From contig NZ_CP015105.1 in assembly GCF_002214545.1 (NCBI RefSeq), positions 1,178,001 to 1,242,000 of the forward strand: a DNA stretch of 64,000 bases. The letters run 5' to 3'. Below the pieces are notes generated by a model, which searched no databases, was not told the DNA's origin, and saw nothing but the letters and a program-made list of their open reading frames with translations. Of this stretch, positions 1 through 64,000 are shown piece by piece (position 1 is the first letter of the stretch; the number at the start of each line of letters is the position of its first letter). The position numbers and the translations under genes were made by a program. The stretch is from Thermococcus thioreducens (GTDB taxonomy: Archaea; Methanobacteriota_B; Thermococci; Thermococcales; Thermococcaceae).

Positions 1-57
1 TCAGCTAATACCGACGTCATCACCCATCAGACTGGGCAAGGGTCGTCATCCGCTTGG
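1..57 (-). ncRNA. C/D box sRNA (2'-O-methylation guide)
   Basis: Read on the minus strand this has the archaeal C/D layout. A C-like box GGATGA (46-51) is followed by about 15 nt, a D' box CTGA (27-30), 3 nt, a C' box GTGATGA (17-23), a 12-nt spacer (5-16) and a D box CTGA (1-4). Guides in this class direct methylation to the target base paired with the fifth nucleotide before D or D'. A TATA-like ATTTAAAT at 78-85 lies about 25 nt before the expected 5' end near 57, so the RNA probably has its own promoter. The C box deviates at one position from RTGATGA. The few bases after the D box lie outside the window. Targets cannot be assigned from this sequence alone. Confidence 0.75.
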
Positions 58-77
58 AGAGTTAAGGCTAACCCAGC

Positions 78-85
78 ATTTAAAT
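78..85 (-). promoter_or_regulatory. TATA box of the C/D sRNA
   Basis: The 8-bp ATTTAAAT sits about 25 nt upstream of the inferred sRNA 5' end on the minus strand. It lies between the stop of the 114-aa gene and the sRNA, so the sRNA need not be processed from the mRNA. Confidence 0.5.
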
Positions 86-121
86 CTTTGGGGAAAGAAG
101 GCCGGAATAAAGAGAACGAAA

Positions 122-466
122 TCAGAGTATGATGCCCTTCTTCCTCTTGAGCGAGTAGCTCAGACCGTAAGCAGGCCAGAGGCTCGGCGGCTGCTCGTAG
201 TGGTGCAGGTTGCGGAGTATTTTCTCCGCTGTCTTCCTGTTCCGGGCTTTAACACGCAGGACACCACGCTCAAGCTCAACTGTTCCGTTTGAGAGCCGGA
301 TGGTGAGCTTTGAACCGTTAATTTCAGGCCTTGCTTTCATTAAAAGCTTCCTGTAGTCCTCGTATGCCTCACGGCTCAGCTTCTGCTCAAGAAGGGCGGG
401 TTTTTCACGTGACTTAAACAGGCGGGAAAACCAACTACTTGAAGGCTCCTCATCCATACTCCTCAT
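122..466 (-). CDS. Hypothetical basic protein, 114 aa
   Basis: I do not recognise this protein. It is short, charged and lacks membrane segments. The C-terminal half has a beta-rich stretch followed by a helix rich in Arg and Lys, ending in a basic tail. The longer ORF extends into the promoter of the divergent taw2 gene, so an internal start is chosen. The ATG at 466 follows GGAGGT closely, and the ATG at 457 is an alternative. It is divergent from taw2 with about 120 bp between starts. Confidence 0.55.
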   Translation of the reverse strand: MRSMDEEPSSSWFSRLFKSREKPALLEQKLSREAYEDYRKLLMKARPEINGSKLTIRLSNGTVELERGVLRVKARNRKTAEKILRNLHHYEQPPSLWPAYGLSYSLKRKKGIIL

Positions 467-584
467 CGACCTCCGGAGGATTTCTCGGTTTAGACTCGTT
501 CTCCAGGTTTTTAAGGATTTCTCATCGCTTTTTGCCGAAATGACGGGAGAAGGTTTTTTAAAGTTTCCGGCCCGAGTAAGGCCG

Positions 585-1424
585 ATGACGAGGACGCAGC
601 TGATAAAGCCCCGCATCAGGGAGATGATCTCAGGGGAGCTCCCGGAGGGGCTCGTGAAGATGCTCCCAAAACACTGGGTTCGGATAGGGGACGTGCTGAT
701 TATTCCCATCCGTCCCGAGCTTGAACCCTACAAGCACCGCATAGCGGAGGTATACGCGGAAGTTCTCGGCGCCAAGACCGTTCTCAGGAAGGGGCGCATA
801 GGCGGCGAGTTCAGGGAGACCAACTATGAGATACTTTACGGAAACGATACAGTGACGATCCACATAGAGAACGGGATCAGGTACAAGCTCGACGTGGCAA
901 GGATAATGTTCTCTCCGGCCAACGTCAAGGAGCGCGTTAGAATGGCAGAGGTCGCGAAGCCCGGGGAACTTGTGGTGGACATGTTCGCGGGAATCGGACA
1001 CCTGAGCCTGCCGATGGCCGTCCACGGGAAGGCGAGGGTCATAGCAATAGAGAAGAGCCCCTACACCTTCAGGTTTCTAGTCGAGAATATCGAGCTCAAC
1101 AAAGTCCAGGACAGGATGACGGCCTACAACATCGACAACCGCGACTTCCCCGGAGAGAACATAGCCGACAGGATTCTGATGGGCTACGTTGTTACAACCC
1201 ACGAGTTCATCCCCAAGGCTCTCAGCATAGCCAAGGACGAAGCGATAATCCACTACCACAACACCGTGCCCGAGAGGCTGATGCCGGATGAGCCTTTCAG
1301 GACGTTCCGGAACATAGCCCGGGAGCACGGCTATGAGGCTGAAAAGCTCAACGAGCTGGTCATCAAGCGCTACGCTCCCGGTGTCTGGCACGTCGTCGTT
1401 GACGTGAGGGTTTTTAAAAAATAA
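585..1424 (+). CDS. taw2: tRNA(Phe) 4-demethylwyosine aminocarboxypropyltransferase Taw2
   Basis: The 279-aa protein is the archaeal Taw2/TYW2 enzyme. It transfers the 3-amino-3-carboxypropyl group of SAM to 4-demethylwyosine at position 37 of tRNA-Phe during wyosine synthesis. The N-terminal RNA-binding part is followed by a class I methyltransferase-like fold with the SAM loop DMFAGIGHLSLP and the acidic strand end VIAIEKSPY. The conserved block NVKERVRMAEVA and the C-terminal motif APGVWHVV match the Pyrococcus family closely as I remember it. The ATG at 585 is preferred over an in-frame ATG at 540, because a TATA-like TTTTTTAAAG at about 553-562 lies between them. The mRNA would be almost leaderless. 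Confidence 0.93.
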   Translation: MTRTQLIKPRIREMISGELPEGLVKMLPKHWVRIGDVLIIPIRPELEPYKHRIAEVYAEVLGAKTVLRKGRIGGEFRETNYEILYGNDTVTIHIENGIRYKLDVARIMFSPANVKERVRMAEVAKPGELVVDMFAGIGHLSLPMAVHGKARVIAIEKSPYTFRFLVENIELNKVQDRMTAYNIDNRDFPGENIADRILMGYVVTTHEFIPKALSIAKDEAIIHYHNTVPERLMPDEPFRTFRNIAREHGYEAEKLNELVIKRYAPGVWHVVVDVRVFKK

Positions 1425-1428
1425 GTTC

Positions 1429-1584
1429 CTACCCTCTACGGCCCCACAGGGGTTCCCAGTCATCGCATACGAAGTTCATATGGACAGTTTTCACGTGCCT
1501 TCTGCACATCCCCTGCGTTGGGAAGTACGAATCTATCGCACCGAACCAGCGACAGTTTTTGCAGGCCTTCAGCTCCTCCTTCAT
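1429..1584 (-). CDS. Small cysteine-rich protein, 51 aa
   Basis: The peptide contains a CKNC pair, a CRRH element about 20 residues later and a further Cys near the C-terminus. This spacing suggests a single zinc or iron-sulfur site. The ATG at 1584 is chosen because GGTGGACGGA stands directly before it. An ATG at 1620 would add 12 residues with a weaker ribosome site. It converges on taw2 with only 4 bp between the stops. Its function is unknown. Confidence 0.6.
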   Translation of the reverse strand: MKEELKACKNCRWFGAIDSYFPTQGMCRRHVKTVHMNFVCDDWEPLWGRRG

Positions 1585-1715
1585 TCCGTCCACCGGTGCA
1601 TCTTTGAGGGCAGGGCACATAAACCTTTGGACATATCTGCACCGCCGCGAGCAGTGCAGTTAACAAATGAACTTAACTCCATGTCGGGTATGAAACGCTT
1701 CCTTTTGCGAAGACC

Positions 1716-1750
1716 TTATATCCTTCAAGCCGAAAATCTTTCGAGGTGAT
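1716..1750 (+). promoter_or_regulatory. Promoter and ribosome binding site of the for gene
   Basis: A TATA-like TTATATC at 1716-1722 is followed about 25 nt later by GAGGTGAT at 1743-1750, with 6 nt to the ATG at 1757. The expected transcript start falls just before the ribosome site, giving a very short leader. The spacing also favours the first of two nearby ATG codons (1757 over 1763). Confidence 0.6.
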
Positions 1751-1756
1751 TCTGAC

Positions 1757-3622
1757 ATGGCAATGAAAGGATGGTGGGGACGGATTCTCAGGGTTGACCT
1801 GACCAACAACAAAGTTTGGGTGCAGGAGTATTCTCCAGAGGTCGCCAAAAAGTTCATAGGCGGAAGGGGCCTGGCCGCCTGGATTCTCTGGAACGAGGCC
1901 AAGGGCGTTGACCCTCTCGGCCCCGACAACAAGCTCGTGTTCGCTGCCGGGCCTTTTAACGGCCTCCCGACCCCGAGCGGCGGTAAGCTCGTAGTTGCGG
2001 CCAAGAGCCCGCTCACCGGCGGCTACGGTGACGGCAACCTCGGCACCATGGCGACCGTCCACCTGAGGAAGGCCGGGTATGATGCGATAGTTGTCGAGGG
2101 CAAGGCCAAAAAGCCGGTCTACATCTATATCGAGGACGACAACGTCAGCATACTGAGTGCCGAGGGCCTCTGGGGCCTTGACACATTCAAGACCGAGGAG
2201 GAGCTCAAGAAGATACACGGCAAGAACGTCGGAATCCTCAGCATCGGCCCCGGTGGAGAGAACCTCGTCCGCTACGCCGTTGTTATGTCCCAGGAAGGAA
2301 GGGCCGCCGGAAGGCCCGGTATGGGTGCGGTCATGGGGAGCAAGAAGCTCAAGGCCGTCGTCATAAGGGGCACCAAGGAGATTCCGGTCGCGGACAAGAA
2401 GAAGCTGAGCGAGCTCTCAAGGGAAGCCTACCAGGCAATACTCAACTCCCCAGCGTATCCGTTCTGGCACAGGCAGGGGACGATGGCAGCGGTTGAGTGG
2501 ACGAACGAGAACTCGGCACTGCCGACCAGGAACTTCCAGGACGGTTCATTCGAGTTCGCCCGCTCGATAGACGGCTACACCCTTGAGGGCATGAAGGTCA
2601 AGCAGAGGGGATGTCCATACTGTAACATGCCGTGTGGAAACGTCGTCCTCGACGCTGAAGGAAAGGAGAGCGAGCTCGACTATGAGAACGTGGCCCTTCT
2701 TGGCTCCAACCTGGGCATCGGGAAGCTCAACGAGGTTTCGGTTCTCAACAGGCTCGCCGACATGTATGGAATTGACACAATATCCCTCGGTGTTTCAATA
2801 AGCTTCGTGATGGAGGCCGTTGAGAGGGGACTCCTCAAGGAGGGCCCGACCTTCGGAGACTTCAAGGGCGCCAAGCAACTCGTTGAGGACATCGCCTTCA
2901 GGCGCGGCGAGCTTGGCAACTTTGCAGCGGAAGGCGTCATGAGAATGGCCGAAAAGCTCGGCGACGACAGCTTCGCCATGCACTCCAAGGGACTTGAGGT
3001 CAGCGGCTACAACAGCTACATCTACCCGGCCATGGCCTTGGCATTTGCGACCAGCTCGATCGGCGCCCACCACAAGGAGGCCTGGGTCATCGCCTGGGAG
3101 ATAGGAACTGCTCCAATTGAGGGTGAGCAGGCGAAGAAGGTCGAGTACAAGATCACCTACGACCCGGAGAAGGCAGCAAAGGTCATCGAGCTCCAGCGCC
3201 TCAGGGGCGGCCTCTTCGAGATGCTCACCGCGTGCAGGCTCCCATGGGTCGAAGTGGGGCTGAGCCTCGACTACTATCCGAAGCTTCTCGAAGCCATTAC
3301 CGGCGTCAAGTACACCTGGGACGACCTGTACAAAGCAGCTGACAGGGTCTACGCCCTCATCAGGGCCTACTGGGTCAGGGAGCTCGGCGAGAAGTGGGGC
3401 AGGCACATGGACTACCCGCCGAAGAGGTGGTTCATCGAAGGCCTCAAGAGCGGGCCGTACAAGGGACAGCACCTCGACAGGGAGAAATACGACGCCCTGC
3501 TCAGCGAGTACTACAGGCTCAGGGGCTGGGACGAGCGCGGAATCCCGAAGAAGGAGACCCTCAAGGAGCTCGGCCTTGAGGAGGTCATTCCGGAGCTTGA
3601 GCAGGTCACCAGGCTGGAGTGA
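1757..3622 (+). CDS. for: Formaldehyde:ferredoxin oxidoreductase (tungsten enzyme, AOR family)
   Basis: This 621-aa protein oxidises aldehydes to acids with ferredoxin as acceptor, using a tungsten-bispterin cofactor and one 4Fe-4S cluster. The cluster ligands are visible as Cys286, Cys289 and Cys293 in CPYCNMPC, plus Cys492 in LTACRLPW. The N-terminus [19 protein letters not shown] and the length match the FOR subfamily rather than AOR (about 605 aa) or GAPOR (about 650 aa). Pterin-binding segments such as [17 protein letters not shown] are intact. A MoaD-like gene follows 71 bp downstream on the same strand, which fits a link to pterin cofactor supply. That link is inferred from position only. 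Confidence 0.93.
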
Positions 3623-3693
3623 TTCAGTCCCCTTTTATTATTCTCTTCGACAGATTTTTAGCGTGGAGCCCCAATTTTCAGGTGGTGATAGCG

Positions 3694-3924
3694 GTGGTCA
3701 GGATAAGGCTGATGGGTGCTTTCGTTCATCTCGCAAAGGCAAGGGAGCTTCACGTCAAGGTTGATGGGAAAAAAACTGTGGATGAGATCCTCCGCGAAGT
3801 CATTCCGCGCTACGACGAGTTCCACGACAAAATCATAATGATCAACGGGCACCCCGCGAGGGGCGACGCCGAGGTTACCGACGGCGATGAGATCAAGGTG
3901 ATGCCGGTTTTGAGCGGTGGGTGA
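3694..3924 (+). CDS. MoaD/ThiS-like sulfur carrier
   Basis: The 76-aa ubiquitin-fold protein ends in the di-glycine tail VLSGG, the site of adenylation and thiocarboxylation in MoaD and ThiS. The sequence HLAKARELHVKVDGKKTVDEIL and the acidic DGDEIKVMP before the tail are typical of the family. The GTG at 3694 is chosen because GGTGGTGAT ends 4 nt before it. An ATG at 3712 is possible, and the upstream ATG at 3619 would overlap the region just after for. Its place after a tungstopterin enzyme suggests a role in molybdopterin/tungstopterin synthesis. A protein-modifier role (SAMP-like) cannot be excluded. Confidence 0.75.
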   Translation: MVRIRLMGAFVHLAKARELHVKVDGKKTVDEILREVIPRYDEFHDKIIMINGHPARGDAEVTDGDEIKVMPVLSGG

Positions 3925-3944
3925 GGTCGTCGAATGTCTTTTTT

Positions 3945-3991
3945 GTTAATCTATTAACATCATCCGTTCGTTTTTCTGTTAACTTGTTAAC
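3945..3991. repeat. Pair of related palindromes
   Basis: Two 14-bp perfect palindromes lie 33 bp apart, start to start: GTTAATCTATTAAC (3945-3958) and GTTAACTTGTTAAC (3978-3991). They share the GTTAA arms and differ at the centre. The spacing is close to three helical turns. They stand just before a decayed gene beginning near 4007, so they look like a double operator. Confidence 0.7.
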
Positions 3992-4006
3992 AGCAACTCT
4001 TCTACA

Positions 4007-4254
4007 TTGCTTCTCTCCCCAGAGGTTGAACGCCAAAGGCGTCTTATAAACGAACTTTTCAGCGAGAAGAGAGGGATAAACATGAGATGCTTAAAGAGCT
4101 CAATGCCATTGAACTTGCCGCGGGGCTCCCCTCATAATGGGTGAGTTCTTCAGAGAGGTGCCCCCTCTTGAATTAACTCCCCGAATATCTCCGGTACAAA
4201 ACCATCAGTGAGTGGCGTGCGATAACGAAGACTTACATGTTCAAATGGACATAA
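4007..4254 (+). pseudogene. Decayed gene with frameshifts
   Basis: A reading beginning at TTG 4007 gives LLLSPEVERQRRLINELFSEKR, then needs a frame change to reach DKHEMLKELNAIELAAGLP. A second change gives GEFFREVPPLELTPEYLRYK, ending at a stop at 4252-4254. Each piece looks like real coding sequence, but no frame is open throughout. The N-terminal piece resembles the start of archaeal ATPase_2-type proteins, but no Walker motif remains. The family is not recognised with confidence. The remnant ends about 40 bp from the tRNA-Ser gene. Confidence 0.5.
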
Positions 4255-4264
4255 GAACTTTGAT

Positions 4265-4288
4265 CAAACTTTGCACAGGCAAAGTTTG
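4265..4288. repeat. Perfect 10-bp inverted repeat beside tRNA-Ser
   Basis: CAAACTTTGC (4265-4274) and GCAAAGTTTG (4279-4288) are perfect complements separated by 4 nt. The hairpin starts 2 nt beyond the 3' CCA end of the minus-strand tRNA-Ser. It could act in termination or 3' processing, or be the scar of an element that used the tRNA as attachment site. Confidence 0.7.
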
Positions 4289-4290
4289 GA

Positions 4291-4377
4291 TGGCGCCGGG
4301 GCAGGGATTTGAACCCTGGCGGGCAAACGCCCACGGACTCTCCAGGCCCGCGCCTTCCCAGGCTAGGCTACCCCGGC
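4291..4377 (-). tRNA. tRNA-Ser (anticodon GGA)
   Basis: The minus strand folds as a class II tRNA. The acceptor stem is GCCGGGG with CCCCGGC, followed by discriminator G and an encoded CCA (4291-4293). The anticodon stem CGGGC/GTCCG encloses the loop CTGGAGA, so the anticodon is GGA. A long variable arm (GGGCG-TTT-GCCC) and a T arm with TTCAAAT follow. G73 and the long variable arm are serine identity features. It lies 16 bp after rps10 and may be cotranscribed with tuf and rps10. Confidence 0.96.
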
Positions 4378-4393
4378 GCAAAAAGGGGGAGAA

Positions 4394-4702
4394 TCATGAG
4401 ATGAGCTCGATCTCGATGGTGACGTCCTCAGGGACGCGGATGCGCATAATCTGGCGCATGGCCCTTTCGTCGGCCTCGATGTCAACGAGCCTCTTGTGAA
4501 CGCGGAGCTCAAACTTGTCGAAGGTTGCGGTACCCTCGCCGTCCGGGCTCTTCCTGGTGGTGATCCTTATCCTCTTGGTCGGGAGCGGTATGGGTCCGCT
4601 CATCCTGACACCGGTCCTCTCGGCTATCTGCTTGATCTGGTCGGTGACCTCGTTGAGGGCCTTAATGTTGGTGCTCGCGAGCTTAATCCTTGCCTTCTGC
4701 AT
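4394..4702 (-). CDS. rps10: Small subunit ribosomal protein S10 (uS10)
   Basis: The 102-aa protein has the uS10 signatures ARIKLASTN near the N-terminus, [23 protein letters not shown] in the middle and [14 protein letters not shown] after it. It is part of the head of the 30S subunit. The gene follows the EF-1alpha gene by about 50 bp on the same strand, the common archaeal tuf-rpsJ order, and precedes tRNA-Ser. A purine-rich ribosome site stands just before the ATG at 4702. Confidence 0.97.
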
Positions 4703-4753
4703 TTCCGTCCCTCCTAAGGCTTAAGGAAGTAAAGGAAAGGTCAAAGAAGGCCT

Positions 4754-6040
4754 TCACTCGGCCTTCTGGATGGAGATAACCATACCGGCAGCGACGGTCT
4801 GGCCCATGTCACGGATGGCGAACCTGCCCATCTGCGGTATCTCCTTGACCGGCTCGATGACCATCGGCTTGGTCGGCCTGAGGACGACGATGGCGGAGTC
4901 ACCGGTCTTGATGAACTGCGGGTTCTCCTCGACGATGTTGCCGGTCCTCGGGTCGAGCTTAGCCAGGAGCTGCTCGAACCTGACGGCGACCTGGAGGGTG
5001 TGCGCGTGGAGGACCGGGGTGTAGCCGACGGTGATAGCGGTCGGGTGGTTGAGGACGATGATCTGGGCCTTGAAGGTGTCCTTCGGCCTGACGACGGTCG
5101 GCGGGTTGGTGGTGTGTCCGGCAACGTCACCGCGCTTTATGTCGTTCTTACCAACGCCACGGACGTTGAATCCGATGTTGTCACCCGGAAGGGCCTCCTG
5201 CATGGCCTCGTGGTGCATCTCGATGCTCTTGACCTCACCCTGGATCGGCTTGTGGAAGATGGTGCTGGCCGGCTCGAAGATAACGACGTCACCGACCTTG
5301 AGGACACCGGTCTCGACACGGCCGACCGGGACGGTACCGACACCCTTAATGGAGTAGACGTCCTGGATCGGGATGCGGAGCGGCTTGTCGGTCGGCTTCG
5401 GCGGCTCCGGAATCTGGTCGAGGGCGTCGATGAGGGTCGGGCCGTTGTACCAGGGCATCTTGTCGCTCTTCTTGACGACGTTGTCGCCCTCCCAAGCGCT
5501 GATCGGGATGATCGGGAAGTCCTTGTAGCCGAGCATCATGAGGAGCTTCTTGACCTGCTCGGCGACCTGCTTGAACTTCTTCTCGTCGTAGTTGACCATG
5601 TCCATCTTGTTGATGGCGACGATTATGTGGCCGATACCGAGGGTCCTGGCAAGGAAGGCGTGCTCCTTGGTCTGCGGCATGACACCGTCGGTGGCGGCAA
5701 CGACGAGAACGGCAGCGTCGGCCTGGCTGGCACCGGTGATCATGTTCTTAACGAAGTCTCTGTGGCCCGGAGCGTCGATGATGGTGATGTACCTGTGCGG
5801 GGTCTCGAACTTGGTGTGGGCAACGTCGATGGTAATACCCCTCTCCCTCTCCTCCTTGAGCCTGTCCATGACCCAGGCGAACTTGAAGGACTTGCCCTTC
5901 TCACCCATCTCCTCGAACTTCTTGATGATGTTCTCCGGTATGTTGGCGGTGTCGAAGAGCAGCCTTCCGATGGTGGTGCTCTTTCCGTGGTCGACGTGGC
6001 CTATAAAGACAATGTTAACGTGCGGCTTCTCCTTAGCCAT
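4754..6040 (-). CDS. tuf: Translation elongation factor EF-1alpha
   Basis: This 428-aa GTPase delivers aminoacyl-tRNA to the ribosome. G-domain motifs are GHVDHGKST at residues 14-22, DAPGH at 89-93 and NKMD at 144-147, followed by two beta-barrel domains. The second of two close ATG codons is used, because GGAGGTG ends 7 nt before 6040 and overlaps the first one. The length equals the usual archaeal EF-1alpha. It heads a tuf-rps10-(tRNA-Ser) unit. Confidence 0.98.
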
Positions 6041-6064
6041 TTTCATACACCTCCATATTTTGGT

Positions 6065-6097
6065 CTAGTCTCGTTGACTAGGATGGCTTTTTAAATC
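6065..6097 (-). promoter_or_regulatory. tuf promoter with inverted repeat at the transcript start
   Basis: On the minus strand a TATA element TTTAAAAA lies at 6088-6095. A perfect 6-bp inverted repeat, CTAGTC and GACTAG with a 5-nt spacer, covers 6065-6081. The expected transcription start, about 25 nt after the TATA box, falls inside this repeat. It could be an operator or an mRNA 5'-end hairpin. Confidence 0.5.
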
Positions 6098-6118
6098 TTT
6101 CGAACCTCGGCCCCCTCG

Positions 6119-6133
6119 GGCGGGAAACCCGCC
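6119..6133. repeat. GC-rich hairpin upstream of tuf
   Basis: GGCGGG and CCCGCC are perfect complements around AAA, followed on the plus strand by TTTTAT. It lies between the end of the 173-aa gene and the tuf promoter. It resembles a hairpin/T-tract on the plus strand, where no gene needs one, so its role is open. Confidence 0.5.
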
Positions 6134-6225
6134 TTTTATCGGGGAGGCCTCATGAGTTCCGTCCCTAAGTTACGAAGCGGGTTTAAAAAGTTAACTACGG
6201 GGGTTTGAACAGAAAAATGTAAACC

Positions 6226-6747
6226 TCAGCCCCCTTTCAGTCTGCATTTCCGAAGGTAGTCCCAGAGTGTGTAGTAGATGGTGAACCTCTCCTCTCTCCT
6301 GCTGTCAAGGTCATACACCGTGAGAACCAGCCCGCACTCCCTTGTGCCGTTTTCGAGGGTATAGCAAATTTCCCTGTAGGCATTCTCCGAGGGGCCTGTG
6401 CTCGCGGTGTATCTAACCTCCACCAGGCGACCGTCCTTTCGCACCAGGATGAGGCGCTGATAGGTCCTGCCGTATCCACCGTTCGAGAGGAAACTCCTCT
6501 CCGCCACCACCGTTTCTATCCTACCGGACCTGTTCACGCTCACGTTCCAGCTTTCATAGTTGATACCTCTGACGAACTCGAAGGGTGCAGTTCCAGCTTT
6601 GCACTCCACCTTCTCCTGGGGTGTTGACGGCCCCCACCAGAAATAGGAGTAGTGCTCGTAGAACACCCTCCCCGGCCACGGGACGAACAGTAAAATCCCA
6701 ATGACCACCAGGATTCCGACGAGGAGTGCCTTCCTTTGTGCCCCCAT
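6226..6747 (-). CDS. Membrane-anchored hypothetical protein, 173 aa
   Basis: The protein has an N-terminal hydrophobic helix (about residues 7-24) after a short basic start and a soluble domain of about 145 residues. Four Cys in the mature part could form two disulfides. The outer domain is rich in Tyr, Arg and beta-strand patterns, and several Asn-X-Ser/Thr sites are present. I do not recognise the family. No clear ribosome site precedes the ATG, and a TATA-like ATAATATC lies within the tandem repeat upstream, so the mRNA may be leaderless. Confidence 0.65.
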   Translation of the reverse strand: MGAQRKALLVGILVVIGILLFVPWPGRVFYEHYSYFWWGPSTPQEKVECKAGTAPFEFVRGINYESWNVSVNRSGRIETVVAERSFLSNGGYGRTYQRLILVRKDGRLVEVRYTASTGPSENAYREICYTLENGTRECGLVLTVYDLDSRREERFTIYYTLWDYLRKCRLKGG

Positions 6748-6751
6748 GGAG

Positions 6752-6779
6752 CCGATATTATCGTTCCGATATTATCGTT
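6752..6779. repeat. Exact tandem duplication of a 14-bp near-palindrome
   Basis: CCGATATTATCGTT occurs twice head to tail at 6752-6765 and 6766-6779. The core CGATATTATCG is an odd-length palindrome. The array starts 5 bp upstream of the ATG of the 173-aa gene and covers the expected TATA position, so it could be a double operator or a duplicated promoter core. Confidence 0.75.
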
Positions 6780-6878
6780 AGAGATTAAAGGATTTTCGGA
6801 GGAGACGTTGAATTAAGTGGCACGGTATCTCAAGCCCATGAGACTAGAAAGTAAGTAGAAGGGAAGGGCGAAAAGCCC

Positions 6879-9077
6879 TCACTGCTGCGGGCAGACGTCC
6901 TGCTCCTTCGGCGGGTTCGGGTCGAGGCCCTTCCTCTGGCGTATCTGCCTGATGATGTTCACAGCGAGCTCTCCCGGAACGCGTTTGAAGCCGGCGTGCT
7001 CGGTGCTCCAGAGGGCCCTTCCGCTGGTTGCTCCACGGATGGCTCCGGCGAATCCGAACATCTCCGCGACCGGGGCCTCGGCGATGATGATCATGACCTC
7101 TCCTTCCTGCCTCATGTCGATGAGCTGACCGCGCCTCTGGTTGATCTCCCTGCTGACGGCACCCATGTACTCGTAGGGCACGTTTATGATGACCTTCTGG
7201 TACGGCTCGTAGAGGATCGGCTGGGCCTTCATCATGGCACACTGAATTGCACCCCTGATGGCTGGATAGATCTGGGCCGGGCCGCGGTGGACGTTGTCCT
7301 CGTGTATCTTTGCGTCGTGCAGGCGAACCATGACCTTCATGACAGGCTCCCTGGCGAGCGGGCCCTCGTCCATGGCCTGGTGGAATCCATCAACGAGGAG
7401 GTCCATGACCTCGTTGAGGTACTGGATACCCTTGGTGTTGTCGAGGAACAGGTTGCCGTTGTATATGTCAACTATACCCTTGGCGACTTCGTAGTCCATG
7501 CCGAGCTCGGCGAGCTTCTTGGCAACCTCCTTCGGGTTCTTGGGCCTGCCCTCTGGGATGAGACCCTCGCGGATGGCCTGGTATATCTCGTCCGGGAGCG
7601 GCTCCACTGTGATGTAGAACCTGTTGTGCTTGTTCGGGCTCTTTCCTTCGACTATCGGGCTCATCTTGCTGACGCTCTCACGGTAAACGACGATCGGCGG
7701 GGAAACGTCAACGTCGAGCTTCCAGTCCTCCTTGAGCTTGACGAGCTTGACCTCGAGGTGGAGCTCGCCCATACCGCTGAGGAGGTGCTGGCCGGTCTCC
7801 TCGTCGATCTTGACGTGGAGCGTCGGGTCCTCCTTGGCTAGCTGGCGAAGGGCTTCGATGAGCTTCGGAAGATCCTTAACGTTCTTGGCCTCTATAGCCA
7901 CGGTGACGACCGGCTCGCTGGTGTAGTGGAGGGCCTCGAACGGCTCGATCTGCTCCTGGGCAACGGTCTCACCGGCCATAGCATCTCTAAGACCAGTTAC
8001 CGCGACGATGTTACCTGCCGGAACGGCCTCCATGTTGACCCTCTCGGGACCCATGTAGATACCGACCTGCTGGATTCTCGCTTTCCTCTTGGCGTTGATG
8101 AGGTAGACTTCCTGTCCGGTCTTCACGGTACCGCTCCATACACGGCCGGTTGAGACCTCACCCGCGTGCTTGTCGAGGATGATCTTGGTGACGACCATGA
8201 CCATCTTGCCCTTCGGGTCGCACTTGAGCATGGCCTGGCCGACCTCGCTCTCAACGTCTCCCCTCCAGAGGTGCGGGATCCTGTACTTCTGGGCCTCCAG
8301 TGGGTTCGGGAGGTGCTTGACGACCATGTCAAGGACGACGACGTGGAGCGGGGCCTTCTGCCTGAGGGTCTTGAGGTCACCAGCATTAGTGAGCTCGACG
8401 ATGTCCTTGAAGGAAACGCCTGTCTTCTTCATGAACGGAACGCTGAGGGCCCAGTTGTAGTAAGCTGAACCAAAGGCAACGCTACCGTCCTCGACCCTGA
8501 CCATCCACTGGCTCTTGAACTCGTCCGGGGCGTACTTCTTGATGAGCCTGTTGACGTCGGTGATTATCTTGGCAAACCTCTGGAGTATCTCGTTCGGACC
8601 GAGCTTGAGCTCCTTGATGAGCCTGTCGACCTTGTTGATGAAGAGGACGGGCTTGACGTACTCCCTCAGGGCCTGCCTGAGAACGGTCTCGGTCTGGGGC
8701 ATGACTCCCTCGACCGCGTCAACGACGATGATGGCACCGTCTATGGCTCTCATTGCTCTCGTAACGTCACCGCCGAAGTCAACGTGACCCGGCGTATCTA
8801 TGAGGTTGATGAGGTAGTCCTGGCCCTCGTAGTTGTGAACCATCGAAACGTTGGCCGCGTTGATGGTGATTCCCCTCGCCTGCTCCTGCTCGTCGAAGTC
8901 AAGAACGAGCTGCTTTCCGGCGAGCTCCTCGCTGATCATTCCGGCACCGGCGAGCAGGTTGTCACTCAGCGTCGTCTTACCGTGGTCAATATGAGCGGCA
9001 ATACCCATGTTCCTGATCCTCTCGGGCTGGGTCATGAGCTCCTTAATCTTCGCAATCATCTCTTCCCTTCTTCCCAT
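6879..9077 (-). CDS. fusA: Translation elongation factor EF-2
   Basis: This 732-aa GTPase drives ribosomal translocation. The G1 motif is [10 protein letters not shown] (residues 27-36), G2 lies in [12 protein letters not shown]3 is [10 protein letters not shown] and G4 is NKVDRLI. The domain IV tip STEHAGF carries His694, the residue converted to diphthamide in archaea. The ATG at 9077 is preceded by a purine-rich GGTG element and a TATA-like site near 9133-9142. The gene stands alone on the minus strand. Confidence 0.98.
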
Positions 9078-9212
9078 TTACACCACCTTCTAACCTGATG
9101 AGCTTGTTCACCACTCACTTAAAAGGTGCGGTTATAAAGCTTTTCCCGGTGGAGAAGCGGCAGCACGGGAATGCGTTCAAACTACTTAAGGGTTTTGGAT
9201 GAAAAATCACGT

Positions 9213-10289
9213 TCAATCAAGGAAGGTCTTCAGAAACCTTTCAACCCACTCCCTCACGTCGGCCCTCGCATAGATCCCCCAGCGCCAGTGAGCGTCCTTC
9301 AGTTCAACGAGGGAGCGAACGAGAGGTGAAACCTCGCTGAGACGCCTCAGTCCGTTCTCCGTCTCGACGAAAGCGTTCTTCTCCTCGAACTTGGGCTTTG
9401 GGGGATAATCCACCAGGACTAAGTGGCCAAACTCGGCTTCAAGTTCTCCCCTCAGCTCCTCAACTGCCCCCTCACCGGGGTCTCTGTTCGTGTAGAGAAC
9501 ACGCTTGTAGAGCCTCCTGTCGTCCATGGCCTTGACGAGCTCGCGAACTTCGTCCTTCTCGCTCCTCCTGAGCCTCGCTACGAGGTCAACCTCGTCCATG
9601 GTGCGGATTTCTTCGAGGGACAGCCCCTCCAGTTCGACCGCCTTGACGAGCATTGCGCTTGCTATCCTTGAAACGTGGTGCCCGTAAACAGTGGGATACA
9701 TCATGCTCCTCGCGAGGAGAAGACTTTGGGCGGCCATTACACCCTTTTCCTCCACCACGAGCCTCTCACCGTCGTAGTACAGGTTCCTCACGAGCCTGTC
9801 GAGGTCGACCAGCCCGTAAGCAACGCCGGTGTAGTAGGCGTCCCTCACGAGGTAGTCCATTCTGTCGGCATCGATGTCCCCGCTCACGAGGGGGTGTTTG
9901 AAAAGCTCGATGAACTCCCGGAGGGAGTATTGCTCCCTCAAGACATCTCCGATTTCACCGTGCCTTATTAACCACTTCGTGTTCTCCTCGTGTCTTGGAT
10001 AGAGTGCCTCAAGGGTGTGACTGAAGGGGTAGTGGCCAAGGTCGTGGAGCAGAGCGGCGTGAACTGCTCCCTCCTCAATCTCTGGATTGTGCTCGGCGAT
10101 TCGCTTTGCCAGATAGAACGTCCCGAGCGAGTGCTCGAAGCGGGTGTGCCGGGCGGAGGGGTAGGCGAGAAAAGCCATGCCCAGCTGGGTTATCCGCCTG
10201 AGCCTTTGAAACTCCGGCGTATCCACAAGCCTAACCGCAAACTCGTCAAGCTCGATGTGGCCGTGTATTGGGTCGTGGACGAGCTTCAT
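9213..10289 (-). CDS. HD-domain phosphohydrolase (SAMHD1/dGTPase-like)
   Basis: The 358-aa protein starts with the typical VHDPIHGHIELDE. Metal-site residues are visible as His53 in RFEHSLG, His82-Asp83 in LLHDLGHYPFSH and an Asp in SGDIDADRMDYLVRDAYY. Family members hydrolyse dNTPs or other phosphoesters, but the substrate cannot be read from the sequence. The C-terminal third is a charged extension seen in archaeal members. It lies between fusA and the ABC cassette on the same strand, with no sign of coupling. Confidence 0.88.
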   Translation of the reverse strand: MKLVHDPIHGHIELDEFAVRLVDTPEFQRLRRITQLGMAFLAYPSARHTRFEHSLGTFYLAKRIAEHNPEIEEGAVHAALLHDLGHYPFSHTLEALYPRHEENTKWLIRHGEIGDVLREQYSLREFIELFKHPLVSGDIDADRMDYLVRDAYYTGVAYGLVDLDRLVRNLYYDGERLVVEEKGVMAAQSLLLARSMMYPTVYGHHVSRIASAMLVKAVELEGLSLEEIRTMDEVDLVARLRRSEKDEVRELVKAMDDRRLYKRVLYTNRDPGEGAVEELRGELEAEFGHLVLVDYPPKPKFEEKNAFVETENGLRRLSEVSPLVRSLVELKDAHWRWGIYARADVREWVERFLKTFLD

Positions 10290-10344
10290 AATGTTCCCCG
10301 GGAAAAGAGGGGAAAAAGTTTAATAAATCTAATCCCCAAAAATA

Positions 10345-11124
10345 TCAACGGGCAGGGGCTTCCACTTCAAGTGGTTCACCTCCGCTTGGAGTTTGCCGAC
10401 CCTCCTGCCCTAGAGAGGGGGCATCTTCGCTCCCTCTCCTTTTTGAACGTCCAACCTTGGGCTTGAACAGCTTTTCGACTTCCTCCTGCACTTCCTCCAC
10501 TTTTCCACTCAGGACGAGCTTTCCGTTGCCTATGACAACTACCCAGTCCACTATCGGAATCAGCGGCTCCCAGATGTGGCTTATGACAACGAAGTTGGTC
10601 TTTTTCATCCCCTCGATTATCTCAATAACCCTCTCCATGCTGTCGAAGTCTATGTTCGCCAGGGGCTCGTCAAGGAATATCAGCTCGGGCTTCCCTACGA
10701 AGGCCTGCGCCAGGCTCAAACGTTTCAGCATTCCTGATGAGTAGCCGTTTATCCTCTTGTCTATAAAGGGCATGACCTCAAACAGCTCCGCAACCCTCTC
10801 GACTTCTTCCTCACCGAACCCTTTGCTCTCAGCGAAGAGAGTCAGCCATTCCCTCCCGGTGACGAACTGCGGAAAAGCCGGCGGGTCGTAGGCAACGCCG
10901 AAGCGGGCCTTAAGTCTTCCATTGTTCCAGGGGACTTCACCGAAGACCCTTATCTCTCCGGCGCTTGGACGATAAACGCCGGTGGCGAGCTTTAGGAAGG
11001 TGCTCTTTCCGCCGCCGTTGGGGCCGAGGATTAGGGTGATTCCCTCAGGAATGTCCACGGTAACGCCGTCGAGCGCCTTGATGCTCCCGAAGTGTTTCTT
11101 CAGGTCTCTCGCCTCGATTATCAC
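10345..11124 (-). CDS. ABC transporter ATPase of the left secreted-protein cassette
   Basis: The 259-aa protein has Walker A GPNGGGKST (residues 34-42), a degenerate signature YSSGMLKRLSL, Walker B ELIFLDEP and a switch His in VVISHIWEP. The last 40 residues are charged and divergent. The start is the GTG at 11124, whose GTGA overlaps the previous stop and which is 6 nt after GGAGGTG. A GTG at 11139 lies inside the ribosome site. It is the last gene of a seven-gene chain with an ABC-2-type permease, so it should energise that permease. Export, extraction or signalling are all possible. Confidence 0.9.
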   Translation of the reverse strand: MIIEARDLKKHFGSIKALDGVTVDIPEGITLILGPNGGGKSTFLKLATGVYRPSAGEIRVFGEVPWNNGRLKARFGVAYDPPAFPQFVTGREWLTLFAESKGFGEEEVERVAELFEVMPFIDKRINGYSSGMLKRLSLAQAFVGKPELIFLDEPLANIDFDSMERVIEIIEGMKKTNFVVISHIWEPLIPIVDWVVVIGNGKLVLSGKVEEVQEEVEKLFKPKVGRSKRRGSEDAPSLGQEGRQTPSGGEPLEVEAPAR

Positions 11125-11582
11125 CTGCCCCACCTCCACACAATGAGTGCCAGGAGGATTGCAAAAGCGGAGCCGCTGATGTAGAGGGCGTTTTGGACAG
11201 GTTTGGTTGGGTAGTTTTTGATGAAACGGAAGGAGCAGGTGAGTTTGTCAGTGCCGTTGTTAATTATAAGGTAGTCTCCCTCCCTCGGCAGAACGAACTG
11301 ATACCTGGCATGGCCGTAGACGGCGTGTTTGTCCACCTGTTCTCCGGTTATGACGTCATAGACCTCAATGACCCCGTTGCCGTTGCAGGAAGCCTCAACC
11401 AGTGAGCTGGTGGGGGTATGGGCTGTTACTGAGGTTATATCGGTCACATTACCCTGACGCTCCACCGGCTGGAGAAAAACCGGGCCGATTGAGCCGACCT
11501 GATTTTCATAGGAACTGTAAACCCAGAGCGAGCCGATGGTGAGCAGGAGCATTGCGGACAGCAGGGCACCCCAGAACCTCAC
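11121..11582 (-). CDS. Small bitopic membrane protein of the cassette, 153 aa
   Basis: A hydrophobic N-terminal helix (about 4-22), a roughly 100-residue outside domain and a C-terminal helix (about 130-148, ending RWGR) are visible. The outside domain has the pattern of a small beta-sandwich, with VIEVYDVITGE and a strand ending REGDYLIINNGTD, and has two Cys. The GTG start overlaps the permease stop as GTGA and follows GGAGGGAT. A divergent homologue in the same position begins at 63623, so the gene is a fixed part of the cassette. No known family is recognised. Confidence 0.8.
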   Translation of the reverse strand: MRFWGALLSAMLLLTIGSLWVYSSYENQVGSIGPVFLQPVERQGNVTDITSVTAHTPTSSLVEASCNGNGVIEVYDVITGEQVDKHAVYGHARYQFVLPREGDYLIINNGTDKLTCSFRFIKNYPTKPVQNALYISGSAFAILLALIVWRWGR

Positions 11583-12346
11583 ACCACATCCCTCCTTCTG
11601 ATGAGAACCCACGCGAGGGCAAAGAGCGCCAGCGGGACGAGAAGGCCCCAGCCGATGTAGTTAATTGTGAACGGCGTGAAATCAGTGCTCCCGCTCCTGG
11701 GTATGGCGTTGATGAAGAGCACCGGCGGGACGTTGGAAAGGCCGGTAACCCTGGGCGCGTATATCACCGCAAAGCCGATCATGAATGCTAAGAATGCGTT
11801 TGGAGATGCCAGCGAGACAAAGGTCGCAACCGCCACCATGTAAAGTACAAGGAAAACTACCAGAACCAGTGCATCGCTTAGGAAGTTTGAGGTTATCCGG
11901 GGGAGGTACTTCAAGATGCCCGCGTAAGTGGTCACGCTAACGTAGGCGAAGGGCAGCAGTATCATGGTGAATCCGTAGATTAAGAGCGAGAGAAGCTTGA
12001 CCCCGAAGAGTTCACCGTTGGAGTAAGGAAGCGAGTAAATCGAACGCGCAACGCCGCTGTCCCTGTCGTAGCGGAACGTTAAAGCGCCGAGGAGCAGAAC
12101 GAGAAAGCCCATCAGTGTCCAGACGTCGTCGAGGGAAAGGAGGATTTGAATACTCGACGCCACCCCCTTTGCCCGGAGAGGCCCAAAGAGTTCAATTTCG
12201 GTTCCAGAGACAAACCCCATGCTTGAATTAACACCCATAATGGACTGCTTCATCGCCATCCCTACCAGGAGTATTCCGAACAGTAAGAGAACGTTCTTCA
12301 CAACGTCATTCATTTCCCAGCGGAAGATTACACACCGACGTTCCAT
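11579..12346 (-). CDS. ABC-2-type permease of the left cassette, 255 aa
   Basis: About six hydrophobic helices can be traced. The N-terminus places an amphipathic FRWEMND segment before the first helix, as in ABC-2-type permeases with one half per polypeptide. The segment RYDRDSGVARSIYSLPYSNGELFGVKL is the cytosolic coupling region typical of these proteins. It aligns well with the 62847-63626 permease (QLEWELND, then VYSLPIRKWKLFLIK). It starts 4 bp after the preceding gene and shares a GTGA overlap with the next one. Confidence 0.88.
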   Translation of the reverse strand: MERRCVIFRWEMNDVVKNVLLLFGILLVGMAMKQSIMGVNSSMGFVSGTEIELFGPLRAKGVASSIQILLSLDDVWTLMGFLVLLLGALTFRYDRDSGVARSIYSLPYSNGELFGVKLLSLLIYGFTMILLPFAYVSVTTYAGILKYLPRITSNFLSDALVLVVFLVLYMVAVATFVSLASPNAFLAFMIGFAVIYAPRVTGLSNVPPVLFINAIPRSGSTDFTPFTINYIGWGLLVPLALFALAWVLIRRRDVV

Positions 12347-12350
12347 GGAG

Positions 12351-13439
12351 TCACCTCCTTTTTCTTAGTGAAGCCCATACCACGGCGATTCCCAGGAAAA
12401 CCAGTGTGATGTAGAAAATGTAGCCCACCGCGGTCTGAGGTCTTGTGTATTTCACCTCATCAACAGCTCCAAAATCCGCGTTGGTGTCATGGAGGACAAG
12501 GCCGAATTTCCAGGAGCGGTTCTTTTTCGCAATCATCCGATATCCCGATAGCTGGTCCTCAAACACTGCCCATTTCACACCAATTGCACGAAAATCGGCG
12601 TAGGGAGCAGTACCTGTGGTTGCGGGATATAGGGCAATGCCGCTGGAGGGATCGTAGATTATCCCTGCACTTGGCCCGCCGAACGACACGTCAATTAGTG
12701 TATACTCCCTTTTTTCGTCAATTCTCTGGGACAGCTTGAAGTCCCCCATGGTTAGCGCAATTGAAATCAGGGGCGGGCCGAATTTTCCATAGTACGTCAT
12801 CGCCGATTCGTTGAGGGTACCTGCCCCCCATACCGTTACGTTCGTACTTCCCAGGAGGGAAAACGTTTCATTTGCTTCGGGGAGATTGTTGGGGTTTATC
12901 CAGAGGAACGTGTGCCCGTAATAGTTGCCGTCCATATCAAAAACCGCGCCATCACTCCGCCGTATCATATAGTCACCGGAGAGCGTGAGGTTGTTCAACT
13001 TAACCTCAAGCCACACGCAGTCGAGAAATCCTACATCATGGCTCGGGATGAGCTTCTCAGATATAACGTCCCTGCGGTTCCAGAAGACCGGATATCTGGT
13101 GCCGTTCAAAAATATCGAAGAAATCGTCACGTTTTCCATCATAATTGTCGCCCGTACTCGTAAATACCCATTGTTTTCATCCAAAATATCGAATCGGACT
13201 GTGGTATTGTTGTTTGCGAATACCCTGAATAAAGTGCCGTTAATCTCGATGAAGATTTCGGCAGTGTGTATTTGGTTTGGGAGTGCTCCCGTGACTAAAT
13301 CAAAGTATGGGTCGTACCTCTGGACGATGTACTCAATGTAAACTCCCGGCTTGACCCAGTACGGGGCCGCGAGCGCTGAATGAAGGCCTCCGATGAGGAT
13401 GAATATTGCCACTAACATCGAGGGAATGACGTTCCTCAT
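12351..13439 (-). CDS. Type I membrane protein, cassette paralogue 3, 362 aa
   Basis: A signal peptide (about residues 1-24, ending SALA) leads to APYWVKPGVYIEYIVQRYDPYFD, a domain of about 300 residues with many Asn-X-Ser/Thr sites, and a C-terminal helix followed by RKRR. The C-terminal helix with basic tail predicts an outside-facing, membrane-anchored protein. Shared landmarks with its two neighbours are the VKPGVYIEY start, YYGHTFLWINPN in the middle and LHDTNADF near the end. The ATG at 13439 overlaps the previous stop as ATGA and follows GGAGGAAAT. No known family is recognised. Confidence 0.85.
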   Translation of the reverse strand: MRNVIPSMLVAIFILIGGLHSALAAPYWVKPGVYIEYIVQRYDPYFDLVTGALPNQIHTAEIFIEINGTLFRVFANNNTTVRFDILDENNGYLRVRATIMMENVTISSIFLNGTRYPVFWNRRDVISEKLIPSHDVGFLDCVWLEVKLNNLTLSGDYMIRRSDGAVFDMDGNYYGHTFLWINPNNLPEANETFSLLGSTNVTVWGAGTLNESAMTYYGKFGPPLISIALTMGDFKLSQRIDEKREYTLIDVSFGGPSAGIIYDPSSGIALYPATTGTAPYADFRAIGVKWAVFEDQLSGYRMIAKKNRSWKFGLVLHDTNADFGAVDEVKYTRPQTAVGYIFYITLVFLGIAVVWASLRKRR

Positions 13440-14488
13440 TTTGATTTCCTCCAGCCTTTTGCTGTCATGATAGAGCCGAGGAGAACCAGCGACCCCCAGA
13501 ACGCGTACTTCCACGGCGTTTTAGCCTTCGAGAACGGTACCTCTTCTACTCTCTGAAACTCAGCATTGGTGTCGTAGAGTGGCAACAGGCCGGCCCACAT
13601 GGGGTTTCCCTTTACCATCTGGTCATAGGCCACGCGCTCGTCCATAAAGGATGCAAAAGGAATCCCTATAGCGGCAAGGTCAGGGGAGATCAGTATTGAG
13701 AGGGTAGTCGGGGATAACACCATTCCAGTTGCTGGGTCGTAGCATATTCCCCCAGGAGTCTGGGTGGTGAACTCCAAACGACCCTTTATGACGAGCGGTG
13801 GCCCCATAAGGGAAAGTATGGCAGTCGGCGGTCCAAATTCTCCGTAGTACGTTTTCTTGGGTTTATCCATCGCGGACACCCTTTCGACTTTCATCGTCCA
13901 GTTAAGGGTGGGAAGAACGACAAAAGTATCATTCCCCTTTGGGGTCTCATTCGGGTTAATCCAGAGGAAAGTGTGGCCATAGGGTCTCCCATCTATCCCG
14001 AAGACCATCCCATCCCTCTTCCTTATTCTATATTCTCCAAATATCCTCAGGGAGCGAAGTTTGACCTTTACGCTGACCTCACCATCAGCCGAGACCCGTT
14101 TCGATGTTGAGAGCATATCTGTACTCTCCCAGAAGGCCGGGGCGCTGGTTCCGTTGTGGAGGCTGAACTTGATTGTTACATTTTTGAGCTCAATGATAAC
14201 ACCAACGACAAAATACTCCCCGCTCTCCCCGAGTATCTTGAATTTTATGAGGGTATCATTATAGCTATCCACCCAGTATTCTGTTCCGTTTCTGAAGTAC
14301 AGAATGGAAGCAGTCGTGACTGATTCCAATTTCGTGCCATGACTGATCTGGGTTTCAATGTATGGGTCGTACCTCTGGGCGATGTACTCAATGTAAACTC
14401 CCGGCTTGACCCAGTACGGGGCCGCAGATGTAGGGAAAACAAGAAGAGATATTGTAAATAAAACTCCCAAACCCCTAAGAGCCTTCAT
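13436..14488 (-). CDS. Type I membrane protein, cassette paralogue 2, 350 aa
   Basis: It has the same architecture as the next gene: signal peptide ending TSA, the start APYWVKPGVYIEYIAQRYDPY, a large outside domain and an anchor followed by GWRKSK. The match at the mature N-terminus is nearly exact, while the rest has diverged. YGHTFLWINPNETP and YDTNAEF recur. The ATG at 14488 overlaps the preceding stop as ATGA and stands 8 nt after GGAGG. The in-frame GTG at 14503 would lie in that ribosome site. Confidence 0.85.
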   Translation of the reverse strand: MKALRGLGVLFTISLLVFPTSAAPYWVKPGVYIEYIAQRYDPYIETQISHGTKLESVTTASILYFRNGTEYWVDSYNDTLIKFKILGESGEYFVVGVIIELKNVTIKFSLHNGTSAPAFWESTDMLSTSKRVSADGEVSVKVKLRSLRIFGEYRIRKRDGMVFGIDGRPYGHTFLWINPNETPKGNDTFVVLPTLNWTMKVERVSAMDKPKKTYYGEFGPPTAILSLMGPPLVIKGRLEFTTQTPGGICYDPATGMVLSPTTLSILISPDLAAIGIPFASFMDERVAYDQMVKGNPMWAGLLPLYDTNAEFQRVEEVPFSKAKTPWKYAFWGSLVLLGSIMTAKGWRKSK

Positions 14489-15513
14489 TGCCTCTTCCTC
14501 CACGCCACAACCACTGCGAGCACCAGGAGTAGGACAACGGCCGTGTATAGATATGCCGCGTCCGTTTCAGATTTTGAAAACTGTACCGTCTCAGCGACCC
14601 CAAACTCTGCATTGGTGTCGTAAAACCCTATTCCGTAGGTGTAGAGCTTCCCGTCCTCCTTGTGGTTCTTGCTCATGTACATGCCCCACTGATCCATAAA
14701 GTACACCAGCTTGACACCGCATGCCGCGAGATCAGGGGCTGTCGGAAAAAGGCCAGTAACAAACATACCTGTGGATCCATCGAAATACAGTATCGCATCG
14801 GTTCTTGAGAAGGAAACCTCCCCAATCGGGGTCTTTACACTCATACCTCCCGCGGTTCTGACGTAGATCACCGGCTTCGTGAAATTGGAAGTTCTAGTGA
14901 TTACACTCACGTCCAGGGAAGTAACGTTCACCACCTTTGAAATGGAATTGCCCGCGAAGCCAACGAGCTGAAACGGCTGATCTACTGTTATGGGGGCGTT
15001 TCCCAGATCGTCCCAGAGGATTGTGTGGCCGTAGTTTGTGCCTGCGGTATCGAAGACCATGCTGTCCTCCTTTCTAATCTTGTAGGTGCATGAGTACCTA
15101 GCCTCCGTGACGTTGAATAGCGTCTCGTTGTCAAGGGTCTTTTTTGAGATCAAAGCTGATTCCGGCCACAGCACTACCGTCTTGTCCCCGAACTGCTTTA
15201 TCGTTACATTAAACATCTCCAAAATCAGCTTCATGAGCAGGTAGTCTCCTTCGTCGCCCAGGATGGTAAATGTCAAGTATGTGTCCCCCATAGCAGACAT
15301 CTGGATGTAAGTACCATTAACCTCAAGAACAACGTCACCCGTTGAGAGAGACATGCCCGTTGATGCATACTTACGGGCAATTTCCTCGTGTCTTAATGAG
15401 GCATACTTAATATAAACTCCCGGTTTGGCCCAGTATGGCATGGCATTAACAGGATACGCACCGATTAGCACGATCAAAAGAATCACGAGGAATTTCAGGT
15501 TTTTGCTGTTCAA
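14485..15513 (-). CDS. Type I membrane protein, cassette paralogue 1, 342 aa (TTG start)
   Basis: The signal peptide ends near PVNA and is followed by MPYWAKPGVYIKYASLRHEE, an outside domain and an anchor helix ending AWRKRQ. It is the most divergent of the three, but keeps NYGHTILWDD and FYDTNAEFGV. The start is a TTG at 15513, which is 5 nt after a strong GGAGGTG. It follows the small secreted protein gene by about 50 bp and overlaps the next gene by 4 nt. Confidence 0.85.
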   Translation of the reverse strand: MNSKNLKFLVILLIVLIGAYPVNAMPYWAKPGVYIKYASLRHEEIARKYASTGMSLSTGDVVLEVNGTYIQMSAMGDTYLTFTILGDEGDYLLMKLILEMFNVTIKQFGDKTVVLWPESALISKKTLDNETLFNVTEARYSCTYKIRKEDSMVFDTAGTNYGHTILWDDLGNAPITVDQPFQLVGFAGNSISKVVNVTSLDVSVITRTSNFTKPVIYVRTAGGMSVKTPIGEVSFSRTDAILYFDGSTGMFVTGLFPTAPDLAACGVKLVYFMDQWGMYMSKNHKEDGKLYTYGIGFYDTNAEFGVAETVQFSKSETDAAYLYTAVVLLLVLAVVVAWRKRQ

Positions 15514-15565
15514 GACACCACCTCCAAATATCCATTAAGATATAAAAAGAAAAAGGGTGGCACTC

Positions 15566-15904
15566 TCAATATGCCGGCCAGTGAGCAGACGCTACCACGG
15601 TCTCTGGAGCATCAGGAGCGAGAACTACCGTCTTTACGGTAATTCCCGTGCTGTCATAGTACTTGTAGACACCATAGGAGTATGGGTCGAGCTCGTTAAT
15701 CAGACCACCATCTCCGTACCTGTAAGTTATCTGGTAGTTGGTGTACGGATTGTTGACATCATACTTGACTCCGATTTCTGCATAGGCCCAGCCATACTGG
15801 CCTGAACTGTAGTCTCTCACAACCGTGGTGTTCCATATCGTCGCTGCCGCGAACCCTGCCGCCACTACCAGCAGACCGAACAGTATTGCCACAAGCTTCT
15901 TCAT
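15566..15904 (-). CDS. Small secreted aromatic-rich protein, 112 aa
   Basis: A clear signal peptide (lysines, then AILFGLLVVAAGFAAA) precedes a mature chain of about 90 residues. The mature part is rich in Tyr, Asp and Gly, with no Cys and no second membrane helix. The ATG at 15904 follows GGAGGGT by a normal spacing. It is the first gene of the seven-gene chain, so it is likely the most abundant product. Its size and position suggest a released substrate or signal, but I do not recognise the family. An analogy to bacteriocin operons is only architectural. Confidence 0.75.
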   Translation of the reverse strand: MKKLVAILFGLLVVAAGFAAATIWNTTVVRDYSSGQYGWAYAEIGVKYDVNNPYTNYQITYRYGDGGLINELDPYSYGVYKYYDSTGITVKTVVLAPDAPETVVASAHWPAY

Positions 15905-15920
15905 GGTGCCGACCCTCCTG

Positions 15921-15950
15921 CCCGGGGGGCGGTCAATACGCCCTGTCGGG
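15921..15950 (-). promoter_or_regulatory. Structured leader of the seven-gene operon
   Basis: Directly upstream of the GGAGGGT of the first gene, CCCG (15921-15924) can pair with CGGG (15947-15950), and GGGCG (15927-15931) with CGCCC (15939-15943). A nested GC-rich hairpin with a 7-nt loop results. AT-rich TATA candidates lie at about 15966-15973 and 16000-16010 on the minus strand. The rest of 15951-16188 is AT-rich and holds no gene that I can see. The hairpin could limit ribosome access or insulate the operon. Confidence 0.5.
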
Positions 15951-16188
15951 CAATTGGTTATACTCCCATCATCATATTTAACTTTTACTTCAAAGTTTAA
16001 TTATAAATTTCAAAAAAAAATCGGGAACGTCCCTGCAGCCCATTACATTGTACAAACACATAGGCAGATATGTCAAAACTAACAACCCGGTTATGCAGGT
16101 GTTAACGAAATAATTTAACAAAAGGTCGCAGAATTGTGCAAAAACTTCGGAGAGAGTAAAGAGAATAAGGAATATCGAGTCTCAAATC

Positions 16189-16992
16189 TCAGCTCCACGT
16201 CTCCGCTATCACGTCGTGCTTGTGGATGCTCTCGTTGCTGATGACCTTCACGTGGATCTTTCCTTTAAACCTCTCCTTCGCCCTGGCGAATATCTCGCGC
16301 GCAACGTCTTCCACGAATTTCGGGTTGGCAAACATACCCTGCACGACGGCGTTTTCATCGACGGTCTTAAGGAGCGTGTAAGTCGGATGACTGAAGGAGC
16401 TCTCGACGACGTCTATCATGTCCTCCAGTGCTATCTCCTCATCAAAGGCCGTCCTCACCTCAAGCTCGCCTATCGCCCTCTGTATGTGGGTCTTTCCGTT
16501 GTTGTTGGCCATCGCGTGGGGGCAGGCGGTGTTGCCGACCACCTTGACGCGGAGAACCTTCTCAAAGGAACCCTCCTCGTTTTTGATGACACCGACCTCG
16601 ACGTCGTAGGGCTCGTAGGTGGTCTTTTTGCTCGCGGGAGTCTCGCGCGGTATTATGAGGTGGGTTCTTATCCAGACCTCGGCGCGCCTGTGCGGGTGCT
16701 TGCCCTCAAGACGTTTGATAATGGACTTTCCAAGCTCCTCAAGGGAGCTGTGGGCCTCCATCACTTCCTCCTCGACGGCCTCGCTCATGGCCTCGGTTAT
16801 GCTTTCCACGAGCCTGCTCATGTGTATTCCCTTCTTCTCCTCCGGGACATCTATGGTTATCTCGAACACTGGGAGAAAGGTGTACACCCGTCCTTTCCAG
16901 TTTATTCTCGCCACGGTGCGCAGGTTGGTTATCCCGACGCGGTGAAGGCGCTCCATTATCTCCGGCCTCTCCTCCTGGGTCTCGACGAGCAT
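16189..16992 (-). CDS. mptA: GTP cyclohydrolase MptA (FolE2 type)
   Basis: The 267-aa enzyme converts GTP to 7,8-dihydroneopterin 2',3'-cyclic phosphate, the first step of archaeal pterin (methanopterin/folate-like) synthesis. The metal-ligand Cys is in NTACPHAMA, and the conserved [14 protein letters not shown] and [15 protein letters not shown] blocks are present. The ATG at 16992 is 4 nt after GGTGAT. The in-frame GTG and ATG just upstream are part of the ribosome site. Confidence 0.93.
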
Positions 16993-17043
16993 TAGCATCA
17001 CCTTTAACTTTTTAGGGGCTTCTAATTCGACCGCCTTTTAAAC

Positions 17044-17817
17044 CTACCTGAGCAGCTCCATGAGCCTGTCATAGCTCTTTCTGGCGGCGGCGACATCGGC
17101 CTCGTCCAGCCTGCCGGCATATTTGGCCTTCTCGAATATCCTCGTGAGGATGTCGATGTCTTCGAGGTCAGGAAAGATTTCCCTCAGCTTTTCTTCGTGC
17201 TCCCAGTGCGTCCAGCTCTTCTGGTAGGGGTAGCCCTTCATGACGAGGCCCGCGACGACGTTCTTGTACATCTTTATGACTCTCTCCGCAGGGGTGCCCT
17301 CTATTGAGTCGTACGTCATCTGGGGCTCGAACCTGACCTCAAAGGGAACCCTCTTCGGTTTCTTACGCCTCCTCACCGTGAGGAGGAACAGGATAAAGAC
17401 TATGAAGGGAATGAAATAAAATATCCCCGGAAGCTCCCTTAGAGTAACGGCGAAGTCGCCGGAGGTAACGTTGTACCAGACCCCGGAGAGCGTTTCCCCT
17501 ACTTTGCCCCCGTTCACGAGCTCTTCCGGCTTATTTTCGAGGATCAGCTTAATGACGACCAAGAGGGACAGTAGCGTTATGACACCAGCCAGAACGTTGC
17601 CCCTCTTGGTTCCCCGCATTCCCCTTTCAAAGTTCCCCTCAAGGAGCATCTTCAGCACATAGCCAGCCGCCGCAAACAGGAAGAGGTTCGCGAAGAAAAA
17701 TACCCATTCAAAGTTGAAGACAGTAGTCCCTCCATGAACGGCCGTCCTGCCAAGGAGCGTGGAAACGAGGATAAAAGACACAAAAAGGGCCGCGTAAATG
17801 CCTTTCAGCCTTTCCAT
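17044..17817 (-). CDS. Membrane protein with C-terminal DUF4129 domain
   Basis: The 257-aa protein has about four hydrophobic helices (near 8-26, 30-60, 78-96 and 126-146) and a cytosolic tail. The tail RVIKMYKNVVAGLVMKGYP, then a WTHWEHEEKLR stretch and ADVAAARKSYDRLME, is the DUF4129 signature. Its start overlaps the previous gene by 13 nt. Its function is unknown. It is the last gene of the topoisomerase VI block. Confidence 0.8.
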   Translation of the reverse strand: MERLKGIYAALFVSFILVSTLLGRTAVHGGTTVFNFEWVFFFANLFLFAAAGYVLKMLLEGNFERGMRGTKRGNVLAGVITLLSLLVVIKLILENKPEELVNGGKVGETLSGVWYNVTSGDFAVTLRELPGIFYFIPFIVFILFLLTVRRRKKPKRVPFEVRFEPQMTYDSIEGTPAERVIKMYKNVVAGLVMKGYPYQKSWTHWEHEEKLREIFPDLEDIDILTRIFEKAKYAGRLDEADVAAARKSYDRLMELLR

Positions 17818-18215
17818 CGCCGGACACCCAGCTGCTCAATCATGTAGTAAACCGTTCTGAGCGGGATGCCCATCCTGGCGCTTATCTCCTTGGGGGGAAC
17901 TCCGTTCATTATGAGGTTTTGGACCTCCCTAACTGTTCCCTCGTCGTATTTCCTGGGTCGCCCCCTGGGGTAGCCCTCGGGGACAAGCTCTATGCCCATC
18001 TGGGCGAGAGCTTTGACGGCCTTTTTCGAGACCTTGGGATAGAGGCTAGGGGGGCAGGAAATTTTTCTCACGTTGGGGGCGCGCTCAAGAATCCTCACTA
18101 GTATCTCCTTCGTCGGGCGGAGGTTTACGTAGACCTCGGTAACCTCATCGCTCAGCACCTCGTTCAGCTTCCTTATGAGTTCAGAATTGTTCCGCGCCTT
18201 AACCTCCACCCTCAT
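17805..18215 (-). CDS. DUF1699-like protein with helix-turn-helix tail
   Basis: The N-terminal half of this 136-aa protein is an alpha/beta domain (RVEVKARNNSELIRKLNEVL). A linker GRPRKYDEGTVREV leads to a helix-turn-helix pattern VPPKEISARMGIPLRTVYYMI. This looks like a small DNA-binding regulator of the archaeal DUF1699 group. The ATG at 18215 follows GGGGTGA and is 5 bp after the DUF530 stop. The longer ORF to 18299 overlaps that gene and is not used. Confidence 0.78.
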   Translation of the reverse strand: MRVEVKARNNSELIRKLNEVLSDEVTEVYVNLRPTKEILVRILERAPNVRKISCPPSLYPKVSKKAVKALAQMGIELVPEGYPRGRPRKYDEGTVREVQNLIMNGVPPKEISARMGIPLRTVYYMIEQLGVRRWKG

Positions 18216-18219
18216 AGGC

Positions 18220-19467
18220 TCACCCCTGGAGGAGGGCCAAAAACTGCTTGGCCTTATCACTCTTCGGCAGAAACTTCTCAAACTTCTTCGTGTCAGCAAA
18301 AAGCGTCCTGTGCAGGCCGGAAATCACGAACTTCCTGATGGCCTCCTCAACTTCATCCTTCGGCACGCCGAGAAGCTCGGCAACCCTCTCTTCACTGTAT
18401 TCGCTCATCCCGTAGAGGAGAACCGCGCCGAGGAGGTAGTTGGGAACGCCGGTTAGATCCTTCCTCTTTCCAACGAGGGCATTCTCCATCTCACACTTCC
18501 TTATTATGAGCATGCTACCGTGACCCGTCCTAAAGTTAGGCTCGTTCCGGAAGGGAAGGTCAAATATCGAGTAGTGGCAGTCTATGCAGAGCTTTATGTT
18601 TGGATAAAGGCCGAGGGTTTCCCTTTCGTTCTCGGAGGTGAGGAAATAGTAGCGGAAGAGGTCAAGGCCAAGTTTTTCGGCGCCCTTCTCCGGATCAAGG
18701 ACAGAATAGGCCAGGGAGAGGTTGTCAACTGTATAGTGATTGTTTATCAAAACCCCCTTGGTCTTGACAAAGCTCAGCACGCGCCAGCGGAAGCGCCTTC
18801 CGTAGCGCTTTCTTAACTCCCCCTCTATGTCAGCGTCCGCCGGCAGGTCAATCCGGGCCTTTTTGAGCCTGTTGTTCTCCCAGTACTCGACTTCTATCCT
18901 AAGCCCGCGCGTCCTAACGGTTCCCTTCTCGCGGAGCTTGCCCTTTATGAACTTGAAAGACTCCCTGACCGCTATACTCTCCCGGGCGAGGAGCCTCAGG
19001 ACGTCCCCAGAGTAGGCCAGGTGGGGCAACACCTCTATCCTGCCCACCTGAACATTCCTCGGGACGGCCTCAACATTCTCAACGTTTTCCCTAGTGAGCT
19101 CCTTGAGAGTTACCGGTTTCCTCCCGAGGAAGAAGGTGTAGTTGGCGGAGATGATGGCAAGGGCCATCTTGTGGGCGGTTATCGCCGCACGGAGCCTTTC
19201 AAGGGCGAGAATCCTGTTGCGCTTCTTCTTGTAAATCCACTGGATGTGAGGATCGCGGTCGCGCTTGCCCATGCCCCTGACTGACGGGGTGGTCTCACCA
19301 ACTCTCCTTGAGAGGTCTTCCTCAAGCTCCTGAAGGAGGGAGAGATTCTCCCTAAGGTGATAAGAAATGGACGGGAGGTCGAAAGTCTCAAATAACCCGT
19401 CCATGTCTATCCCGATGTCGTCCAGTATCTTGTTCACCTGCGCGACGAGTTCCTCCGTCGTCGTCAT
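18220..19467 (-). CDS. DUF530 family protein
   Basis: The 415-aa soluble protein matches the archaeal DUF530 family in length and in its [17 protein letters not shown] segment, which has two Cys and a His that could bind metal. A helical N-terminus, an alpha/beta middle and a C-terminal HTH-like segment ([20 protein letters not shown]) are visible. Its ATG overlaps the top6A stop as ATGA. The coupling suggests a role near topoisomerase VI, but no function is known to me. Confidence 0.82.
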
Positions 19468-20624
19468 GGCAGGAGCTCACCGTTGTTTATCTTTTCGGGC
19501 AGGTACTTCTTCGCCACGAACTCAAGGCTCTTGTTGGCCAGGGCCTGCTGCTCTATCCTGACTCCCATCTTAACGGCCATCTTGAGCTGCCTCTGCCACT
19601 CCCTGTTCTGGAACCACGGGTATTCCATCTCCTCCAGAATGCGCTTGTAGTCACCGGTCGGGCCGCCCTTCTTGTTGGGGGGGATTCCCTTGAGCTTTTC
19701 AGTGACGTTTTCGAGGCCGTAGCGCTTTATGTCGTCCATGGTCATCCCCACGAACTTCGCCTCAGGAGTTGCGAGCTTGTCGCTCAGGTAGGCGAGGTTG
19801 ATGGAGCCCTGCTTTATGGTGGAGTAGATGTACCAACCGTAGGGGTCACCATCGGTGAAGACTATAATGGGCAGTCCTTCCTCGTAGTGGAGCCTGTGGA
19901 TGAGCCTCCTGACTCCACGAGAAGCCTGTCCCTGCGTCGCTATGATGAGGGCGTTTTCCTTCTTCGGGAACTTTTCCTCGATGAGACGGTCGGCCATAGC
20001 CGCTGTCTCTACAACCAATGCATAGTCGACGTTAACCTCAACGAACTGGAGGTGCTCGACCGTTCCTGGAACCGCCCAGCCTCCCATACCGAGCTTTGAC
20101 GTGTTGAACTCGTCCTCGCCGTCGCGTATGACTATGTCACCGTAGATATAGCCGCGCCTGTCGGCCGTGAGGTGCATCTCTTCCCTGAGAACGCCGAGCA
20201 TCCTTTCGAGGTCTTCGATGATGGGGTCGCTCTCGCGCTGGTCTTCGAAGGTGTTCTCCTTAGTCCCGGGGATGGTGTGCTTGTTGGCGTAGTAGGCTTC
20301 ACGAAGGCTCGCGTGCTTCCCCTCGCTTACCAGCCTTTTGACGTAGGCCATTATGAGTAAGGTCTGCATGAACTTTCTTGCGTGAGCTACGTTGAGGAAG
20401 TATCTCCTGGAGAGCTTGTCGCCCATCCTGATAACGCGTCTCTTCTCGTCGAAGTAGACGTTGTTCAGCCCACGCATCGGGATATCGAAGTAGGGGTTCT
20501 TTCCGGTCTTTATGTCTTCAAGAACCCTCCTTCCATACTCCTCCAGCTTGGTGAGCACCCTGGTCGGGTCGTAGGAAAAGCGTTCCCTGGGCTTCTCACG
20601 TTTGACGACCTTGGATTTAGGCAT
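19464..20624 (-). CDS. top6A: DNA topoisomerase VI subunit A
   Basis: This 386-aa subunit is the Spo11-like DNA-cleaving part of the A2B2 type IIB enzyme that relaxes and decatenates DNA. The catalytic tyrosine lies in the pair at 111-112 ([10 protein letters not shown]). The Toprim domain shows [11 protein letters not shown] and the acidic [10 protein letters not shown]. Length and order are normal. It overlaps top6B upstream by 8 nt and DUF530 downstream by 4 nt. Confidence 0.97.
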
Positions 20625-22311
20625 TCTCGCTCACCTCGTTAAGCTCACCCTCTTTGGTTGCAAAGCGGCTCTCTATGAAAGTCAGGAAGTAGCTCCTGAT
20701 GGCGTCCTCCTCCTCTCCCGTCAGGACGCTTAGGGCCCTCGCTATCTCGGGCACGTACTTCTCGAAGGTTTTCTTCCTCTTGACCTGGTAGAGCTTCCTG
20801 TGCTTGCCGCTGAGGTACGTCTGAAGCTTTCTGGCGGCGTCCATTATGGCCAGCCTTATCTCGTTCTGGATTTCCTCGACGTTGGCTATGCTCTGCTTCC
20901 CCGTGCCGGTGTATGGGACGTGGACGCTGATGACGTTTATCATGAGCACCACCGGGGCACGGTCGAGGTCGTCAACCTTGTAGCGCTTCCAGTCTATCGA
21001 GCGTGCCGCGAGCGTCGTCACACATGAGCCTGCATCGAAGAGGAGAGGAACGCGGTTGGCGTAGCGGAGAAGTTCAAAGCCAGCCGGAATCTCACCGCCG
21101 TACGCCAATCCAACCTCAACCTGGAAAGGAATACCACCTGAGTAGACCTTTGGCGGTCTAGTTACCGCCGTGACGAACTCCGGCTTGAGGATTCCCCTCA
21201 GACCTTTCTCAATGTTCTCCTCGCCTATCGGCCTGAGGCCATGAGTCGGGGGAGCCAGGAACTTCATGTACTTGAAGGCCTCGACGATCTCCTCTGCCTC
21301 GTGCCAGGTGAGCTTTTCCGGCGGCTTCTCCATGATCTTGGCGACCTGCTTGACGACTTTCGTGTATCCCCTGAAGGAGCGGAGGACGGCCTTAACCTCG
21401 CCTTTCATGAGCCTCTCGTAGAGCTGCTCCTGGACGTTCTTGTCCTCCTCCGTCTTTATGAGCCTCAACGCGGCAATGTACTCTATCAGCTCGTCTATCT
21501 TCTTGTCGCTTATCCTTGAAAACTCACCGACGAGGAAGCGCTTCACGGTGTTCCTCCTAGTTTTTTTGGCCATCCTGTAAACGTCGTCGGTAAGGACACC
21601 GCGCGGGTGGGGCTTCATCTCAACCGGCGGTTCCGGAATGTAGTCGCTCGACCTCGGGAAGACTATGAGCTTCCCATCGGGCTCTATGAGCTCGATGTGG
21701 GCGTGTGGGTTTGCTATGGCGGTGAGCTTGAGATACCAGTAAACGCCCTGCTTGGAACGGATATACTTGACGTTCTTGACCTCGAGCTCTATCCTCGTCC
21801 CGCGCCAGCCCTTCGGGTTGGGGTGCTTCTCCTTTTTGACTATTTTACCCTCGTTCTTGTCAACGTCAATCTTCACCCAGGCCTCAATGGTTTTATCTCC
21901 GCCGGTGGAGGTGATAACGCGCGTTGCCTTTCCGCTCGTTATCTGGGCGAACATGACGGCACCGCTTATACCTATGCCCTGCTGGCCACGGCTCTGTATG
22001 TTCCTGTGCGCCTTGGTTCCGGCCAGCATCTTTCCAAAGACGTGGGTTATGTACTTCTCGGGTATTCCAGGACCGTTGTCCTCAACGATAACCTTGTAGT
22101 GCTCCCTTCCAAGCTCCTCTATCTCAACGCGGATGTAGGGGGGGATTCCCGCCTCCTCACAGGCATCGAGGGAGTTTGTAACGGCCTCGTGGACGACCGT
22201 GGTAAGGGAGCGTATCTTGCCCGTGTAGCCAAGCATGGCCGCGTTTCGTCTGAAGAACTCACTGACGCTCTGAATCTTGAACTCCTTAAACAGCTGACTT
22301 GCTTCGGCCAT
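20617..22311 (-). CDS. top6B: DNA topoisomerase VI subunit B
   Basis: This 564-aa subunit is the ATPase. GHKL motifs are [12 protein letters not shown] (N box), VEDNGPGIP (G1) and [11 protein letters not shown] (G2). An H2TH-like and a transducer domain follow, with the lysine in the GTGKQSIAN loop. The second of two close ATG codons (22311) is used, because GAGGAGGA directly abuts the first one. It overlaps top6A by 8 nt. Confidence 0.97.
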
Positions 22312-22313
22312 TT

Positions 22314-23012
22314 TCATTCCTCCTCGTTCTTCTCCAGTTCGCCGCCAAGGGCCTCGTAATAGCTCATGCTCTCCAGTTCAAGGTCCTTCTTCCTCCTTTC
22401 GAGGTATTTGTAAACGACACCGTGCGGGGAGCCCTTGGCGAGCTTCTCTATTGCAGTCTTGGCAACCTCAACCTGGATCGGGTTGCCGATTATCGCGACG
22501 GTCTTACCATAAACACTCACATCGGCACCGCTCATCTCCTCGATTATCTCGCGTGTTCTCCCTTTTCTGCCGATTATCCTTCCCCTAACGCGCGGAAGGG
22601 CGTTCTTGTCGTTGCCGATGACTATGTCGGTAAGGTTGACCACCTCAAGGACTTCGCCCTCGTTGAAGAGCCTGAAGGCCCTCTGGGGGGAGAATCCCCT
22701 TCCAATGGCCATGACGACATCGCGTGCCTTCCAGACGGCGAGCGGGTCGTCAGTCTCCTTCGTGGCGGTTATGAACACCTCCCCGGTCTCGCTGTCTATC
22801 TCTATCTTCGTTTTTGTCCTCCTCTCTATCTCCCTCTTCGTCTGTCCCTTCTTCCCTATGACGACCGCCACCCTGTCCTTCGGAATCCTTACGAACTCCT
22901 CCTGCTCTCCCAGGGCGGTGTAGCTTATCTCCTCCTCAGGGGCTTCCCGAACGGGCCTGCCGTCTTTGTCAATGCGCTCGTACTTCTTAAGGAGTCTCTC
23001 AAACTCGTCCAT
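22314..23012 (-). CDS. KH-domain RNA-binding protein (Dim2/Pno1-like)
   Basis: The 232-aa protein has two KH domains, with the loops VIGKKGQTKREIE and IIGRKGRTREIIEE. This is the arrangement of archaeal Dim2/Pno1 homologues, which act in late small-subunit rRNA maturation together with Rio kinases and aIF1A-like factors. That partnership is encoded here, with RIO1 and aIF1A immediately upstream. The gap to RIO1 is 11 bp. Confidence 0.9.
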   Translation of the reverse strand: MDEFERLLKKYERIDKDGRPVREAPEEEISYTALGEQEEFVRIPKDRVAVVIGKKGQTKREIERRTKTKIEIDSETGEVFITATKETDDPLAVWKARDVVMAIGRGFSPQRAFRLFNEGEVLEVVNLTDIVIGNDKNALPRVRGRIIGRKGRTREIIEEMSGADVSVYGKTVAIIGNPIQVEVAKTAIEKLAKGSPHGVVYKYLERRKKDLELESMSYYEALGGELEKNEEE

Positions 23013-23023
23013 ACTCTCACCCT

Positions 23024-23800
23024 CTAAATCCCAACCAGCTCGCGGAACTTATCATTGAAATCATCAACATCGACGCCTTTTCTACCGAAGTAATTGATGA
23101 CGTTCCTCAGGTCACGTTTGAGCAGCTCCAGGCTCATGCGGTTCCTCTTCACGGTCGCCTGAGACCAGTCTATGACCACCGGACCGTCGTGGAGCAGTAT
23201 GTTATACTCGCTCAGGTCGCCGTGAACCATATCCCCTCTCTTCCAGAGCCTCTCGATGACCCGCATCGTGAAGTCGTAGAGCTCCTCGAAGTCCCCTCTG
23301 GAAAGCTCACGCTCCACATCCTTAAGCCTCGGGGCCGGCACTTCGCCTCCTATGAACTCCATCACCAGGACGTTGTTGCGGAAGATTACGGGCTCGGGGA
23401 CGCGAACCGCGTATTTTATCGCCCGCTGGAGGTTCTTAAACTCCCGCCGCGTCCAGACAAAGACGAGCTTCCTCATGTCCTTTGGCAGGTAGCCGACTCG
23501 CGGGTCTGCAGCCAGATACTCCCATATGCGCCTGAACTCGGTAGTGTATGTCCTGTATATCTTCACCGCCACCCTGTTGCCCTCGCTGTCAATCCCGGCG
23601 AAGACATTGGCCTCCTTCCCCGTGCTGATTACGCCGTAAAGTGCCTCGACCTTTCCCCTCCTGTGCAGATAGGCGAGGGTCTCCTTGGTAGTTCTGTCAA
23701 AGACCTCGTTGGCTATCTTATAGAGCTCACTGTCCTTCTCGCGCCTCTCCCTGAGGCCGAGCATGTGCTCGATCTCTCGTTCGATGAACTCCTCGCGCAT
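23024..23800 (-). CDS. rio1: RIO1-type serine kinase/ATPase
   Basis: The 258-aa protein has the atypical kinase motifs of RIO1: STGKEANVF as flexible P-loop region, VAVKIYR with the catalytic Lys, HGDLSEYN as catalytic loop and VIDWSQA for metal binding. Archaeal RIO1 takes part in 30S maturation. The ATG at 23800 is preferred over an upstream in-frame GTG, because GAGTGAT precedes it by a normal spacing. It lies between aIF1A and the KH gene. Confidence 0.95.
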   Translation of the reverse strand: MREEFIEREIEHMLGLRERREKDSELYKIANEVFDRTTKETLAYLHRRGKVEALYGVISTGKEANVFAGIDSEGNRVAVKIYRTYTTEFRRIWEYLAADPRVGYLPKDMRKLVFVWTRREFKNLQRAIKYAVRVPEPVIFRNNVLVMEFIGGEVPAPRLKDVERELSRGDFEELYDFTMRVIERLWKRGDMVHGDLSEYNILLHDGPVVIDWSQATVKRNRMSLELLKRDLRNVINYFGRKGVDVDDFNDKFRELVGI

Positions 23801-23821
23801 CGCTATCACTCGGGATTACGC

Positions 23822-24187
23822 TCAGAAGAGCATATCTCCACCGGTGAGGAAGTCCTGGCTTATCTTGCCCTTCCTTAGGAGCCAGTCGACCTGGGTTCTG
23901 GTGTAGCGGTACACTATGTCTCCCCGCTCATCGGTCTGAACCGGCCAGGGCTGGACTATGACGACGTCTCCAACGCGCATCCACATGCGTCTCTTCAACT
24001 TGCCAGGAATTCTGCACCTTCTGATTTTTCCGTCCTCGCAGCGGACGTCCATCCACCCTGAACCCAGAGCCTGTTCTATCACTCCGAAGAGCTGTCCTTC
24101 CTTTGGCAGGGGAACACGGATAACCTCGTCACCCTGAACCTGCCTGTTCTTTTTCTTTCCTCCTCTTCCACCCTTGTGGTACGCCAT
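23822..24187 (-). CDS. eif1a: Translation initiation factor aIF1A
   Basis: The 121-aa protein has an OB fold with [18 protein letters not shown] at its start, basic N-terminal [11 protein letters not shown] and [19 protein letters not shown] in the strand region. The factor helps place initiator tRNA and start codon in the 30S P site. The ATG at 24187 is 4 nt after GGAGGTGAT. It is the first gene of the long block that runs to the DUF4129 gene at 17044. Confidence 0.97.
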
Positions 24188-24289
24188 GAGCATCACCTCC
24201 AGCGAGTAGGTTCGATCCCTTATAAACTTGAGCCTTGCAAAAATTTTCTAATGAGAGTACAGGTCTGTGCTTTTAAAATTTTTGCACAA

Positions 24290-24384
24290 AGCCCACGGAG
24301 GAATAACCGGTAGCACAGTCGCCCTGGAATAGCCGCCGAGAACGCCGGCCACTATCCCACAAGTCCAGCGAGGAATGCAAAACC
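24290..24384 (-). pseudogene. Possible membrane-protein remnant
   Basis: Minus-strand reading gives FAFLAGLVG, then after a frame change IVAGVLGGYSRATVLPVIPP, which reads like a membrane helix and loop. No start or open frame exists. The rest of 24197-24487 holds an inverted repeat ATACCG/CGGTAT (24405-24424) and a TATA-like GTTTAAAAG before the metal transporter operon. Confidence 0.3.
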
Positions 24385-24487
24385 TTGAAAACCGGGTCAC
24401 TCCAATACCGACCTCATTCGGTATCCCTCACGAACAGCACATGAAGGTTTAAAAGTGCGCCGTTCAATCTGGAGTCCGGAGATGTTT

Positions 24488-25282
24488 ATGGCAGCGGTAA
24501 TCGCCGAGAACCTCACAATAACCTACGAGGGGAAGCCGGCAGTTGAGGGGGTTGACTTCCTCCTCGAAGAGGGTGAAACGCTCCTCCTCCTAGGGCCGAA
24601 CGGCGCCGGCAAGACCACGCTCCTCAAAACGATAGCCTGCTTTCACAGGGAGTACTCTGGGGAGCTCAGGGTCTTTGACAGGCCCCCGTGCGATGCGAGG
24701 GAACTGATAGGCTACGTCCCCCAGAGCAGCAACCTCAATGAGAAGGTCCCGCTAACGGCTTTGGAGGTAGTTGCAATGGGGGGCATCTACCGGAGGGGCT
24801 TCGCGCACTTTAAAATGCCCCGAGAGGTGGTGGAGAAAGCGGCGGAAGTTCTCGGCTTCGTTGGACTGTCCGGCTTCGAGAGCAGGCTCTTCCGCGAGCT
24901 GAGTGGTGGGCAGAAGCAGAGGGTCCTTCTCGCAAGGGCGCTCATAAGCGACCCCAAGTTGCTCCTCCTTGATGAACCCCTCTCGGCCCTTGACCCCAGC
25001 GCAAGGGTGGAGGTGGCGAACGTCCTTGAGAGGATAAAGGGCGAGAGGAACATAACGATGATAATCACAACCCACGATATAAACCCCCTAATAGAGCTGG
25101 GGGACAGGGTCATGCTGCTCAACAGGCGCCTTGTGGCCTTCGGCAGGCCGGAGGAAGTCCTCAGAGACAGCATTATCAAATCCGTCTACGGCCCGCTGGC
25201 CAGGGTGGTGCCCGTTGAGGGCAGGCTCTTCTGCATAACCGGAGACGCCCACCTCCACGAGCACGGGGGTGGGGGACTGTGA
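24488..25282 (+). CDS. Metal-type ABC transporter ATPase (ZnuC/MntB-like)
   Basis: The 264-aa protein has Walker A GPNGAGKTT, Q-loop VPQSSNLNE, signature LSGGQKQR, Walker B LLLLDEPLSALDP and the switch His in ITTHDI. A His-rich C-terminus (DAHLHEHGGGG) is common in zinc and manganese systems. It is coupled by a GTGA overlap to a ZnuB-type permease. No binding protein is encoded beside them, so the metal is not settled. The start at 24488 is chosen because GGAG adjoins the ATG at 24482. Confidence 0.88.
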   Translation: MAAVIAENLTITYEGKPAVEGVDFLLEEGETLLLLGPNGAGKTTLLKTIACFHREYSGELRVFDRPPCDARELIGYVPQSSNLNEKVPLTALEVVAMGGIYRRGFAHFKMPREVVEKAAEVLGFVGLSGFESRLFRELSGGQKQRVLLARALISDPKLLLLDEPLSALDPSARVEVANVLERIKGERNITMIITTHDINPLIELGDRVMLLNRRLVAFGRPEEVLRDSIIKSVYGPLARVVPVEGRLFCITGDAHLHEHGGGGL

Positions 25283-26100
25283 TCCCGGAGTACCTCCTGC
25301 GCGCCATACTGGCGAGCATTATGGTCAGCGTTCTCCTCGGGATGCTCAGTCCGCTAATCAACACAAAGGGACTGGCCTTTCTAACCCATGCGCTCTTCCA
25401 CTCCCTTCTCTTCGGGGCTGTCCTGGGGATGATACTCGGACTGCTCTTAGAGAACCTCTCATTGGTCATGCTCACGGCGCTGGTCGTGACGGTCGCAGTG
25501 GTTCTCATTATAGCCCAGCTTGAAAGGGCAGGGTTTTCCCCGGACTCGGCGGTAGGAATCGTTGCGAGCTTTGTGGCGGGACTCACCGTTCTGGGATTCG
25601 GCGTCCTGTACAAGGTCATGGCGGACAGGCCGTACTTCCCCCTCAGCCAGAGCATAGTCTCGTACCTCACGGGCGAGATATTCCTGATAACCCTCAACGA
25701 CCTCACGGTGCTCGTCCTAGGCGGGGCGGTTCTGTTCTTCCTGATGATTTTCCTCTACCGCGACTTTCTCTACCTCAGCTTTGACCCGGAGGGGGTGGAG
25801 AGCTATGGCGGCAACACCCGTGCGTACCTGATGATCCTCTACGTCCTCGTCGGGGCCATTGGAGCACTCATAGTGCAGACCGTGGGGCTGATTACCCTGC
25901 AGGTTGTAGCAGTACTTCCCGGTGCGATAGCGTTAATGGTGAGGAGCGACATAAGAAAGGTTCTCGCCGTTAGCCTCATGCTAACCCTCGTGATACAGCT
26001 CTCCTCGGTAATCCTCGCGTACTTCATAGACATACCCCCGAGCGGCCTAGCAACGATAATGCTGGGCATCATCTACGGTGCTCTGCTCTTCAGGAGGTGA
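25279..26100 (+). CDS. Metal ABC transporter permease (ZnuB family)
   Basis: This 273-aa membrane protein has eight or so helices and the ABC-3 family traits: GMLSPLINTKGLAFLTHALFHSLLFGAVLG near the N-terminus, an FDPEGVESYGG loop and TVGLITLQVVAVLPGAIALM in the second half. The GTG start overlaps the ATPase stop. It works with the preceding ATPase in zinc- or manganese-type uptake. Confidence 0.9.
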   Translation: MIPEYLLRAILASIMVSVLLGMLSPLINTKGLAFLTHALFHSLLFGAVLGMILGLLLENLSLVMLTALVVTVAVVLIIAQLERAGFSPDSAVGIVASFVAGLTVLGFGVLYKVMADRPYFPLSQSIVSYLTGEIFLITLNDLTVLVLGGAVLFFLMIFLYRDFLYLSFDPEGVESYGGNTRAYLMILYVLVGAIGALIVQTVGLITLQVVAVLPGAIALMVRSDIRKVLAVSLMLTLVIQLSSVILAYFIDIPPSGLATIMLGIIYGALLFRR

Positions 26101-26104
26101 AACT

Positions 26105-26812
26105 TTGGGCAGAAAACTTGCCGGGATCGATGAAGCCGGAAGGGGGCCTGTCATAGGCCCAATGGTAATAGCGGCAGTGGTTGTTGACGAGAAAAACGTT
26201 CCCAAGCTCGAAGAGCTCGGCGTTAAGGACTCCAAAAAGCTGACACCCAAGAGGAGGGAGAGGCTTTTTGATGAAATAATTAAATTTTTAGACGATTATG
26301 TAATCCTGGAATTATGGCCGGAGGAGATAGACTCCCGCGCTGGAACGCTCAACGAGTTCGAGGTGGAGAACTTCGTTAAGGCCCTCAACTCGCTCAAGGT
26401 TAAGCCCGACGTGATATACATCGACGCCGCCGACGTAAAAGAAAAACGCTTCGGAGAGGAGATAAGAGCAAAGCTGAACTTCGAGGCGGAGATAATAGCA
26501 GAGCACAAGGCAGACGACAAGTTCGTGCCGGTCTCTGCGGCCTCGATAATAGCAAAGGTGACCCGCGACAGGGCGATAGAAAAGCTGAAGGGGGAGTACG
26601 GTGAGATTGGAAGCGGCTATCCCAGCGACCCGAGGACGAGGGCGTTCCTCGAAAACTACTACCGCGAGCACGGCGAGTTCCCGCCGATAGTCAGGCGGAG
26701 CTGGAAGACGCTGAGGAAGATAGAGGGGAGGTTGAGGACAGAGTTAGAGGTCAGAAAACCGAAGAAGAAAGGACAGGTCAGCCTGGAGGAGTTTCTGAAA
26801 GGGCAACCGTAG
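26105..26812 (+). CDS. rnhB: Ribonuclease HII (TTG start)
   Basis: The 235-aa enzyme cuts RNA in RNA/DNA hybrids and at single ribonucleotides in DNA. Catalytic acids are visible in GIDEAGRG (Asp9, Glu10), in IDAAD and in ASIIAKVTRDRA. The C-terminus ends VSLEEFLKG, close in form to a PCNA-binding tail. No ATG fits. A TTG at 26105 lies 4 nt after GGAGGTGA and 4 bp after the permease stop. An earlier in-frame start at 26078 would overlap the permease and carry a non-family N-terminus. Confidence 0.95.
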   Translation: MGRKLAGIDEAGRGPVIGPMVIAAVVVDEKNVPKLEELGVKDSKKLTPKRRERLFDEIIKFLDDYVILELWPEEIDSRAGTLNEFEVENFVKALNSLKVKPDVIYIDAADVKEKRFGEEIRAKLNFEAEIIAEHKADDKFVPVSAASIIAKVTRDRAIEKLKGEYGEIGSGYPSDPRTRAFLENYYREHGEFPPIVRRSWKTLRKIEGRLRTELEVRKPKKKGQVSLEEFLKGQP

Positions 26813-26856
26813 ATGACAGCACAAAGGATAAATATCAGGAAGACGTTAAAGGAATC

Positions 26857-27162
26857 ATGCTTGAAGAAATCAGGGAAACGATTGCCCGGGAAGTTGAAAA
26901 GGCAGGCCTGGCCCTTGTGGAAGTTATACTGTTTGGTTCCCGTGCGAGGGGAGACTTTCGGGAGGATTCCGACTGGGACATCCTCGTGGTGATCAAAGAG
27001 CGACTTGACAGGAGGAAATACCGCGAGCTGTGGAGGGGGATATACGAGAGCCTTGACGTCCCTGCGGACATATTGATAGTATCGGAGGACGAATTTGAAA
27101 GGCTCAAAGACATGAAGGGCTACATCTACTACTACGCCGCCAGGGAAGGGATCAAGGTATGA
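26857..27162 (+). CDS. MNT-type nucleotidyltransferase (HEPN/MNT pair)
   Basis: The 101-aa minimal nucleotidyltransferase carries GSRARGDFREDSDWD, with the G-S motif and two metal-binding Asp, plus a third Asp in PADILIV. In HEPN/MNT toxin-antitoxin systems the MNT protein AMPylates and neutralises the HEPN toxin. Its stop overlaps the HEPN start by 4 nt. It has its own TATA-like GATAAATAT after rnhB. Confidence 0.92.
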   Translation: MLEEIRETIAREVEKAGLALVEVILFGSRARGDFREDSDWDILVVIKERLDRRKYRELWRGIYESLDVPADILIVSEDEFERLKDMKGYIYYYAAREGIKV

Positions 27163-27545
27163 AGGAAGATGCCCGGGAATGGTTCCATAAGGGGGACGAG
27201 GACTTAAAAGCTGCCAAGATACTTTACAGGGAGGGTTTATATGCCCTATCCTGCTTTCACTCCCAGCAGGCCATTGAGAAATATTTGAAGGCCTTCCTTG
27301 TCGAGAAGGAGCAAGAGATATCCAAGACGCACAACTTGAAGTTCCTGATCAACGAATGCAGGAATATTGACCCTGCCTTTGTCGAGCTCCTGAAAAGAGG
27401 GGTACACTACCTAACTGAATATGCGGTTGAAGTCAGGTATCCCGGCATTTATGTGCCAGAAAAAGAGGACGCGGAGGAAGCCCTGAAGCTTGCCGAGTTC
27501 TCAAGGGAGTTCATCGCAGGGAAGTTAAGGATCAATTCCCTTTAA
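27159..27545 (+). CDS. HEPN-domain protein (HEPN/MNT pair)
   Basis: The 128-aa protein is helical and has the HEPN beginning AREWFHKGDEDLKAAKIL, then ALSCFHSQQAIEKYLKAFL and a YAVEVRYPG segment. The usual RNase motif R-x4-6-H is not evident, so it may belong to the KNTase-partner HEPN type. ATGA coupling to the MNT gene argues for a functional pair. Its end overlaps the convergent gene at 27525 by 21 bp. Confidence 0.9.
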   Translation: MKEDAREWFHKGDEDLKAAKILYREGLYALSCFHSQQAIEKYLKAFLVEKEQEISKTHNLKFLINECRNIDPAFVELLKRGVHYLTEYAVEVRYPGIYVPEKEDAEEALKLAEFSREFIAGKLRINSL

Positions 27546-28322
27546 GAACTCCCGCGCCTCCTCAAACTCCCCCTTCCTCAACAGGAGGGCAACCGTGGAA
27601 TACACCCCGATGAGTTCGAGGTTTTTCTCCTCGATGAGTTTTTCTATCTCGGCTTCAAGTTCCTTGGGTGCTTTCTCAACGGCCTTTTGGGAGTAGTCCG
27701 CATACTTGAGTCCGTTCAGAACGCCGAGGAGCTTCTGGACTTCGAGTTTAATGTCAGTAGGAGCATTCTCGACGGCTTTCTTCGTCTCCGGGAATTTCGG
27801 TTTTTCTGGTTCTATCTTCTTCCCGCTGATCTCGGCGAGGAACTGACGGAACTCCTTAATGTTGAGTGCTGACCAGATCATCGGGTTCTCTTTGCCCAGA
27901 TCGTGGGTGCTTACTCTGTCCCCGTGAAGCTCTTTCTTTATTTTCTTGGAGAGCTTCAGAACTTTCCGCATGTATTGCTCTACTTCTTCTTCAGATACTC
28001 CGTATATCCCTGCTTCCCTCAATCCTTCCACCCATGTTTTCGCAAGTTTCGGAATGTTATCTTCGTTTATCACTTCGTCGAACTTCTTCGTTAGGTACCC
28101 GGTGATTCTTGGATGCTCTAGATCTTCTGGTTCAACCTTCCCAGAAATCGCATATACCTTTCTGTCCAATGCATGCGTGTGAATCACCTTCGCCGTTGCA
28201 TTAGCAAGGTGTTTCTCTCTAATCTTTTCGTTTTTTAGCGCTACTGGCAGCGCGAGTAGTTGGAAGAAAATATGATATAGAAATGCGTCGTCTGTGCTGG
28301 GCGCGATAACATCGTAGGACAT
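27525..28322 (-). CDS. Unrecognised charged protein, 265 aa (accessory island)
   Basis: The start MSYDVIAPSTDDAFLYHIFF is taken at 28322, because the longer ORF upstream reads in a different frame from the intact 70-aa gene beside it. The protein is soluble, Lys/Glu-rich and mostly helical. A repeat-like unit occurs twice in the C-terminal half, KKAVENAPTDIKLEVQKLL and then QKAVEKAPKELEAEIEKLI. I do not recognise the family. The nearby remnants suggest that it is the last gene of an eroded accessory operon. Confidence 0.6.
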   Translation of the reverse strand: MSYDVIAPSTDDAFLYHIFFQLLALPVALKNEKIREKHLANATAKVIHTHALDRKVYAISGKVEPEDLEHPRITGYLTKKFDEVINEDNIPKLAKTWVEGLREAGIYGVSEEEVEQYMRKVLKLSKKIKKELHGDRVSTHDLGKENPMIWSALNIKEFRQFLAEISGKKIEPEKPKFPETKKAVENAPTDIKLEVQKLLGVLNGLKYADYSQKAVEKAPKELEAEIEKLIEEKNLELIGVYSTVALLLRKGEFEEAREFLKGIDP

Positions 28323-28336
28323 GCCATCCTCATTTT

Positions 28337-28549
28337 TTAATGATACTTCCGGTGTGTGTGATCGAGGATCTCTTTGATTCTCCCTTCGTATGCCCCGATC
28401 TCCGCTGCGAGTTGTTCGCTCAACCGGTTTAGCGTTGATCTTGGAGACACCATTTCGTACGGCACCACTGTGTACTCTATTTCCCTCTTCCGTATCGTTC
28501 CAACCTTCTTCTTTATCACGAATGGATTCTTTCGCGGAAAGTAAACCAT
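28337..28549 (-). CDS. Unrecognised small basic protein, 70 aa
   Basis: The ATG at 28549 is 7 nt after GGAG and 3 bp after the stop of the preceding truncated gene. The protein has many Lys and Arg and a helical C-terminal half (LNRLSEQLAAEIGAYEGRIKEIL). It ends 14 bp before the 265-aa gene. The three lie in operon order. No function is assigned. Confidence 0.55.
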   Translation of the reverse strand: MVYFPRKNPFVIKKKVGTIRKREIEYTVVPYEMVSPRSTLNRLSEQLAAEIGAYEGRIKEILDHTHRKYH

Positions 28550-28552
28550 CTC

Positions 28553-28815
28553 TCAGCTCCCTCCCGCTTCTATGTAATATTCGGGTTGTCCGAACTTTAT
28601 AAACCAAATAGACCTGCCGCTTATGTGCCACGTGTGTCCGATGTTCGTGGAGATCTTGACTGCGCCTTTGGCGAGACTGATGTGCACGCCGAGCATGGTC
28701 ATCGCGGCGTTGAGCTTCGTCGCCAGGATCGCATAGCTGGCAAGGCTGATGAAGGTGGAAACAGGGGTGATTGGAAAGTCCCCTCGCTCGAACCGGCTTC
28801 TACCCCACTTCTCGT
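28553..28815 (-). pseudogene. 5'-truncated gene remnant
   Basis: An open frame without a start reads HHEKWGRSRFERGDFPI, then a stretch rich in Ala, Leu and Ser with SLASYAILATKLNAAM, and ends IEAGGS before a TGA at 28553-28555. It enters the island exactly where the deleted ATPase reading ends (28800). This suggests a deletion joined two genes. It was probably the upstream partner of the 70-aa and 265-aa genes. The family is not recognised. Confidence 0.5.
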
Positions 28816-29266
28816 GATGGTTGCACTATGGCATGTTCCCTAATTAACCTTTCGAAGTCCTCCAAGTTCCAGACCAGCCAACCATCTTCTCTAAGCAATT
28901 CTTTGCCATCAACACCCTTGGCAACGAGGCCGTAATGTTTTCCCCATTCATCCAGACCAACTAACTCCGCCTTTCTCTCTAAATCCCTTAGAATCCCCCG
29001 CGCTTCCCTCTCGCCAAGCTCCTTCCACTTGACCTCAACGAACAAGGCCTTTTTCTCCCGCTCGTTAATGGCGAGCAAATCAATCTCCTCGTTCTTGTTC
29101 CACCACCTTCCAATCTTGGTAAAGGTGTGGAAGAAAACTTTTCTCCCACGGGAAAACTCCACAGCAGTCTCGTTTTTCCAACCCGTCTCCTGCCGTAGAT
29201 CACGACGAACGAGGGAACATTCTTCCATTCCCGCTCTAGTATTTCCAGCTCCCTAATCCCGATCAA
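28800..29266 (-). pseudogene. ATPase_2 family gene with internal deletion
   Basis: The N-terminal piece (from ATG 29266) reads GIRELEILEREWKNVPSFVVIYGRRRVGKTRLL, with an intact Walker A. After a frame change comes the C-terminal piece TFTKIGRWWNKNEEIDLLAINE, then FVEVKWKE and REDGWLVWNLEDFERLI, which is the DUF234/PD-(D/E)xK-like tail of the same family. Full members have about 450 residues, so roughly 250 residues of AAA core are lost. A 16-bp palindrome stands just upstream. Confidence 0.8.
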
Positions 29267-29273
29267 TGAATGG

Positions 29274-29294
29274 ACTAATCATGATTAGTACTAA
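29274..29294. repeat. Palindromes at the ATPase_2 remnant start
   Basis: ACTAATCATGATTAGT (29274-29289) is a perfect 16-bp palindrome. It overlaps TTAGTACTAA (29285-29294), a perfect 10-bp palindrome, and TTAGTA recurs at 29301-29306. The block begins 8 bp upstream of the ATPase_2 remnant start at 29266. It looks like an operator. Confidence 0.8.
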
Positions 29295-29324
29295 ACAGCC
29301 TTAGTATTCAAGCCTTTCGCGTTC

Positions 29325-30710
29325 TCACCTCCCCAGCCTCAACCTTATTCTGTCCTTTACCTCAAACAGCCATTCGAGGTACAGCCAGAGGGAGTCCGTG
29401 AATGCCTCCCAGCGCAGGAGCTCCTTCAGCGCAACTCCCATGACTATGGCTGCCGGCGGGACGAGGACGGTCGCGTAGAAGCTGAACTGGGTCGTCCCCC
29501 CGAGGAGGTACTGGAGGACAAAGAACCCAACCGTGCTCCAGAACACCCCGTAGGGAATCAGCAGCTTCCCCCGCCTCCGGTACAGCCAGGGAAGGGCGAG
29601 TATGAACAGGACCATGCTGAGGAGCAGGAACGGGTCCGTCTGGGCGAATATGTTGGGGTTGTAGTGGAATGGGAAGGCCTTCCTGTTTATGAACCACTCC
29701 CAGACCGGCGAAGCCGCAGGATGGCCTCCCTTGTTCGAGAGGTGCCAGCGGAAGCTGCCCAAAAAATCATCCAACCATTTTTCAAATCCAACAACCTTAA
29801 CTGCTATCAAATTGGGGAGAAGAAATCCCAGGGCTGGGAAGACGGCTATGGCGAGCAGAAAGCCCGTCAGCTTCCGTTCGCCCTTGAAAGCCTTTACCAG
29901 GAGCACGGGGTAACCGAACACCCCGCTGAGCTTGGCGGCAGCGGCAAGGCCGACAGCAAAGGCCGAAGATTTTTTCCGCTCATAGACCAGCAACGTCGTG
30001 AAAAGGGCCACGAAGAGGGCCACGTGGATGTCCAGCATGGCAGTCACGGCGGTGGCTTCAAGGGTCGGATCCGCGACGGTGAAGATGAGGGCTATGAGCG
30101 CCGCGAGGTAGCTGCCGCTTATCCTGTACGTTGCGAGAACGACCAGAACGCCTATCAGGACGAAGGCGATTATTCCCGGCAGGCGCCAGTTTATGGGCTT
30201 GTCCTCGACGAGCATGCCGAGCATTATGATGTCCTTCCCCAGGAAGGGGTGCTCGGTGTTGAGGTAGTTCTGGATGTTCTCCTTGTCTGGATACCTGTAG
30301 CCGGGGACTATGTAGTAGGCATCCGCAGGTATCTCTGCGGACAGGGCGTTGAGGAAGCCGTCCACTTTATCCACCGGTATCTCGAAGTAAACGCCCGGAA
30401 ACTTGAGATACTCCATCTCGTAGGTTGCGTTGTACCGGAGGGCTATCTTCTCAACGTCGTACTGGTATTTTATCCGAACGCTTGTGTTTGAGAAGATGAC
30501 GTTTATTCCAGCCGAGTTCGTTGTTTCGTTCACGTAGTGAAGATCAACCCCAAGCCTGTGGAGAACGTTCCTGCTGGCAGGGACGTACCAGACCTCGTCC
30601 CCGATGTAGTCCCTTAGGTCAGAACGGGATGCGAAGTCGTAGAGATACCAGAATGAACCGAGCAGTATGACGGCCGAAATCGCAATGAAGAGGGCCCTTT
30701 TCCAGTCCAT
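29325..30710 (-). CDS. Membrane glycosyltransferase (GT39/PMT-like)
   Basis: The 461-aa protein has an N-terminal helix, an outside region of about 150 residues beginning DYIGDEVWYVPASRNVL, and then about nine helices. The early acidic GDEVWY resembles the first-loop Asp-Glu of GT-C glycosyltransferases, including the PMT group. Such enzymes take sugars from dolichyl-phosphate donors on the outer face. The target is unknown, but the nearby AglB and GlmS genes point to surface glycosylation. A divergent methyltransferase starts 60 bp upstream. Confidence 0.75.
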   Translation of the reverse strand: MDWKRALFIAISAVILLGSFWYLYDFASRSDLRDYIGDEVWYVPASRNVLHRLGVDLHYVNETTNSAGINVIFSNTSVRIKYQYDVEKIALRYNATYEMEYLKFPGVYFEIPVDKVDGFLNALSAEIPADAYYIVPGYRYPDKENIQNYLNTEHPFLGKDIIMLGMLVEDKPINWRLPGIIAFVLIGVLVVLATYRISGSYLAALIALIFTVADPTLEATAVTAMLDIHVALFVALFTTLLVYERKKSSAFAVGLAAAAKLSGVFGYPVLLVKAFKGERKLTGFLLAIAVFPALGFLLPNLIAVKVVGFEKWLDDFLGSFRWHLSNKGGHPAASPVWEWFINRKAFPFHYNPNIFAQTDPFLLLSMVLFILALPWLYRRRGKLLIPYGVFWSTVGFFVLQYLLGGTTQFSFYATVLVPPAAIVMGVALKELLRWEAFTDSLWLYLEWLFEVKDRIRLRLGR

Positions 30711-30769
30711 TTTACCACCGGGTAGATTAGCGCGGCAACGTTTTTAAGCCTCTCCCCTTAGGCGGAAAC

Positions 30770-31921
30770 ATGCTCAGCGGGATTACCGAGGAAAAAATTA
30801 GAGAAACCGTGGACATGATAAAGCGAGGTTTAGACGAGAGGAAGCTCCGCGCCAAGCTCGGTGAGGACTGGGAGCTCATAGCCGAGATAGCCCGGGCCAG
30901 AATAAGGGCAAGGGACAAGTTCTCCAGAGAAGATCTCTGGATGGATCTGGAAGGCCTGCGCTACGCCACCCACGAGGTCGTGGCAAAATACCGCGCCGAA
31001 CGTCTGAGGGAGTTTGGCGTCAAAAGCGTTGCCGATGTTTCCTGCGGGATAGGGATACAGCTCATATTCTACGCGATGAAGGTCGAGAAGGCATATGGAA
31101 TCGACATCGACCCCCTAAAGGTGGAGTTCGCGCGGAGGAACGCCAAGCGCTATGGGGTTCACAACATCGAGTTCATAAACGCCGATTCACTCAGTAAAGA
31201 TACCGTCGAGAAGGTTGATGCTGAGGTAATATTCTCGGACCCGGCGAGACCGCCCGAAATGCCCGAGAGGAAACTGGAAGACCTCCTGCCGAGTCCCCTG
31301 GAGGTATACGAAGCTTACAAATCCAAAACTGACGCCTTCATCTTCGACCTGCCCCCCCAGATGAGGCGCGAGAGGGTTCCCTGGGAGGGAGAGTTCGAGT
31401 ACATAGACCTCTTCGGTGCACTCAACAGGCTGACCTTTTACACAGAACCCCTGGCAAGGGCAGAGAGGAGCGCCGTCATCCTGCCCGCTGGAGCGAGGAT
31501 TGAGAGCGACCCAGACTTGGAGAACATAGTCGAATGGGCAGAAAGGCCCGGCCAGTACCTCTACGAGATTCCCCAGAGCGTTGACTACGCCGATTTGATA
31601 AACGAGCTGTTCCATGTATTGGATGCGGACGCAAAGATGCTCCTCCGCGAGAAGAGGCGCGTTCTGGCGACGGGCAACGAGGAAGTCAGAAGCCCCTACC
31701 TCAAGAGAACCTACGCCGTTGTGGGCATCGTGCCTTTCCATCCGGTCAGGATAAACGACTTTCTCAGGAGAGAGGGCTTCGGAAGGGCGACCCTCAGGAT
31801 AAGCGTGCCCGAAGGGGAGTACTGGAAGGTCAGGAAAAGGATAGAGGCAAACTTGAAGGGAGAAAGAAGGGCTTTCATCTTCCAGTTCGGAAAGATGGCG
31901 ATAATAGCGGAGGGACTATAG
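30770..31921 (+). CDS. Class I SAM-dependent methyltransferase with THUMP-like tail
   Basis: The 383-aa protein has a helical N-terminus and a Rossmann core with [14 protein letters not shown] as SAM loop and [18 protein letters not shown] after it. The catalytic motif position reads SDPARPPE, which resembles the DPAR variant in THUMP-like methyltransferases. The C-terminal part has a THUMP-like pattern. The substrate is not known and is probably RNA. It converges on the TIP gene with a 6-bp overlap. Confidence 0.8.
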
Positions 31922-32119
31922 TTCCTCGATTCTGGCGTTCCGTATCTTTTTTGAACCGATACGGAGCCTTTTGAAATAGTCCAGGTGCTCGTCGGGCAGA
32001 AAAGAGTCAAGGCTGGTTGATTTTAGCCGTTTCTTCTTTTTACGCGGCCCTGCCCGTTCATCCCCTGCAGCAGCCCGCCGGGACGCGGGCCTCAGGAACT
32101 CGTCGAGCTTCCTGTCCAT
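31916..32119 (-). CDS. tip: Thermococcales inhibitor of PCNA (TIP)
   Basis: The 67-aa basic protein has a disordered Lys/Arg-rich centre ([17 protein letters not shown]) and a C-terminal helix [17 protein letters not shown]. This matches my memory of T. kodakarensis TIP, which binds PCNA through a non-canonical PIP-like motif, here around TSLDSFL. The position next to glmS and aglB also matches. The ATG at 32119 follows GGGTGGGG. The upstream ATG at 32197 would run into the promoter. Confidence 0.8.
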
Positions 32120-32282
32120 TACCCCACCCACATTCCGTATACCCTTAGGTATAAAGGTTTTTCCACCAATCGAAGGCTGAACCAAAGGGTATATCAACGG
32201 GCACCGAGAGAGCGCAGTTGAGAAACGCTTTTAACTTCCGGCATTTATTTAGGGAAAGAGTAAGAGAGGCGGGTGGAAGGTA

Positions 32283-34091
32283 ATGTGCGGTATAATCGGC
32301 TATATCGGAGACGGCAGAGCCTCCCGGATCATTGTCAAGGGGCTAAAAAGGCTCGAATACAGGGGCTACGACTCCGCAGGAATAGTTACGGAAGAGGATG
32401 GGAAGCTCTACATAAAGAAAGGAGCCGGGAGGATAGACGAACTCTCTAAAGAACTCGGCTTTCCTGAAATGCCCGGCAAAAGGGGAATTGGACACACCCG
32501 TTGGGCCACACACGGGATTCCAAACGACATTAATGCCCATCCCCAGACTGACTGCACCGGCAAGATTGCCCTCGTCCACAACGGCATAATCGAGAACTAC
32601 CGCGAACTCCGTGAGGAGCTTCTTAAACGTGGCCACCGTTTTGACAGCGACACAGATACTGAGGTCATAGCTCACCTTATAGAAGACGAACTCAAATCAG
32701 GTGGGAGCTTTGAGGAAGCAATGAGGAGGGCACTCCTCAGGCTCAAAGGCTCATTCGCGCTCGGCATAATATACACCGAGGAGCCGGACAAACTGTACTT
32801 CGTGAGAAACGAGAGTCCCCTAGTGCTTGGGATCGGAGAGGGGGAGAACTTCGCCGCGAGCGACGTTCCGGCCTTCCTCGAGTACACGAACAGGGTTGTT
32901 TTTCTGGACGACAGGGAGTACGCTATCATCGGAAAGGACTTCTGGGTGGTTAAGAATCTCGACAGTGGCGAAACCGTCGAAAAACCGGTCCAGAAGATAG
33001 GGTGGAGCCTTGAAATGGCGGAAAAAGCCGGCTATCCCCACTTCATGCTCAAGGAGATATACGAACAGCCGAGGGCCATAAGGGACGCCCTCCACGGAAA
33101 CGCCGGGATAATCCGCTCGGTGGCGGAGGAGGTGGCCAGATACGAGAAGATATTCATAGTGGCCATGGGCACTTCGTATCACGCCGGCTTAGTTGCCAAG
33201 TACCTCTTCCAGAGGCTCGCCAAGAAGGTTCCAATCGTTGAGGATGCCAGCGAGTTCCGCTACGAGTTCGAAGACCTGGTGGATGAGAACACCCTAGTCA
33301 TAGCCATAACCCAGAGCGGGGAAACGGCAGATACCCTCGCGGCCATGAAGCTGGCCAAAAGGAAGGGCGCAAAAGTTCTCGCGATAGTCAACGTTGTCGG
33401 GAGCATGGCGACCAGAATAGCGGATTTGACGCTCTACACCCACGCCGGGCCCGAGATAGGCGTCGCAGCAACAAAAACCTACACTACCCAGCTGACGGTC
33501 CTCACGATGCTCGCCATCGAGCTGGCGAGGGTTCTCGGAACCGCTGGGGAGGAGTACCTCGAAAGGCTGGAGATGGAACTCAACACCGTCCCGGAACTTG
33601 TTGAGAGGGTTCTCAAACATGATGGATCGCTGAGAGAGCTGGCTGAGTATCTCAGGGAAAAGAGGGACTTCTTCTACATCGGTAGGGGCATAAGCGTTCC
33701 AACGGCTCTTGAGGGGGCGCTCAAGCTCAAGGAGATAAGCTACATCCACGCGGAGGGATTAAGCGCCGGTGAGCTGAAGCACGGCCCCCTGGCACTCCTT
33801 GAGGACGGCGTTCCCGTGGTCGCCATAGCGCCCGGCGGAAAGACCTTTGACAAGGTGGTCTCGAACATCGAGGAATCCAAGGCGAGGGGGGCGTACATAA
33901 TAAGCATCGGAAACAGGGACGACTTGGGAAAGGTCTCTGACGTTTTTGTCAAGATGCCTGAAATGGACGAGCTCCTCACGCCTATAGTCTACGCTGTTCC
34001 ACTCCAGCTCCTAGCCTATCATCTGGCTGTTCTGAGGGGCAACGACCCCGACAAGCCGAGAAACCTGGCCAAATCTGTCACCGTTGAATGA
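32283..34091 (+). CDS. glmS: Glutamine:fructose-6-phosphate aminotransferase
   Basis: This 602-aa enzyme makes glucosamine-6-phosphate for amino sugars and glycans. The N-terminal amidotransferase begins MCGIIGYIG with the catalytic Cys2, and HTRWATHG is in place. Two SIS domains follow, with [19 protein letters not shown] and the C-terminal LAKSVTVE. The length is normal. It precedes aglB by 10 bp, so sugar supply and N-glycosylation are likely cotranscribed. Confidence 0.97.
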
Positions 34092-34101
34092 GGTGGTTTG
34101 G

Positions 34102-36966
34102 ATGGTGAAAACGAAAATTAAGGAGAAACGAAAGAAGAAAGGGGAGAAAACTTCCCTTCCCGAGTACTATCGGAAGTTCAAGGCCTATGGCCTCCCCCTG
34201 ATAGTCCTCATACTGGCCTACGCCGGCTTCAGGATAAGAAACATCACCTCAAACTACAAGACCTTCCTCGACCCGGATACCTTCTTCCACTACGAGATGT
34301 ACCGCCAGGCAATAACCGAGTGGATTCCTAGGTACTTTGCCTACGCCGATCCGCCGGCTGGAATAAAGGCAGGCGGCTACCTCGGGCTCTACACAATTCA
34401 GGCGGTATTTTACAAAATCGTCTCGGTATTCGGCTACGACCAGCTTGGGGCGTTCAAGCTCTGGCCGCCGTTCGTCGGGGCGATGACCATCATAGGAGTC
34501 TATCTCCTCGGAAAGAAGCTCCACTCAAACTGGGCCGGCCTCTGGGCGGCAGCGTTCATGATGTTCTCCTACGCCAACTTCAGCAAGACATACTCCGGCA
34601 ACAACCGTGGCGAAGGGCCATTCATGATGTTCTTCATCTTCGCGGTGTTCTTCCTCCTGGTCTACCTCGATGAGAGGGAGTGGAACTGGAAGAAAGCCCT
34701 GGGCGGTGTGATGTTCCTCGTAACCAGCGTCCTGTACATGGCGGCGTGGACCGGAAGCACCTTTGGCGTCAGCATACTGCTCCTCTTCGCGGGCATCACT
34801 GTAGTGGTATTGTTCATATTCGGAATGGTAGACGCCCTAAGGCTTTTTGTCAGAGACTTCTTCCCGCTTTATGGTCTTTCACTACTCACCGGCATGGCAC
34901 TATCTTACACAGGCTTCGTAGGAATAAGATGGTTTCTGATATTTGCCCTAGAGGGATTCATTGCACTCAGTGCTCTCACTGTGATAATGCTCTACGGGGA
35001 AAGAGCTGGCTTAAATTACTCGGACAAGAAGCACAGATTTGGAGTTGTGGCAGGTATAGCCATCTTTGCCGCCCTAGCATTTTACGGATATTTTGGAAAA
35101 GACCTGTTCAAGTTCCTAGGGGCAGCCACACAGTCAAATCCCCTCTACCAGACGGTGGCAGAGCTTGCGAAGACAGACTGGAACACAATAACCACATACT
35201 ACAGCGTCAAAACAAAGGACGCCATAATCTTCATACTCTCCGCTGTTGGGTTCCTTATAGTAGCCGCAAGGTTCGTTAGGAAGCTCACCAAGAACGACCT
35301 CACCGGTCACAAGGAGATATTCCTGGTCACATACTACCTTGGCTCCCTCTACCTTCTCCTCCTCGCGGTTCGTTTCGTGTTCCAGGCCTCTGGAGCGATA
35401 CTCCTGCTGGCGGGTGTTGCGGTTGGTGAGGCCTTCCTCTTTGTGGAGAACATGAAGGAGAGTGTAACAACGAAGGCACTCTACGCCCTCCTTCTGATGC
35501 TCCTCTTCCTGCCCCTGCCTCTTATAGGTGCCCAGTACATGGAAAGCGTTGCCACCAATTATGCTAAATCCCAGGGCTCCGTTCCAGCGGAGTGGGTCAA
35601 CTCCCTCAACTGGCTCAAGGAGAACAGCAATCCCCTCGACAGCGCCACCAGCTGGTGGGACTACGGCTACTGGATTGAGTCAAGTCTTCTCAGCCACAGG
35701 AGAAGCGCCACCGATGGTGGTCACGCATACGACAGGCGTTACATCGTTGCGGACTTCTTCTCCCACTACGGCAACGAGAGCGAGCAGGACTTTGAAGCCT
35801 GGGAGCTGAACTACCTGATCGTCTGGCAGCAGGACATATACAAGTTCAACGCCATAAGCTACCTCGGCGGTGCGATAACATACGGCGAGTACAAGAGCAA
35901 TCCGATGTTCCAGGTCATACCTGCCCAGTACATCCAGTACTCCAATGAGAGCGGAAGGGCCGTTGTCTACATAAACACAGGGAAGTACGCCTACCAGCCG
36001 GTACTGACGATAGACCTCACCAAGGGGCAGGTCATACAGGGCAGGGGCGATATACCCTATGTCCTATATGTCTTCCAGGGCTACGGGCTTCTGGCGTATC
36101 GGAAGATAGCCTTCAGCAACTTCGTGAGGCTGGCGTTCCAGATACCGTTCTCCTTCGAACCGTGGGACGCCCAGATGCTCTTTGCCAACTTCAAGCCGGT
36201 TCACAGGGACGGCGGAGTTTCGACCTACGAGTTCAGGCCGTTTGCAGTTTACAGGATCGACAAGTTCGAGAACGGAACGTGGAAGGCCTTCTACAGCACA
36301 CTCGGCGGTGGAAAACTCCCGCTGGGAGAACAGAAGTTGAGGCTCTGGATATCTGCCTTTGGCAGGGACGTCAAGGACGCAACCCTCATCTTCGAGGCAT
36401 ACAACGGTAGCGTGCTGGTGAAGAGGGAAATCCTAGCTGAAGGCATCAACATGAACCACCTCAACGAGACTCCCATCGAGGTCAGCCTGACCATACCCAA
36501 CGCCACCAAGTACCGCTTCCTCCTAATTCAGGATGGTCCCGTCGGAGTGCTCAATGGTCCGGTTTACGTCAACGGGAAACTCGTCAACCCCAGCTACGTC
36601 CTCAAGGAGGGAGAAAGTGGGGAGCTTAAACTCACCGCCGCCTTCAGGGAGGAGCGCACGGTTGGCCTCTACCTCAGGGCAAGCGTCGTCTACTACATCG
36701 CGCCCAACGGAAAGGACATCTATCAGGAGAAGTTCTACCTCGAACCCCACCAGGACATTGTAACCTACGTGCCTGTCAAGAGTGACATAAGCGTCGTCCC
36801 GGGAGACAACGAGATAACCGTTCAGGCATCGATGCCCGAGGGTGTCTTTGACGCATACATCCAAAAGCTCTACCAGAAGTACGGTGAGGACAAGGTCGTC
36901 ATCGTCAGAAAGAGGGTAGAGCCCGTCTTTATAACAAAGAAGGAGTACGTGGTCTGGGAGGGTTAA
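34102..36966 (+). CDS. aglB: Oligosaccharyltransferase AglB (STT3)
   Basis: The 954-aa integral enzyme transfers lipid-linked glycans to Asn-X-Ser/Thr sites outside the cell. The first-loop acidic motif DPDTFFHYE (metal and acceptor site) lies near the N-terminus. About 13 helices follow, then the sequon-binding WWDYG at 518-522. The long C-terminal globular part matches the Thermococcales type. The ATG at 34102 is 5 nt after GAGGTGG. The earlier ATG at 34084 lies inside glmS. The many sequons in the cassette proteins are plausible substrates. Confidence 0.96.
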   Translation: MVKTKIKEKRKKKGEKTSLPEYYRKFKAYGLPLIVLILAYAGFRIRNITSNYKTFLDPDTFFHYEMYRQAITEWIPRYFAYADPPAGIKAGGYLGLYTIQAVFYKIVSVFGYDQLGAFKLWPPFVGAMTIIGVYLLGKKLHSNWAGLWAAAFMMFSYANFSKTYSGNNRGEGPFMMFFIFAVFFLLVYLDEREWNWKKALGGVMFLVTSVLYMAAWTGSTFGVSILLLFAGITVVVLFIFGMVDALRLFVRDFFPLYGLSLLTGMALSYTGFVGIRWFLIFALEGFIALSALTVIMLYGERAGLNYSDKKHRFGVVAGIAIFAALAFYGYFGKDLFKFLGAATQSNPLYQTVAELAKTDWNTITTYYSVKTKDAIIFILSAVGFLIVAARFVRKLTKNDLTGHKEIFLVTYYLGSLYLLLLAVRFVFQASGAILLLAGVAVGEAFLFVENMKESVTTKALYALLLMLLFLPLPLIGAQYMESVATNYAKSQGSVPAEWVNSLNWLKENSNPLDSATSWWDYGYWIESSLLSHRRSATDGGHAYDRRYIVADFFSHYGNESEQDFEAWELNYLIVWQQDIYKFNAISYLGGAITYGEYKSNPMFQVIPAQYIQYSNESGRAVVYINTGKYAYQPVLTIDLTKGQVIQGRGDIPYVLYVFQGYGLLAYRKIAFSNFVRLAFQIPFSFEPWDAQMLFANFKPVHRDGGVSTYEFRPFAVYRIDKFENGTWKAFYSTLGGGKLPLGEQKLRLWISAFGRDVKDATLIFEAYNGSVLVKREILAEGINMNHLNETPIEVSLTIPNATKYRFLLIQDGPVGVLNGPVYVNGKLVNPSYVLKEGESGELKLTAAFREERTVGLYLRASVVYYIAPNGKDIYQEKFYLEPHQDIVTYVPVKSDISVVPGDNEITVQASMPEGVFDAYIQKLYQKYGEDKVVIVRKRVEPVFITKKEYVVWEG

Positions 36967-37367
36967 TCCCTCACTATTTTTACGTCTTCGAGCCTTTTTA
37001 ATCCCTCCTTCTCTGCCGTTTTGGCAACACCGGGCATGAATTCACCCTCCGGCCTGATGAGGATGGCCTCAACCTCGTCAAAGCCCAGCTTCTTCAGGGC
37101 AAAAGCCCTGTGGTGGCCGTCTATGAGGTAGTATCTGCTCCCGTGTGGTATGACTATAACCGGGGCGTTGTAGCCGTGCTTTATCTCCTGAAGAACGACC
37201 AGAAGTTTGACCTCGCTCAGCGCCGCCTGGGTGGGCACAACGCTGGCGAGGGGTATAAACGCGGCCTCAAGTTCAAATTTAATGCCGTAAATTGCTTCGT
37301 ATTCCCGTTTTATCCGCTCGGCCCGCTTCCACGCCTCCTCACGTGTTATCAGCCTTATCCGTCTCAA
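36963..37367 (-). CDS. ParB/sulfiredoxin-fold protein
   Basis: The 134-aa protein has the ParB-like signature YLIDGHHRAFALKKLG preceded by PVIVIPHG. This fold includes ParB, sulfiredoxin and the archaeal SerK kinase. It is too short to be a full ParB, and its activity cannot be told. A TTG at 37367 overlaps the methyltransferase stop as TTGA. The longer ORF start at 37412 lies inside that gene. It is the last gene of a four-gene operon. Confidence 0.75.
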   Translation of the reverse strand: MRRIRLITREEAWKRAERIKREYEAIYGIKFELEAAFIPLASVVPTQAALSEVKLLVVLQEIKHGYNAPVIVIPHGSRYYLIDGHHRAFALKKLGFDEVEAILIRPEGEFMPGVAKTAEKEGLKRLEDVKIVRD

Positions 37368-38035
37368 GGCTTCACGCCCCTGACCGCTATAAAAGCCGCA
37401 ATGTCCTTGCAACGGTGGTGGAGCTTTCTGTCGAGGCTCTCGGCAAGGCCGTGGAACGGCCAGAAAGATGGGAAGAATATCACCCCACCGCTCCGGACAT
37501 CCGTAAAGCCGGCGTCTCTGAGCAGGTCTTCAAGCCCCCCTGGAGTATAGAAGCGAGCGTACCTGTAAGCGGTCTCCACAAACAGGCTCTTAAGTCTCTT
37601 GAAGAGGAACCACGCGCTCCGTCCGTTCATCGTCCCGATGATGACCTCCCCTCCGGGCTTCAGGACGCGGCTTATCTCAGCAACAACAATCTCGGGCTCG
37701 TAAATGAACTCGAACATCGTGACGCTGAGAACAAGGTCAAAGCTCTCATCTGGAAAGGGTAGACTGTAGGCGTCGCCTTTTATGCAGTTCAGCCCTTTGG
37801 AGCGTGCCACGCCAAGCATGCCCTCACTGGCATCCAGGCCGATCACGTCGAAGCCCCTCTTCTTCAGCTCAAGGGTATAGTTGCCCGTCCCGCAGCCGAG
37901 GTCGAGGGCCTTTCCTGATTTCGACTGCAGCATGGAAAAGACGAGCCACTTCTCAATCCTGTCAATATACATTCCGGTTTTTGTTCTGTACCAGTCATCG
38001 TATCTGCCGGCTATTCTGTCGAAGTACTCCGCCAT
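37364..38035 (-). CDS. Class I SAM-dependent methyltransferase (UbiE/COQ5-like)
   Basis: The 223-aa protein starts with the MAEYFDRIAGRYDDWY pattern of small methyltransferases. The SAM loop is ALDLGCGTGNYTLEL and motif II is VIGLDASEGML. It also has PFPDESFDLV and RVLKPGGEVIIG. The substrate is unknown. It starts 1 bp after the MTH1187 gene stop and overlaps the ParB-like gene. Confidence 0.88.
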   Translation of the reverse strand: MAEYFDRIAGRYDDWYRTKTGMYIDRIEKWLVFSMLQSKSGKALDLGCGTGNYTLELKKRGFDVIGLDASEGMLGVARSKGLNCIKGDAYSLPFPDESFDLVLSVTMFEFIYEPEIVVAEISRVLKPGGEVIIGTMNGRSAWFLFKRLKSLFVETAYRYARFYTPGGLEDLLRDAGFTDVRSGGVIFFPSFWPFHGLAESLDRKLHHRCKDIAAFIAVRGVKP

Positions 38036-38036
38036 C

Positions 38037-38318
38037 TCACACCCTCATCTTGCCCTCGATCGTCAGGGGCTTATCGGTTCTATCGTCTATTCTAAGGCTT
38101 ATGATGACCCTCTCTGCCCCCGCTTTGAGGATAGCCTCGTGACAGGCTTTCACCAGCTCAAGGATTTCCTCCACTGAACCCTCAACGACCGTTCCCATCG
38201 GACAGACCCGGTGCTTAAGCCCGCTCTTTCTGATAACATCCATAACCGGCTCAAGGTATCCCCCGACGCTTGGGCTCCCCGTCCCGAGCGGAAAGAGGCA
38301 TATCTCAGCGACCGCCAT
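38037..38318 (-). CDS. MTH1187/YkoF-like thiamine-binding protein
   Basis: The 93-aa ferredoxin-like-fold protein has the MTH1187 landmarks AEICLFPLGTGSPSVGGYL, HRVCPMGTVVEG and RVIISLRIDDRTD. Relatives bind thiamine or a related small molecule. Its start overlaps the MoaD stop as TGATG, with GGTGGTGG before it. Confidence 0.85.
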   Translation of the reverse strand: MAVAEICLFPLGTGSPSVGGYLEPVMDVIRKSGLKHRVCPMGTVVEGSVEEILELVKACHEAILKAGAERVIISLRIDDRTDKPLTIEGKMRV

Positions 38319-38599
38319 CAACCACCACCGGCGGGCGGAAATATATGAACCTCATCGTCCTCTTCGAGTTCAGTGTCAAGCCCTTTCAGGTGGAGCACGT
38401 TGTGTCCGTTAACCAGTATCATGCCGTCAACGGGCTTCCCTTCCGCAACACGCTCAGTTTCCAGTAGCTGTTTTCTGATCTCCGGACTGTAGTGTTCGGC
38501 CAGGTATTCTATGAGCTCGCGAACCGTTTTTACACCGTGAACCTCCACTTCCTTAGTGCCCATGAGCTCCCTAAACGTCGCGTAAAATTTGACCCTCAT
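38318..38599 (-). CDS. MoaD-family ubiquitin-like protein
   Basis: This 93-aa beta-grasp protein ends in FPPAGGG, a tail that can be adenylated and thiocarboxylated. It begins MRVKFYATFRELMGTKEVEV, as in archaeal MoaD/SAMP proteins. It is the first gene of a tight operon with MTH1187, a methyltransferase and a ParB-like gene. It is the second MoaD-like gene in this window. Confidence 0.88.
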   Translation of the reverse strand: MRVKFYATFRELMGTKEVEVHGVKTVRELIEYLAEHYSPEIRKQLLETERVAEGKPVDGMILVNGHNVLHLKGLDTELEEDDEVHIFPPAGGG

Positions 38600-38673
38600 A
38601 AAGAACCACCGGTATTAATTGATGGGAAACCCTTAAAGTGATTTCGCCATAATTCTATCAAGGAGTGTTGAAA

Positions 38674-39423
38674 TTGCTGAACGTCAATCCGCCGGAATAC
38701 TACCCGATTATTGACAAGCTCTTTGCCGGGAGGATTAAAGAGGCCGTGGAGGCCTTTGGGGCATCGTTGGAGGAGCTCACAGTTTTTGTCCAGCCCGAAG
38801 AGAGGGTGCTGAACCTGATCTTCCTTTTGAAGGTTAGAGGGCTCAGGAGGTTTCTCTCCATGGACATCGATCCTTTTGTCTACGGTCTTCTGGAAAAGCT
38901 GGCATCGGACGCTACGGAGACCCTCGGTAAGGTTTACGGGGTACGGTTTTCAATCTCCGGCTTTAAGGTTATCGACGAAGGGCCGGAGGGAATCCCCTCG
39001 GAGGAAGCCCCCAAGCTAATCGTCAATGGGCCTGAGGAAATAAAGGAAATCCTTGAACGCCTTGGAAAGGGACTTATAATAACCCTGAGGGAGTGGAGCG
39101 TGGAGTTTTCAGCCCTCGCGGTAACTGTGCCATTCGAGGAGCCCCACGTACTAACGATAGTCCTGAAGATGAACCGCCTTCTTCCTCCTGAGGAAAAGGG
39201 AGAGCTTGAGAAAAAGGTCAGACACAAAGCCAGAACGTATCTCAAAACCCTGACCCAGAGAGTCTTTCCGCTTGAGGTTAAAATCATAGACCCCGAAGAC
39301 AGAACCCTGGCCTCGATTCTCAAAAGAAAGGTTGAAATAGAGAAAGAAGCCGATGAGCTCGCCCAGAGTGAGGAGGTTCGGGAGCTCATGAGCCTCCTCG
39401 GGAAAGGGACTCCCGATTCCTGA
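38674..39423 (+). CDS. Hypothetical protein, 249 aa (TTG start)
   Basis: This soluble alpha/beta protein is not recognised. It has a helical C-terminus with a coiled-coil-like run (ILKRKVEIEKEADELAQSEEVRELMSLL). The start is uncertain: TTG at 38674 is 8 nt after GGAG, while TTG 38668 and GTG 38665 are closer alternatives. It converges on adenylate kinase with a 38-bp overlap of coding ends. Confidence 0.7.
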   Translation: MLNVNPPEYYPIIDKLFAGRIKEAVEAFGASLEELTVFVQPEERVLNLIFLLKVRGLRRFLSMDIDPFVYGLLEKLASDATETLGKVYGVRFSISGFKVIDEGPEGIPSEEAPKLIVNGPEEIKEILERLGKGLIITLREWSVEFSALAVTVPFEEPHVLTIVLKMNRLLPPEEKGELEKKVRHKARTYLKTLTQRVFPLEVKIIDPEDRTLASILKRKVEIEKEADELAQSEEVRELMSLLGKGTPDS

Positions 39424-40060
39424 TGTAGTCCAGGAGGGGCCTTATCCTCTCCCAGACCTCGTTTATACCGCCGTGCCCGTCTATTCTTACATACACGCCC
39501 TGTTTCTTATAGAATTTGATTATTGGCTCCATGTTCCTTACGTAGAGGTCGTAGCGCCTTCCAACTATCTCCGGCCTGTCATCTTCCCTCCGTACGATCT
39601 TTCCACCACATACATCACATTTTCCCGGAACTTTGGGGGGATGGTATCTGAGGTGATAGACCGCCCCGCACTTGGAGCAGATCCTCCTCCCCGAGATTCT
39701 CTCAACGCTCTCCTCCTTGGAGATGGATATCTCCATGGCGACGTCTATGCTCATACCGTGGTCGTAGAGGTAGTTCTCAAGGGCCAGAACCTGTTCCGCG
39801 GTTCTCGGATAGCCGTCTATGATGAAGTTTCTCCTGTCGCGCCTCAGCCGGGAGATTATCAGAGTGTTTACGACTGTGTCCGGTATCAGCTCCCCGCGCG
39901 CAAGGTACCTCTCCAGTTCCCTGCCGAGAGAGCTCCCACGTTCGATTTCAGCGCGTATCATGTCTCCGGAGGAGACGTACGTCAGGCCGTAGCGCTCGGT
40001 TATTGTCCTGGAGTGGGTGGACTTGCCGCTTCCGGGAGGGCCGAATATCAGGATGTTCAT
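39386..40060 (-). CDS. adk: Adenylate kinase
   Basis: The 224-aa enzyme interconverts AMP, ADP and ATP. It has P-loop GPPGSGKST, the NMP-binding GDMIRAE, the DGYPRT motif and a zinc finger in the lid (CSKCGAVYH with CDVCGG). The ATG at 40060 is chosen because GGTGAGAAAA precedes it. The GTG at 40069 is within that site. It is of the bacterial-like long-lid type rather than the short archaeal AdkA type. Confidence 0.95.
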   Translation of the reverse strand: MNILIFGPPGSGKSTHSRTITERYGLTYVSSGDMIRAEIERGSSLGRELERYLARGELIPDTVVNTLIISRLRRDRRNFIIDGYPRTAEQVLALENYLYDHGMSIDVAMEISISKEESVERISGRRICSKCGAVYHLRYHPPKVPGKCDVCGGKIVRREDDRPEIVGRRYDLYVRNMEPIIKFYKKQGVYVRIDGHGGINEVWERIRPLLDYIRNRESLSRGGS

Positions 40061-40116
40061 TTTTCTCACCGTTAGTTATTTATTTCCCAAAGGATAAAAC
40101 ACTTATGGTGGTGGCC

Positions 40117-40563
40117 ATGAGGCTGAGTACGGGATTCGTTCGTGCCTCTGGCTACGCCTACAAAGTGAGGCGCGTCCTCTTCGCACTGACGCGAAAGAAA
40201 GTCGACCCGAGAGAGGTCATCAGAGCGGCGGGAGAGCTGAACCAGAAAATCTTCGAGAAGCTCCAGGAGCTTGGAGTTGAGAAGAGCGACGTCATCAGGA
40301 TAACCGTGCCCTTCAGGATCGAGGAGGGGACGATCAAATGGGACTACGGGGGACTGAGCATCGAAGTCTACAGAAAGAGCGAGGAGGAGAAGCTTGCAAT
40401 GGCAATGGAGGAAATCGAGGAGCGCGAGAGGGCGCTGGAAGAGCGGATAAAGGAGCTCGAAGAGCTGGCACTGCAGCTCAGGGAGACCAGTGAAAAAATA
40501 CTGGAGAAGCTGGAGGAGCTCAAGCAGGAGCACACCTCGCTGAAGCTTAGGGCGGAGGAGTGA
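40117..40563 (+). CDS. DUF2258-like protein with coiled-coil tail
   Basis: The first 85 residues of this 148-aa protein form a compact domain (STGFVRASGYAYKVRRVLFA). The remainder is a long coiled coil of Glu, Lys and Leu heptads. This fits the archaeal DUF2258 family, though I hold the name with moderate certainty. The ATG at 40117 follows GGTGGTGG. It is divergent from adk with about 56 bp between starts. Confidence 0.7.
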   Translation: MRLSTGFVRASGYAYKVRRVLFALTRKKVDPREVIRAAGELNQKIFEKLQELGVEKSDVIRITVPFRIEEGTIKWDYGGLSIEVYRKSEEEKLAMAMEEIEERERALEERIKELEELALQLRETSEKILEKLEELKQEHTSLKLRAEE

Positions 40564-40703
40564 GGGAATCGAGGAAAATACTGACCCGGGCAGCACACGT
40601 ATTCTTATTTTTGTCTTGTTTATTTCCGCCATTGACGCCCTGTCTTCCCACTGCACCTTGATTTCCTTTTGTTGATGCCAACGCCCATAATTGGATAAAA
40701 ATC

Positions 40704-42137
40704 TCAAACCGAAAAGATTCTAATCGTGTTCGTCCCTACAGTTTTGCCTATGGGTGTCCCCTTCGTCAGCAGTACGGTGTCGTTCTCCCTTACAAGCCCG
40801 AGGCCTTTTATGACCCTAAGTATCTCATCCTCGCTGGTTTCGCTCACGACGAATGGATAGACTCCATAGGAAAACATCAGATTATTTGCCACCTTTTCGT
40901 CAGTTACAAACGCCAGAATCCACTGCCTGGGTTTAAACCTCGATATCAGCCTCGCCGTTTGGCCGGTTCTCGTTGGGGTGAGTATGTACTTGACGTCTAT
41001 TGAATTCAGGGCTTCCATTATGCTCCTTGCAATGGCGTCCTTTATCGTCCTTCTCCGGGCACGGCCAGACCTCTCCCCCGGCTTCATCTCGGCCATCATC
41101 GACGTCCACTGGGACTCCCGGTAAGCCTCCGTTGTCTTGGCTATCTTTGCCATCATTTTCACGGTATCCACGGGGTACTTGCCAACGGCGGTCTCCTCTG
41201 AGAGCATGACCGCATCGGTTCCGTCCAGTATGGCGTTGGCGACGTCTGTGACCTCCGCCCTCGTTGGCAGTTTCTCTTCGGTCATGCTCTCAAGCATCTG
41301 GGTTGCGGTTATCACAGGTTTGCCGGCACAGTTAGCTTTGTGAATGAGCCTCTTCTGGAGTATCGGAAGTTTTTCTATCGGCATCTCAACACCGAGGTCG
41401 CCCCTGGCAATCATAATGCCGTCAGAAGCGTTCAGGATCTCGTCAAAGTTCCTGACGGCGTCAGGCCTCTCGATTTTGGATATAATGAACATGCTGGCGT
41501 TTCTTTCCTCTATAAAACGCCTGACCTTTAACACATCGTAGGCCGAGCCGACGAAGCTTATCCCAACTGCGTCGACACCGTGCTCTATGGCGAACTCTAT
41601 CAGCCCTAGGTCCCTCTCTGTGATCGCGTCTATCGCCATCCTCGCATTTGGTATGTTAATGCCCTTATGGGAGAAGAGGGTTCCACCAACCAGAACTTTG
41701 CACGTTACGTCCTGCCCTTCAACTTTCTCAACGCGGAGTGCTATAAACCCGTCGCTCAGGTAGATAACGTCTCCCTTCGATACCAGCTTTGGGAAGTCTT
41801 TGAACTGTATTGGGATCACAGCCTCATTTCCAACCACGTCCCTCGTGGTCAGCGTTATGGTCTGCCATCTTCTCAGAACAACTGAACCACCCGCTATCTC
41901 CCCTACCCTGATTTTGACGCCCGGCAGGTCGCCCAGGATTGCAACCGGCCTGTTCAGCCGGCTGGATGCCTTTCTTATCAGTTCTATGGTCTTTGCATGT
42001 TGTTCTTCATCACCATGGGCGAAGTTTATCCTGGCGACACTCATCCCCGCCTTTATCATGGCCTCAATCGTCCTCTCCTTAAGTGAAGCGGGCCCTATCG
42101 TGGCTATTATCTTTGTCTTGTGGGAAGGCAGCCTCAT
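40704..42137 (-). CDS. pyk: Pyruvate kinase
   Basis: The 477-aa enzyme makes pyruvate and ATP from phosphoenolpyruvate. It begins HKTKIIATIGPAS and has the catalytic-lysine segment FIISKIERPDAV, the metal-site MIARGDLGVEMP and the TQMLESM block. Domain C ends GKTVGTNTIRIFSV. The 566-nt span before it and other nearby promoters show no TATCAC-N5-GTGATA glycolytic motif. Confidence 0.97.
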   Translation of the reverse strand: MRLPSHKTKIIATIGPASLKERTIEAMIKAGMSVARINFAHGDEEQHAKTIELIRKASSRLNRPVAILGDLPGVKIRVGEIAGGSVVLRRWQTITLTTRDVVGNEAVIPIQFKDFPKLVSKGDVIYLSDGFIALRVEKVEGQDVTCKVLVGGTLFSHKGINIPNARMAIDAITERDLGLIEFAIEHGVDAVGISFVGSAYDVLKVRRFIEERNASMFIISKIERPDAVRNFDEILNASDGIMIARGDLGVEMPIEKLPILQKRLIHKANCAGKPVITATQMLESMTEEKLPTRAEVTDVANAILDGTDAVMLSEETAVGKYPVDTVKMMAKIAKTTEAYRESQWTSMMAEMKPGERSGRARRRTIKDAIARSIMEALNSIDVKYILTPTRTGQTARLISRFKPRQWILAFVTDEKVANNLMFSYGVYPFVVSETSEDEILRVIKGLGLVRENDTVLLTKGTPIGKTVGTNTIRIFSV

Positions 42138-42197
42138 GGTCTCACCTGAGACCCCATTTTATCGCACCACCTAAATAACGTTACCGGAACTTTTATG

Positions 42198-42215
42198 AAT
42201 TAGGTTGTCCTAATT
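42198..42215. promoter_or_regulatory. Operator-like inverted repeat before the peroxiredoxin gene
   Basis: AATTAGG and CCTAATT are perfect 7-bp arms around TTGT. The repeat lies directly after a TATA-like CTTTTATG (about 42189-42197) and before the GGTGG ribosome site. It covers the expected transcript start of the bcp gene. A repressor bound here would block RNA polymerase. Confidence 0.6.
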
Positions 42216-42229
42216 ACTTTGGTGGTTGT

Positions 42230-42691
42230 ATGAACCCGCTTGAGGTCAGGGTGGTTGATGAGAACGGGAAAGAGATAAGCCTCGGGGATGCAGTCCTCGG
42301 GAAGTGGACCGTGCTCTACGTCTATCCTAAGGACAACACGCCAGGATGCACAACAGAAGCGAAAGAGTTTACTGAGCTCCTCCCAGAGTTTGAAAAGCTG
42401 GGCTTCCAGGTTATCGGCGTTTCAAAGGACTCCGTAAAGAGCCACATAAAATTCAAAGAGAGGCACGGTCTAAGAATCCGGCTTCTCAGCGACCCGGGGG
42501 CAGAACTCATAAAAGCCCTTGGAGCATGGGGCAAGAAAAAGCGCTACGGGAAAGAGTATGAGGGGGTCATTAGGAGCACCTTCATCTTCAACCCGAACGG
42601 TGAAATCGTCTGGAAGAAGATCAACGTTCGCGCCAGAGGCCACGCGGCGAAGGTTCTGGAAGAAGCCAAAAGACTTGCGGAAGAATCCTAG
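42230..42691 (+). CDS. bcp: Thioredoxin-dependent peroxiredoxin (BCP/PrxQ type)
   Basis: The 153-aa protein reduces peroxides. The peroxidatic Cys40 is in DNTPGCTTEA, and the Arg in GVIRSTFIF completes the active site. No second Cys exists, so this is a 1-Cys enzyme of the BCP class that must use an outside thiol. It is divergent from pyk and has an inverted repeat at its promoter. Confidence 0.95.
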   Translation: MNPLEVRVVDENGKEISLGDAVLGKWTVLYVYPKDNTPGCTTEAKEFTELLPEFEKLGFQVIGVSKDSVKSHIKFKERHGLRIRLLSDPGAELIKALGAWGKKKRYGKEYEGVIRSTFIFNPNGEIVWKKINVRARGHAAKVLEEAKRLAEES

Positions 42692-42849
42692 AAGTTCCCA
42701 GTGTCATTTTCTTTATCCGGGACGGCCCCCGGCAGGGCCAGCGGGTTCTCTCCGCCCAAATGGTATGATGGAACTGCCAACAATCTCAACGATCCCCACG
42801 GACGTCCCCTCCAAGTCAAAACAGGTCAAAAAATGAAGGGGGAGGGGCC

Positions 42850-43311
42850 TCACTTCATCAGGACGAAGCCCACTATGTCGCCATCGTAGGCCAGGAAGAC
42901 CTTAACCCCGTGGATGGTCTCGTAGGCGGCATAGACGTCCAGCCCGCTGAGGTCGTAGTCACCCACGACCTTCCCGACGTAGTCGCCGTCGTAGACGAGC
43001 TTCTGGACGGTTATGCCGCGTGGGTTGGTGAACTCCTCAACGCTAAGCTGGGCGAGGTAGTCCTGGACTTCCGCCGGGTCAACGCTGACCTCTGTGAGGT
43101 TCGCCGACTTAACTCCGAGCCCCATGTATGGAGTGCCTTCTCCAGCCATCATGCCGCCGTTCCCATGCCCCATGCCCCTGGCGTAGGCCATTGGTGTAGT
43201 GCCTCTCTCAACCTCCGGGTTAGGCCCCGGAGTGCCCTGGTAGGCCGCAACGGCCCCAAATATCAGGCCGAACACGGCCAGTGCCATAAATCCAGCCAGC
43301 AACTTCTTCAT
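42850..43311 (-). CDS. Secreted Met/His/Gly-rich protein, 153 aa
   Basis: A signal peptide (LLAGFMALAVFGLIFGAVAA) is followed by a low-complexity region ARGMGHGNGGMMAGEGTPYMG and a C-terminal beta domain (GDYVGKVVGDYDLSGLDVYAAYETIHGV). The Met and His cluster could bind copper or another metal, which is an inference. The family is not recognised. The 158 bp before the bcp stop hold no gene. Confidence 0.7.
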   Translation of the reverse strand: MKKLLAGFMALAVFGLIFGAVAAYQGTPGPNPEVERGTTPMAYARGMGHGNGGMMAGEGTPYMGLGVKSANLTEVSVDPAEVQDYLAQLSVEEFTNPRGITVQKLVYDGDYVGKVVGDYDLSGLDVYAAYETIHGVKVFLAYDGDIVGFVLMK

Positions 43312-43336
43312 GTCACATCACCTCTCCATGTGTAAT

Positions 43337-43370
43337 TGTAATATTACATATGCTACCTTCCTTTATAAAG
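43337..43370 (-). promoter_or_regulatory. Promoter with 12-bp palindrome
   Basis: TGTAATATTACA (43337-43348) is a perfect palindrome between a TATA-like CTTTATAAAG (43361-43370) and the ATG of the secreted protein at 43311. The palindrome lies about where transcription would start on the minus strand. The symmetric TATA element could also serve the divergent 66-aa gene at 43421. Confidence 0.6.
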
Positions 43371-43420
43371 CTTTCGGTGGGCGGAAGCTATAAATCCTGA
43401 AACCGCGATGGGTTGATGCT

Positions 43421-43621
43421 ATGAGAAGGGAACTCATAACCGCCATCCCTCCGGGGGAGCTGAGAGAGATACTTGGAAAGTCCAAGGCAGGGGTTTCTAT
43501 CAGCGTGGAGGAGGCAGAGCCGTTTCACGGCATGCCCCGGTACAGGCTCACCATCGAGGGGACCGAGGAGGAAATCGAGAGGTTTATGGAGACGCTTAGA
43601 CTGGCGAGAGCTGGAGGTTAA
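43421..43621 (+). CDS. Small alpha/beta protein, 66 aa
   Basis: The protein (RRELITAIPPGELREILGKS, then a strand-rich middle and a helix EEEIERFMETLRLARA) has a ferredoxin-like pattern. It could be a small ligand- or protein-binding module, but I do not recognise it. It ends 9 bp from the convergent Argonaute stop. Confidence 0.6.
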   Translation: MRRELITAIPPGELREILGKSKAGVSISVEEAEPFHGMPRYRLTIEGTEEEIERFMETLRLARAGG

Positions 43622-43630
43622 AATTGAGAA

Positions 43631-45877
43631 TTATACAAAATATAAAAATCCCTCCGCCAAAAGTTCTTCCCTTATTCTCCATCCTTTACGGAGTGCTCTA
43701 ACAAATTTATGTGCATAATGTACCGGGGCAGGCAATTTCATGTCCGCAGAGATACTTCCGTAGTTTAATTCACTCAATAACAATATTTCAAAAATATCAT
43801 TATATGTTATCTCTTGAGAGGTTATTGTTCCGTCTAGGATAAGCCTCTTTTCGCTGAGCTTTAATGGAACAGGAGTTCCCACAGACTGCTTAATACGATG
43901 GGGTAAAAGATAAACAGAATTTGCTAATCTCAGATATAACTTCCGATTAGCGAAAATTCTTAGCAGATGACGTTTGACTATATTAAATGTTGTTATCTTG
44001 ATCCCAAATACCTTTGAGATATATGCTAGCCCTTCCTCCTCATCTTTTGTTATCTTTCCATCGCGTAGTATTAGAATGCTCTTTCCTTCCAAGTCAATTC
44101 CAAATTTTCCAAATTGTACGACCATATCTTTAAAAAATTCTTTCATGTCTATAGATTCACCCATCTGCTCTCCGATCTCAACAGGGATTATTTTCCTAAT
44201 ATATCCCTGAGAATCAAACATCACAGCACTACCCCCTATATACCCGTGAGAAAGTTTCATAGGGGTAACGTCGATTCCAACAATATAATCATAGCTAAAC
44301 TTATGCCTAAGAACATAATATTTAATACCCAGTTTTGACAATATTTGGAACAGTAGATTATGTTGAACATACAAATTAAGTCTAGACTCATTGTACTTAT
44401 CTCTTTTGTACAACGTTGCTTCGTTAACTACTTGTGAAATAATATTAACTGAAAACAGTCTTTTCTTAACTTCATCAAATGTTTCATTTGGGAGCTTTGT
44501 CCGAGTTGCTATAAGTGCTAGTCCCAATTCTGCATTTTTCATTAGATTTACTAGCTTGATACTCAAATTTACAATATCCTTATCTGAGGTTAGATCTATT
44601 GTGAAGATATACTTGTCTCTAATATCTAAAATTGGGAAGTCTACCCAGTTTGAAAGACTTTTCTGGAGACTACTTATTAAGTACCTAAACTCATCTTTAG
44701 CAAAGGTTTGAATATCTCGTGAAAGAGCAGAATCAACAATTATAAATACGGGTATTTTTTCGATTTTTTTAAGCTTCTGCGGGATGTCATATGGCAGTAT
44801 AACCGGATATTTTCTACTCTTCATCCACGTGAACAGTCTTGTTTTTGATATTTCCAATTCAGATAGTGTGACTTTAACGTTGTCGGCATTCCTAACCTGT
44901 AACATGTCATTTAAATCCACATCGAATGTATTGGCCTCGAGTTCAGTTAAGGATGATACTATAATATTTGTATTTGTTTTGATGTCATTGATTAGTCTCG
45001 AAAGAAGAGATATTCTTTGATTGGAGGTAAGTTTTAGGTATTCTAGGATCTCTGATGCAAGAATGTCGTTCAATTGCTCTGCATTGTATACTGGAACAAC
45101 AAACTGGGGCAAAAGATGTACCAAATCTCCCCTATTATGTTGTCTCAGAGGTTTAGCTAAAATTATCGGTTGATTTAAATCAACAGGTCCAAATTTCTTA
45201 TAAAATTCTTTTTTTAATTCAGGAGTGTTCCAGTATCTTTCAAGGTGATAGTCATACCAGTGTTCCACATCATTAGAATTATCTTCAATAAGATCTGGAT
45301 CACCATTATATCTTTTAAAGATGGGTTTGTAGACAACCTTATGTTCTGAGGCAATATCTCTTAATAGTATAGTTCCTCGGTGTTCTTTCAAGAAGTCTCT
45401 TAGGGCATCTTTGTTTCGCCCTACCAGCTCCCATAATGTCTTCTTGCTACGGATTTGGTGGGATAAGTGCAATACAAGGTAAAAATCACCGCCATGCTTA
45501 ATTACTGACGATCGTATCTCAGGGATAACCTCAAAATCTCCAAAGGGTTTCGGCTTTCTATATTTTTGTAGTGTCCGGGATAGGGCGTGATCTGAAATTC
45601 CATTATCCCGCAGGATTCTAAGAACAAGCCTATTCTGATAGTTTTCAGGGAGTTCATTGAATGATATTTCGTCCTCTATTGCAAATTTACCTGAGTATTC
45701 CAGCTCGCTTGGAGTTGCAATAATCCTGTTTTGAGGATCTATGACTATCCCATGATTTCTATATGCAATCTTGTATATGTTCATCCCATCTTCAGGCTTA
45801 TTAAAAATCTTGTAGAGATAAATTTCATTTGGGATTATATCTTGGTTTAGTTTTACCATATTCGTCAGTACTTTCAT
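43631..45877 (-). CDS. ago: Prokaryotic Argonaute, long catalytic type (PfAgo-like)
   Basis: The 748-aa protein aligns end to end, as far as I recall it, with Pyrococcus furiosus Argonaute, a DNA-guided nuclease that cuts invading DNA. N, PAZ, MID and PIWI parts are in order. The catalytic tetrad is complete: Asp536 in IVGIDVTPMK, Glu574 in GEQMGESID, Asp606 in LILRDGKI and His723 in PVHYAHKF. The C-terminus EGFLYFV is that of the family. The ATG at 45877 is 4 nt after GGTGAT. Base composition is visibly more AT-rich than all flanking genes, with many ATA and AAT codons, which suggests acquisition by transfer. No cas, helicase or nuclease partner lies beside it. Confidence 0.96.
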   Translation of the reverse strand: MKVLTNMVKLNQDIIPNEIYLYKIFNKPEDGMNIYKIAYRNHGIVIDPQNRIIATPSELEYSGKFAIEDEISFNELPENYQNRLVLRILRDNGISDHALSRTLQKYRKPKPFGDFEVIPEIRSSVIKHGGDFYLVLHLSHQIRSKKTLWELVGRNKDALRDFLKEHRGTILLRDIASEHKVVYKPIFKRYNGDPDLIEDNSNDVEHWYDYHLERYWNTPELKKEFYKKFGPVDLNQPIILAKPLRQHNRGDLVHLLPQFVVPVYNAEQLNDILASEILEYLKLTSNQRISLLSRLINDIKTNTNIIVSSLTELEANTFDVDLNDMLQVRNADNVKVTLSELEISKTRLFTWMKSRKYPVILPYDIPQKLKKIEKIPVFIIVDSALSRDIQTFAKDEFRYLISSLQKSLSNWVDFPILDIRDKYIFTIDLTSDKDIVNLSIKLVNLMKNAELGLALIATRTKLPNETFDEVKKRLFSVNIISQVVNEATLYKRDKYNESRLNLYVQHNLLFQILSKLGIKYYVLRHKFSYDYIVGIDVTPMKLSHGYIGGSAVMFDSQGYIRKIIPVEIGEQMGESIDMKEFFKDMVVQFGKFGIDLEGKSILILRDGKITKDEEEGLAYISKVFGIKITTFNIVKRHLLRIFANRKLYLRLANSVYLLPHRIKQSVGTPVPLKLSEKRLILDGTITSQEITYNDIFEILLLSELNYGSISADMKLPAPVHYAHKFVRALRKGWRIREELLAEGFLYFV

Positions 45878-45931
45878 TAGCATCACCACAAACTAATATT
45901 GCTCAGAAATCTGTTAAAAAGATTATTCCCC

Positions 45932-46978
45932 TCATGACACCAGAGCGTTTCTAAAACCGAGTTCTCCAACGATTTGGGCCGCTTTTTGTCTCTCCTCTAC
46001 ACTCAATCCCCTGCTAATTTCGGGATATTCATCTGCCCGATACTCCGGCCTGTACTGGAACATAACGTTTACCCTGACGTCCTTTCCGAGATTTTCGGCT
46101 ATCCACTCCAGCACCGGCCGCGTGCAGCAGTCGAGGTGGTCAGGCATCACCAAATGCCTTACGAGAAACTCCGCTCCGAAGTGCCCCGCAGCAAGGAGGA
46201 AGTCTCTCGTCACGACCTCCCAGTAGCGGGGAACCTTAGAATACCTCAAGGCACACCTATCGTTTCCCCACTTGAAGTCGGCCAAGTAAACGTCAACGAT
46301 GCCGTCAAGGAGCCTCATGGCTTCTTCGCTCATGTACATGTTGGAGTTCCAGATGACGGGAATAGGGACTCTGACGTGCCTCAGGGTTTCCAGAATGAAT
46401 GGCAGGTGGGGCGTCGGCTCGCCGCCAACGAAGTTAACGTTCTTGGCTCCCCTCCTGAAGGCCTCCTCGATTTTCAGCGCCATGAACTCGGGAACGTGCT
46501 CAACCCCAACGCGGTGCTGGCTGATGTCCCAGTTCTGACAGAAGACACAGCGGAAGTTGCAGCCGGAGAAGAAGACGGTATAAGAGGGTACCAGCTCAGG
46601 TTCCTCGCCGTAGTGCAGGAAGTCGCTGGCGATAAGGCTCTCCCTCACGCGACAGTAGCCGATGCCCTCCCTCCTGTTCACGCGGCATTTTATCTCGCAC
46701 AGCGTGCAGGACTCCAGAATCCTGCTGGCAATCAGTGCCTTGAGCTCAAGGAGGTTTTTCTCCGGTTTCTCACTCAGGTCATTTTCCCTTAACTTATCCA
46801 TCCCCTCGGCATGGAGGTTCCATAGTTCATCAAAGGAGAGACCGTCTTTGAATCTGACCTCTACCCGCTTTGTGATGGAAAAGACAGGCTCCTCCATCCC
46901 CTCAAGGATCGAGAAGTAGCGCGACAGCGCTCTTCTTGCTCCCTCACTCCCCCATCTGGAAATCCGGCCGAGCCACAT
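45932..46978 (-). CDS. Radical SAM protein (PflA-activase-like)
   Basis: The 348-aa protein has the radical SAM cluster motif in SGCNFRCVFCQNWD. A second Cys set upstream (ESCTLCEIKCRVNRREGIGYC) probably binds another metal or cluster. NFVGGEPTPHLP is the GGEP SAM-binding motif. It belongs to the PflA-like group seen next to AmmeMemo genes, but the substrate is unknown. The ATG at 46978 lacks a strong ribosome site. Confidence 0.88.
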   Translation of the reverse strand: MWLGRISRWGSEGARRALSRYFSILEGMEEPVFSITKRVEVRFKDGLSFDELWNLHAEGMDKLRENDLSEKPEKNLLELKALIASRILESCTLCEIKCRVNRREGIGYCRVRESLIASDFLHYGEEPELVPSYTVFFSGCNFRCVFCQNWDISQHRVGVEHVPEFMALKIEEAFRRGAKNVNFVGGEPTPHLPFILETLRHVRVPIPVIWNSNMYMSEEAMRLLDGIVDVYLADFKWGNDRCALRYSKVPRYWEVVTRDFLLAAGHFGAEFLVRHLVMPDHLDCCTRPVLEWIAENLGKDVRVNVMFQYRPEYRADEYPEISRGLSVEERQKAAQIVGELGFRNALVS

Positions 46979-47027
46979 CACTAAGAAATAACGTCCAAAA
47001 ACCTAAAACTTTTTACATTTTTCTCTT

Positions 47028-47061
47028 GAAAGCCTCGCCGTTCACGGCGGGAAGGAGGTCA
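47028..47061 (+). repeat. 34-nt hairpin element, copy 1 (IS200/IS605 end-like)
   Basis: The element begins GAAAGCCTCGCCG, has loop TTCA and continues CGGCGGGAAGGAGGTCA. The stem is GCCG/CGGC. It matches copy 2 at 53655-53688 (minus) at 31 of 34 positions. Two of the three differences are compensatory in the stem (GCCG/CGGC against GCCC/GGGC). Similar hairpins stand at the 3' ends of IS605-type tnpB genes, but no tnpB is here. Its last three bases are the reverse complement of the amzA stop codon. Confidence 0.7.
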
Positions 47062-47775
47062 TTTGGGCTCGCCGTGGCCAAGGTTGAACTCCGACCACTC
47101 GACCGCTCGCTTGAGGTTTATGAAGCAGGAGTCGCAGTAGCCGAGCATCCGGGAATCCCATTCTTCCATCGTGGATGGGGAGTTCATGACGCAGTCGTTG
47201 GAGCAGTGCTCAAGACCGAAGCCGTGACCAACTTCGTGGAGGACTCCCTTAAGGACGCGGTCCTTGAAGAGGGAAAGCCCTCCCCTCACACGTCGTTTAA
47301 TCTCCTCATCGGGAGTTTCCGAGCCAGAAGCGGCCTTCAGCAGTTCCCCGAGTTCCGGGGGCTCAAAGGGCTTCATGGAGAGCACCATTATCCTCAATCC
47401 AAGCCTTGTCTCGTGGATGCCCAAAAAGCGCTCGTAGAAGTCGAAGTAGGGGTTTCTGGACACGAGAGGGAAGGTCGTGAGGGCGAATATCTTGTCCATC
47501 CTTATGTCAGGTCTCTCCTCTATCTCGTGGAGGAGCCTGGCGTGGAGGACATCAACTAGGGCCTCTAAGGGGTAAACTCGCATTTTGCCCTCGGGGGTGT
47601 TGAGGCTTATCAGATAGCCCGGCTCGAGCTTCAGCTTTCCGATGTACAGGAACCTCAGGGATATATCGTTCTCACGAAAGAAGCGGTTGGCCTCGTCAAA
47701 GACCGTGAAAACAACCTCGTCTATTACCTCCCTCTCCATAAAGTTGCCCACGTAGGTGAAGGCTATGAACTCCAT
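47059..47775 (-). CDS. amzA: Archaemetzincin metalloprotease
   Basis: The 238-aa protein has the zinc motif HEVGHGFGLEH with its catalytic Glu, followed by the structural Cys set CSNDCVMNSPST and CDSCFINLK that binds a second zinc in archaemetzincins. The N-terminal domain is alpha/beta. Substrates are not known. The stop codon lies in a hairpin element, so the gene end and the element are fused. Confidence 0.94.
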   Translation of the reverse strand: MEFIAFTYVGNFMEREVIDEVVFTVFDEANRFFRENDISLRFLYIGKLKLEPGYLISLNTPEGKMRVYPLEALVDVLHARLLHEIEERPDIRMDKIFALTTFPLVSRNPYFDFYERFLGIHETRLGLRIMVLSMKPFEPPELGELLKAASGSETPDEEIKRRVRGGLSLFKDRVLKGVLHEVGHGFGLEHCSNDCVMNSPSTMEEWDSRMLGYCDSCFINLKRAVEWSEFNLGHGEPK

Positions 47776-47875
47776 GATTTCATCACAAATGAAAGGCCGT
47801 TTTATTCTTATTAAATTTTTAGGTTATTAGGTAATTGCACCACAAACGTTTTTAAACGCCTTTCAGATGGTCTTT

Positions 47876-47945
47876 CGGGCGATGGCGTCCGCCCGGGCTT
47901 CGAGCCGAACCGCCCGCTAAGGGCTGATGACGCCTGTTCTCCGTC
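47876..47945 (+). ncRNA. Structured GC-rich leader or small RNA
   Basis: After a TATA-like TTTTTAAA (47849-47855), the expected transcript begins near 47877. CGGGCG (47876-47881) can pair with CGCCCG (47911-47916), enclosing two hairpins: GGCG-TC-CGCC (47884-47893) and GGCT-TCG-AGCC (47896-47906). Together they form a three-way junction. An alternative pairing joins GGCGTC (47884-47889) with GACGCC (47929-47934). A CTGATGA (47924-47930) resembles a C box, but no matching D box is seen. It ends before the ribosome site of the 47968 gene, so it may be a leader element rather than a free RNA. Confidence 0.45.
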
Positions 47946-47967
47946 AAAAGCTTAGGGAGGCGGTGGA

Positions 47968-48834
47968 ATGGGCTCGAAGCTTTATGAAATTGGAAGGTTC
48001 GTTAACGCTGATTTGCTCATCAGGTATATAGAGGAGAGACGCCACGAGGACGGCGGTTACTGCTTTGTCAGCGTTCTCGACGACACCAACGTCAACGACA
48101 CGTACTACGCGGTCAAGATTTACGATCTCCTTGGTATGGAGGTTCCTGAAAAAGAAAAGACGATCAAGTTCCTTGAAAAGGCAATACAGCCCCAGACGGC
48201 GGTCGTTGCGATAGCGATGGCAATGGAGGGTCTGGCAATACTGGGAGCAAAAGACATCGCGATGGAGCACCTTAACATCGTTTTCACCAAGTACAACCCC
48301 CTTGAGGGCAGGTTCGCCGTTGGTCTCGGTGGAAGCGAGGAGTTTGGAACGGCGACGCCGCTGGAGGCAACTTACTGGGTCGTTAAGGCGTTCAAGGCTA
48401 TAGGCTATGATTTCAGCCCCGACGAGAAGGAAGCCATAAGAACCTTCGTCATGAAGTTCAGGAACGGAAACGGTTACGGCGTTAAGGGGCCAACTACGAC
48501 GATGACGTATCAGGCGCTCTATACTCTCCACGCCCTCGGCTACAGGCCACCTAAAAGCCCCCACTTCAAGAACTGCGAACTCTGCGGCGAGTGGGGCGGC
48601 TTTACGGAGGTTCCATACAGCCTTCCCCCCTACCTTGAGCCCACGTTCTACGCTTCCAGAGGGCTTGAACTGCAGGGTGAGGCACCTACCTGCCCCAGTA
48701 GGCACATCTGGTTCATCCGCCAGCTTCAGAACTCCAACGGCGGCTTCAGACGTTCGCTGGAGCTGGGCATCTCGAACTTCCAGAACACATACCGGGCGCT
48801 GGCTGTGCTGGACTTCATGAAGAGGTTCATCTGA
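47968..48834 (+). CDS. Prenyltransferase/squalene-oxidase repeat protein
   Basis: The 288-aa alpha/alpha-barrel protein has several terpenoid-cyclase-like repeats: HEDGGYCFV, GRFAVGLGG, NGNGYGVKGP and NSNGGFRRS. A CELC pair is present in the middle. Full cyclases and protein prenyltransferases use the same fold. Activity cannot be told from sequence, and the canonical zinc and DxDD sites are not obvious. It leads a four-gene run with DUF6062 and two small coiled-coil proteins. Confidence 0.8.
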   Translation: MGSKLYEIGRFVNADLLIRYIEERRHEDGGYCFVSVLDDTNVNDTYYAVKIYDLLGMEVPEKEKTIKFLEKAIQPQTAVVAIAMAMEGLAILGAKDIAMEHLNIVFTKYNPLEGRFAVGLGGSEEFGTATPLEATYWVVKAFKAIGYDFSPDEKEAIRTFVMKFRNGNGYGVKGPTTTMTYQALYTLHALGYRPPKSPHFKNCELCGEWGGFTEVPYSLPPYLEPTFYASRGLELQGEAPTCPSRHIWFIRQLQNSNGGFRRSLELGISNFQNTYRALAVLDFMKRFI

Positions 48835-48843
48835 GTGGTGGGT

Positions 48844-49530
48844 ATGGACCTGATCGGCATGTATCTGAGGGACGCCCTCGGGGAGGGCTGTCCCGTCTGC
48901 AGAATACTCCGCAAATACGAGGAGTCGGAGATAGACACCATCCTGTATGAGCACGTGAACAACCCGGACGTGAGGGAGAAGTTCAAAGAAAGCCTGGGCC
49001 TCTGCACCTACCACGCATGGAAAACCCTCAGAAAGGCATATTCGGAGCCCCTGCTGGGGCCACTGGGCGTGGCCATAATCTATGAACACATGCTTGGGAC
49101 GTACATAGAACACCTTGAGAGGGGCACGTTTCCGGAGGAAGGGGAATGCTTCCTCTGCAGGCTGATGGAGGAGAAGGAGAAAGGCACGATAGACGCGTTC
49201 GCGGAAAGGATTGAAGAGCTCCTGCCCGAATACGAGCGCTCCGAATCGGTGCTCTGCCGGAGACACTACGTAATGCTCCTCCAAATCCTCCGACGGGAGA
49301 ACTCCACCGCGGCGGAAAGGCTGGAAAGGATTCAGATGAAAAAGCTGAGGGTTCTCAGGGAAAGGCTCGGCTCATTTATTGACAAGTTTGACTACAGGGC
49401 CAGGGAGCGACCAACGAAGGAGGAGATATCGGCACTTCCCCTGACGATAGAAGCATTGAAGGGAATCGAAACGGGAATCGCCATGAAACACTGCGAGGAG
49501 CGAAAGAGGAGGAGGTTCCCTTGGAGATAG
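48844..49530 (+). CDS. DUF6062-like protein with CPVC and CFLC pairs
   Basis: The 228-aa protein has two CxxC pairs (GCPVCRIL near the N-terminus and ECFLCRLM near the middle), each followed by a single Cys-His element (LCTYHAW and LCRRHYV). This repeats a metal-binding half and gives a two-fold architecture. The ATG at 48844 follows GGTGGG and lies 9 bp after the upstream stop. Its function is unknown. Confidence 0.75.
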   Translation: MDLIGMYLRDALGEGCPVCRILRKYEESEIDTILYEHVNNPDVREKFKESLGLCTYHAWKTLRKAYSEPLLGPLGVAIIYEHMLGTYIEHLERGTFPEEGECFLCRLMEEKEKGTIDAFAERIEELLPEYERSESVLCRRHYVMLLQILRRENSTAAERLERIQMKKLRVLRERLGSFIDKFDYRARERPTKEEISALPLTIEALKGIETGIAMKHCEERKRRRFPWR

Positions 49531-49820
49531 AGGTCACAAACGACGAGCTGAAGACCATAAGGAAAAACAAGCGCGAGATAGAGAAGAGGTTCCATGACCT
49601 GGAGGGGCTTGAGAGGACACTCAGGGTTCTAAAGCTTCGCCTCCTTCTCGAAAGAAAGGATGGGCTGGAAAAAAAGCTGGCCGAGATGAGGGTCAGCTAC
49701 ACCGAGCTCGTCGAGTTCGAGGAAACCGCAAAGCGGGACAAGGAGTTCCTTATGGCATTCCGGAAAGAGCTCAGCGAGGAAAACAGGAGGCTTAGAGCGG
49801 AGCTTGGGTGTAGAGAATGA
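49521..49820 (+). CDS. Coiled-coil protein, 99 aa (TTG start)
   Basis: Nearly the whole chain is a coiled coil rich in Glu, Lys, Arg and Leu. A TTG at 49521 stands 4 nt after GGAGGT and overlaps the DUF6062 gene by 10 nt. Its stop overlaps the next start as ATGA. It probably acts as a structural partner of its neighbours. Confidence 0.72.
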   Translation: MEIEVTNDELKTIRKNKREIEKRFHDLEGLERTLRVLKLRLLLERKDGLEKKLAEMRVSYTELVEFEETAKRDKEFLMAFRKELSEENRRLRAELGCRE

Positions 49821-50242
49821 AAATCACGATAAGACCAAAGCGGGGCTGGCGAAGGGTAACGTTCAGAATTCCGGACGAGACATTCGAGAAGATTGGGAAG
49901 CTCTGCGAACGCTACGATTTCCGACCGGAGGAGGCGGTCAGGATAATCCTCCTTCACGGCTACCTCGATGACGATCCAGAAGCCAACGAGACGACGTTCA
50001 AAAGGCTCAAAGAAGAGATAGCCCGGCTTGATGAGGAGCTCTACGAGCTGGAGGGCAAATGGTCTCCCCTGAAGTTCCGCTCGTACTACATCGCCATGGA
50101 CAACCAGAACCTTGCGATACAGATCTCCGCCATGATCGCCGAGAACAAACGGCTCCGGGAGCAGCTGGGGCTTCCGAAGAGGGACTACAGTGAAGCCGAG
50201 GAGAAGATACACTACTACCTCAACTTCGAGGGTAGAGAATGA
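49817..50242 (+). CDS. Ribbon-helix-helix-like protein with coiled-coil tail
   Basis: The N-terminal part (WRRVTFRIPDETFEKIGKLCERY, then PEEAVRIILLHGY) has the strand-helix-helix form of ribbon-helix-helix DNA-binding proteins. A helical tail of about 80 residues follows. It may regulate the operon it ends. It is coupled by ATGA to the coiled-coil gene. Confidence 0.65.
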   Translation: MKITIRPKRGWRRVTFRIPDETFEKIGKLCERYDFRPEEAVRIILLHGYLDDDPEANETTFKRLKEEIARLDEELYELEGKWSPLKFRSYYIAMDNQNLAIQISAMIAENKRLREQLGLPKRDYSEAEEKIHYYLNFEGRE

Positions 50243-50280
50243 ACACATCCATTGACTCCGCCGGACTGAACGTGCTCTCC

Positions 50281-50294
50281 CTGGATACATCCAG
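50281..50294. promoter_or_regulatory. Palindrome before the fluoride-channel promoter
   Basis: CTGGAT and ATCCAG are perfect arms around AC, ending about 6 bp before AAAATTTTAAG, the TATA-like region of the crcB gene. The 124 bp between the upstream stop and crcB hold nothing that fits the fluoride riboswitch consensus. Confidence 0.45.
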
Positions 50295-50366
50295 GTACCA
50301 AAATTTTAAGTATGCACTGCCAGACGCACCCAGAGAAACAGGAAGAACAAAAACAAGGTGAGGAAA

Positions 50367-51123
<757 letters not shown>

Positions 51124-51176
51124 GCCTCCCAAGTATTATATATGAGTTAGTGCAACCCTCTTCTGGAGGTGCCATC

Positions 51177-52391
51177 ATGCTCCACCACGTTAAGCTTATC
51201 CACGCCACCAAAAGCCGGAAACTCGTTGGAAAGAAGATTGTCCTGGCCATTCCCGGCAGTATAGCCGCCGTTGAATGCGTTAAGCTCGCAAGGGAGCTTA
51301 TCCGCCACGGGGCGGAGGTCCACGCAGTGATGAGCGAGAGCGCCACCAAGATAATCCATCCCTACGCGATGGAGTTCGCCACCGGAAATCCAGTCGTAAC
51401 TGAAATCACCGGCTTCATAGAGCACGTCGAGCTCGCCGGAGACCACGAAAACAAAGCCGACCTGATCCTCGTCTGTCCCGCTACGGCGAACACGATAGGG
51501 AAAATTGCCTGCGGAATTGATGACACACCAGTTACAACCGTTGTGACGACGGCCTTCGCACACACACCAATAATGATCGCCCCGGCAATGCACTCCAGCA
51601 TGTATGAGCATCCGATTGTCGTCCAGAACATCGAGAAGCTCAAGGAGCTCGGCGTCGAGTTCATAGGGCCGAAGTTTGAGGAGGGCAAGGCAAAGGTGGC
51701 TTCGATTGACGAGATCGTCTACCGCGTGATAAAGAAGCTCCACCGGAAAGACCTAGCCGGAAAGAGAGTTCTGGTAACCGCTGGGGCGACAAGGGAGTAC
51801 ATAGACCCGATACGCTACATAACCAACGCGAGCAGCGGGAAGATGGGCGTCGCCATAGCTGAGGAGGCCGATTTGAGGGGAGCTGAGGTCACTCTGATAA
51901 GGACGAAGGGCAGCGTGCCGAGCTTCGTCGAGAACCAGGTTGAGGTCGAGACTGTTGAGGAGATGCTTGAAGCAATAGAGCGCGAGCTGAAGGCAAAGAA
52001 GTACGACGTAGTTGTCTTAGCCGCCGCCGTAAGCGATTTCCGTGTTAAGGAGAAGGCCAGCGTGAAGATAAAGAGCGGAAAAACTCTAACCATTGAGCTT
52101 GAACCAACGCCGAAGATAATAGACAGGGTAAAGAAACTTCAGCCAGACGTTTTTCTCGTCGGCTTCAAGGCCGAGACGGGGTTGAGCGAGGAGGAGCTCA
52201 TCGAAGCCGCGAGAGGACAGATCAAACGGGCAGGGAGCGACCTCGTTGTGGCCAACACGCTTAAGGCCTTTGGCAGCGAGGAAAACGAAGTCATCCTCGT
52301 GGGCAGGGACTTCGTCAAAAAACTTCCCAGAATGAGCAAACGGGAGCTTGCTGAGAGGCTCCTCAATGAGGTAGTTTCGGTGATCGGGTGA
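51177..52391 (+). CDS. coaBC: Bifunctional phosphopantothenoylcysteine synthetase/decarboxylase
   Basis: The 404-aa protein makes 4'-phosphopantetheine precursors for coenzyme A. The N-terminal flavin-dependent CoaC domain shows PGSIAAVE, CPATANTIGKIA and PAMHSSMYEHP. The C-terminal CoaB domain shows VTAGATREYIDPIRYITNAS and VAAAVSDF with related strands. The ATG at 51177 is 5 nt after GGAGGTG. A TATA-like TATTATATATG at about 51134-51144 supports this start. Confidence 0.95.
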   Translation: MLHHVKLIHATKSRKLVGKKIVLAIPGSIAAVECVKLARELIRHGAEVHAVMSESATKIIHPYAMEFATGNPVVTEITGFIEHVELAGDHENKADLILVCPATANTIGKIACGIDDTPVTTVVTTAFAHTPIMIAPAMHSSMYEHPIVVQNIEKLKELGVEFIGPKFEEGKAKVASIDEIVYRVIKKLHRKDLAGKRVLVTAGATREYIDPIRYITNASSGKMGVAIAEEADLRGAEVTLIRTKGSVPSFVENQVEVETVEEMLEAIERELKAKKYDVVVLAAAVSDFRVKEKASVKIKSGKTLTIELEPTPKIIDRVKKLQPDVFLVGFKAETGLSEEELIEAARGQIKRAGSDLVVANTLKAFGSEENEVILVGRDFVKKLPRMSKRELAERLLNEVVSVIG

Positions 52392-52414
52392 GGAGTTCCA
52401 ATTACTTTTCTTTT

Positions 52415-52440
52415 AACCTTCGGTTTTAAACCAAAAGGTT
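52415..52440. promoter_or_regulatory. Nested palindrome on the racemase TATA box
   Basis: GGTTTTAAACC (52422-52432) is an 11-bp palindrome containing the TATA element. It is flanked almost symmetrically by AACCTT (52415-52420) and AAGGTT (52435-52440). The whole block is a 26-bp dyad centred on the TATA box of the racemase gene. Confidence 0.5.
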
Positions 52441-52476
52441 CATATCTCTCGGGGAGGACTCTATACGGTGACGCAC

Positions 52477-53160
52477 ATGAAGAGGATAGGCATAATCGGC
52501 GGAACGACCCCGGAATCAACCTGTTATTACTACAGGAAATACATAGAGATAAGCAGGGAGAAGTTCGGTCCCTTCACCTTCCCGGAGCTCATAATCTACT
52601 CGATAAACTTCGAAGAGTTCAAGAACAATCCCCGCGGCTGGGAGGGGAGGAAGGAGATACTCATAAAGGCCGCAAAGGCCCTTGAGAGGGCAGGGGCGGA
52701 GATAATATCGCTCTCGGCCAACACTCCCCACATAGTCTTCCCGGACGTCCAGAAAGCTGTAAACGTCCCGATGGTGAGCATAATAGATGCACTCATCGAG
52801 GAAATGAAGCGCAGGGGCGTTAAGAGGGTTCTCCTCCTCGGCACCAAGACCACAATGACGGCGGACTTCTACAAGGATGCCCTCAAGGGGGCGGGCTTTG
52901 ATGTCATAGTGCCCTCCGAGGAAGAGATTGACGAAATCAACCGGATAATCTTCGAGGAGCTGGCCTTTGAGAACCTTAAGAGCAAACCGTACCTGGTCGA
53001 TCTTATCGAAAGGTACGCGGAGAAATACGGCATCGAGGGTGTCATTCTCGGCTGCACCGAGCTGCCGCTGGCGATAAAGCAGGGCGACGTCTCTGTCGAG
53101 GTCTTCGACACGGCGGCAATCCACATGAGGAAGCTGATAGAAATAGCGAGTGATTTTTAA
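52477..53160 (+). CDS. Aspartate/glutamate racemase family protein
   Basis: The 227-aa protein begins KRIGIIGGTTPESTCYYYR and has the second catalytic Cys193 in VILGCTELPL. The position of the first catalytic Cys, normally C-N-T-x-H, reads SANTPH with Ala81. Cofactor-independent aspartate racemases need both Cys, so this protein may be one-sided, have another activity or be inactive. The ATG at 52477 follows GGTGACG. Confidence 0.85.
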   Translation: MKRIGIIGGTTPESTCYYYRKYIEISREKFGPFTFPELIIYSINFEEFKNNPRGWEGRKEILIKAAKALERAGAEIISLSANTPHIVFPDVQKAVNVPMVSIIDALIEEMKRRGVKRVLLLGTKTTMTADFYKDALKGAGFDVIVPSEEEIDEINRIIFEELAFENLKSKPYLVDLIERYAEKYGIEGVILGCTELPLAIKQGDVSVEVFDTAAIHMRKLIEIASDF

Positions 53161-53192
53161 GCCCTTTTCTTCTCCCTTCACCGGTGGGGAAA

Positions 53193-53486
53193 ATGGAGAT
53201 CAGGGAATTTCAGAAGCTTATCCACGACATTTACTTCCACAAGGACTCGAAGCGCGGGGTTGATAAGACCTTCCTCTGGTTCGTGGAAGAGGTTGGAGAG
53301 CTGAGCGAGGCGATAAGAAAGAACGACAGGAAAGCTATGGAGGAGGAGTTTGCAGATGTTCTGGCGTGGCTCGCAAGTTTGGCGAACCTCCTCGGGATAG
53401 ACATCGAGGAAGCAGCAAAGAAGAAGTACCCCGGCGTCTGTCCCTACTGCGGCAACAACCCGTGCACGTGCGAGGAGAAGTTTTGA
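53193..53486 (+). CDS. MazG-like nucleotide pyrophosphohydrolase with zinc tail
   Basis: The 97-aa all-helical protein has WFVEEVGELSEAIR and EEFADVLAWLASLANLLGID, the two metal-binding helix pairs of MazG-type enzymes that hydrolyse NTPs. A C-terminal CPYCGNNPCTC knuckle is added. It is likely a housecleaning enzyme. The ATG at 53193 follows GGTGGGG. Confidence 0.92.
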   Translation: MEIREFQKLIHDIYFHKDSKRGVDKTFLWFVEEVGELSEAIRKNDRKAMEEEFADVLAWLASLANLLGIDIEEAAKKKYPGVCPYCGNNPCTCEEKF

Positions 53487-53491
53487 GGGCC

Positions 53492-53638
53492 TCAGGATTC
53501 GAGTTCTCTCTTCGCTTCTTCCCAGAGAATTCCGTCCTTTAATGTCTCCTCTTCAAGTCTCGCAAGCTCCTTGGCTTCTTCCTCGCTTATCTCTTCCTCT
53601 TCAAGTTCCTTCGCCTTTAGTTTGAGGAGTTCAAGCAT
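53492..53638 (-). CDS. Tiny acidic helical protein, 48 aa
   Basis: A frame from ATG 53638 to TGA 53492 encodes a peptide beginning MLELLKLKAKELEEEEISEE and ending EAKRELES. The Glu-rich heptads form one coiled coil. It converges on the MazG-like gene with a 5-bp gap and starts 17 bp from the hairpin element copy 2. Size and charge resemble small antitoxins, but no toxin is beside it. It could also be the tail of a lost gene. Confidence 0.45.
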   Translation of the reverse strand: MLELLKLKAKELEEEEISEEEAKELARLEEETLKDGILWEEAKRELES

Positions 53639-53654
53639 GTCCTGAAGACTGCTC

Positions 53655-53688
53655 TGACCTCCTCCCCGCCCTGAAGGGCGAGGCTTTC
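53655..53688 (-). repeat. 34-nt hairpin element, copy 2 (IS200/IS605 end-like)
   Basis: On the minus strand it begins GAAAGCCTCGCCC, has loop TTCA and continues GGGCGGGGAGGAGGTCA, with stem GCCC/GGGC. It differs from copy 1 (47028-47061) at three positions, two of them a compensatory stem swap. No tnpA or tnpB reading is nearby. The rest of 53689-53833 holds the tldD promoter and nothing else that I see. Confidence 0.7.
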
Positions 53689-53833
53689 AAAAGAAAAAGC
53701 AACCCTCCCTTGTTTTAGCTCCACAAGGCATTGGAAGCCCTGCGATTAAAGTCTTTTTTCGACCGCCATCTTAACGGAAAGACTTTTATACTTCCGGACG
53801 CACTATTCTATGCAGTAAACCGAGGTGATGTGC

Positions 53834-55255
53834 ATGCATGAACTCGTAGAGTTCGCCGTTGAGAAGGCCCTCGAACTGGGGGCGAGCTACGCGGAGGCGC
53901 GCTTCGAGGAGAAGAACGGCACTTCTCTGGCAATGAAGAACGGCAACCCTGAGGGACTGAGCATAATAGCCGAGAGGGGAATCGGCGTAAGGGTTCTGGT
54001 CGATGGAGGAATGGGCTTCGCGAGCACGAACGTCCTCACGAAGGAGAGCGTGAGCGAGGCCGTCAAGAAGGCCGTCAAGCTGGCCAAAGCGGCCTCCAAA
54101 GTGAGAAATGAGCCAATAGTTTTCAGCGAGGAGGACTTCCACCGCGTCTCCTACAAGGTCAAGATGAAGAAGGACTTCCGCGACGTTTCACCGGAGGAGA
54201 AGCTCGAACTCCTCAGGAAAATTGAGGAGGACGTCAAGGCAACGGGCGTGAACGTACCGATGCGCTACCTCGGCTACTCCGACCAGCTCTGGAAGAAGAT
54301 CTTCATCAACAGCGAAGGCGCCTACGTCAAGAGCAAGATTCCGCGCGTTTCCATAACCTACAACCTCGTGGTTTTTGAAAACGGCCAGATGGAGCAGGCC
54401 CCCTTCGTCCAGAGGGCGTTCTCCGGTGGGCTGGAGCTCATCGAGAAGGACGAGCCGTGGAGCTGGGCGGTTAAGGACGTCCAGGCCCTAAAGAAGCTCA
54501 TCTATGAGGGACAGAAGCCACCGGAGGGGAAAGTGGATCTGGTCATAAGCCCAGAGGTCGCTGGGATAGCCGTCCACGAGAGCGTCGGCCACCCATACGA
54601 GGCCGACAGGATTTTCGGAAGGGAAGCGGCTCAGGCCGGAGAGAGCTTCGTAAAGCCGGACATGCTCGGCGAGAGGATCGGGAGTGAAGCCGTCACCGTC
54701 ATAGAGGACCCGACGATACCGAACAGCTGGGGGTTCTACCTCTACGATGACGAGGGCGTCAAGGCGAGGCCGCGCTACCTTATCAAGGACGGAATAATCA
54801 CGGAGTTCCTCACCAATAGGGAATACGCGGCAAAGCTGGGCCAGAGGTCGAACGCTTCAGCCAGAGCCATCAACTACAACCGCGAGCCGATAGTGAGGAT
54901 GGCCAACACCTACCTCGCGCCCGGTGACTACTCCTTCGAGGAGCTGATTGAGGAAGTCAAGCTCGGCGTCTACATGGTGTCCTTCAACGAGTGGAACATC
55001 GACGACAGGCGCTACCAGCAGAGGTACATCGGAAGGGAGGCCTACCTCATCGAGAACGGCGAGATAAAGCACCCTGTCAGGAGGCCTATCCTTGAGATAA
55101 CGACGAGGGCGCTCTGGAGCAGCGTCGATGCCGTCGGCAAAGAGGTCGAGTTCTTCCCAGGAACCTGCGGCAAAGGCGAGCCCGGGCAGGGAGTGCCCGT
55201 CTGGATGGGCGGGGCGCATGCAAGGCTCAGGGACATACCGCTGAGGAGGCCGTGA
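53834..55255 (+). CDS. tldD: TldD metalloprotease subunit
   Basis: The 473-aa protein has the zinc motif HESVGH at residues 248-253 and the TldD C-terminal glycine-rich GTCGKGEPGQGVPVWMGG. TldD and TldE form a heterodimeric protease that degrades unstructured peptides. The ATG at 53834 is 4 nt after GAGGTGAT. In-frame GTG and ATG codons just before lie within that site. TldE follows 10 bp later. Confidence 0.95.
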   Translation: MHELVEFAVEKALELGASYAEARFEEKNGTSLAMKNGNPEGLSIIAERGIGVRVLVDGGMGFASTNVLTKESVSEAVKKAVKLAKAASKVRNEPIVFSEEDFHRVSYKVKMKKDFRDVSPEEKLELLRKIEEDVKATGVNVPMRYLGYSDQLWKKIFINSEGAYVKSKIPRVSITYNLVVFENGQMEQAPFVQRAFSGGLELIEKDEPWSWAVKDVQALKKLIYEGQKPPEGKVDLVISPEVAGIAVHESVGHPYEADRIFGREAAQAGESFVKPDMLGERIGSEAVTVIEDPTIPNSWGFYLYDDEGVKARPRYLIKDGIITEFLTNREYAAKLGQRSNASARAINYNREPIVRMANTYLAPGDYSFEELIEEVKLGVYMVSFNEWNIDDRRYQQRYIGREAYLIENGEIKHPVRRPILEITTRALWSSVDAVGKEVEFFPGTCGKGEPGQGVPVWMGGAHARLRDIPLRRP

Positions 55256-55265
55256 GGTGGTGGAG

Positions 55266-56588
55266 ATGTTCGACGTTAATGATTTCATCCTTAAGAAGGC
55301 CAAAGAGCTCGGCTTCGGCGACGTCGTCGTTCTCGGCTACGAGATGGACAGGCGTCAGGTCCGCTTCGCCAACAACGAGATAACCGTCGCCAAGAACTGG
55401 CACGAGAGGAAGGTCGAGCTCTTCGTGGAGCTGGAGAAGAGGGTAGCTGGTACAACTATAACCGAGCTGAGCGAGGAAAACATCGAGCGGACCTTGAAGA
55501 CCCTCCTGGGCAACATGAAGGGCATGTCTCCCAAGGAGGACTACTACGGCATCGCCGAGGGACCCTTTGAGTACAAGGATATACCCGAGACCTTCGATAA
55601 GGCGATAGTCGAGCTCGATGAGCCAAACGAGTACGTGGAAAGGGCAATCAATGCGGCCCTTGAGGAGGGAGCCAAAAGAGTTGCTGGCGTTCTCTACACA
55701 GACCACAACAGGCTCTACCTCACCACGAGCAACGGGGTTGAAGCTTTTGACGAAGGCACCGGGATAGAGATAAGCGTTAGGGCATTCATTGGAGACCTTG
55801 AGAGCGGGCACGGGACGAACTCGGTGAGGGTTCTCAAGAAGTTCGACCCCGAATCAGCTGGAAGAAAGGCCGGTGAGATTGCAAAGCTCGCCCAGAACCC
55901 GGAGCAGGGGCCGGAAGGGAAGTTCGACGTCATCTTTGACCCCTTAGCCTTCGCCAATCTGCTGAGCTACATGAGCTTCATGACATCGGCCTACGCGGCA
56001 GAGGCCGGTTTTAGCTTCCTGGTGAACAAGCTAGGTCAAAATGTCGCTAACGAAATCGTCACGATAAAGGACATTGGAAACCTGCCCAACGGCTACGGAA
56101 CGAGGAAGTTCGACGACGAAGGAGTTCCAACGAGGGAAACGACGATAATCGAGAACGGAACCTTCAAGACCTTCCTGCTCAACACGAGCATGGCGAAGAA
56201 GTACGGGACGGAGACGACGGCCAACGCGGGCCTTATAATGCCCCACGCGTGGAACATCGTCCTTGAGCCGGGTGACTACTCCAGGGAAGAGCTCTTCAGC
56301 GAGGTCAGGAAGGGCATATACATCACCAACGTCTGGTACACCCGCTTCCAGAACTACGTAGCCGGTGACTTCTCGACCATCCCGAGGGATGGAATATTCC
56401 TCGTGGAAAATGGAGAGCTGAGGCCGATAAGGAACATTCGCGTCAGCGACAACTTCCAGAGGATCCTTGAGGGAATCAAGGCCCTCGGAAAGGAGAGCCA
56501 CCACATCCACTGGTGGGAGGTCAGGACGCCAGTTTCGACACCCTACGTTCTCGTGGAGGACGTTGGCATAACCAGGGCGACGAAGTGA
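55266..56588 (+). CDS. tldE: TldE/PmbA protease subunit
   Basis: The 440-aa partner of TldD has the family fold, with VRFANNEITVAKNW near the N-terminus and NTSMAKKYGTETTANAG and GDFSTIPRDGIFLVENGE near the end. The HExxxH motif is absent, as expected. The ATG at 55266 follows GGTGGTGG. Confidence 0.95.
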   Translation: MFDVNDFILKKAKELGFGDVVVLGYEMDRRQVRFANNEITVAKNWHERKVELFVELEKRVAGTTITELSEENIERTLKTLLGNMKGMSPKEDYYGIAEGPFEYKDIPETFDKAIVELDEPNEYVERAINAALEEGAKRVAGVLYTDHNRLYLTTSNGVEAFDEGTGIEISVRAFIGDLESGHGTNSVRVLKKFDPESAGRKAGEIAKLAQNPEQGPEGKFDVIFDPLAFANLLSYMSFMTSAYAAEAGFSFLVNKLGQNVANEIVTIKDIGNLPNGYGTRKFDDEGVPTRETTIIENGTFKTFLLNTSMAKKYGTETTANAGLIMPHAWNIVLEPGDYSREELFSEVRKGIYITNVWYTRFQNYVAGDFSTIPRDGIFLVENGELRPIRNIRVSDNFQRILEGIKALGKESHHIHWWEVRTPVSTPYVLVEDVGITRATK

Positions 56589-56688
56589 ACAATGCTTTAA
56601 CTTTTTAACATTATTTTTGTGAAACGGCTTTAAGCAGACTAAACGTTTTAATATTTATTACACAAACCGCCAACAGCAGGTGAGGTGT

Positions 56689-57765
56689 GTGCTGGAAGTC
56701 CTGAATGTTGCGATGAGGTTCTCAACGTGGGGGTTTACCACCTACAGGTGGATACGGAAACGTGAGGGATTCCTGCTCTTCCTGAGCCTGGCGCTGTGGA
56801 TAGACTCCCTCGCGGCCCTTGCTCAAAAACCGATCCTTGAAAATCTGGGACTCCACCCCGAGGCCAAAGTCTTGGTTCCCCTCCTTTCCTTGCTGGCGGT
56901 GGTCGAGGGAATACTCCTGCTGGTAACCTCCCTCTACCTCCATGAGCGACTCGGGAGCGCGGGTGGCCAGGTTCTGATACTTTTAACCTCAGTGGGAGGG
57001 TCTGCATACGTTCTGCTCGCGGCTCTCTTTGACACATCCCCCCTGCTCATGATGGCATTTCCCCTGCCCTTCCTGGGGCTGTCTCTCATGGCCACGGGAT
57101 ACGCCCTCATCAAAAAGGAGATAGGAATAAGGAGCACTGCCACGCTGTTCCCTATGGGTGCATTTCTACTCGGTGCCATTAACTTCACATATCCCGTGAC
57201 AATAACAACTGCACTTGCCCCATATCTTTACGGCGCTGGGGCACTCTTCAGGGTGATGATGTTTATTGGGATGGCAAAGTATGCACTTTTCCAGATAATG
57301 CCCCCCAAGGCTCCAGTGGGTGATATGCCCCATGGCGCATTTTATGTGGACAATAAAAGACATCTCGCCTCAATCATTCAGAGGATGAAGTCCACAGGAA
57401 ACGGGGTTCTTATCACCAGAACGCCACCCGAAGATGAGACTCCCACGTTCCCCGTCTTTTGGGTTACTCGGGTTGCTTCGACTGCCCCATGGAAAAACAT
57501 TGTGACGGTACGGCCCACCGACATAGGGATACTGATAGACCTTGTCAAAAAACATCTCGAAAAGGGCCACTCCATTGTTGTCTTAGACTGCTTCGAATAT
57601 CTGGTGTTGGAAAACGGCTTCGAAAATGCACTCAAGTTCCTGCTCTCATTGAAAGACCATGTTGTCAGATTTGGTGGTGCTCTTATAGTAGCCACCGATC
57701 CGTCTATGTATTCCGAAAAACAATGGACGGTTATGTTGAGGGAGCTTGACAGACTGGAGTTTTGA
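56689..57765 (+). CDS. Membrane protein with C-terminal DUF835 domain
   Basis: The N-terminal 210 residues of this 358-aa protein hold about seven hydrophobic helices. The soluble rest has the DUF835 form, with GNGVLITRTPPE, RPTDIGILIDLVKKHLEKG and VVLDCFEYLVLENGF. DUF835 proteins are common in Thermococcales and are thought to be signalling modules. The GTG at 56689 follows AGGTGAGG; a TATA-like TTTAATATTTA lies about 35 bp before it. Confidence 0.8.
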   Translation: MLEVLNVAMRFSTWGFTTYRWIRKREGFLLFLSLALWIDSLAALAQKPILENLGLHPEAKVLVPLLSLLAVVEGILLLVTSLYLHERLGSAGGQVLILLTSVGGSAYVLLAALFDTSPLLMMAFPLPFLGLSLMATGYALIKKEIGIRSTATLFPMGAFLLGAINFTYPVTITTALAPYLYGAGALFRVMMFIGMAKYALFQIMPPKAPVGDMPHGAFYVDNKRHLASIIQRMKSTGNGVLITRTPPEDETPTFPVFWVTRVASTAPWKNIVTVRPTDIGILIDLVKKHLEKGHSIVVLDCFEYLVLENGFENALKFLLSLKDHVVRFGGALIVATDPSMYSEKQWTVMLRELDRLEF

Positions 57766-57867
57766 CGCTCTCCCTGTGGCACTCAACTCAAAAAGCATCG
57801 CGTACCCCTCAAAGTCAACATGAATAAGTTCCACTACATACCTTCCATCTCTCTTTGTTAGGCGCAT
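57646..57867 (-). pseudogene. Possible small gene or remnant overlapping DUF835 end
   Basis: From ATG 57867 a minus-strand frame reads MRLTKRDGRYVVELIHVDFE and then GYAMLFELSATG, which looks coding. The last 120 nt run antisense to the DUF835 gene end, so the C-terminus is probably accidental. A lost gene whose end was replaced is the simplest view. It is also possible that it is a real small regulator. Confidence 0.3.
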
Positions 57868-57885
57868 GATGTACGTTTTAGTTCG

Positions 57886-57977
57886 TACCCCATTTTGGGG
57901 TATCCCAGCTATTTCGGTCCCGTCATCGAAAAGGGCAAGGTTTTTATAGTGCAAGTACCCCACCCCATTTTGGGGTA
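57886..57977. promoter_or_regulatory. Two matching palindromes around the ATPase_2 promoter
   Basis: TACCCCATTTTGGGGTA (57886-57902) and CACCCCATTTTGGGGTA (57961-57977) are 16/17 identical and 75 bp apart. Each has 6- to 7-bp arms around a T-rich centre. A TATA-like TTTTTATAG (57941-57949) lies between them. The second palindrome ends 5 bp before the ATG at 57983. A bound dimer or a looped tetramer would shut the promoter. Confidence 0.8.
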
Positions 57978-57982
57978 GGCAT

Positions 57983-59062
57983 ATGCTGTTCAGCGTCGAA
58001 CCAAAGACCTCGATAACGGACGTGTTCGGGAGAAAGGCGGAGTTCCTTGAATTCCTTGAAAAGCTTGAGAACGGAAGACGTTTGTTCGTGATAACCGGGC
58101 CAAGGAGGATAGGAAAGACAACTTTCCTGTACGCCACCCTTAATGAGCTCCACCGCACGAGGAGAATCCCCTACCTGATTATCGATGCCAGGAAAGCGGC
58201 ATCGGTGAACATGTACAACCCCGCGAGGGCCATTACAAACGACCTTGAACTCCTGAACAAGGGCAGGTTTTCAAGGGCAATCTCTCGCATCGAGGGGGTA
58301 AGTGTCAGGGGCTATGGCATAAGGCTCAGATCGAAACCAGCCGAACTGACCGATGCTCTTGAAGAGATAAATGAAAAACACGAGCTCACAGTTATAGCGT
58401 TCGACGAGGCTCAGTACCTGCGCTTTGCCCGAAACGATTTTACGCTTCTCCTTTCGTGGGTGTATGATACCCTCCAAAATATTGCAGTTGTATTAACAGG
58501 CTCCCAGGTGGGCGTCCTTGAGAAATTTCTCCGCTTTGGTGATTACAACGCCCCGCTATACGGGCGGTATCACGTCAGAATAAGGCTCCCCCGCTTCAAT
58601 CCTTCCGAAAGCCTTGAATTCTTAGAAAGGGGTTTCGCAGAGTACGGTGTTAAGGTGCCGACGAGAGAACTCCTTTCGGCGGTAAGAACTCTCGACGGCG
58701 TTCCCGGCTGGCTAACTCACTACGGGGCGTACAGGATTGATGGCAGTTCCCACTGGGACGCTATAGACAGCGTTCTCGAAGAGGCCAGCGGATACATCGA
58801 ATCAGAATTCCGGGAGCTTGATGAACTGAGTCCGAGGTACCGGGCAGTAATGGAGATAGTGGCAACAATAACTTCCTCACAGCCAACCGCCAGAAGAAAG
58901 GACATCTTAAATGCCCTGACCCTTCGTGAGGGCAGGGAAATAGACAGCAAAGACATGAGAAAGTATCTAAGAAACCTCGTTGATTACGGCTTTCTTGAGC
59001 ACACTGGCTACGGCGAATACTACATACCGGATCCTGTAGTCAAGAGGGTTTTCCAGAGGTAA
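57983..59062 (+). CDS. Archaeal ATPase_2 family (STAND-like AAA) protein
   Basis: The 359-aa protein has the Walker A GPRRIGKTTFL, a Walker B-like VIAFDEAQYLRF and a sensor LTGSQVG. A C-terminal winged-helix segment (RRKDILNALTLREGREIDSKDMRKYLRNLVDYGFLE) follows. The PF01637 family is highly expanded in Thermococcales, and its roles are poorly known. This copy looks intact. It lacks the DUF234 nuclease-like tail seen in the 28800-29266 remnant. Confidence 0.9.
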   Translation: MLFSVEPKTSITDVFGRKAEFLEFLEKLENGRRLFVITGPRRIGKTTFLYATLNELHRTRRIPYLIIDARKAASVNMYNPARAITNDLELLNKGRFSRAISRIEGVSVRGYGIRLRSKPAELTDALEEINEKHELTVIAFDEAQYLRFARNDFTLLLSWVYDTLQNIAVVLTGSQVGVLEKFLRFGDYNAPLYGRYHVRIRLPRFNPSESLEFLERGFAEYGVKVPTRELLSAVRTLDGVPGWLTHYGAYRIDGSSHWDAIDSVLEEASGYIESEFRELDELSPRYRAVMEIVATITSSQPTARRKDILNALTLREGREIDSKDMRKYLRNLVDYGFLEHTGYGEYYIPDPVVKRVFQR

Positions 59063-59073
59063 GGGGGATCAAA

Positions 59074-60273
59074 TTAATCCGCCAGATGTCTCAGCTCCAG
59101 CGGCTCCCTGAGGGGGCCAAGGCTGGCCAGCTTGAAAACCGCCCCAAGAAGGAGGAATCCAACTCCAAAAACCAGCCTGGCTCTCGAAAGTCCCAAAAAG
59201 TCTGTCATAAACCCATAGACCACGTAGAAGATTGAAGTGATAAGCGCCATCACCATATTCCTCAGGGACAGTATCGTTGCCCTCTTCTCGCTTGGAACCC
59301 TGCGCTGGAACTCTACCGAGACGTTGAATGTGAAGGCGGAGGCAGAGAGCGTTGCGAGGACGCCGAGGAGAACTATGAAAACCGGATTCGGATAAAGAAC
59401 TGAAAGAACCGTTGCGAGAGGCACGCCCAAGGGTGCAGCCTCATGGAAGGCTTTTCCAGCCCTACCTTTGAGAGCAACGCCGAGATACCTCGGAACGGTC
59501 CTTATCAGCACCTCCACAATCCCCAGGATTCCAAGGGTTCCCATGATGGACATGCCGAGGTAAACCGCCAGAACGTTTCCAAGGTATGGCTCGAAGAACT
59601 TCCTGAACTGGTTGAGTGCGAGGGTTACCGAAAGCAGGTAGGTGATAAGCCACGCGATTTCCGGTTTTCTAAGTTCCTGCCACGCCCCAAGAACGTGAAC
59701 TGTATACGGGTGTTCGGGCCTCGAGAAACCCATCTCCGGTATGCCCAGGGCGAGGGGAACCTGAACCACCTGAAGGAAGACCGTGAGGAGTATTGCCATC
59801 TCAAACCCAAGGAACTGAGCCATGAACCCGCCGAGGATTGTTGTGGTGGAGGCAACAACCAGAGAAAGCTTCTGGGCCGACCTCCAGATTTCTTTGAATT
59901 CACCTTCTCTGTTCTCTGCTCTTAGATTGTCGAAGAGCCACGCCTGAAAGCTCCCGCTCACGAAGGAAGCCCCCAGCGTCCCTAACAGCTGAGAGACCAT
60001 GAGAACCCAGAAACTGCGAAGGAAGAGCAGAAGAAACGTCGCAAGGGGGATTATGGAAAGACCTATCAGAACGCTCGTCTTTCGGCTCACCTTATCCCCG
60101 ACAACACCCGTGGGAACCTCGAAGAGAAAAAATCCCAGTCCAGAAACTGCAGTCGCGATGCCTATCTCACCGTAGCTCAGCCCCCGAGAAAGATAGTAAA
60201 TCACCGCAATGTTGCCGAGGAAACCTGCATAGGTTAGGACAAAGAGGAGCCTGAAACGGTCAAGCCAATCCAT
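59074..60273 (-). CDS. MFS transporter, 399 aa
   Basis: Twelve hydrophobic helices are likely. The loop 2-3 motif reads GVVGDKVSRKTSVLIG, the MFS signature. The substrate is unknown; this group includes drug-type exporters. It is convergent with the ATPase_2 gene with an 11-bp gap and divergent from the second MFS gene. Confidence 0.88.
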   Translation of the reverse strand: MDWLDRFRLLFVLTYAGFLGNIAVIYYLSRGLSYGEIGIATAVSGLGFFLFEVPTGVVGDKVSRKTSVLIGLSIIPLATFLLLFLRSFWVLMVSQLLGTLGASFVSGSFQAWLFDNLRAENREGEFKEIWRSAQKLSLVVASTTTILGGFMAQFLGFEMAILLTVFLQVVQVPLALGIPEMGFSRPEHPYTVHVLGAWQELRKPEIAWLITYLLSVTLALNQFRKFFEPYLGNVLAVYLGMSIMGTLGILGIVEVLIRTVPRYLGVALKGRAGKAFHEAAPLGVPLATVLSVLYPNPVFIVLLGVLATLSASAFTFNVSVEFQRRVPSEKRATILSLRNMVMALITSIFYVVYGFMTDFLGLSRARLVFGVGFLLLGAVFKLASLGPLREPLELRHLAD

Positions 60274-60478
60274 TCCACCACCCGGGATGGGAAGTTGAAT
60301 CTCCGAGGGATTTAAGGTTTGTGAGTGGCAAAACGACCGGAAAACTCAACGTCAAAGAACCGTAAGTCACGTTACTTTCCAAAATCTCCGGGAAATTGCC
60401 CAAATCTGCGTAACAAGGTGGGACGGCTGAGAAAACGCTTAAAAACTTCTTCATGCAAATGAAACCGGGTGGTGGAAG

Positions 60479-61759
60479 ATGGAGGCCATCGAAAACTCCC
60501 GGTTGAATAAGTTCCACTACACGCTTTTGGCTATCCTCGGAACGGTGTGGGCGTTCATAGCGGTGAATACCATCTCGGCAGGATTCGTCATAGCCCTGCT
60601 CAAGAACGATCCGGCTTTCCAGGGCAGCCTCACAAAGCTCGGCTCCCTCGGCTCGGCGGCGCTCTTCGGCATGCTCTTTGGGGCGTGGCTCTTCGGCTAC
60701 CTCGCGGACAGGATTGGAAGGAAGAAGACGCTCACCCTTGCAGTTGCCACCTTCTCCCTTGCCTCGATAGTCAGCTCCTTCGCCGGAAACCTCGACGCCC
60801 TCATAGTCCTGCGCTTCATCGTCGGCCTCGGCCTCGGCGGTTCTCTGCCGGTTGCAAGCTCCTACTTCGCCGAGTTCATGCCGAAATCTGTGAGAGGCGC
60901 GATGATTTCAGTCCTTGAGAGCTTCTGGGCGATAGGCACGATAATCATAGGCGTAGTTGCGATTCTCGTCAAGGCCGACTGGAGGAACATACTGCTCTTC
61001 GGCGGCGCGATAATACTCATCCTGCCGCTTCTTCTAACCCTGCCTGAATCGCCCCGCTACCTGCTCATCAGGGGACGCGTTAAGGAAGCCGAGGAGACCA
61101 TCAGGAAAGCCCTCGGGGTGAGCGTTAAGCTTGAGGCCCCGAAAGGGGAAAGGAAAGCCTCGGTCGGAGACCTCTGGAGGCGCTATGGTAAAACGACCCT
61201 CATGCTCACGATAGCCTGGTTCAGCATAGCCTTCGCCTACTACGGCTTCTTCATATGGCTTCCTAGGTTTCTCTCGGCAACGCTGGGAATCACCGTCTTC
61301 AGGAGCTTTCAGTACTTCATAATCACCGCCATAGCCCAGCTGCCGGGCTACTGGAGCGCCGCTTACCTACTTGAGAAGATTGGGAGGAAGAAGACCCTCT
61401 CCTACTATCTTCTGCTCTCGGGAATGGCTGGAGTGGGCTTCTACCTCGCGGCCAGCTCAGGAAACGAAACTGCAATAGTCGCGAGCGCGGTAGCCTTCAG
61501 CTTCTTCAACCTCGGTGCCTGGGGAGCGGTATACGCCTACACCCCGGAGCTTTATCCAACGGCCGTCAGGGGCACCGGCACCGGCTGGGCGGGAGCGATG
61601 GCGAGGATAGGAGGCGGAATAGCGCCGATCCTGGCGGGCAGGATAATGGAGCTGAGCGGGAGCGCGCTGGCGGTGCTCGTGATCGCGGTGGTGGCGATAA
61701 TCGGCGCGCTGGACGTTCTGGCGCTGGGAGAGGAGACAATGGGGAAGGCACTCACTTGA
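60479..61759 (+). CDS. MFS transporter, sugar/organic-acid porter type, 426 aa
   Basis: The protein has twelve helices, GYLADRIGRKKTLTLAV between helices 2 and 3, and PESPRYLLIRGRVKEAE after helix 6. YTPELYPTAVRGTGTGW follows helix 10. These are marks of the sugar-porter/SV2-like subgroup. The substrate is not known. The ATG at 60479 follows GGTGGTGG. The 205 bp before it hold divergent promoters only. Confidence 0.92.
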   Translation: MEAIENSRLNKFHYTLLAILGTVWAFIAVNTISAGFVIALLKNDPAFQGSLTKLGSLGSAALFGMLFGAWLFGYLADRIGRKKTLTLAVATFSLASIVSSFAGNLDALIVLRFIVGLGLGGSLPVASSYFAEFMPKSVRGAMISVLESFWAIGTIIIGVVAILVKADWRNILLFGGAIILILPLLLTLPESPRYLLIRGRVKEAEETIRKALGVSVKLEAPKGERKASVGDLWRRYGKTTLMLTIAWFSIAFAYYGFFIWLPRFLSATLGITVFRSFQYFIITAIAQLPGYWSAAYLLEKIGRKKTLSYYLLLSGMAGVGFYLAASSGNETAIVASAVAFSFFNLGAWGAVYAYTPELYPTAVRGTGTGWAGAMARIGGGIAPILAGRIMELSGSALAVLVIAVVAIIGALDVLALGEETMGKALT

Positions 61760-61840
61760 GGCATCAGCGGTCCATTAATTTTTATTTTTGAAGGTAACCT
61801 TTATAAGATATTCAATCGTCACATCTGGTGGTGGCCTCCG

Positions 61841-62860
61841 ATTAGAGGAAAACTCGGAAGAGTTATTGCACTAATTGCACTAATTCTTGCCTTTCAAGAG
61901 GTGCCCTCAACCACCTCAGCATGGGGAACAGCTAGGTGGCTCAAAGAAGGCACCCACGCAACGTACGCGCTCCTTGAACCCCCAGGCGGCCCAAGGGACA
62001 TCAAGGACCTGTACATGTTCCAGCTCTATCCAGAAATGCTTCCTTCCAGTGTTAGAATCGACATCATAAGCCGCTTGAGCGACGATTCTCCCTGGAAAAA
62101 AGACGGTTTCCCATTTGTAATCGGAGACTGCACAGGGATATTCCTTCGTTTTGAAATCGTCGATATCCAAAAGAAACTTGCCCGGGTTAACATCAGCGTG
62201 ATGTTTGTGAATGCCACCCTCGAGGGCAACTATCTCGAAATAATCCCCAATCTGACGATATGGAAGGTGCTGAACCTTAACCTGACAACCATGACGTACT
62301 TTGATAACGGAACCCCCATCGGAAAGGCCACCCTCTTCATCGATCCATCGGATACACCGAGACCCGGGGAAGTGCTCTTCAGACTTAAGGGGCTTTCAAT
62401 GGAGACCAACGTCTCGGTAGGAAACGTCACCTACAGTGCCTATGGCAACAGCACGGTTCTGACGTACTACAGACCCTTCAAGCCGCCCCACATCGGAATA
62501 ACAACCAGGAGTTTCTACTTCAGCGATGCCGGGGAGAACTGGTCAATCTCTGGAGGGGGAAAGGAAGAGTACACCTACGACTTCCTAACCGGCGTCATGA
62601 TAGCGGGAACCTTCAGCCACTCCACCGAGCTGATGGCCCTTGGAGTTTTTAGTATTGATGGTATGGACAGAAGAATCCGCGGAAAATCAGAAGCTGGGGT
62701 GTGGCCAGACGGCATCAAACTGTATGACACGAACATCGCTTTTCCCGACGAAGGAAACTCTTCCCCTCCCGATAGTCTCTGGAGGTACTACCTGTACTCC
62801 GGAATTCTGGCACTGATGGCTTCACTTCTGGTGAGGTGGTGGAATAATGGGCACCGTTAG
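61841..62860 (+). CDS. Type I membrane protein of the right cassette (probable ATT start)
   Basis: The 339-aa protein has a signal peptide (RGKLGRVIALIALILA), an outside domain beginning AWGTARWLKEGTHATYALL and a C-terminal anchor (YYLYSGILALMASLLV followed by RWWNNGHR). KLYDTNIAF and LFIDPSDTP recall the left-cassette paralogues. No ATG, GTG or TTG opens the signal peptide. ATT at 61841 is 6 nt after GGTGGTGG and 34 nt after the TATA element TTTATAAG (61800-61807). The first regular start, GTG 61901, would remove the signal peptide. Confidence 0.72.
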   Translation: MRGKLGRVIALIALILAFQEVPSTTSAWGTARWLKEGTHATYALLEPPGGPRDIKDLYMFQLYPEMLPSSVRIDIISRLSDDSPWKKDGFPFVIGDCTGIFLRFEIVDIQKKLARVNISVMFVNATLEGNYLEIIPNLTIWKVLNLNLTTMTYFDNGTPIGKATLFIDPSDTPRPGEVLFRLKGLSMETNVSVGNVTYSAYGNSTVLTYYRPFKPPHIGITTRSFYFSDAGENWSISGGGKEEYTYDFLTGVMIAGTFSHSTELMALGVFSIDGMDRRIRGKSEAGVWPDGIKLYDTNIAFPDEGNSSPPDSLWRYYLYSGILALMASLLVRWWNNGHR

Positions 62861-63626
62861 AACCCAGTTGGAGTGGGAGCTGAATGATCCACTGAAGCTC
62901 GTTGTTTTCCTCTTCGGGTTCTTGCTGGCAGGGCTGGCGTTCTTGAAGGACGCCCTCAGTATGGGAGCAACCGGCATGTTGAGCCCCTTCAGCCAGGGAT
63001 CCGCCGTTCACTACGCCAAAACCATTCCAAGGCTTGCCCTGCCAGTTTTATCCCAGGAAGCCTACAGCGTTCTTATCTTCGTTGCAGTTATGCTCTCCAC
63101 CCTTTCAGTAAGGGGTGAGATTGACTCGCTGGCTGCCCTAACCGTATACTCGCTCCCGATCAGGAAGTGGAAGTTGTTCCTGATCAAATTTGTTTCAGTC
63201 CTAGTTCTGACGGCCCTATCATTCGTGATCCCCTATTTCCTGGCCGTGGGATACGTCCTCTCTGGCTCTCCTTCTCTCCTCGCCGGGATACTCGGAGACG
63301 GGGTCTGGAGTAATGTTCTGACGTTTTTCCTGATTGCGGTCTTCTACACGGTCTCGGTTTCCATTTTCATAGCCCTGCTGTCACCGAATTCGTTTGCCTC
63401 GATTCTGGGGGGACTCTCAGTACTGTACGTCCCGGTTATTCTCGGGATATCCAGCCTGCCCCCGTTCAGCATCTCCGCCGCTATGTCATCCTATCTGAGT
63501 TCGGTGGCCTATGGAATGGGACACACAGTTGCCGCCCACGGGAATGTGGCTGGGGTTGGGTTCTTTCTTCCCTCCACGCTGTTGGCGGCATCGGTAATCC
63601 TCAGCGAAAGGAGGGATGCCCGGTGA
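62847..63626 (+). CDS. ABC-2-type permease of the right cassette, 259 aa
   Basis: About six helices are seen, with the amphipathic QLEWELND segment before the first and the coupling region SLAALTVYSLPIRKWKLFLIKF. It is the homologue of the 255-aa permease at 11579-12346 and takes the same place between an anchored outer protein and a small bitopic protein. The ATG lies 7 nt after GGTGG and overlaps the previous gene by 14 nt. Confidence 0.88.
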   Translation: MGTVRTQLEWELNDPLKLVVFLFGFLLAGLAFLKDALSMGATGMLSPFSQGSAVHYAKTIPRLALPVLSQEAYSVLIFVAVMLSTLSVRGEIDSLAALTVYSLPIRKWKLFLIKFVSVLVLTALSFVIPYFLAVGYVLSGSPSLLAGILGDGVWSNVLTFFLIAVFYTVSVSIFIALLSPNSFASILGGLSVLYVPVILGISSLPPFSISAAMSSYLSSVAYGMGHTVAAHGNVAGVGFFLPSTLLAASVILSERRDAR

Positions 63627-64000
63627 AGAGGTTTGCAGCGTTCCTTCTGCTCGCCCTTCTACTCTTCACCATAGAATCGCTACTTCTTCCCCGGTACTAC
63701 CAGGAGACCCCAACGGCCTACGGATTCTTCAGTGACGATGGTTCCTCCGTTTCGGTGTTTGTCCCGACCGCAAGAAGGGTCGCCATCAGCGTCGTAACGG
63801 AGAATCTGGATAGGTGTGAAATCGAGGTGTTCGATGGCGTCCGGAACAGGTTCATCACGAACCTGACCGCAATGGGGAACATGTACCGGGAGATGGAGCT
63901 TCCCGATTCCGGGACGTACTATTTCGTGTACCATGGAAACGGCACTGCGAGGATAGCCGTTGGAACCCTCGCGATGTACCCATCTAGAGGAGTGTTGAAA
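63623..64000 (+). CDS. Small bitopic protein of the right cassette (cut by window end)
   Basis: A GTG at 63623 overlaps the permease stop as GTGA, after GGAGGGATG. The first 126 codons give an N-terminal helix (RFAAFLLLALLLFTIESLLL) and a beta-rich outside domain with CEIEVFDGVRN and LPDSGTYYFVYHGNGT. This repeats the pattern VIEVYDVITGE and REGDYLIINNGTD of the left 153-aa protein. The rest, and any ATPase after it, are outside the window. Confidence 0.8.
   Translation, partial: MKRFAAFLLLALLLFTIESLLLPRYYQETPTAYGFFSDDGSSVSVFVPTARRVAISVVTENLDRCEIEVFDGVRNRFITNLTAMGNMYREMELPDSGTYYFVYHGNGTARIAVGTLAMYPSRGVLK

Follow-up and report, generated by a model that had tools for sequence, protein, structure and literature searches.

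The seven genes examined here, in a 64,000-nucleotide window of the Thermococcus thioreducens chromosome, are judged, on a fine balance, probably to make up an effector/partner module that is polymorphic and of the toxin-immunity type, in which a small secreted protein (SEC) would be the effector, a surface outer protein (OUT) would confer immunity and an ABC module would remove the effector. The locus is best read as encoding an archaeocin-like secreted protein, toxic by analogy, together with an immunity protein anchored at the surface and an ABC module for extrusion. The patterns of exchange, pairing and orphan genes, and perhaps that of SEC loss, are, by analogy with bacterial systems, the signature of effector-immunity displacement arrays.

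Organisation of the cassette

The seven genes were found on the minus strand in the order and at the coordinates given by the first-pass annotation (Table 1). Five junctions had been described as tight, and this is correct, as OUT1/OUT2 (CAATGAAG), OUT2/OUT3 (AAATGAGG), PERM/BIT (GTGTGAGG) and BIT/ATP (AGGTGATA) are 4-nt overlaps and OUT3/PERM is a 4-nt gap. The mechanically assigned ORF starts of OUT2, OUT3, BIT and ATP were too far upstream, and coupled starts at positions 14488, 13439, 11582 and 11124, respectively, fit better.

Table 1. Features of the cassette and its surroundings (window coordinates)
Feature	Coordinates	Strand	Description
SEC-A	15566..15904	-	112-aa small secreted protein
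OUT1	14485..15513	-	type I membrane outer protein, type O3; cognate partner of SEC
OUT2	13436..14488	-	orphan outer protein, type O7; pairs with SEC-1 in other genomes
OUT3	12351..13439	-	orphan outer protein, type O4; pairs with SEC-4/5 in other genomes
PERM	11579..12346	-	ABC-2-like permease
BIT	11121..11582	-	small membrane protein with an outer domain between N- and C-terminal helices
ATP	10345..11124	-	ABC ATPase (PF00005)
5' flank, FolE2 GTP cyclohydrolase	16189..17001	-	chromosomal
3' flank, HD-domain protein	9213..10289	-	chromosomal
17-nt direct repeat, 5' copy	15907..15923	-	GGGCAGGAGGGTCGGCA; includes SEC ribosome-binding site
17-nt direct repeat, 3' copy	10394..10410	-	
SEC conserved leader	15924..16010	-	TATA-like TTAAATA; GCCC can pair with the repeat's GGGC
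GC hairpin	10413..10438	-	within 3' end of ATPase gene; some compensatory changes
Second cassette	61901..64000	+	same core without SEC, runs beyond window end; OUT 61901-62860, PERM 62847-63626, BIT from 63623

Properties of the encoded proteins

SEC-A has a signal peptide at residues 1-20 and a mature part of ~92 aa that is acidic, aromatic-rich and beta, and the only hydropathic segment in SEC is N-terminal. The SEC-A gene or its remnant is present in 23 genomes. At least six SEC families were found in the same slot, none of which matched any known family, and a comparison of SEC-A with SEC-B as a test of common origin gave only a weak local profile match. A fold search of the PDB with a low-confidence SEC model returned nothing below E=0.001.

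The three outer proteins were claimed to be paralogous, and OUT2 indeed shares 43% identity with OUT3 and 34% with OUT1. Each carries an N-terminal signal. The C-terminal helix and basic tail that had been assigned to all three are supported by hydropathy for OUT1 and OUT3; the helix of OUT2 is weak by this measure, and is placed at residues 325-349 in an AlphaFold model. Family and fold searches assigned the outer proteins to no known binding-protein or sensor family, and a good OUT model had no fold match below E=0.001 in the PDB or among viral structures. No known relatives of OUT, SEC or BIT were detectable.

In the ABC module, PERM has six hydropathic segments and matches PF12730 weakly (16.5 against a cut-off of 27), and BIT has two hydropathic segments. 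ATP matches PF00005 (71 bits against a cut-off of 25) and includes Walker A, a C-loop-like SSGM, Walker B and an H-loop. In a PADLOC comparison with known anti-phage defence systems, only the ATPase was matched, and nothing beyond a generic ATPase.

Distribution of the cassette

The core, in the order OUT(s)-PERM-BIT-ATP, was found only in Thermococcaceae, where it is present in 61 of the 115 genomes searched, with several copies per genome, and the full conserved order is SEC-OUT(1-4)-PERM-BIT-ATP. As this gene order recurs in dozens of genomes, the arrangement is not a product of chance, and the joint conservation on which the first-pass reading depended was seen in many genomes. Wherever a SEC gene is present it lies directly 5' of an OUT, and in the 61 genomes every SEC belonged to an OUT cassette, two weak partial matches excepted. 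The PERM-BIT-ATP transporter is the constant chassis, and is also found in cassettes with other SECs or with none. As no relatives of the cassette were identified among the viral contigs and plasmids searched, a viral or plasmid origin was rejected.

Pairing of SEC with the adjacent OUT

The identity of mature SEC was found to covary with that of the neighbouring OUT (Mantel r=0.50, p=0.0002, n=17) and not with that of the last OUT (r=-0.14), both values being corrected ones. The Mantel run that gave the values for PERM, BIT and ATP, with none of which, nor with the chromosome, did SEC covary, and for the SEC-B group, which repeats the pairing (r=0.65, p=0.0005), included one mis-paired locus (L047). 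The expectation that SEC and an outer protein go together is therefore upheld, in that SEC identity tracks the adjacent OUT only. The three outer proteins are not, as was proposed, equal partners of SEC, since OUT1 alone is its partner and the types of OUT2 and OUT3 pair with other SECs elsewhere.

When sequences were grouped into types, the clusters of which vary with the chosen cut-offs, SEC-1 was found with O7 in 4/4 loci and SEC-3 with O3 in 3/3, and the partners of SEC-7 were two OUT types, O1 and O2. The downstream OUTs are types that stand first and are paired in other genomes; the type of OUT2 in the window is that of the first OUT, next to SEC-1, in genomes G021, G024, G055 and G067. 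The dN/dS values of these orphan OUTs (0.15-0.39) indicate purifying selection. No single dedicated SEC-binding segment could be picked out in OUT, because in a sliding Mantel analysis the covariation runs along nearly all of its length.

Exchange and loss

Close relatives were found to differ by exchange of the SEC-OUT block alone, and between G000 and G037 this block is largely unalignable within DNA that is 90-98% identical. SEC is broken while OUT and the ABC genes are intact in G014, G015, G032 and G045, and in G072 SEC is absent and the remaining cassette is intact. The opposite case, not expected of a displacement array, was seen in a single genome, G016, where SEC is intact and both OUTs are frameshifted; unless the frameshifts are assembly errors, this is incompatible with strict immunity.

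The window-type cassette is bounded by a 17-nt direct repeat, and three genomes have lost the cassette exactly between the two copies; no bounding direct repeats were present in two type B cassettes. However, these repeats need not end a transposed unit, because the cassette includes no recombinase and, in G024, the cassette is found at another locus and has its own promoter with it.

Comparison with known systems

Effector-immunity arrays in which pairs are swapped by recombination and orphan partners are kept on the 3' side have been described for the Vibrio cholerae T6SS and for EsaG of the S. aureus T7SS (PMC5361080, PMC9484751). As in those arrays, the polymorphic secreted protein adjoins its cognate partner, and the 3' orphans resemble genes that are paired in other strains. 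However, the cassette is archaeal, its protein families are unrelated, it combines a Sec signal peptide with an ABC-2-like module in place of a T6SS or T7SS, and its effector is only presumed to be toxic.

An anchored outer protein and a putative ABC-2 exporter beside a small secreted product also recall LanI with LanFEG, and the lantibiotic protection ATPase is among the nearest curated models of ATP. However, the match is far under the curated cut-off (TIGR03740, 112.6 bits against 309.75), a single six-helix permease stands with BIT where LanFEG has two permeases, and the cassette includes no LanB/C/M-like or other modification-enzyme gene, hence LanFEG membership was rejected. Lactococcin 972 operons encode a small Sec-secreted beta-rich bacteriocin, a membrane protein and an ABC ATPase. 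This group was suspected because a small secreted protein rich in beta structure is encoded beside ABC genes, and was rejected as there was no match to PF09683 for SEC or in the genome; OUT is also without a counterpart there.

The VARTIG modules of Thermococcales are hypervariable membrane-associated loci proposed to act in conflict or self/non-self recognition, and ABC transporters are unmentioned in the text describing them (PMC8416519). VARTIG membership was rejected, as the first gene of the cassette encodes 112 aa, a large multi-Ig protein of the arCOG07710 type is absent and no Ig family scored above cut-off. For the arCOG00194 ABC operons of dark-matter islands in archaea, the text describes 'variable gene cassettes' of an ATPase, a 6-TM permease and a diverged putative binding protein, and mentions no small secreted partner, pairing, orphan array or bounding repeat (PMC4158269). 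These operons are possibly the same system as the cassette, seen in part.

Proposed function and alternatives

The bacteriocin-like reading, first offered by analogy, remains the best fit. SEC, small and beta-rich, is predicted to be exported via its Sec signal peptide and released, and the adjacent OUT would be its cognate surface-anchored partner, most likely an immunity protein that binds SEC on the outside of the cell. PERM-BIT-ATP may then clear the membrane or surface of SEC that has been captured, like the lantibiotic immunity exporters. The pattern of the loci suggests that new SEC-OUT pairs recombine in ahead of old ones, whose SEC is thereby displaced, and the old OUTs would be kept downstream and, as orphans, give immunity against relatives in which the old SEC persists. 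Counting against a toxin are the lack of any toxin signature in SEC and its acidic character, where many bacteriocins are cationic, and the number of SEC-less cassettes (types C and D, and some in Pyrococcus) counts against toxin-immunity.

Co-swapped SEC-OUT pairs would also be expected if the cassette were a ligand-receptor system, serving kin recognition or quorum sensing, with SEC as a polymorphic signal that OUT receives and the ABC module transduces or clears; strains that have lost SEC and retained OUT would be signal-blind or listening, and quorum sensing was offered earlier as an option for other variable secreted loci of Thermococcus (PMC4158269). However, the cytoplasmic tail of OUT is only short and basic, the cassette encodes no kinase or regulator, and arrays with as many as three orphan OUTs, kept by purifying selection, fit immunity more easily, making this explanation unlikely, if the most credible of the alternatives. 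It is less likely still that SEC is a scavenger or adhesin that binds an external ligand or surface and is docked by OUT, with the ABC module importing or releasing cargo and diversity arising from phage or niche pressure. Aromatic-rich beta proteins could bind ligands, and a large anchored outer domain and an ABC module are present, but the permease is, by its weak match, of the ABC-2-like exporter type, the searches gave OUT no solute-binding-protein fold, and this model predicts neither that SEC is lost where OUT and ABC remain nor that orphan OUT arrays occur. An ABC exporter of the multidrug-resistance type, acting with a substrate-binding protein as suggested for an arCOG00194 operon (Makarova et al. 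2014) and with SEC as an accessory, agrees with drrA being the top curated model for ATP, though below its cut-off. This is very improbable, as it explains neither SEC-OUT covariation decoupled from the transporter nor the variety of SEC families in one slot.

Implications

The toxin-immunity reading can be extended, tentatively and with rather less assurance, to a widespread archaeal antagonism system (archaeocins) with a surface-anchored immunity protein of unknown fold type, an ABC chassis open to six or more SEC families, arrays of orphan immunity genes and a locus that is bounded by repeats and can be lost as a unit. To our knowledge, protein weapons are almost unknown in archaea, and a literature search found no described bacteriocin of Thermococcales. 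If true, over half of Thermococcaceae genomes would carry such antagonism loci, and which strain inhibits which would be predictable from the SEC type of one and the OUT set of the other. Effector-immunity displacement, as in the bacterial T6SS and T7SS, would then also occur in archaea, with unrelated proteins. Should SEC be a signal instead of a toxin, the pairing still makes ligand-receptor specificity directly testable in the genetically tractable Thermococcus.

Gene content of the cassette

The seven-gene cassette that the first-pass annotation had placed on the minus strand was found to be present as described in the single-contig 2.07-Mb genome of T. thioreducens (G000). It encodes a small secreted protein (SEC), three anchored outer proteins (OUT1 to OUT3), an ABC-2-like permease (PERM), a small bitopic protein (BIT) and an ABC ATPase (ATP). 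The close coupling claimed for these genes was also borne out, with 4-nt stop/start overlaps at four junctions and a 4-nt gap at one.

Coordinates of the cassette genes and the bounding 17-nt repeat in the window
Feature	Coordinates	Strand	Location
SEC	15566-15904	minus	
OUT1	14485-15513	minus	
OUT2	13436-14488	minus	
OUT3	12351-13439	minus	
PERM	11579-12346	minus	
BIT	11121-11582	minus	
ATP	10345-11124	minus	
Repeat, 5' copy	15907-15923		in SEC leader, includes ribosome-binding site
Repeat, 3' copy	10394-10410		within 3' end of ATP coding sequence

Of the seven proteins, ATP alone matched a curated family above cut-off (PF00005), and within the tests run on each, SEC, OUT and BIT had no credible match in Pfam, NCBIfam or PADLOC or among PDB sequences. 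An AlphaFold2 model of OUT from eight aligned sequences was confident (pLDDT 82, pTM 0.78), with a mostly beta ectodomain and a C-terminal helix, and had no credible match in PDB or viral structures. The SEC model (four sequences) was all-beta and of low confidence (pLDDT 66), and no credible structural match was found. OUT2 and OUT3 are 43% identical as proteins; around the mature N-terminus their genes share a 71-nt block with 97% DNA identity (13300-13370 and 14355-14425), possibly a recombination block like those reported for esaG arrays.

Distribution and gene order

Near relatives of the window genome were all within the family Thermococcaceae. OUT relatives were found in 53/94 genomes of the order by single-sequence search and in 61/115 genomes of the phylum by profile search, every one in one family. 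When genes in ~85 loci around OUT relatives were mapped with iterated profiles, the order OUT(1-5)-PERM-BIT-ATP was constant, often with several units per genome, upholding the core as a conserved set. Four core units are present in G000. Two lie in the window (the seven-gene cassette and a unit from position 61901 onward) and two elsewhere in the genome (L034 and L035).

A PEGA-domain membrane protein accompanies the core in two subtypes. The second cassette in the window, OUT-PERM-BIT(-ATP) without SEC (61901-64000, plus strand), has an MFS-like transporter gene upstream and a PEGA-domain protein gene after the ATPase, beyond the window. At L113 (G043 C4:40001-60000), a cassette with the second SEC family, SEC-B, five OUTs alternate with four PEGA-type proteins, followed by one PERM-BIT-ATP. 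Directly 5' of the SEC-less cassette at L035 are PIN-domain toxin-like and ribbon-helix-helix antitoxin-like genes (9831-10564; VapBC-like, by eye).

The window-type SEC (SEC-A) was present as gene or remnant in 23 genomes, in each case immediately 5' of an OUT cassette. SEC-B occupies this slot in ~28 further loci, some with tandem SEC-OUT units before one transporter (L037), and shows weak local similarity to SEC-A. Four more families (SEC-C to SEC-F), located from a 4-nt overlap to 25 nt upstream of OUT, were found in cassettes earlier taken to be without SEC. All SEC proteins are short, secreted and negatively charged overall, and 12-19% of their residues are aromatic. The dN/dS within a single SEC type was 0.04-0.20, and the SECs are therefore real, constrained proteins.

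Pairing of SEC and OUT

In loci with SEC-A (type A), mature SEC identity tracked that of the immediately downstream OUT (Mantel r=0.50, p=0.0002, n=17), and no relation was found to PERM, BIT, ATP or the SEC signal peptide, nor to the chromosomal genes for EF-2 or FolE2. At multi-OUT type A loci (n=9), SEC was related to the adjacent OUT (r=0.44, p=0.02) and not to the last (r=-0.14, p=0.75). For SEC-B, a group of close loci gave r=0.65 (p=0.0005) for the adjacent and r=0.12 for the last OUT; over all type B loci together, OUT and transporter covaried to a like degree, as expected from shared ancestry.

Clustering into sequence types showed SEC-1 followed by O7 (4/4 loci), SEC-3 by O3 (3/3 loci; O3 is also first in two broken-SEC loci), SEC-6 by O5, SEC-4 and SEC-5 by O4, and SEC-7 by O1 or O2. 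OUTs at later positions (orphans) were mostly of types found first in other loci, and the G000 cassette reads SEC-3, O3, then orphans O7 and O4. The orphans compared had dN/dS of 0.15-0.39.

Exchange, decay and loss

Segments of the cassette have been exchanged as blocks. G000 and the related genome G037 share 90-98% DNA identity across FolE2, leader, OUT3, PERM, BIT, ATP, the HD-domain gene and EF-2, whereas OUT1 and OUT2 were unalignable and SEC alignable over just half its length. The opposite pattern was seen between G000 and G014, which are 98% identical in OUT1 and wherever SEC could be aligned, but 80-85% in FolE2 and HD. G014, G032, G045 and G015 carry a disrupted SEC but undamaged OUT, PERM, BIT and ATP; SEC was not detectable in G072, and G055 has a stop within SEC and a split PERM. 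The sole opposite case is G016, where SEC is intact and each OUT carries one frameshift, from decay or assembly error.

Both ends of the cassette carry a perfect direct repeat of 17 nt, GGGCAGGAGGGTCGGCA, found at only these two places in the genome (chance expectation 0.18 sites in the window, allowing <=3 mismatches). Both copies are kept in most type A cassettes elsewhere, despite the 3' copy being in coding sequence. In G034, G057 and G060 the cassette is gone and the leader, a single repeat copy and the 3' flank remain, which is exactly what recombination between the copies would leave behind; plain recombination or slippage is enough for this loss. In some genomes FolE2 and HD directly adjoin (gap ~7-35 nt) and the repeat is absent. 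Three base pairs of a GC hairpin that precedes the 3' copy show compensatory changes, and a GCCC/GGGC pairing in the leader is conserved without covariation. RelE-type toxin-like and small antitoxin-like genes (by eye) occupy the FolE2-HD site in cassette-less genomes G034, G023 and G061 (L133 5690-6155, L137, L138).

Relationship to known systems

In variable archaeal islands, Makarova et al. 2014 (PMC4158269) described an ABC ATPase operon that also encodes a diverged binding protein and a permease with six TM segments, and proposed a role of this operon in drug resistance; it may overlap the OUT-PERM-BIT-ATP core. VARTIG (PMC8416519) is a distinct Thermococcales module. No earlier account of the secreted small protein, its pairing with OUT or the orphan arrays was found in the open-access literature searched.

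In effector-immunity arrays of the V. cholerae T6SS, a polymorphic secreted protein likewise lies next to its partner, the two are exchanged together and old partners are kept downstream (PMC5361080), and the S. aureus T7SS shows related behaviour (PMC9484751). The main rival explanation is a ligand-receptor signal system. On the preferred reading, which follows the effector-immunity analogy, SEC would be an archaeocin-like effector with putative toxicity, OUT a surface-anchored immunity protein predicted to bind it, and PERM-BIT-ATP a module that may act in the direction of extrusion.
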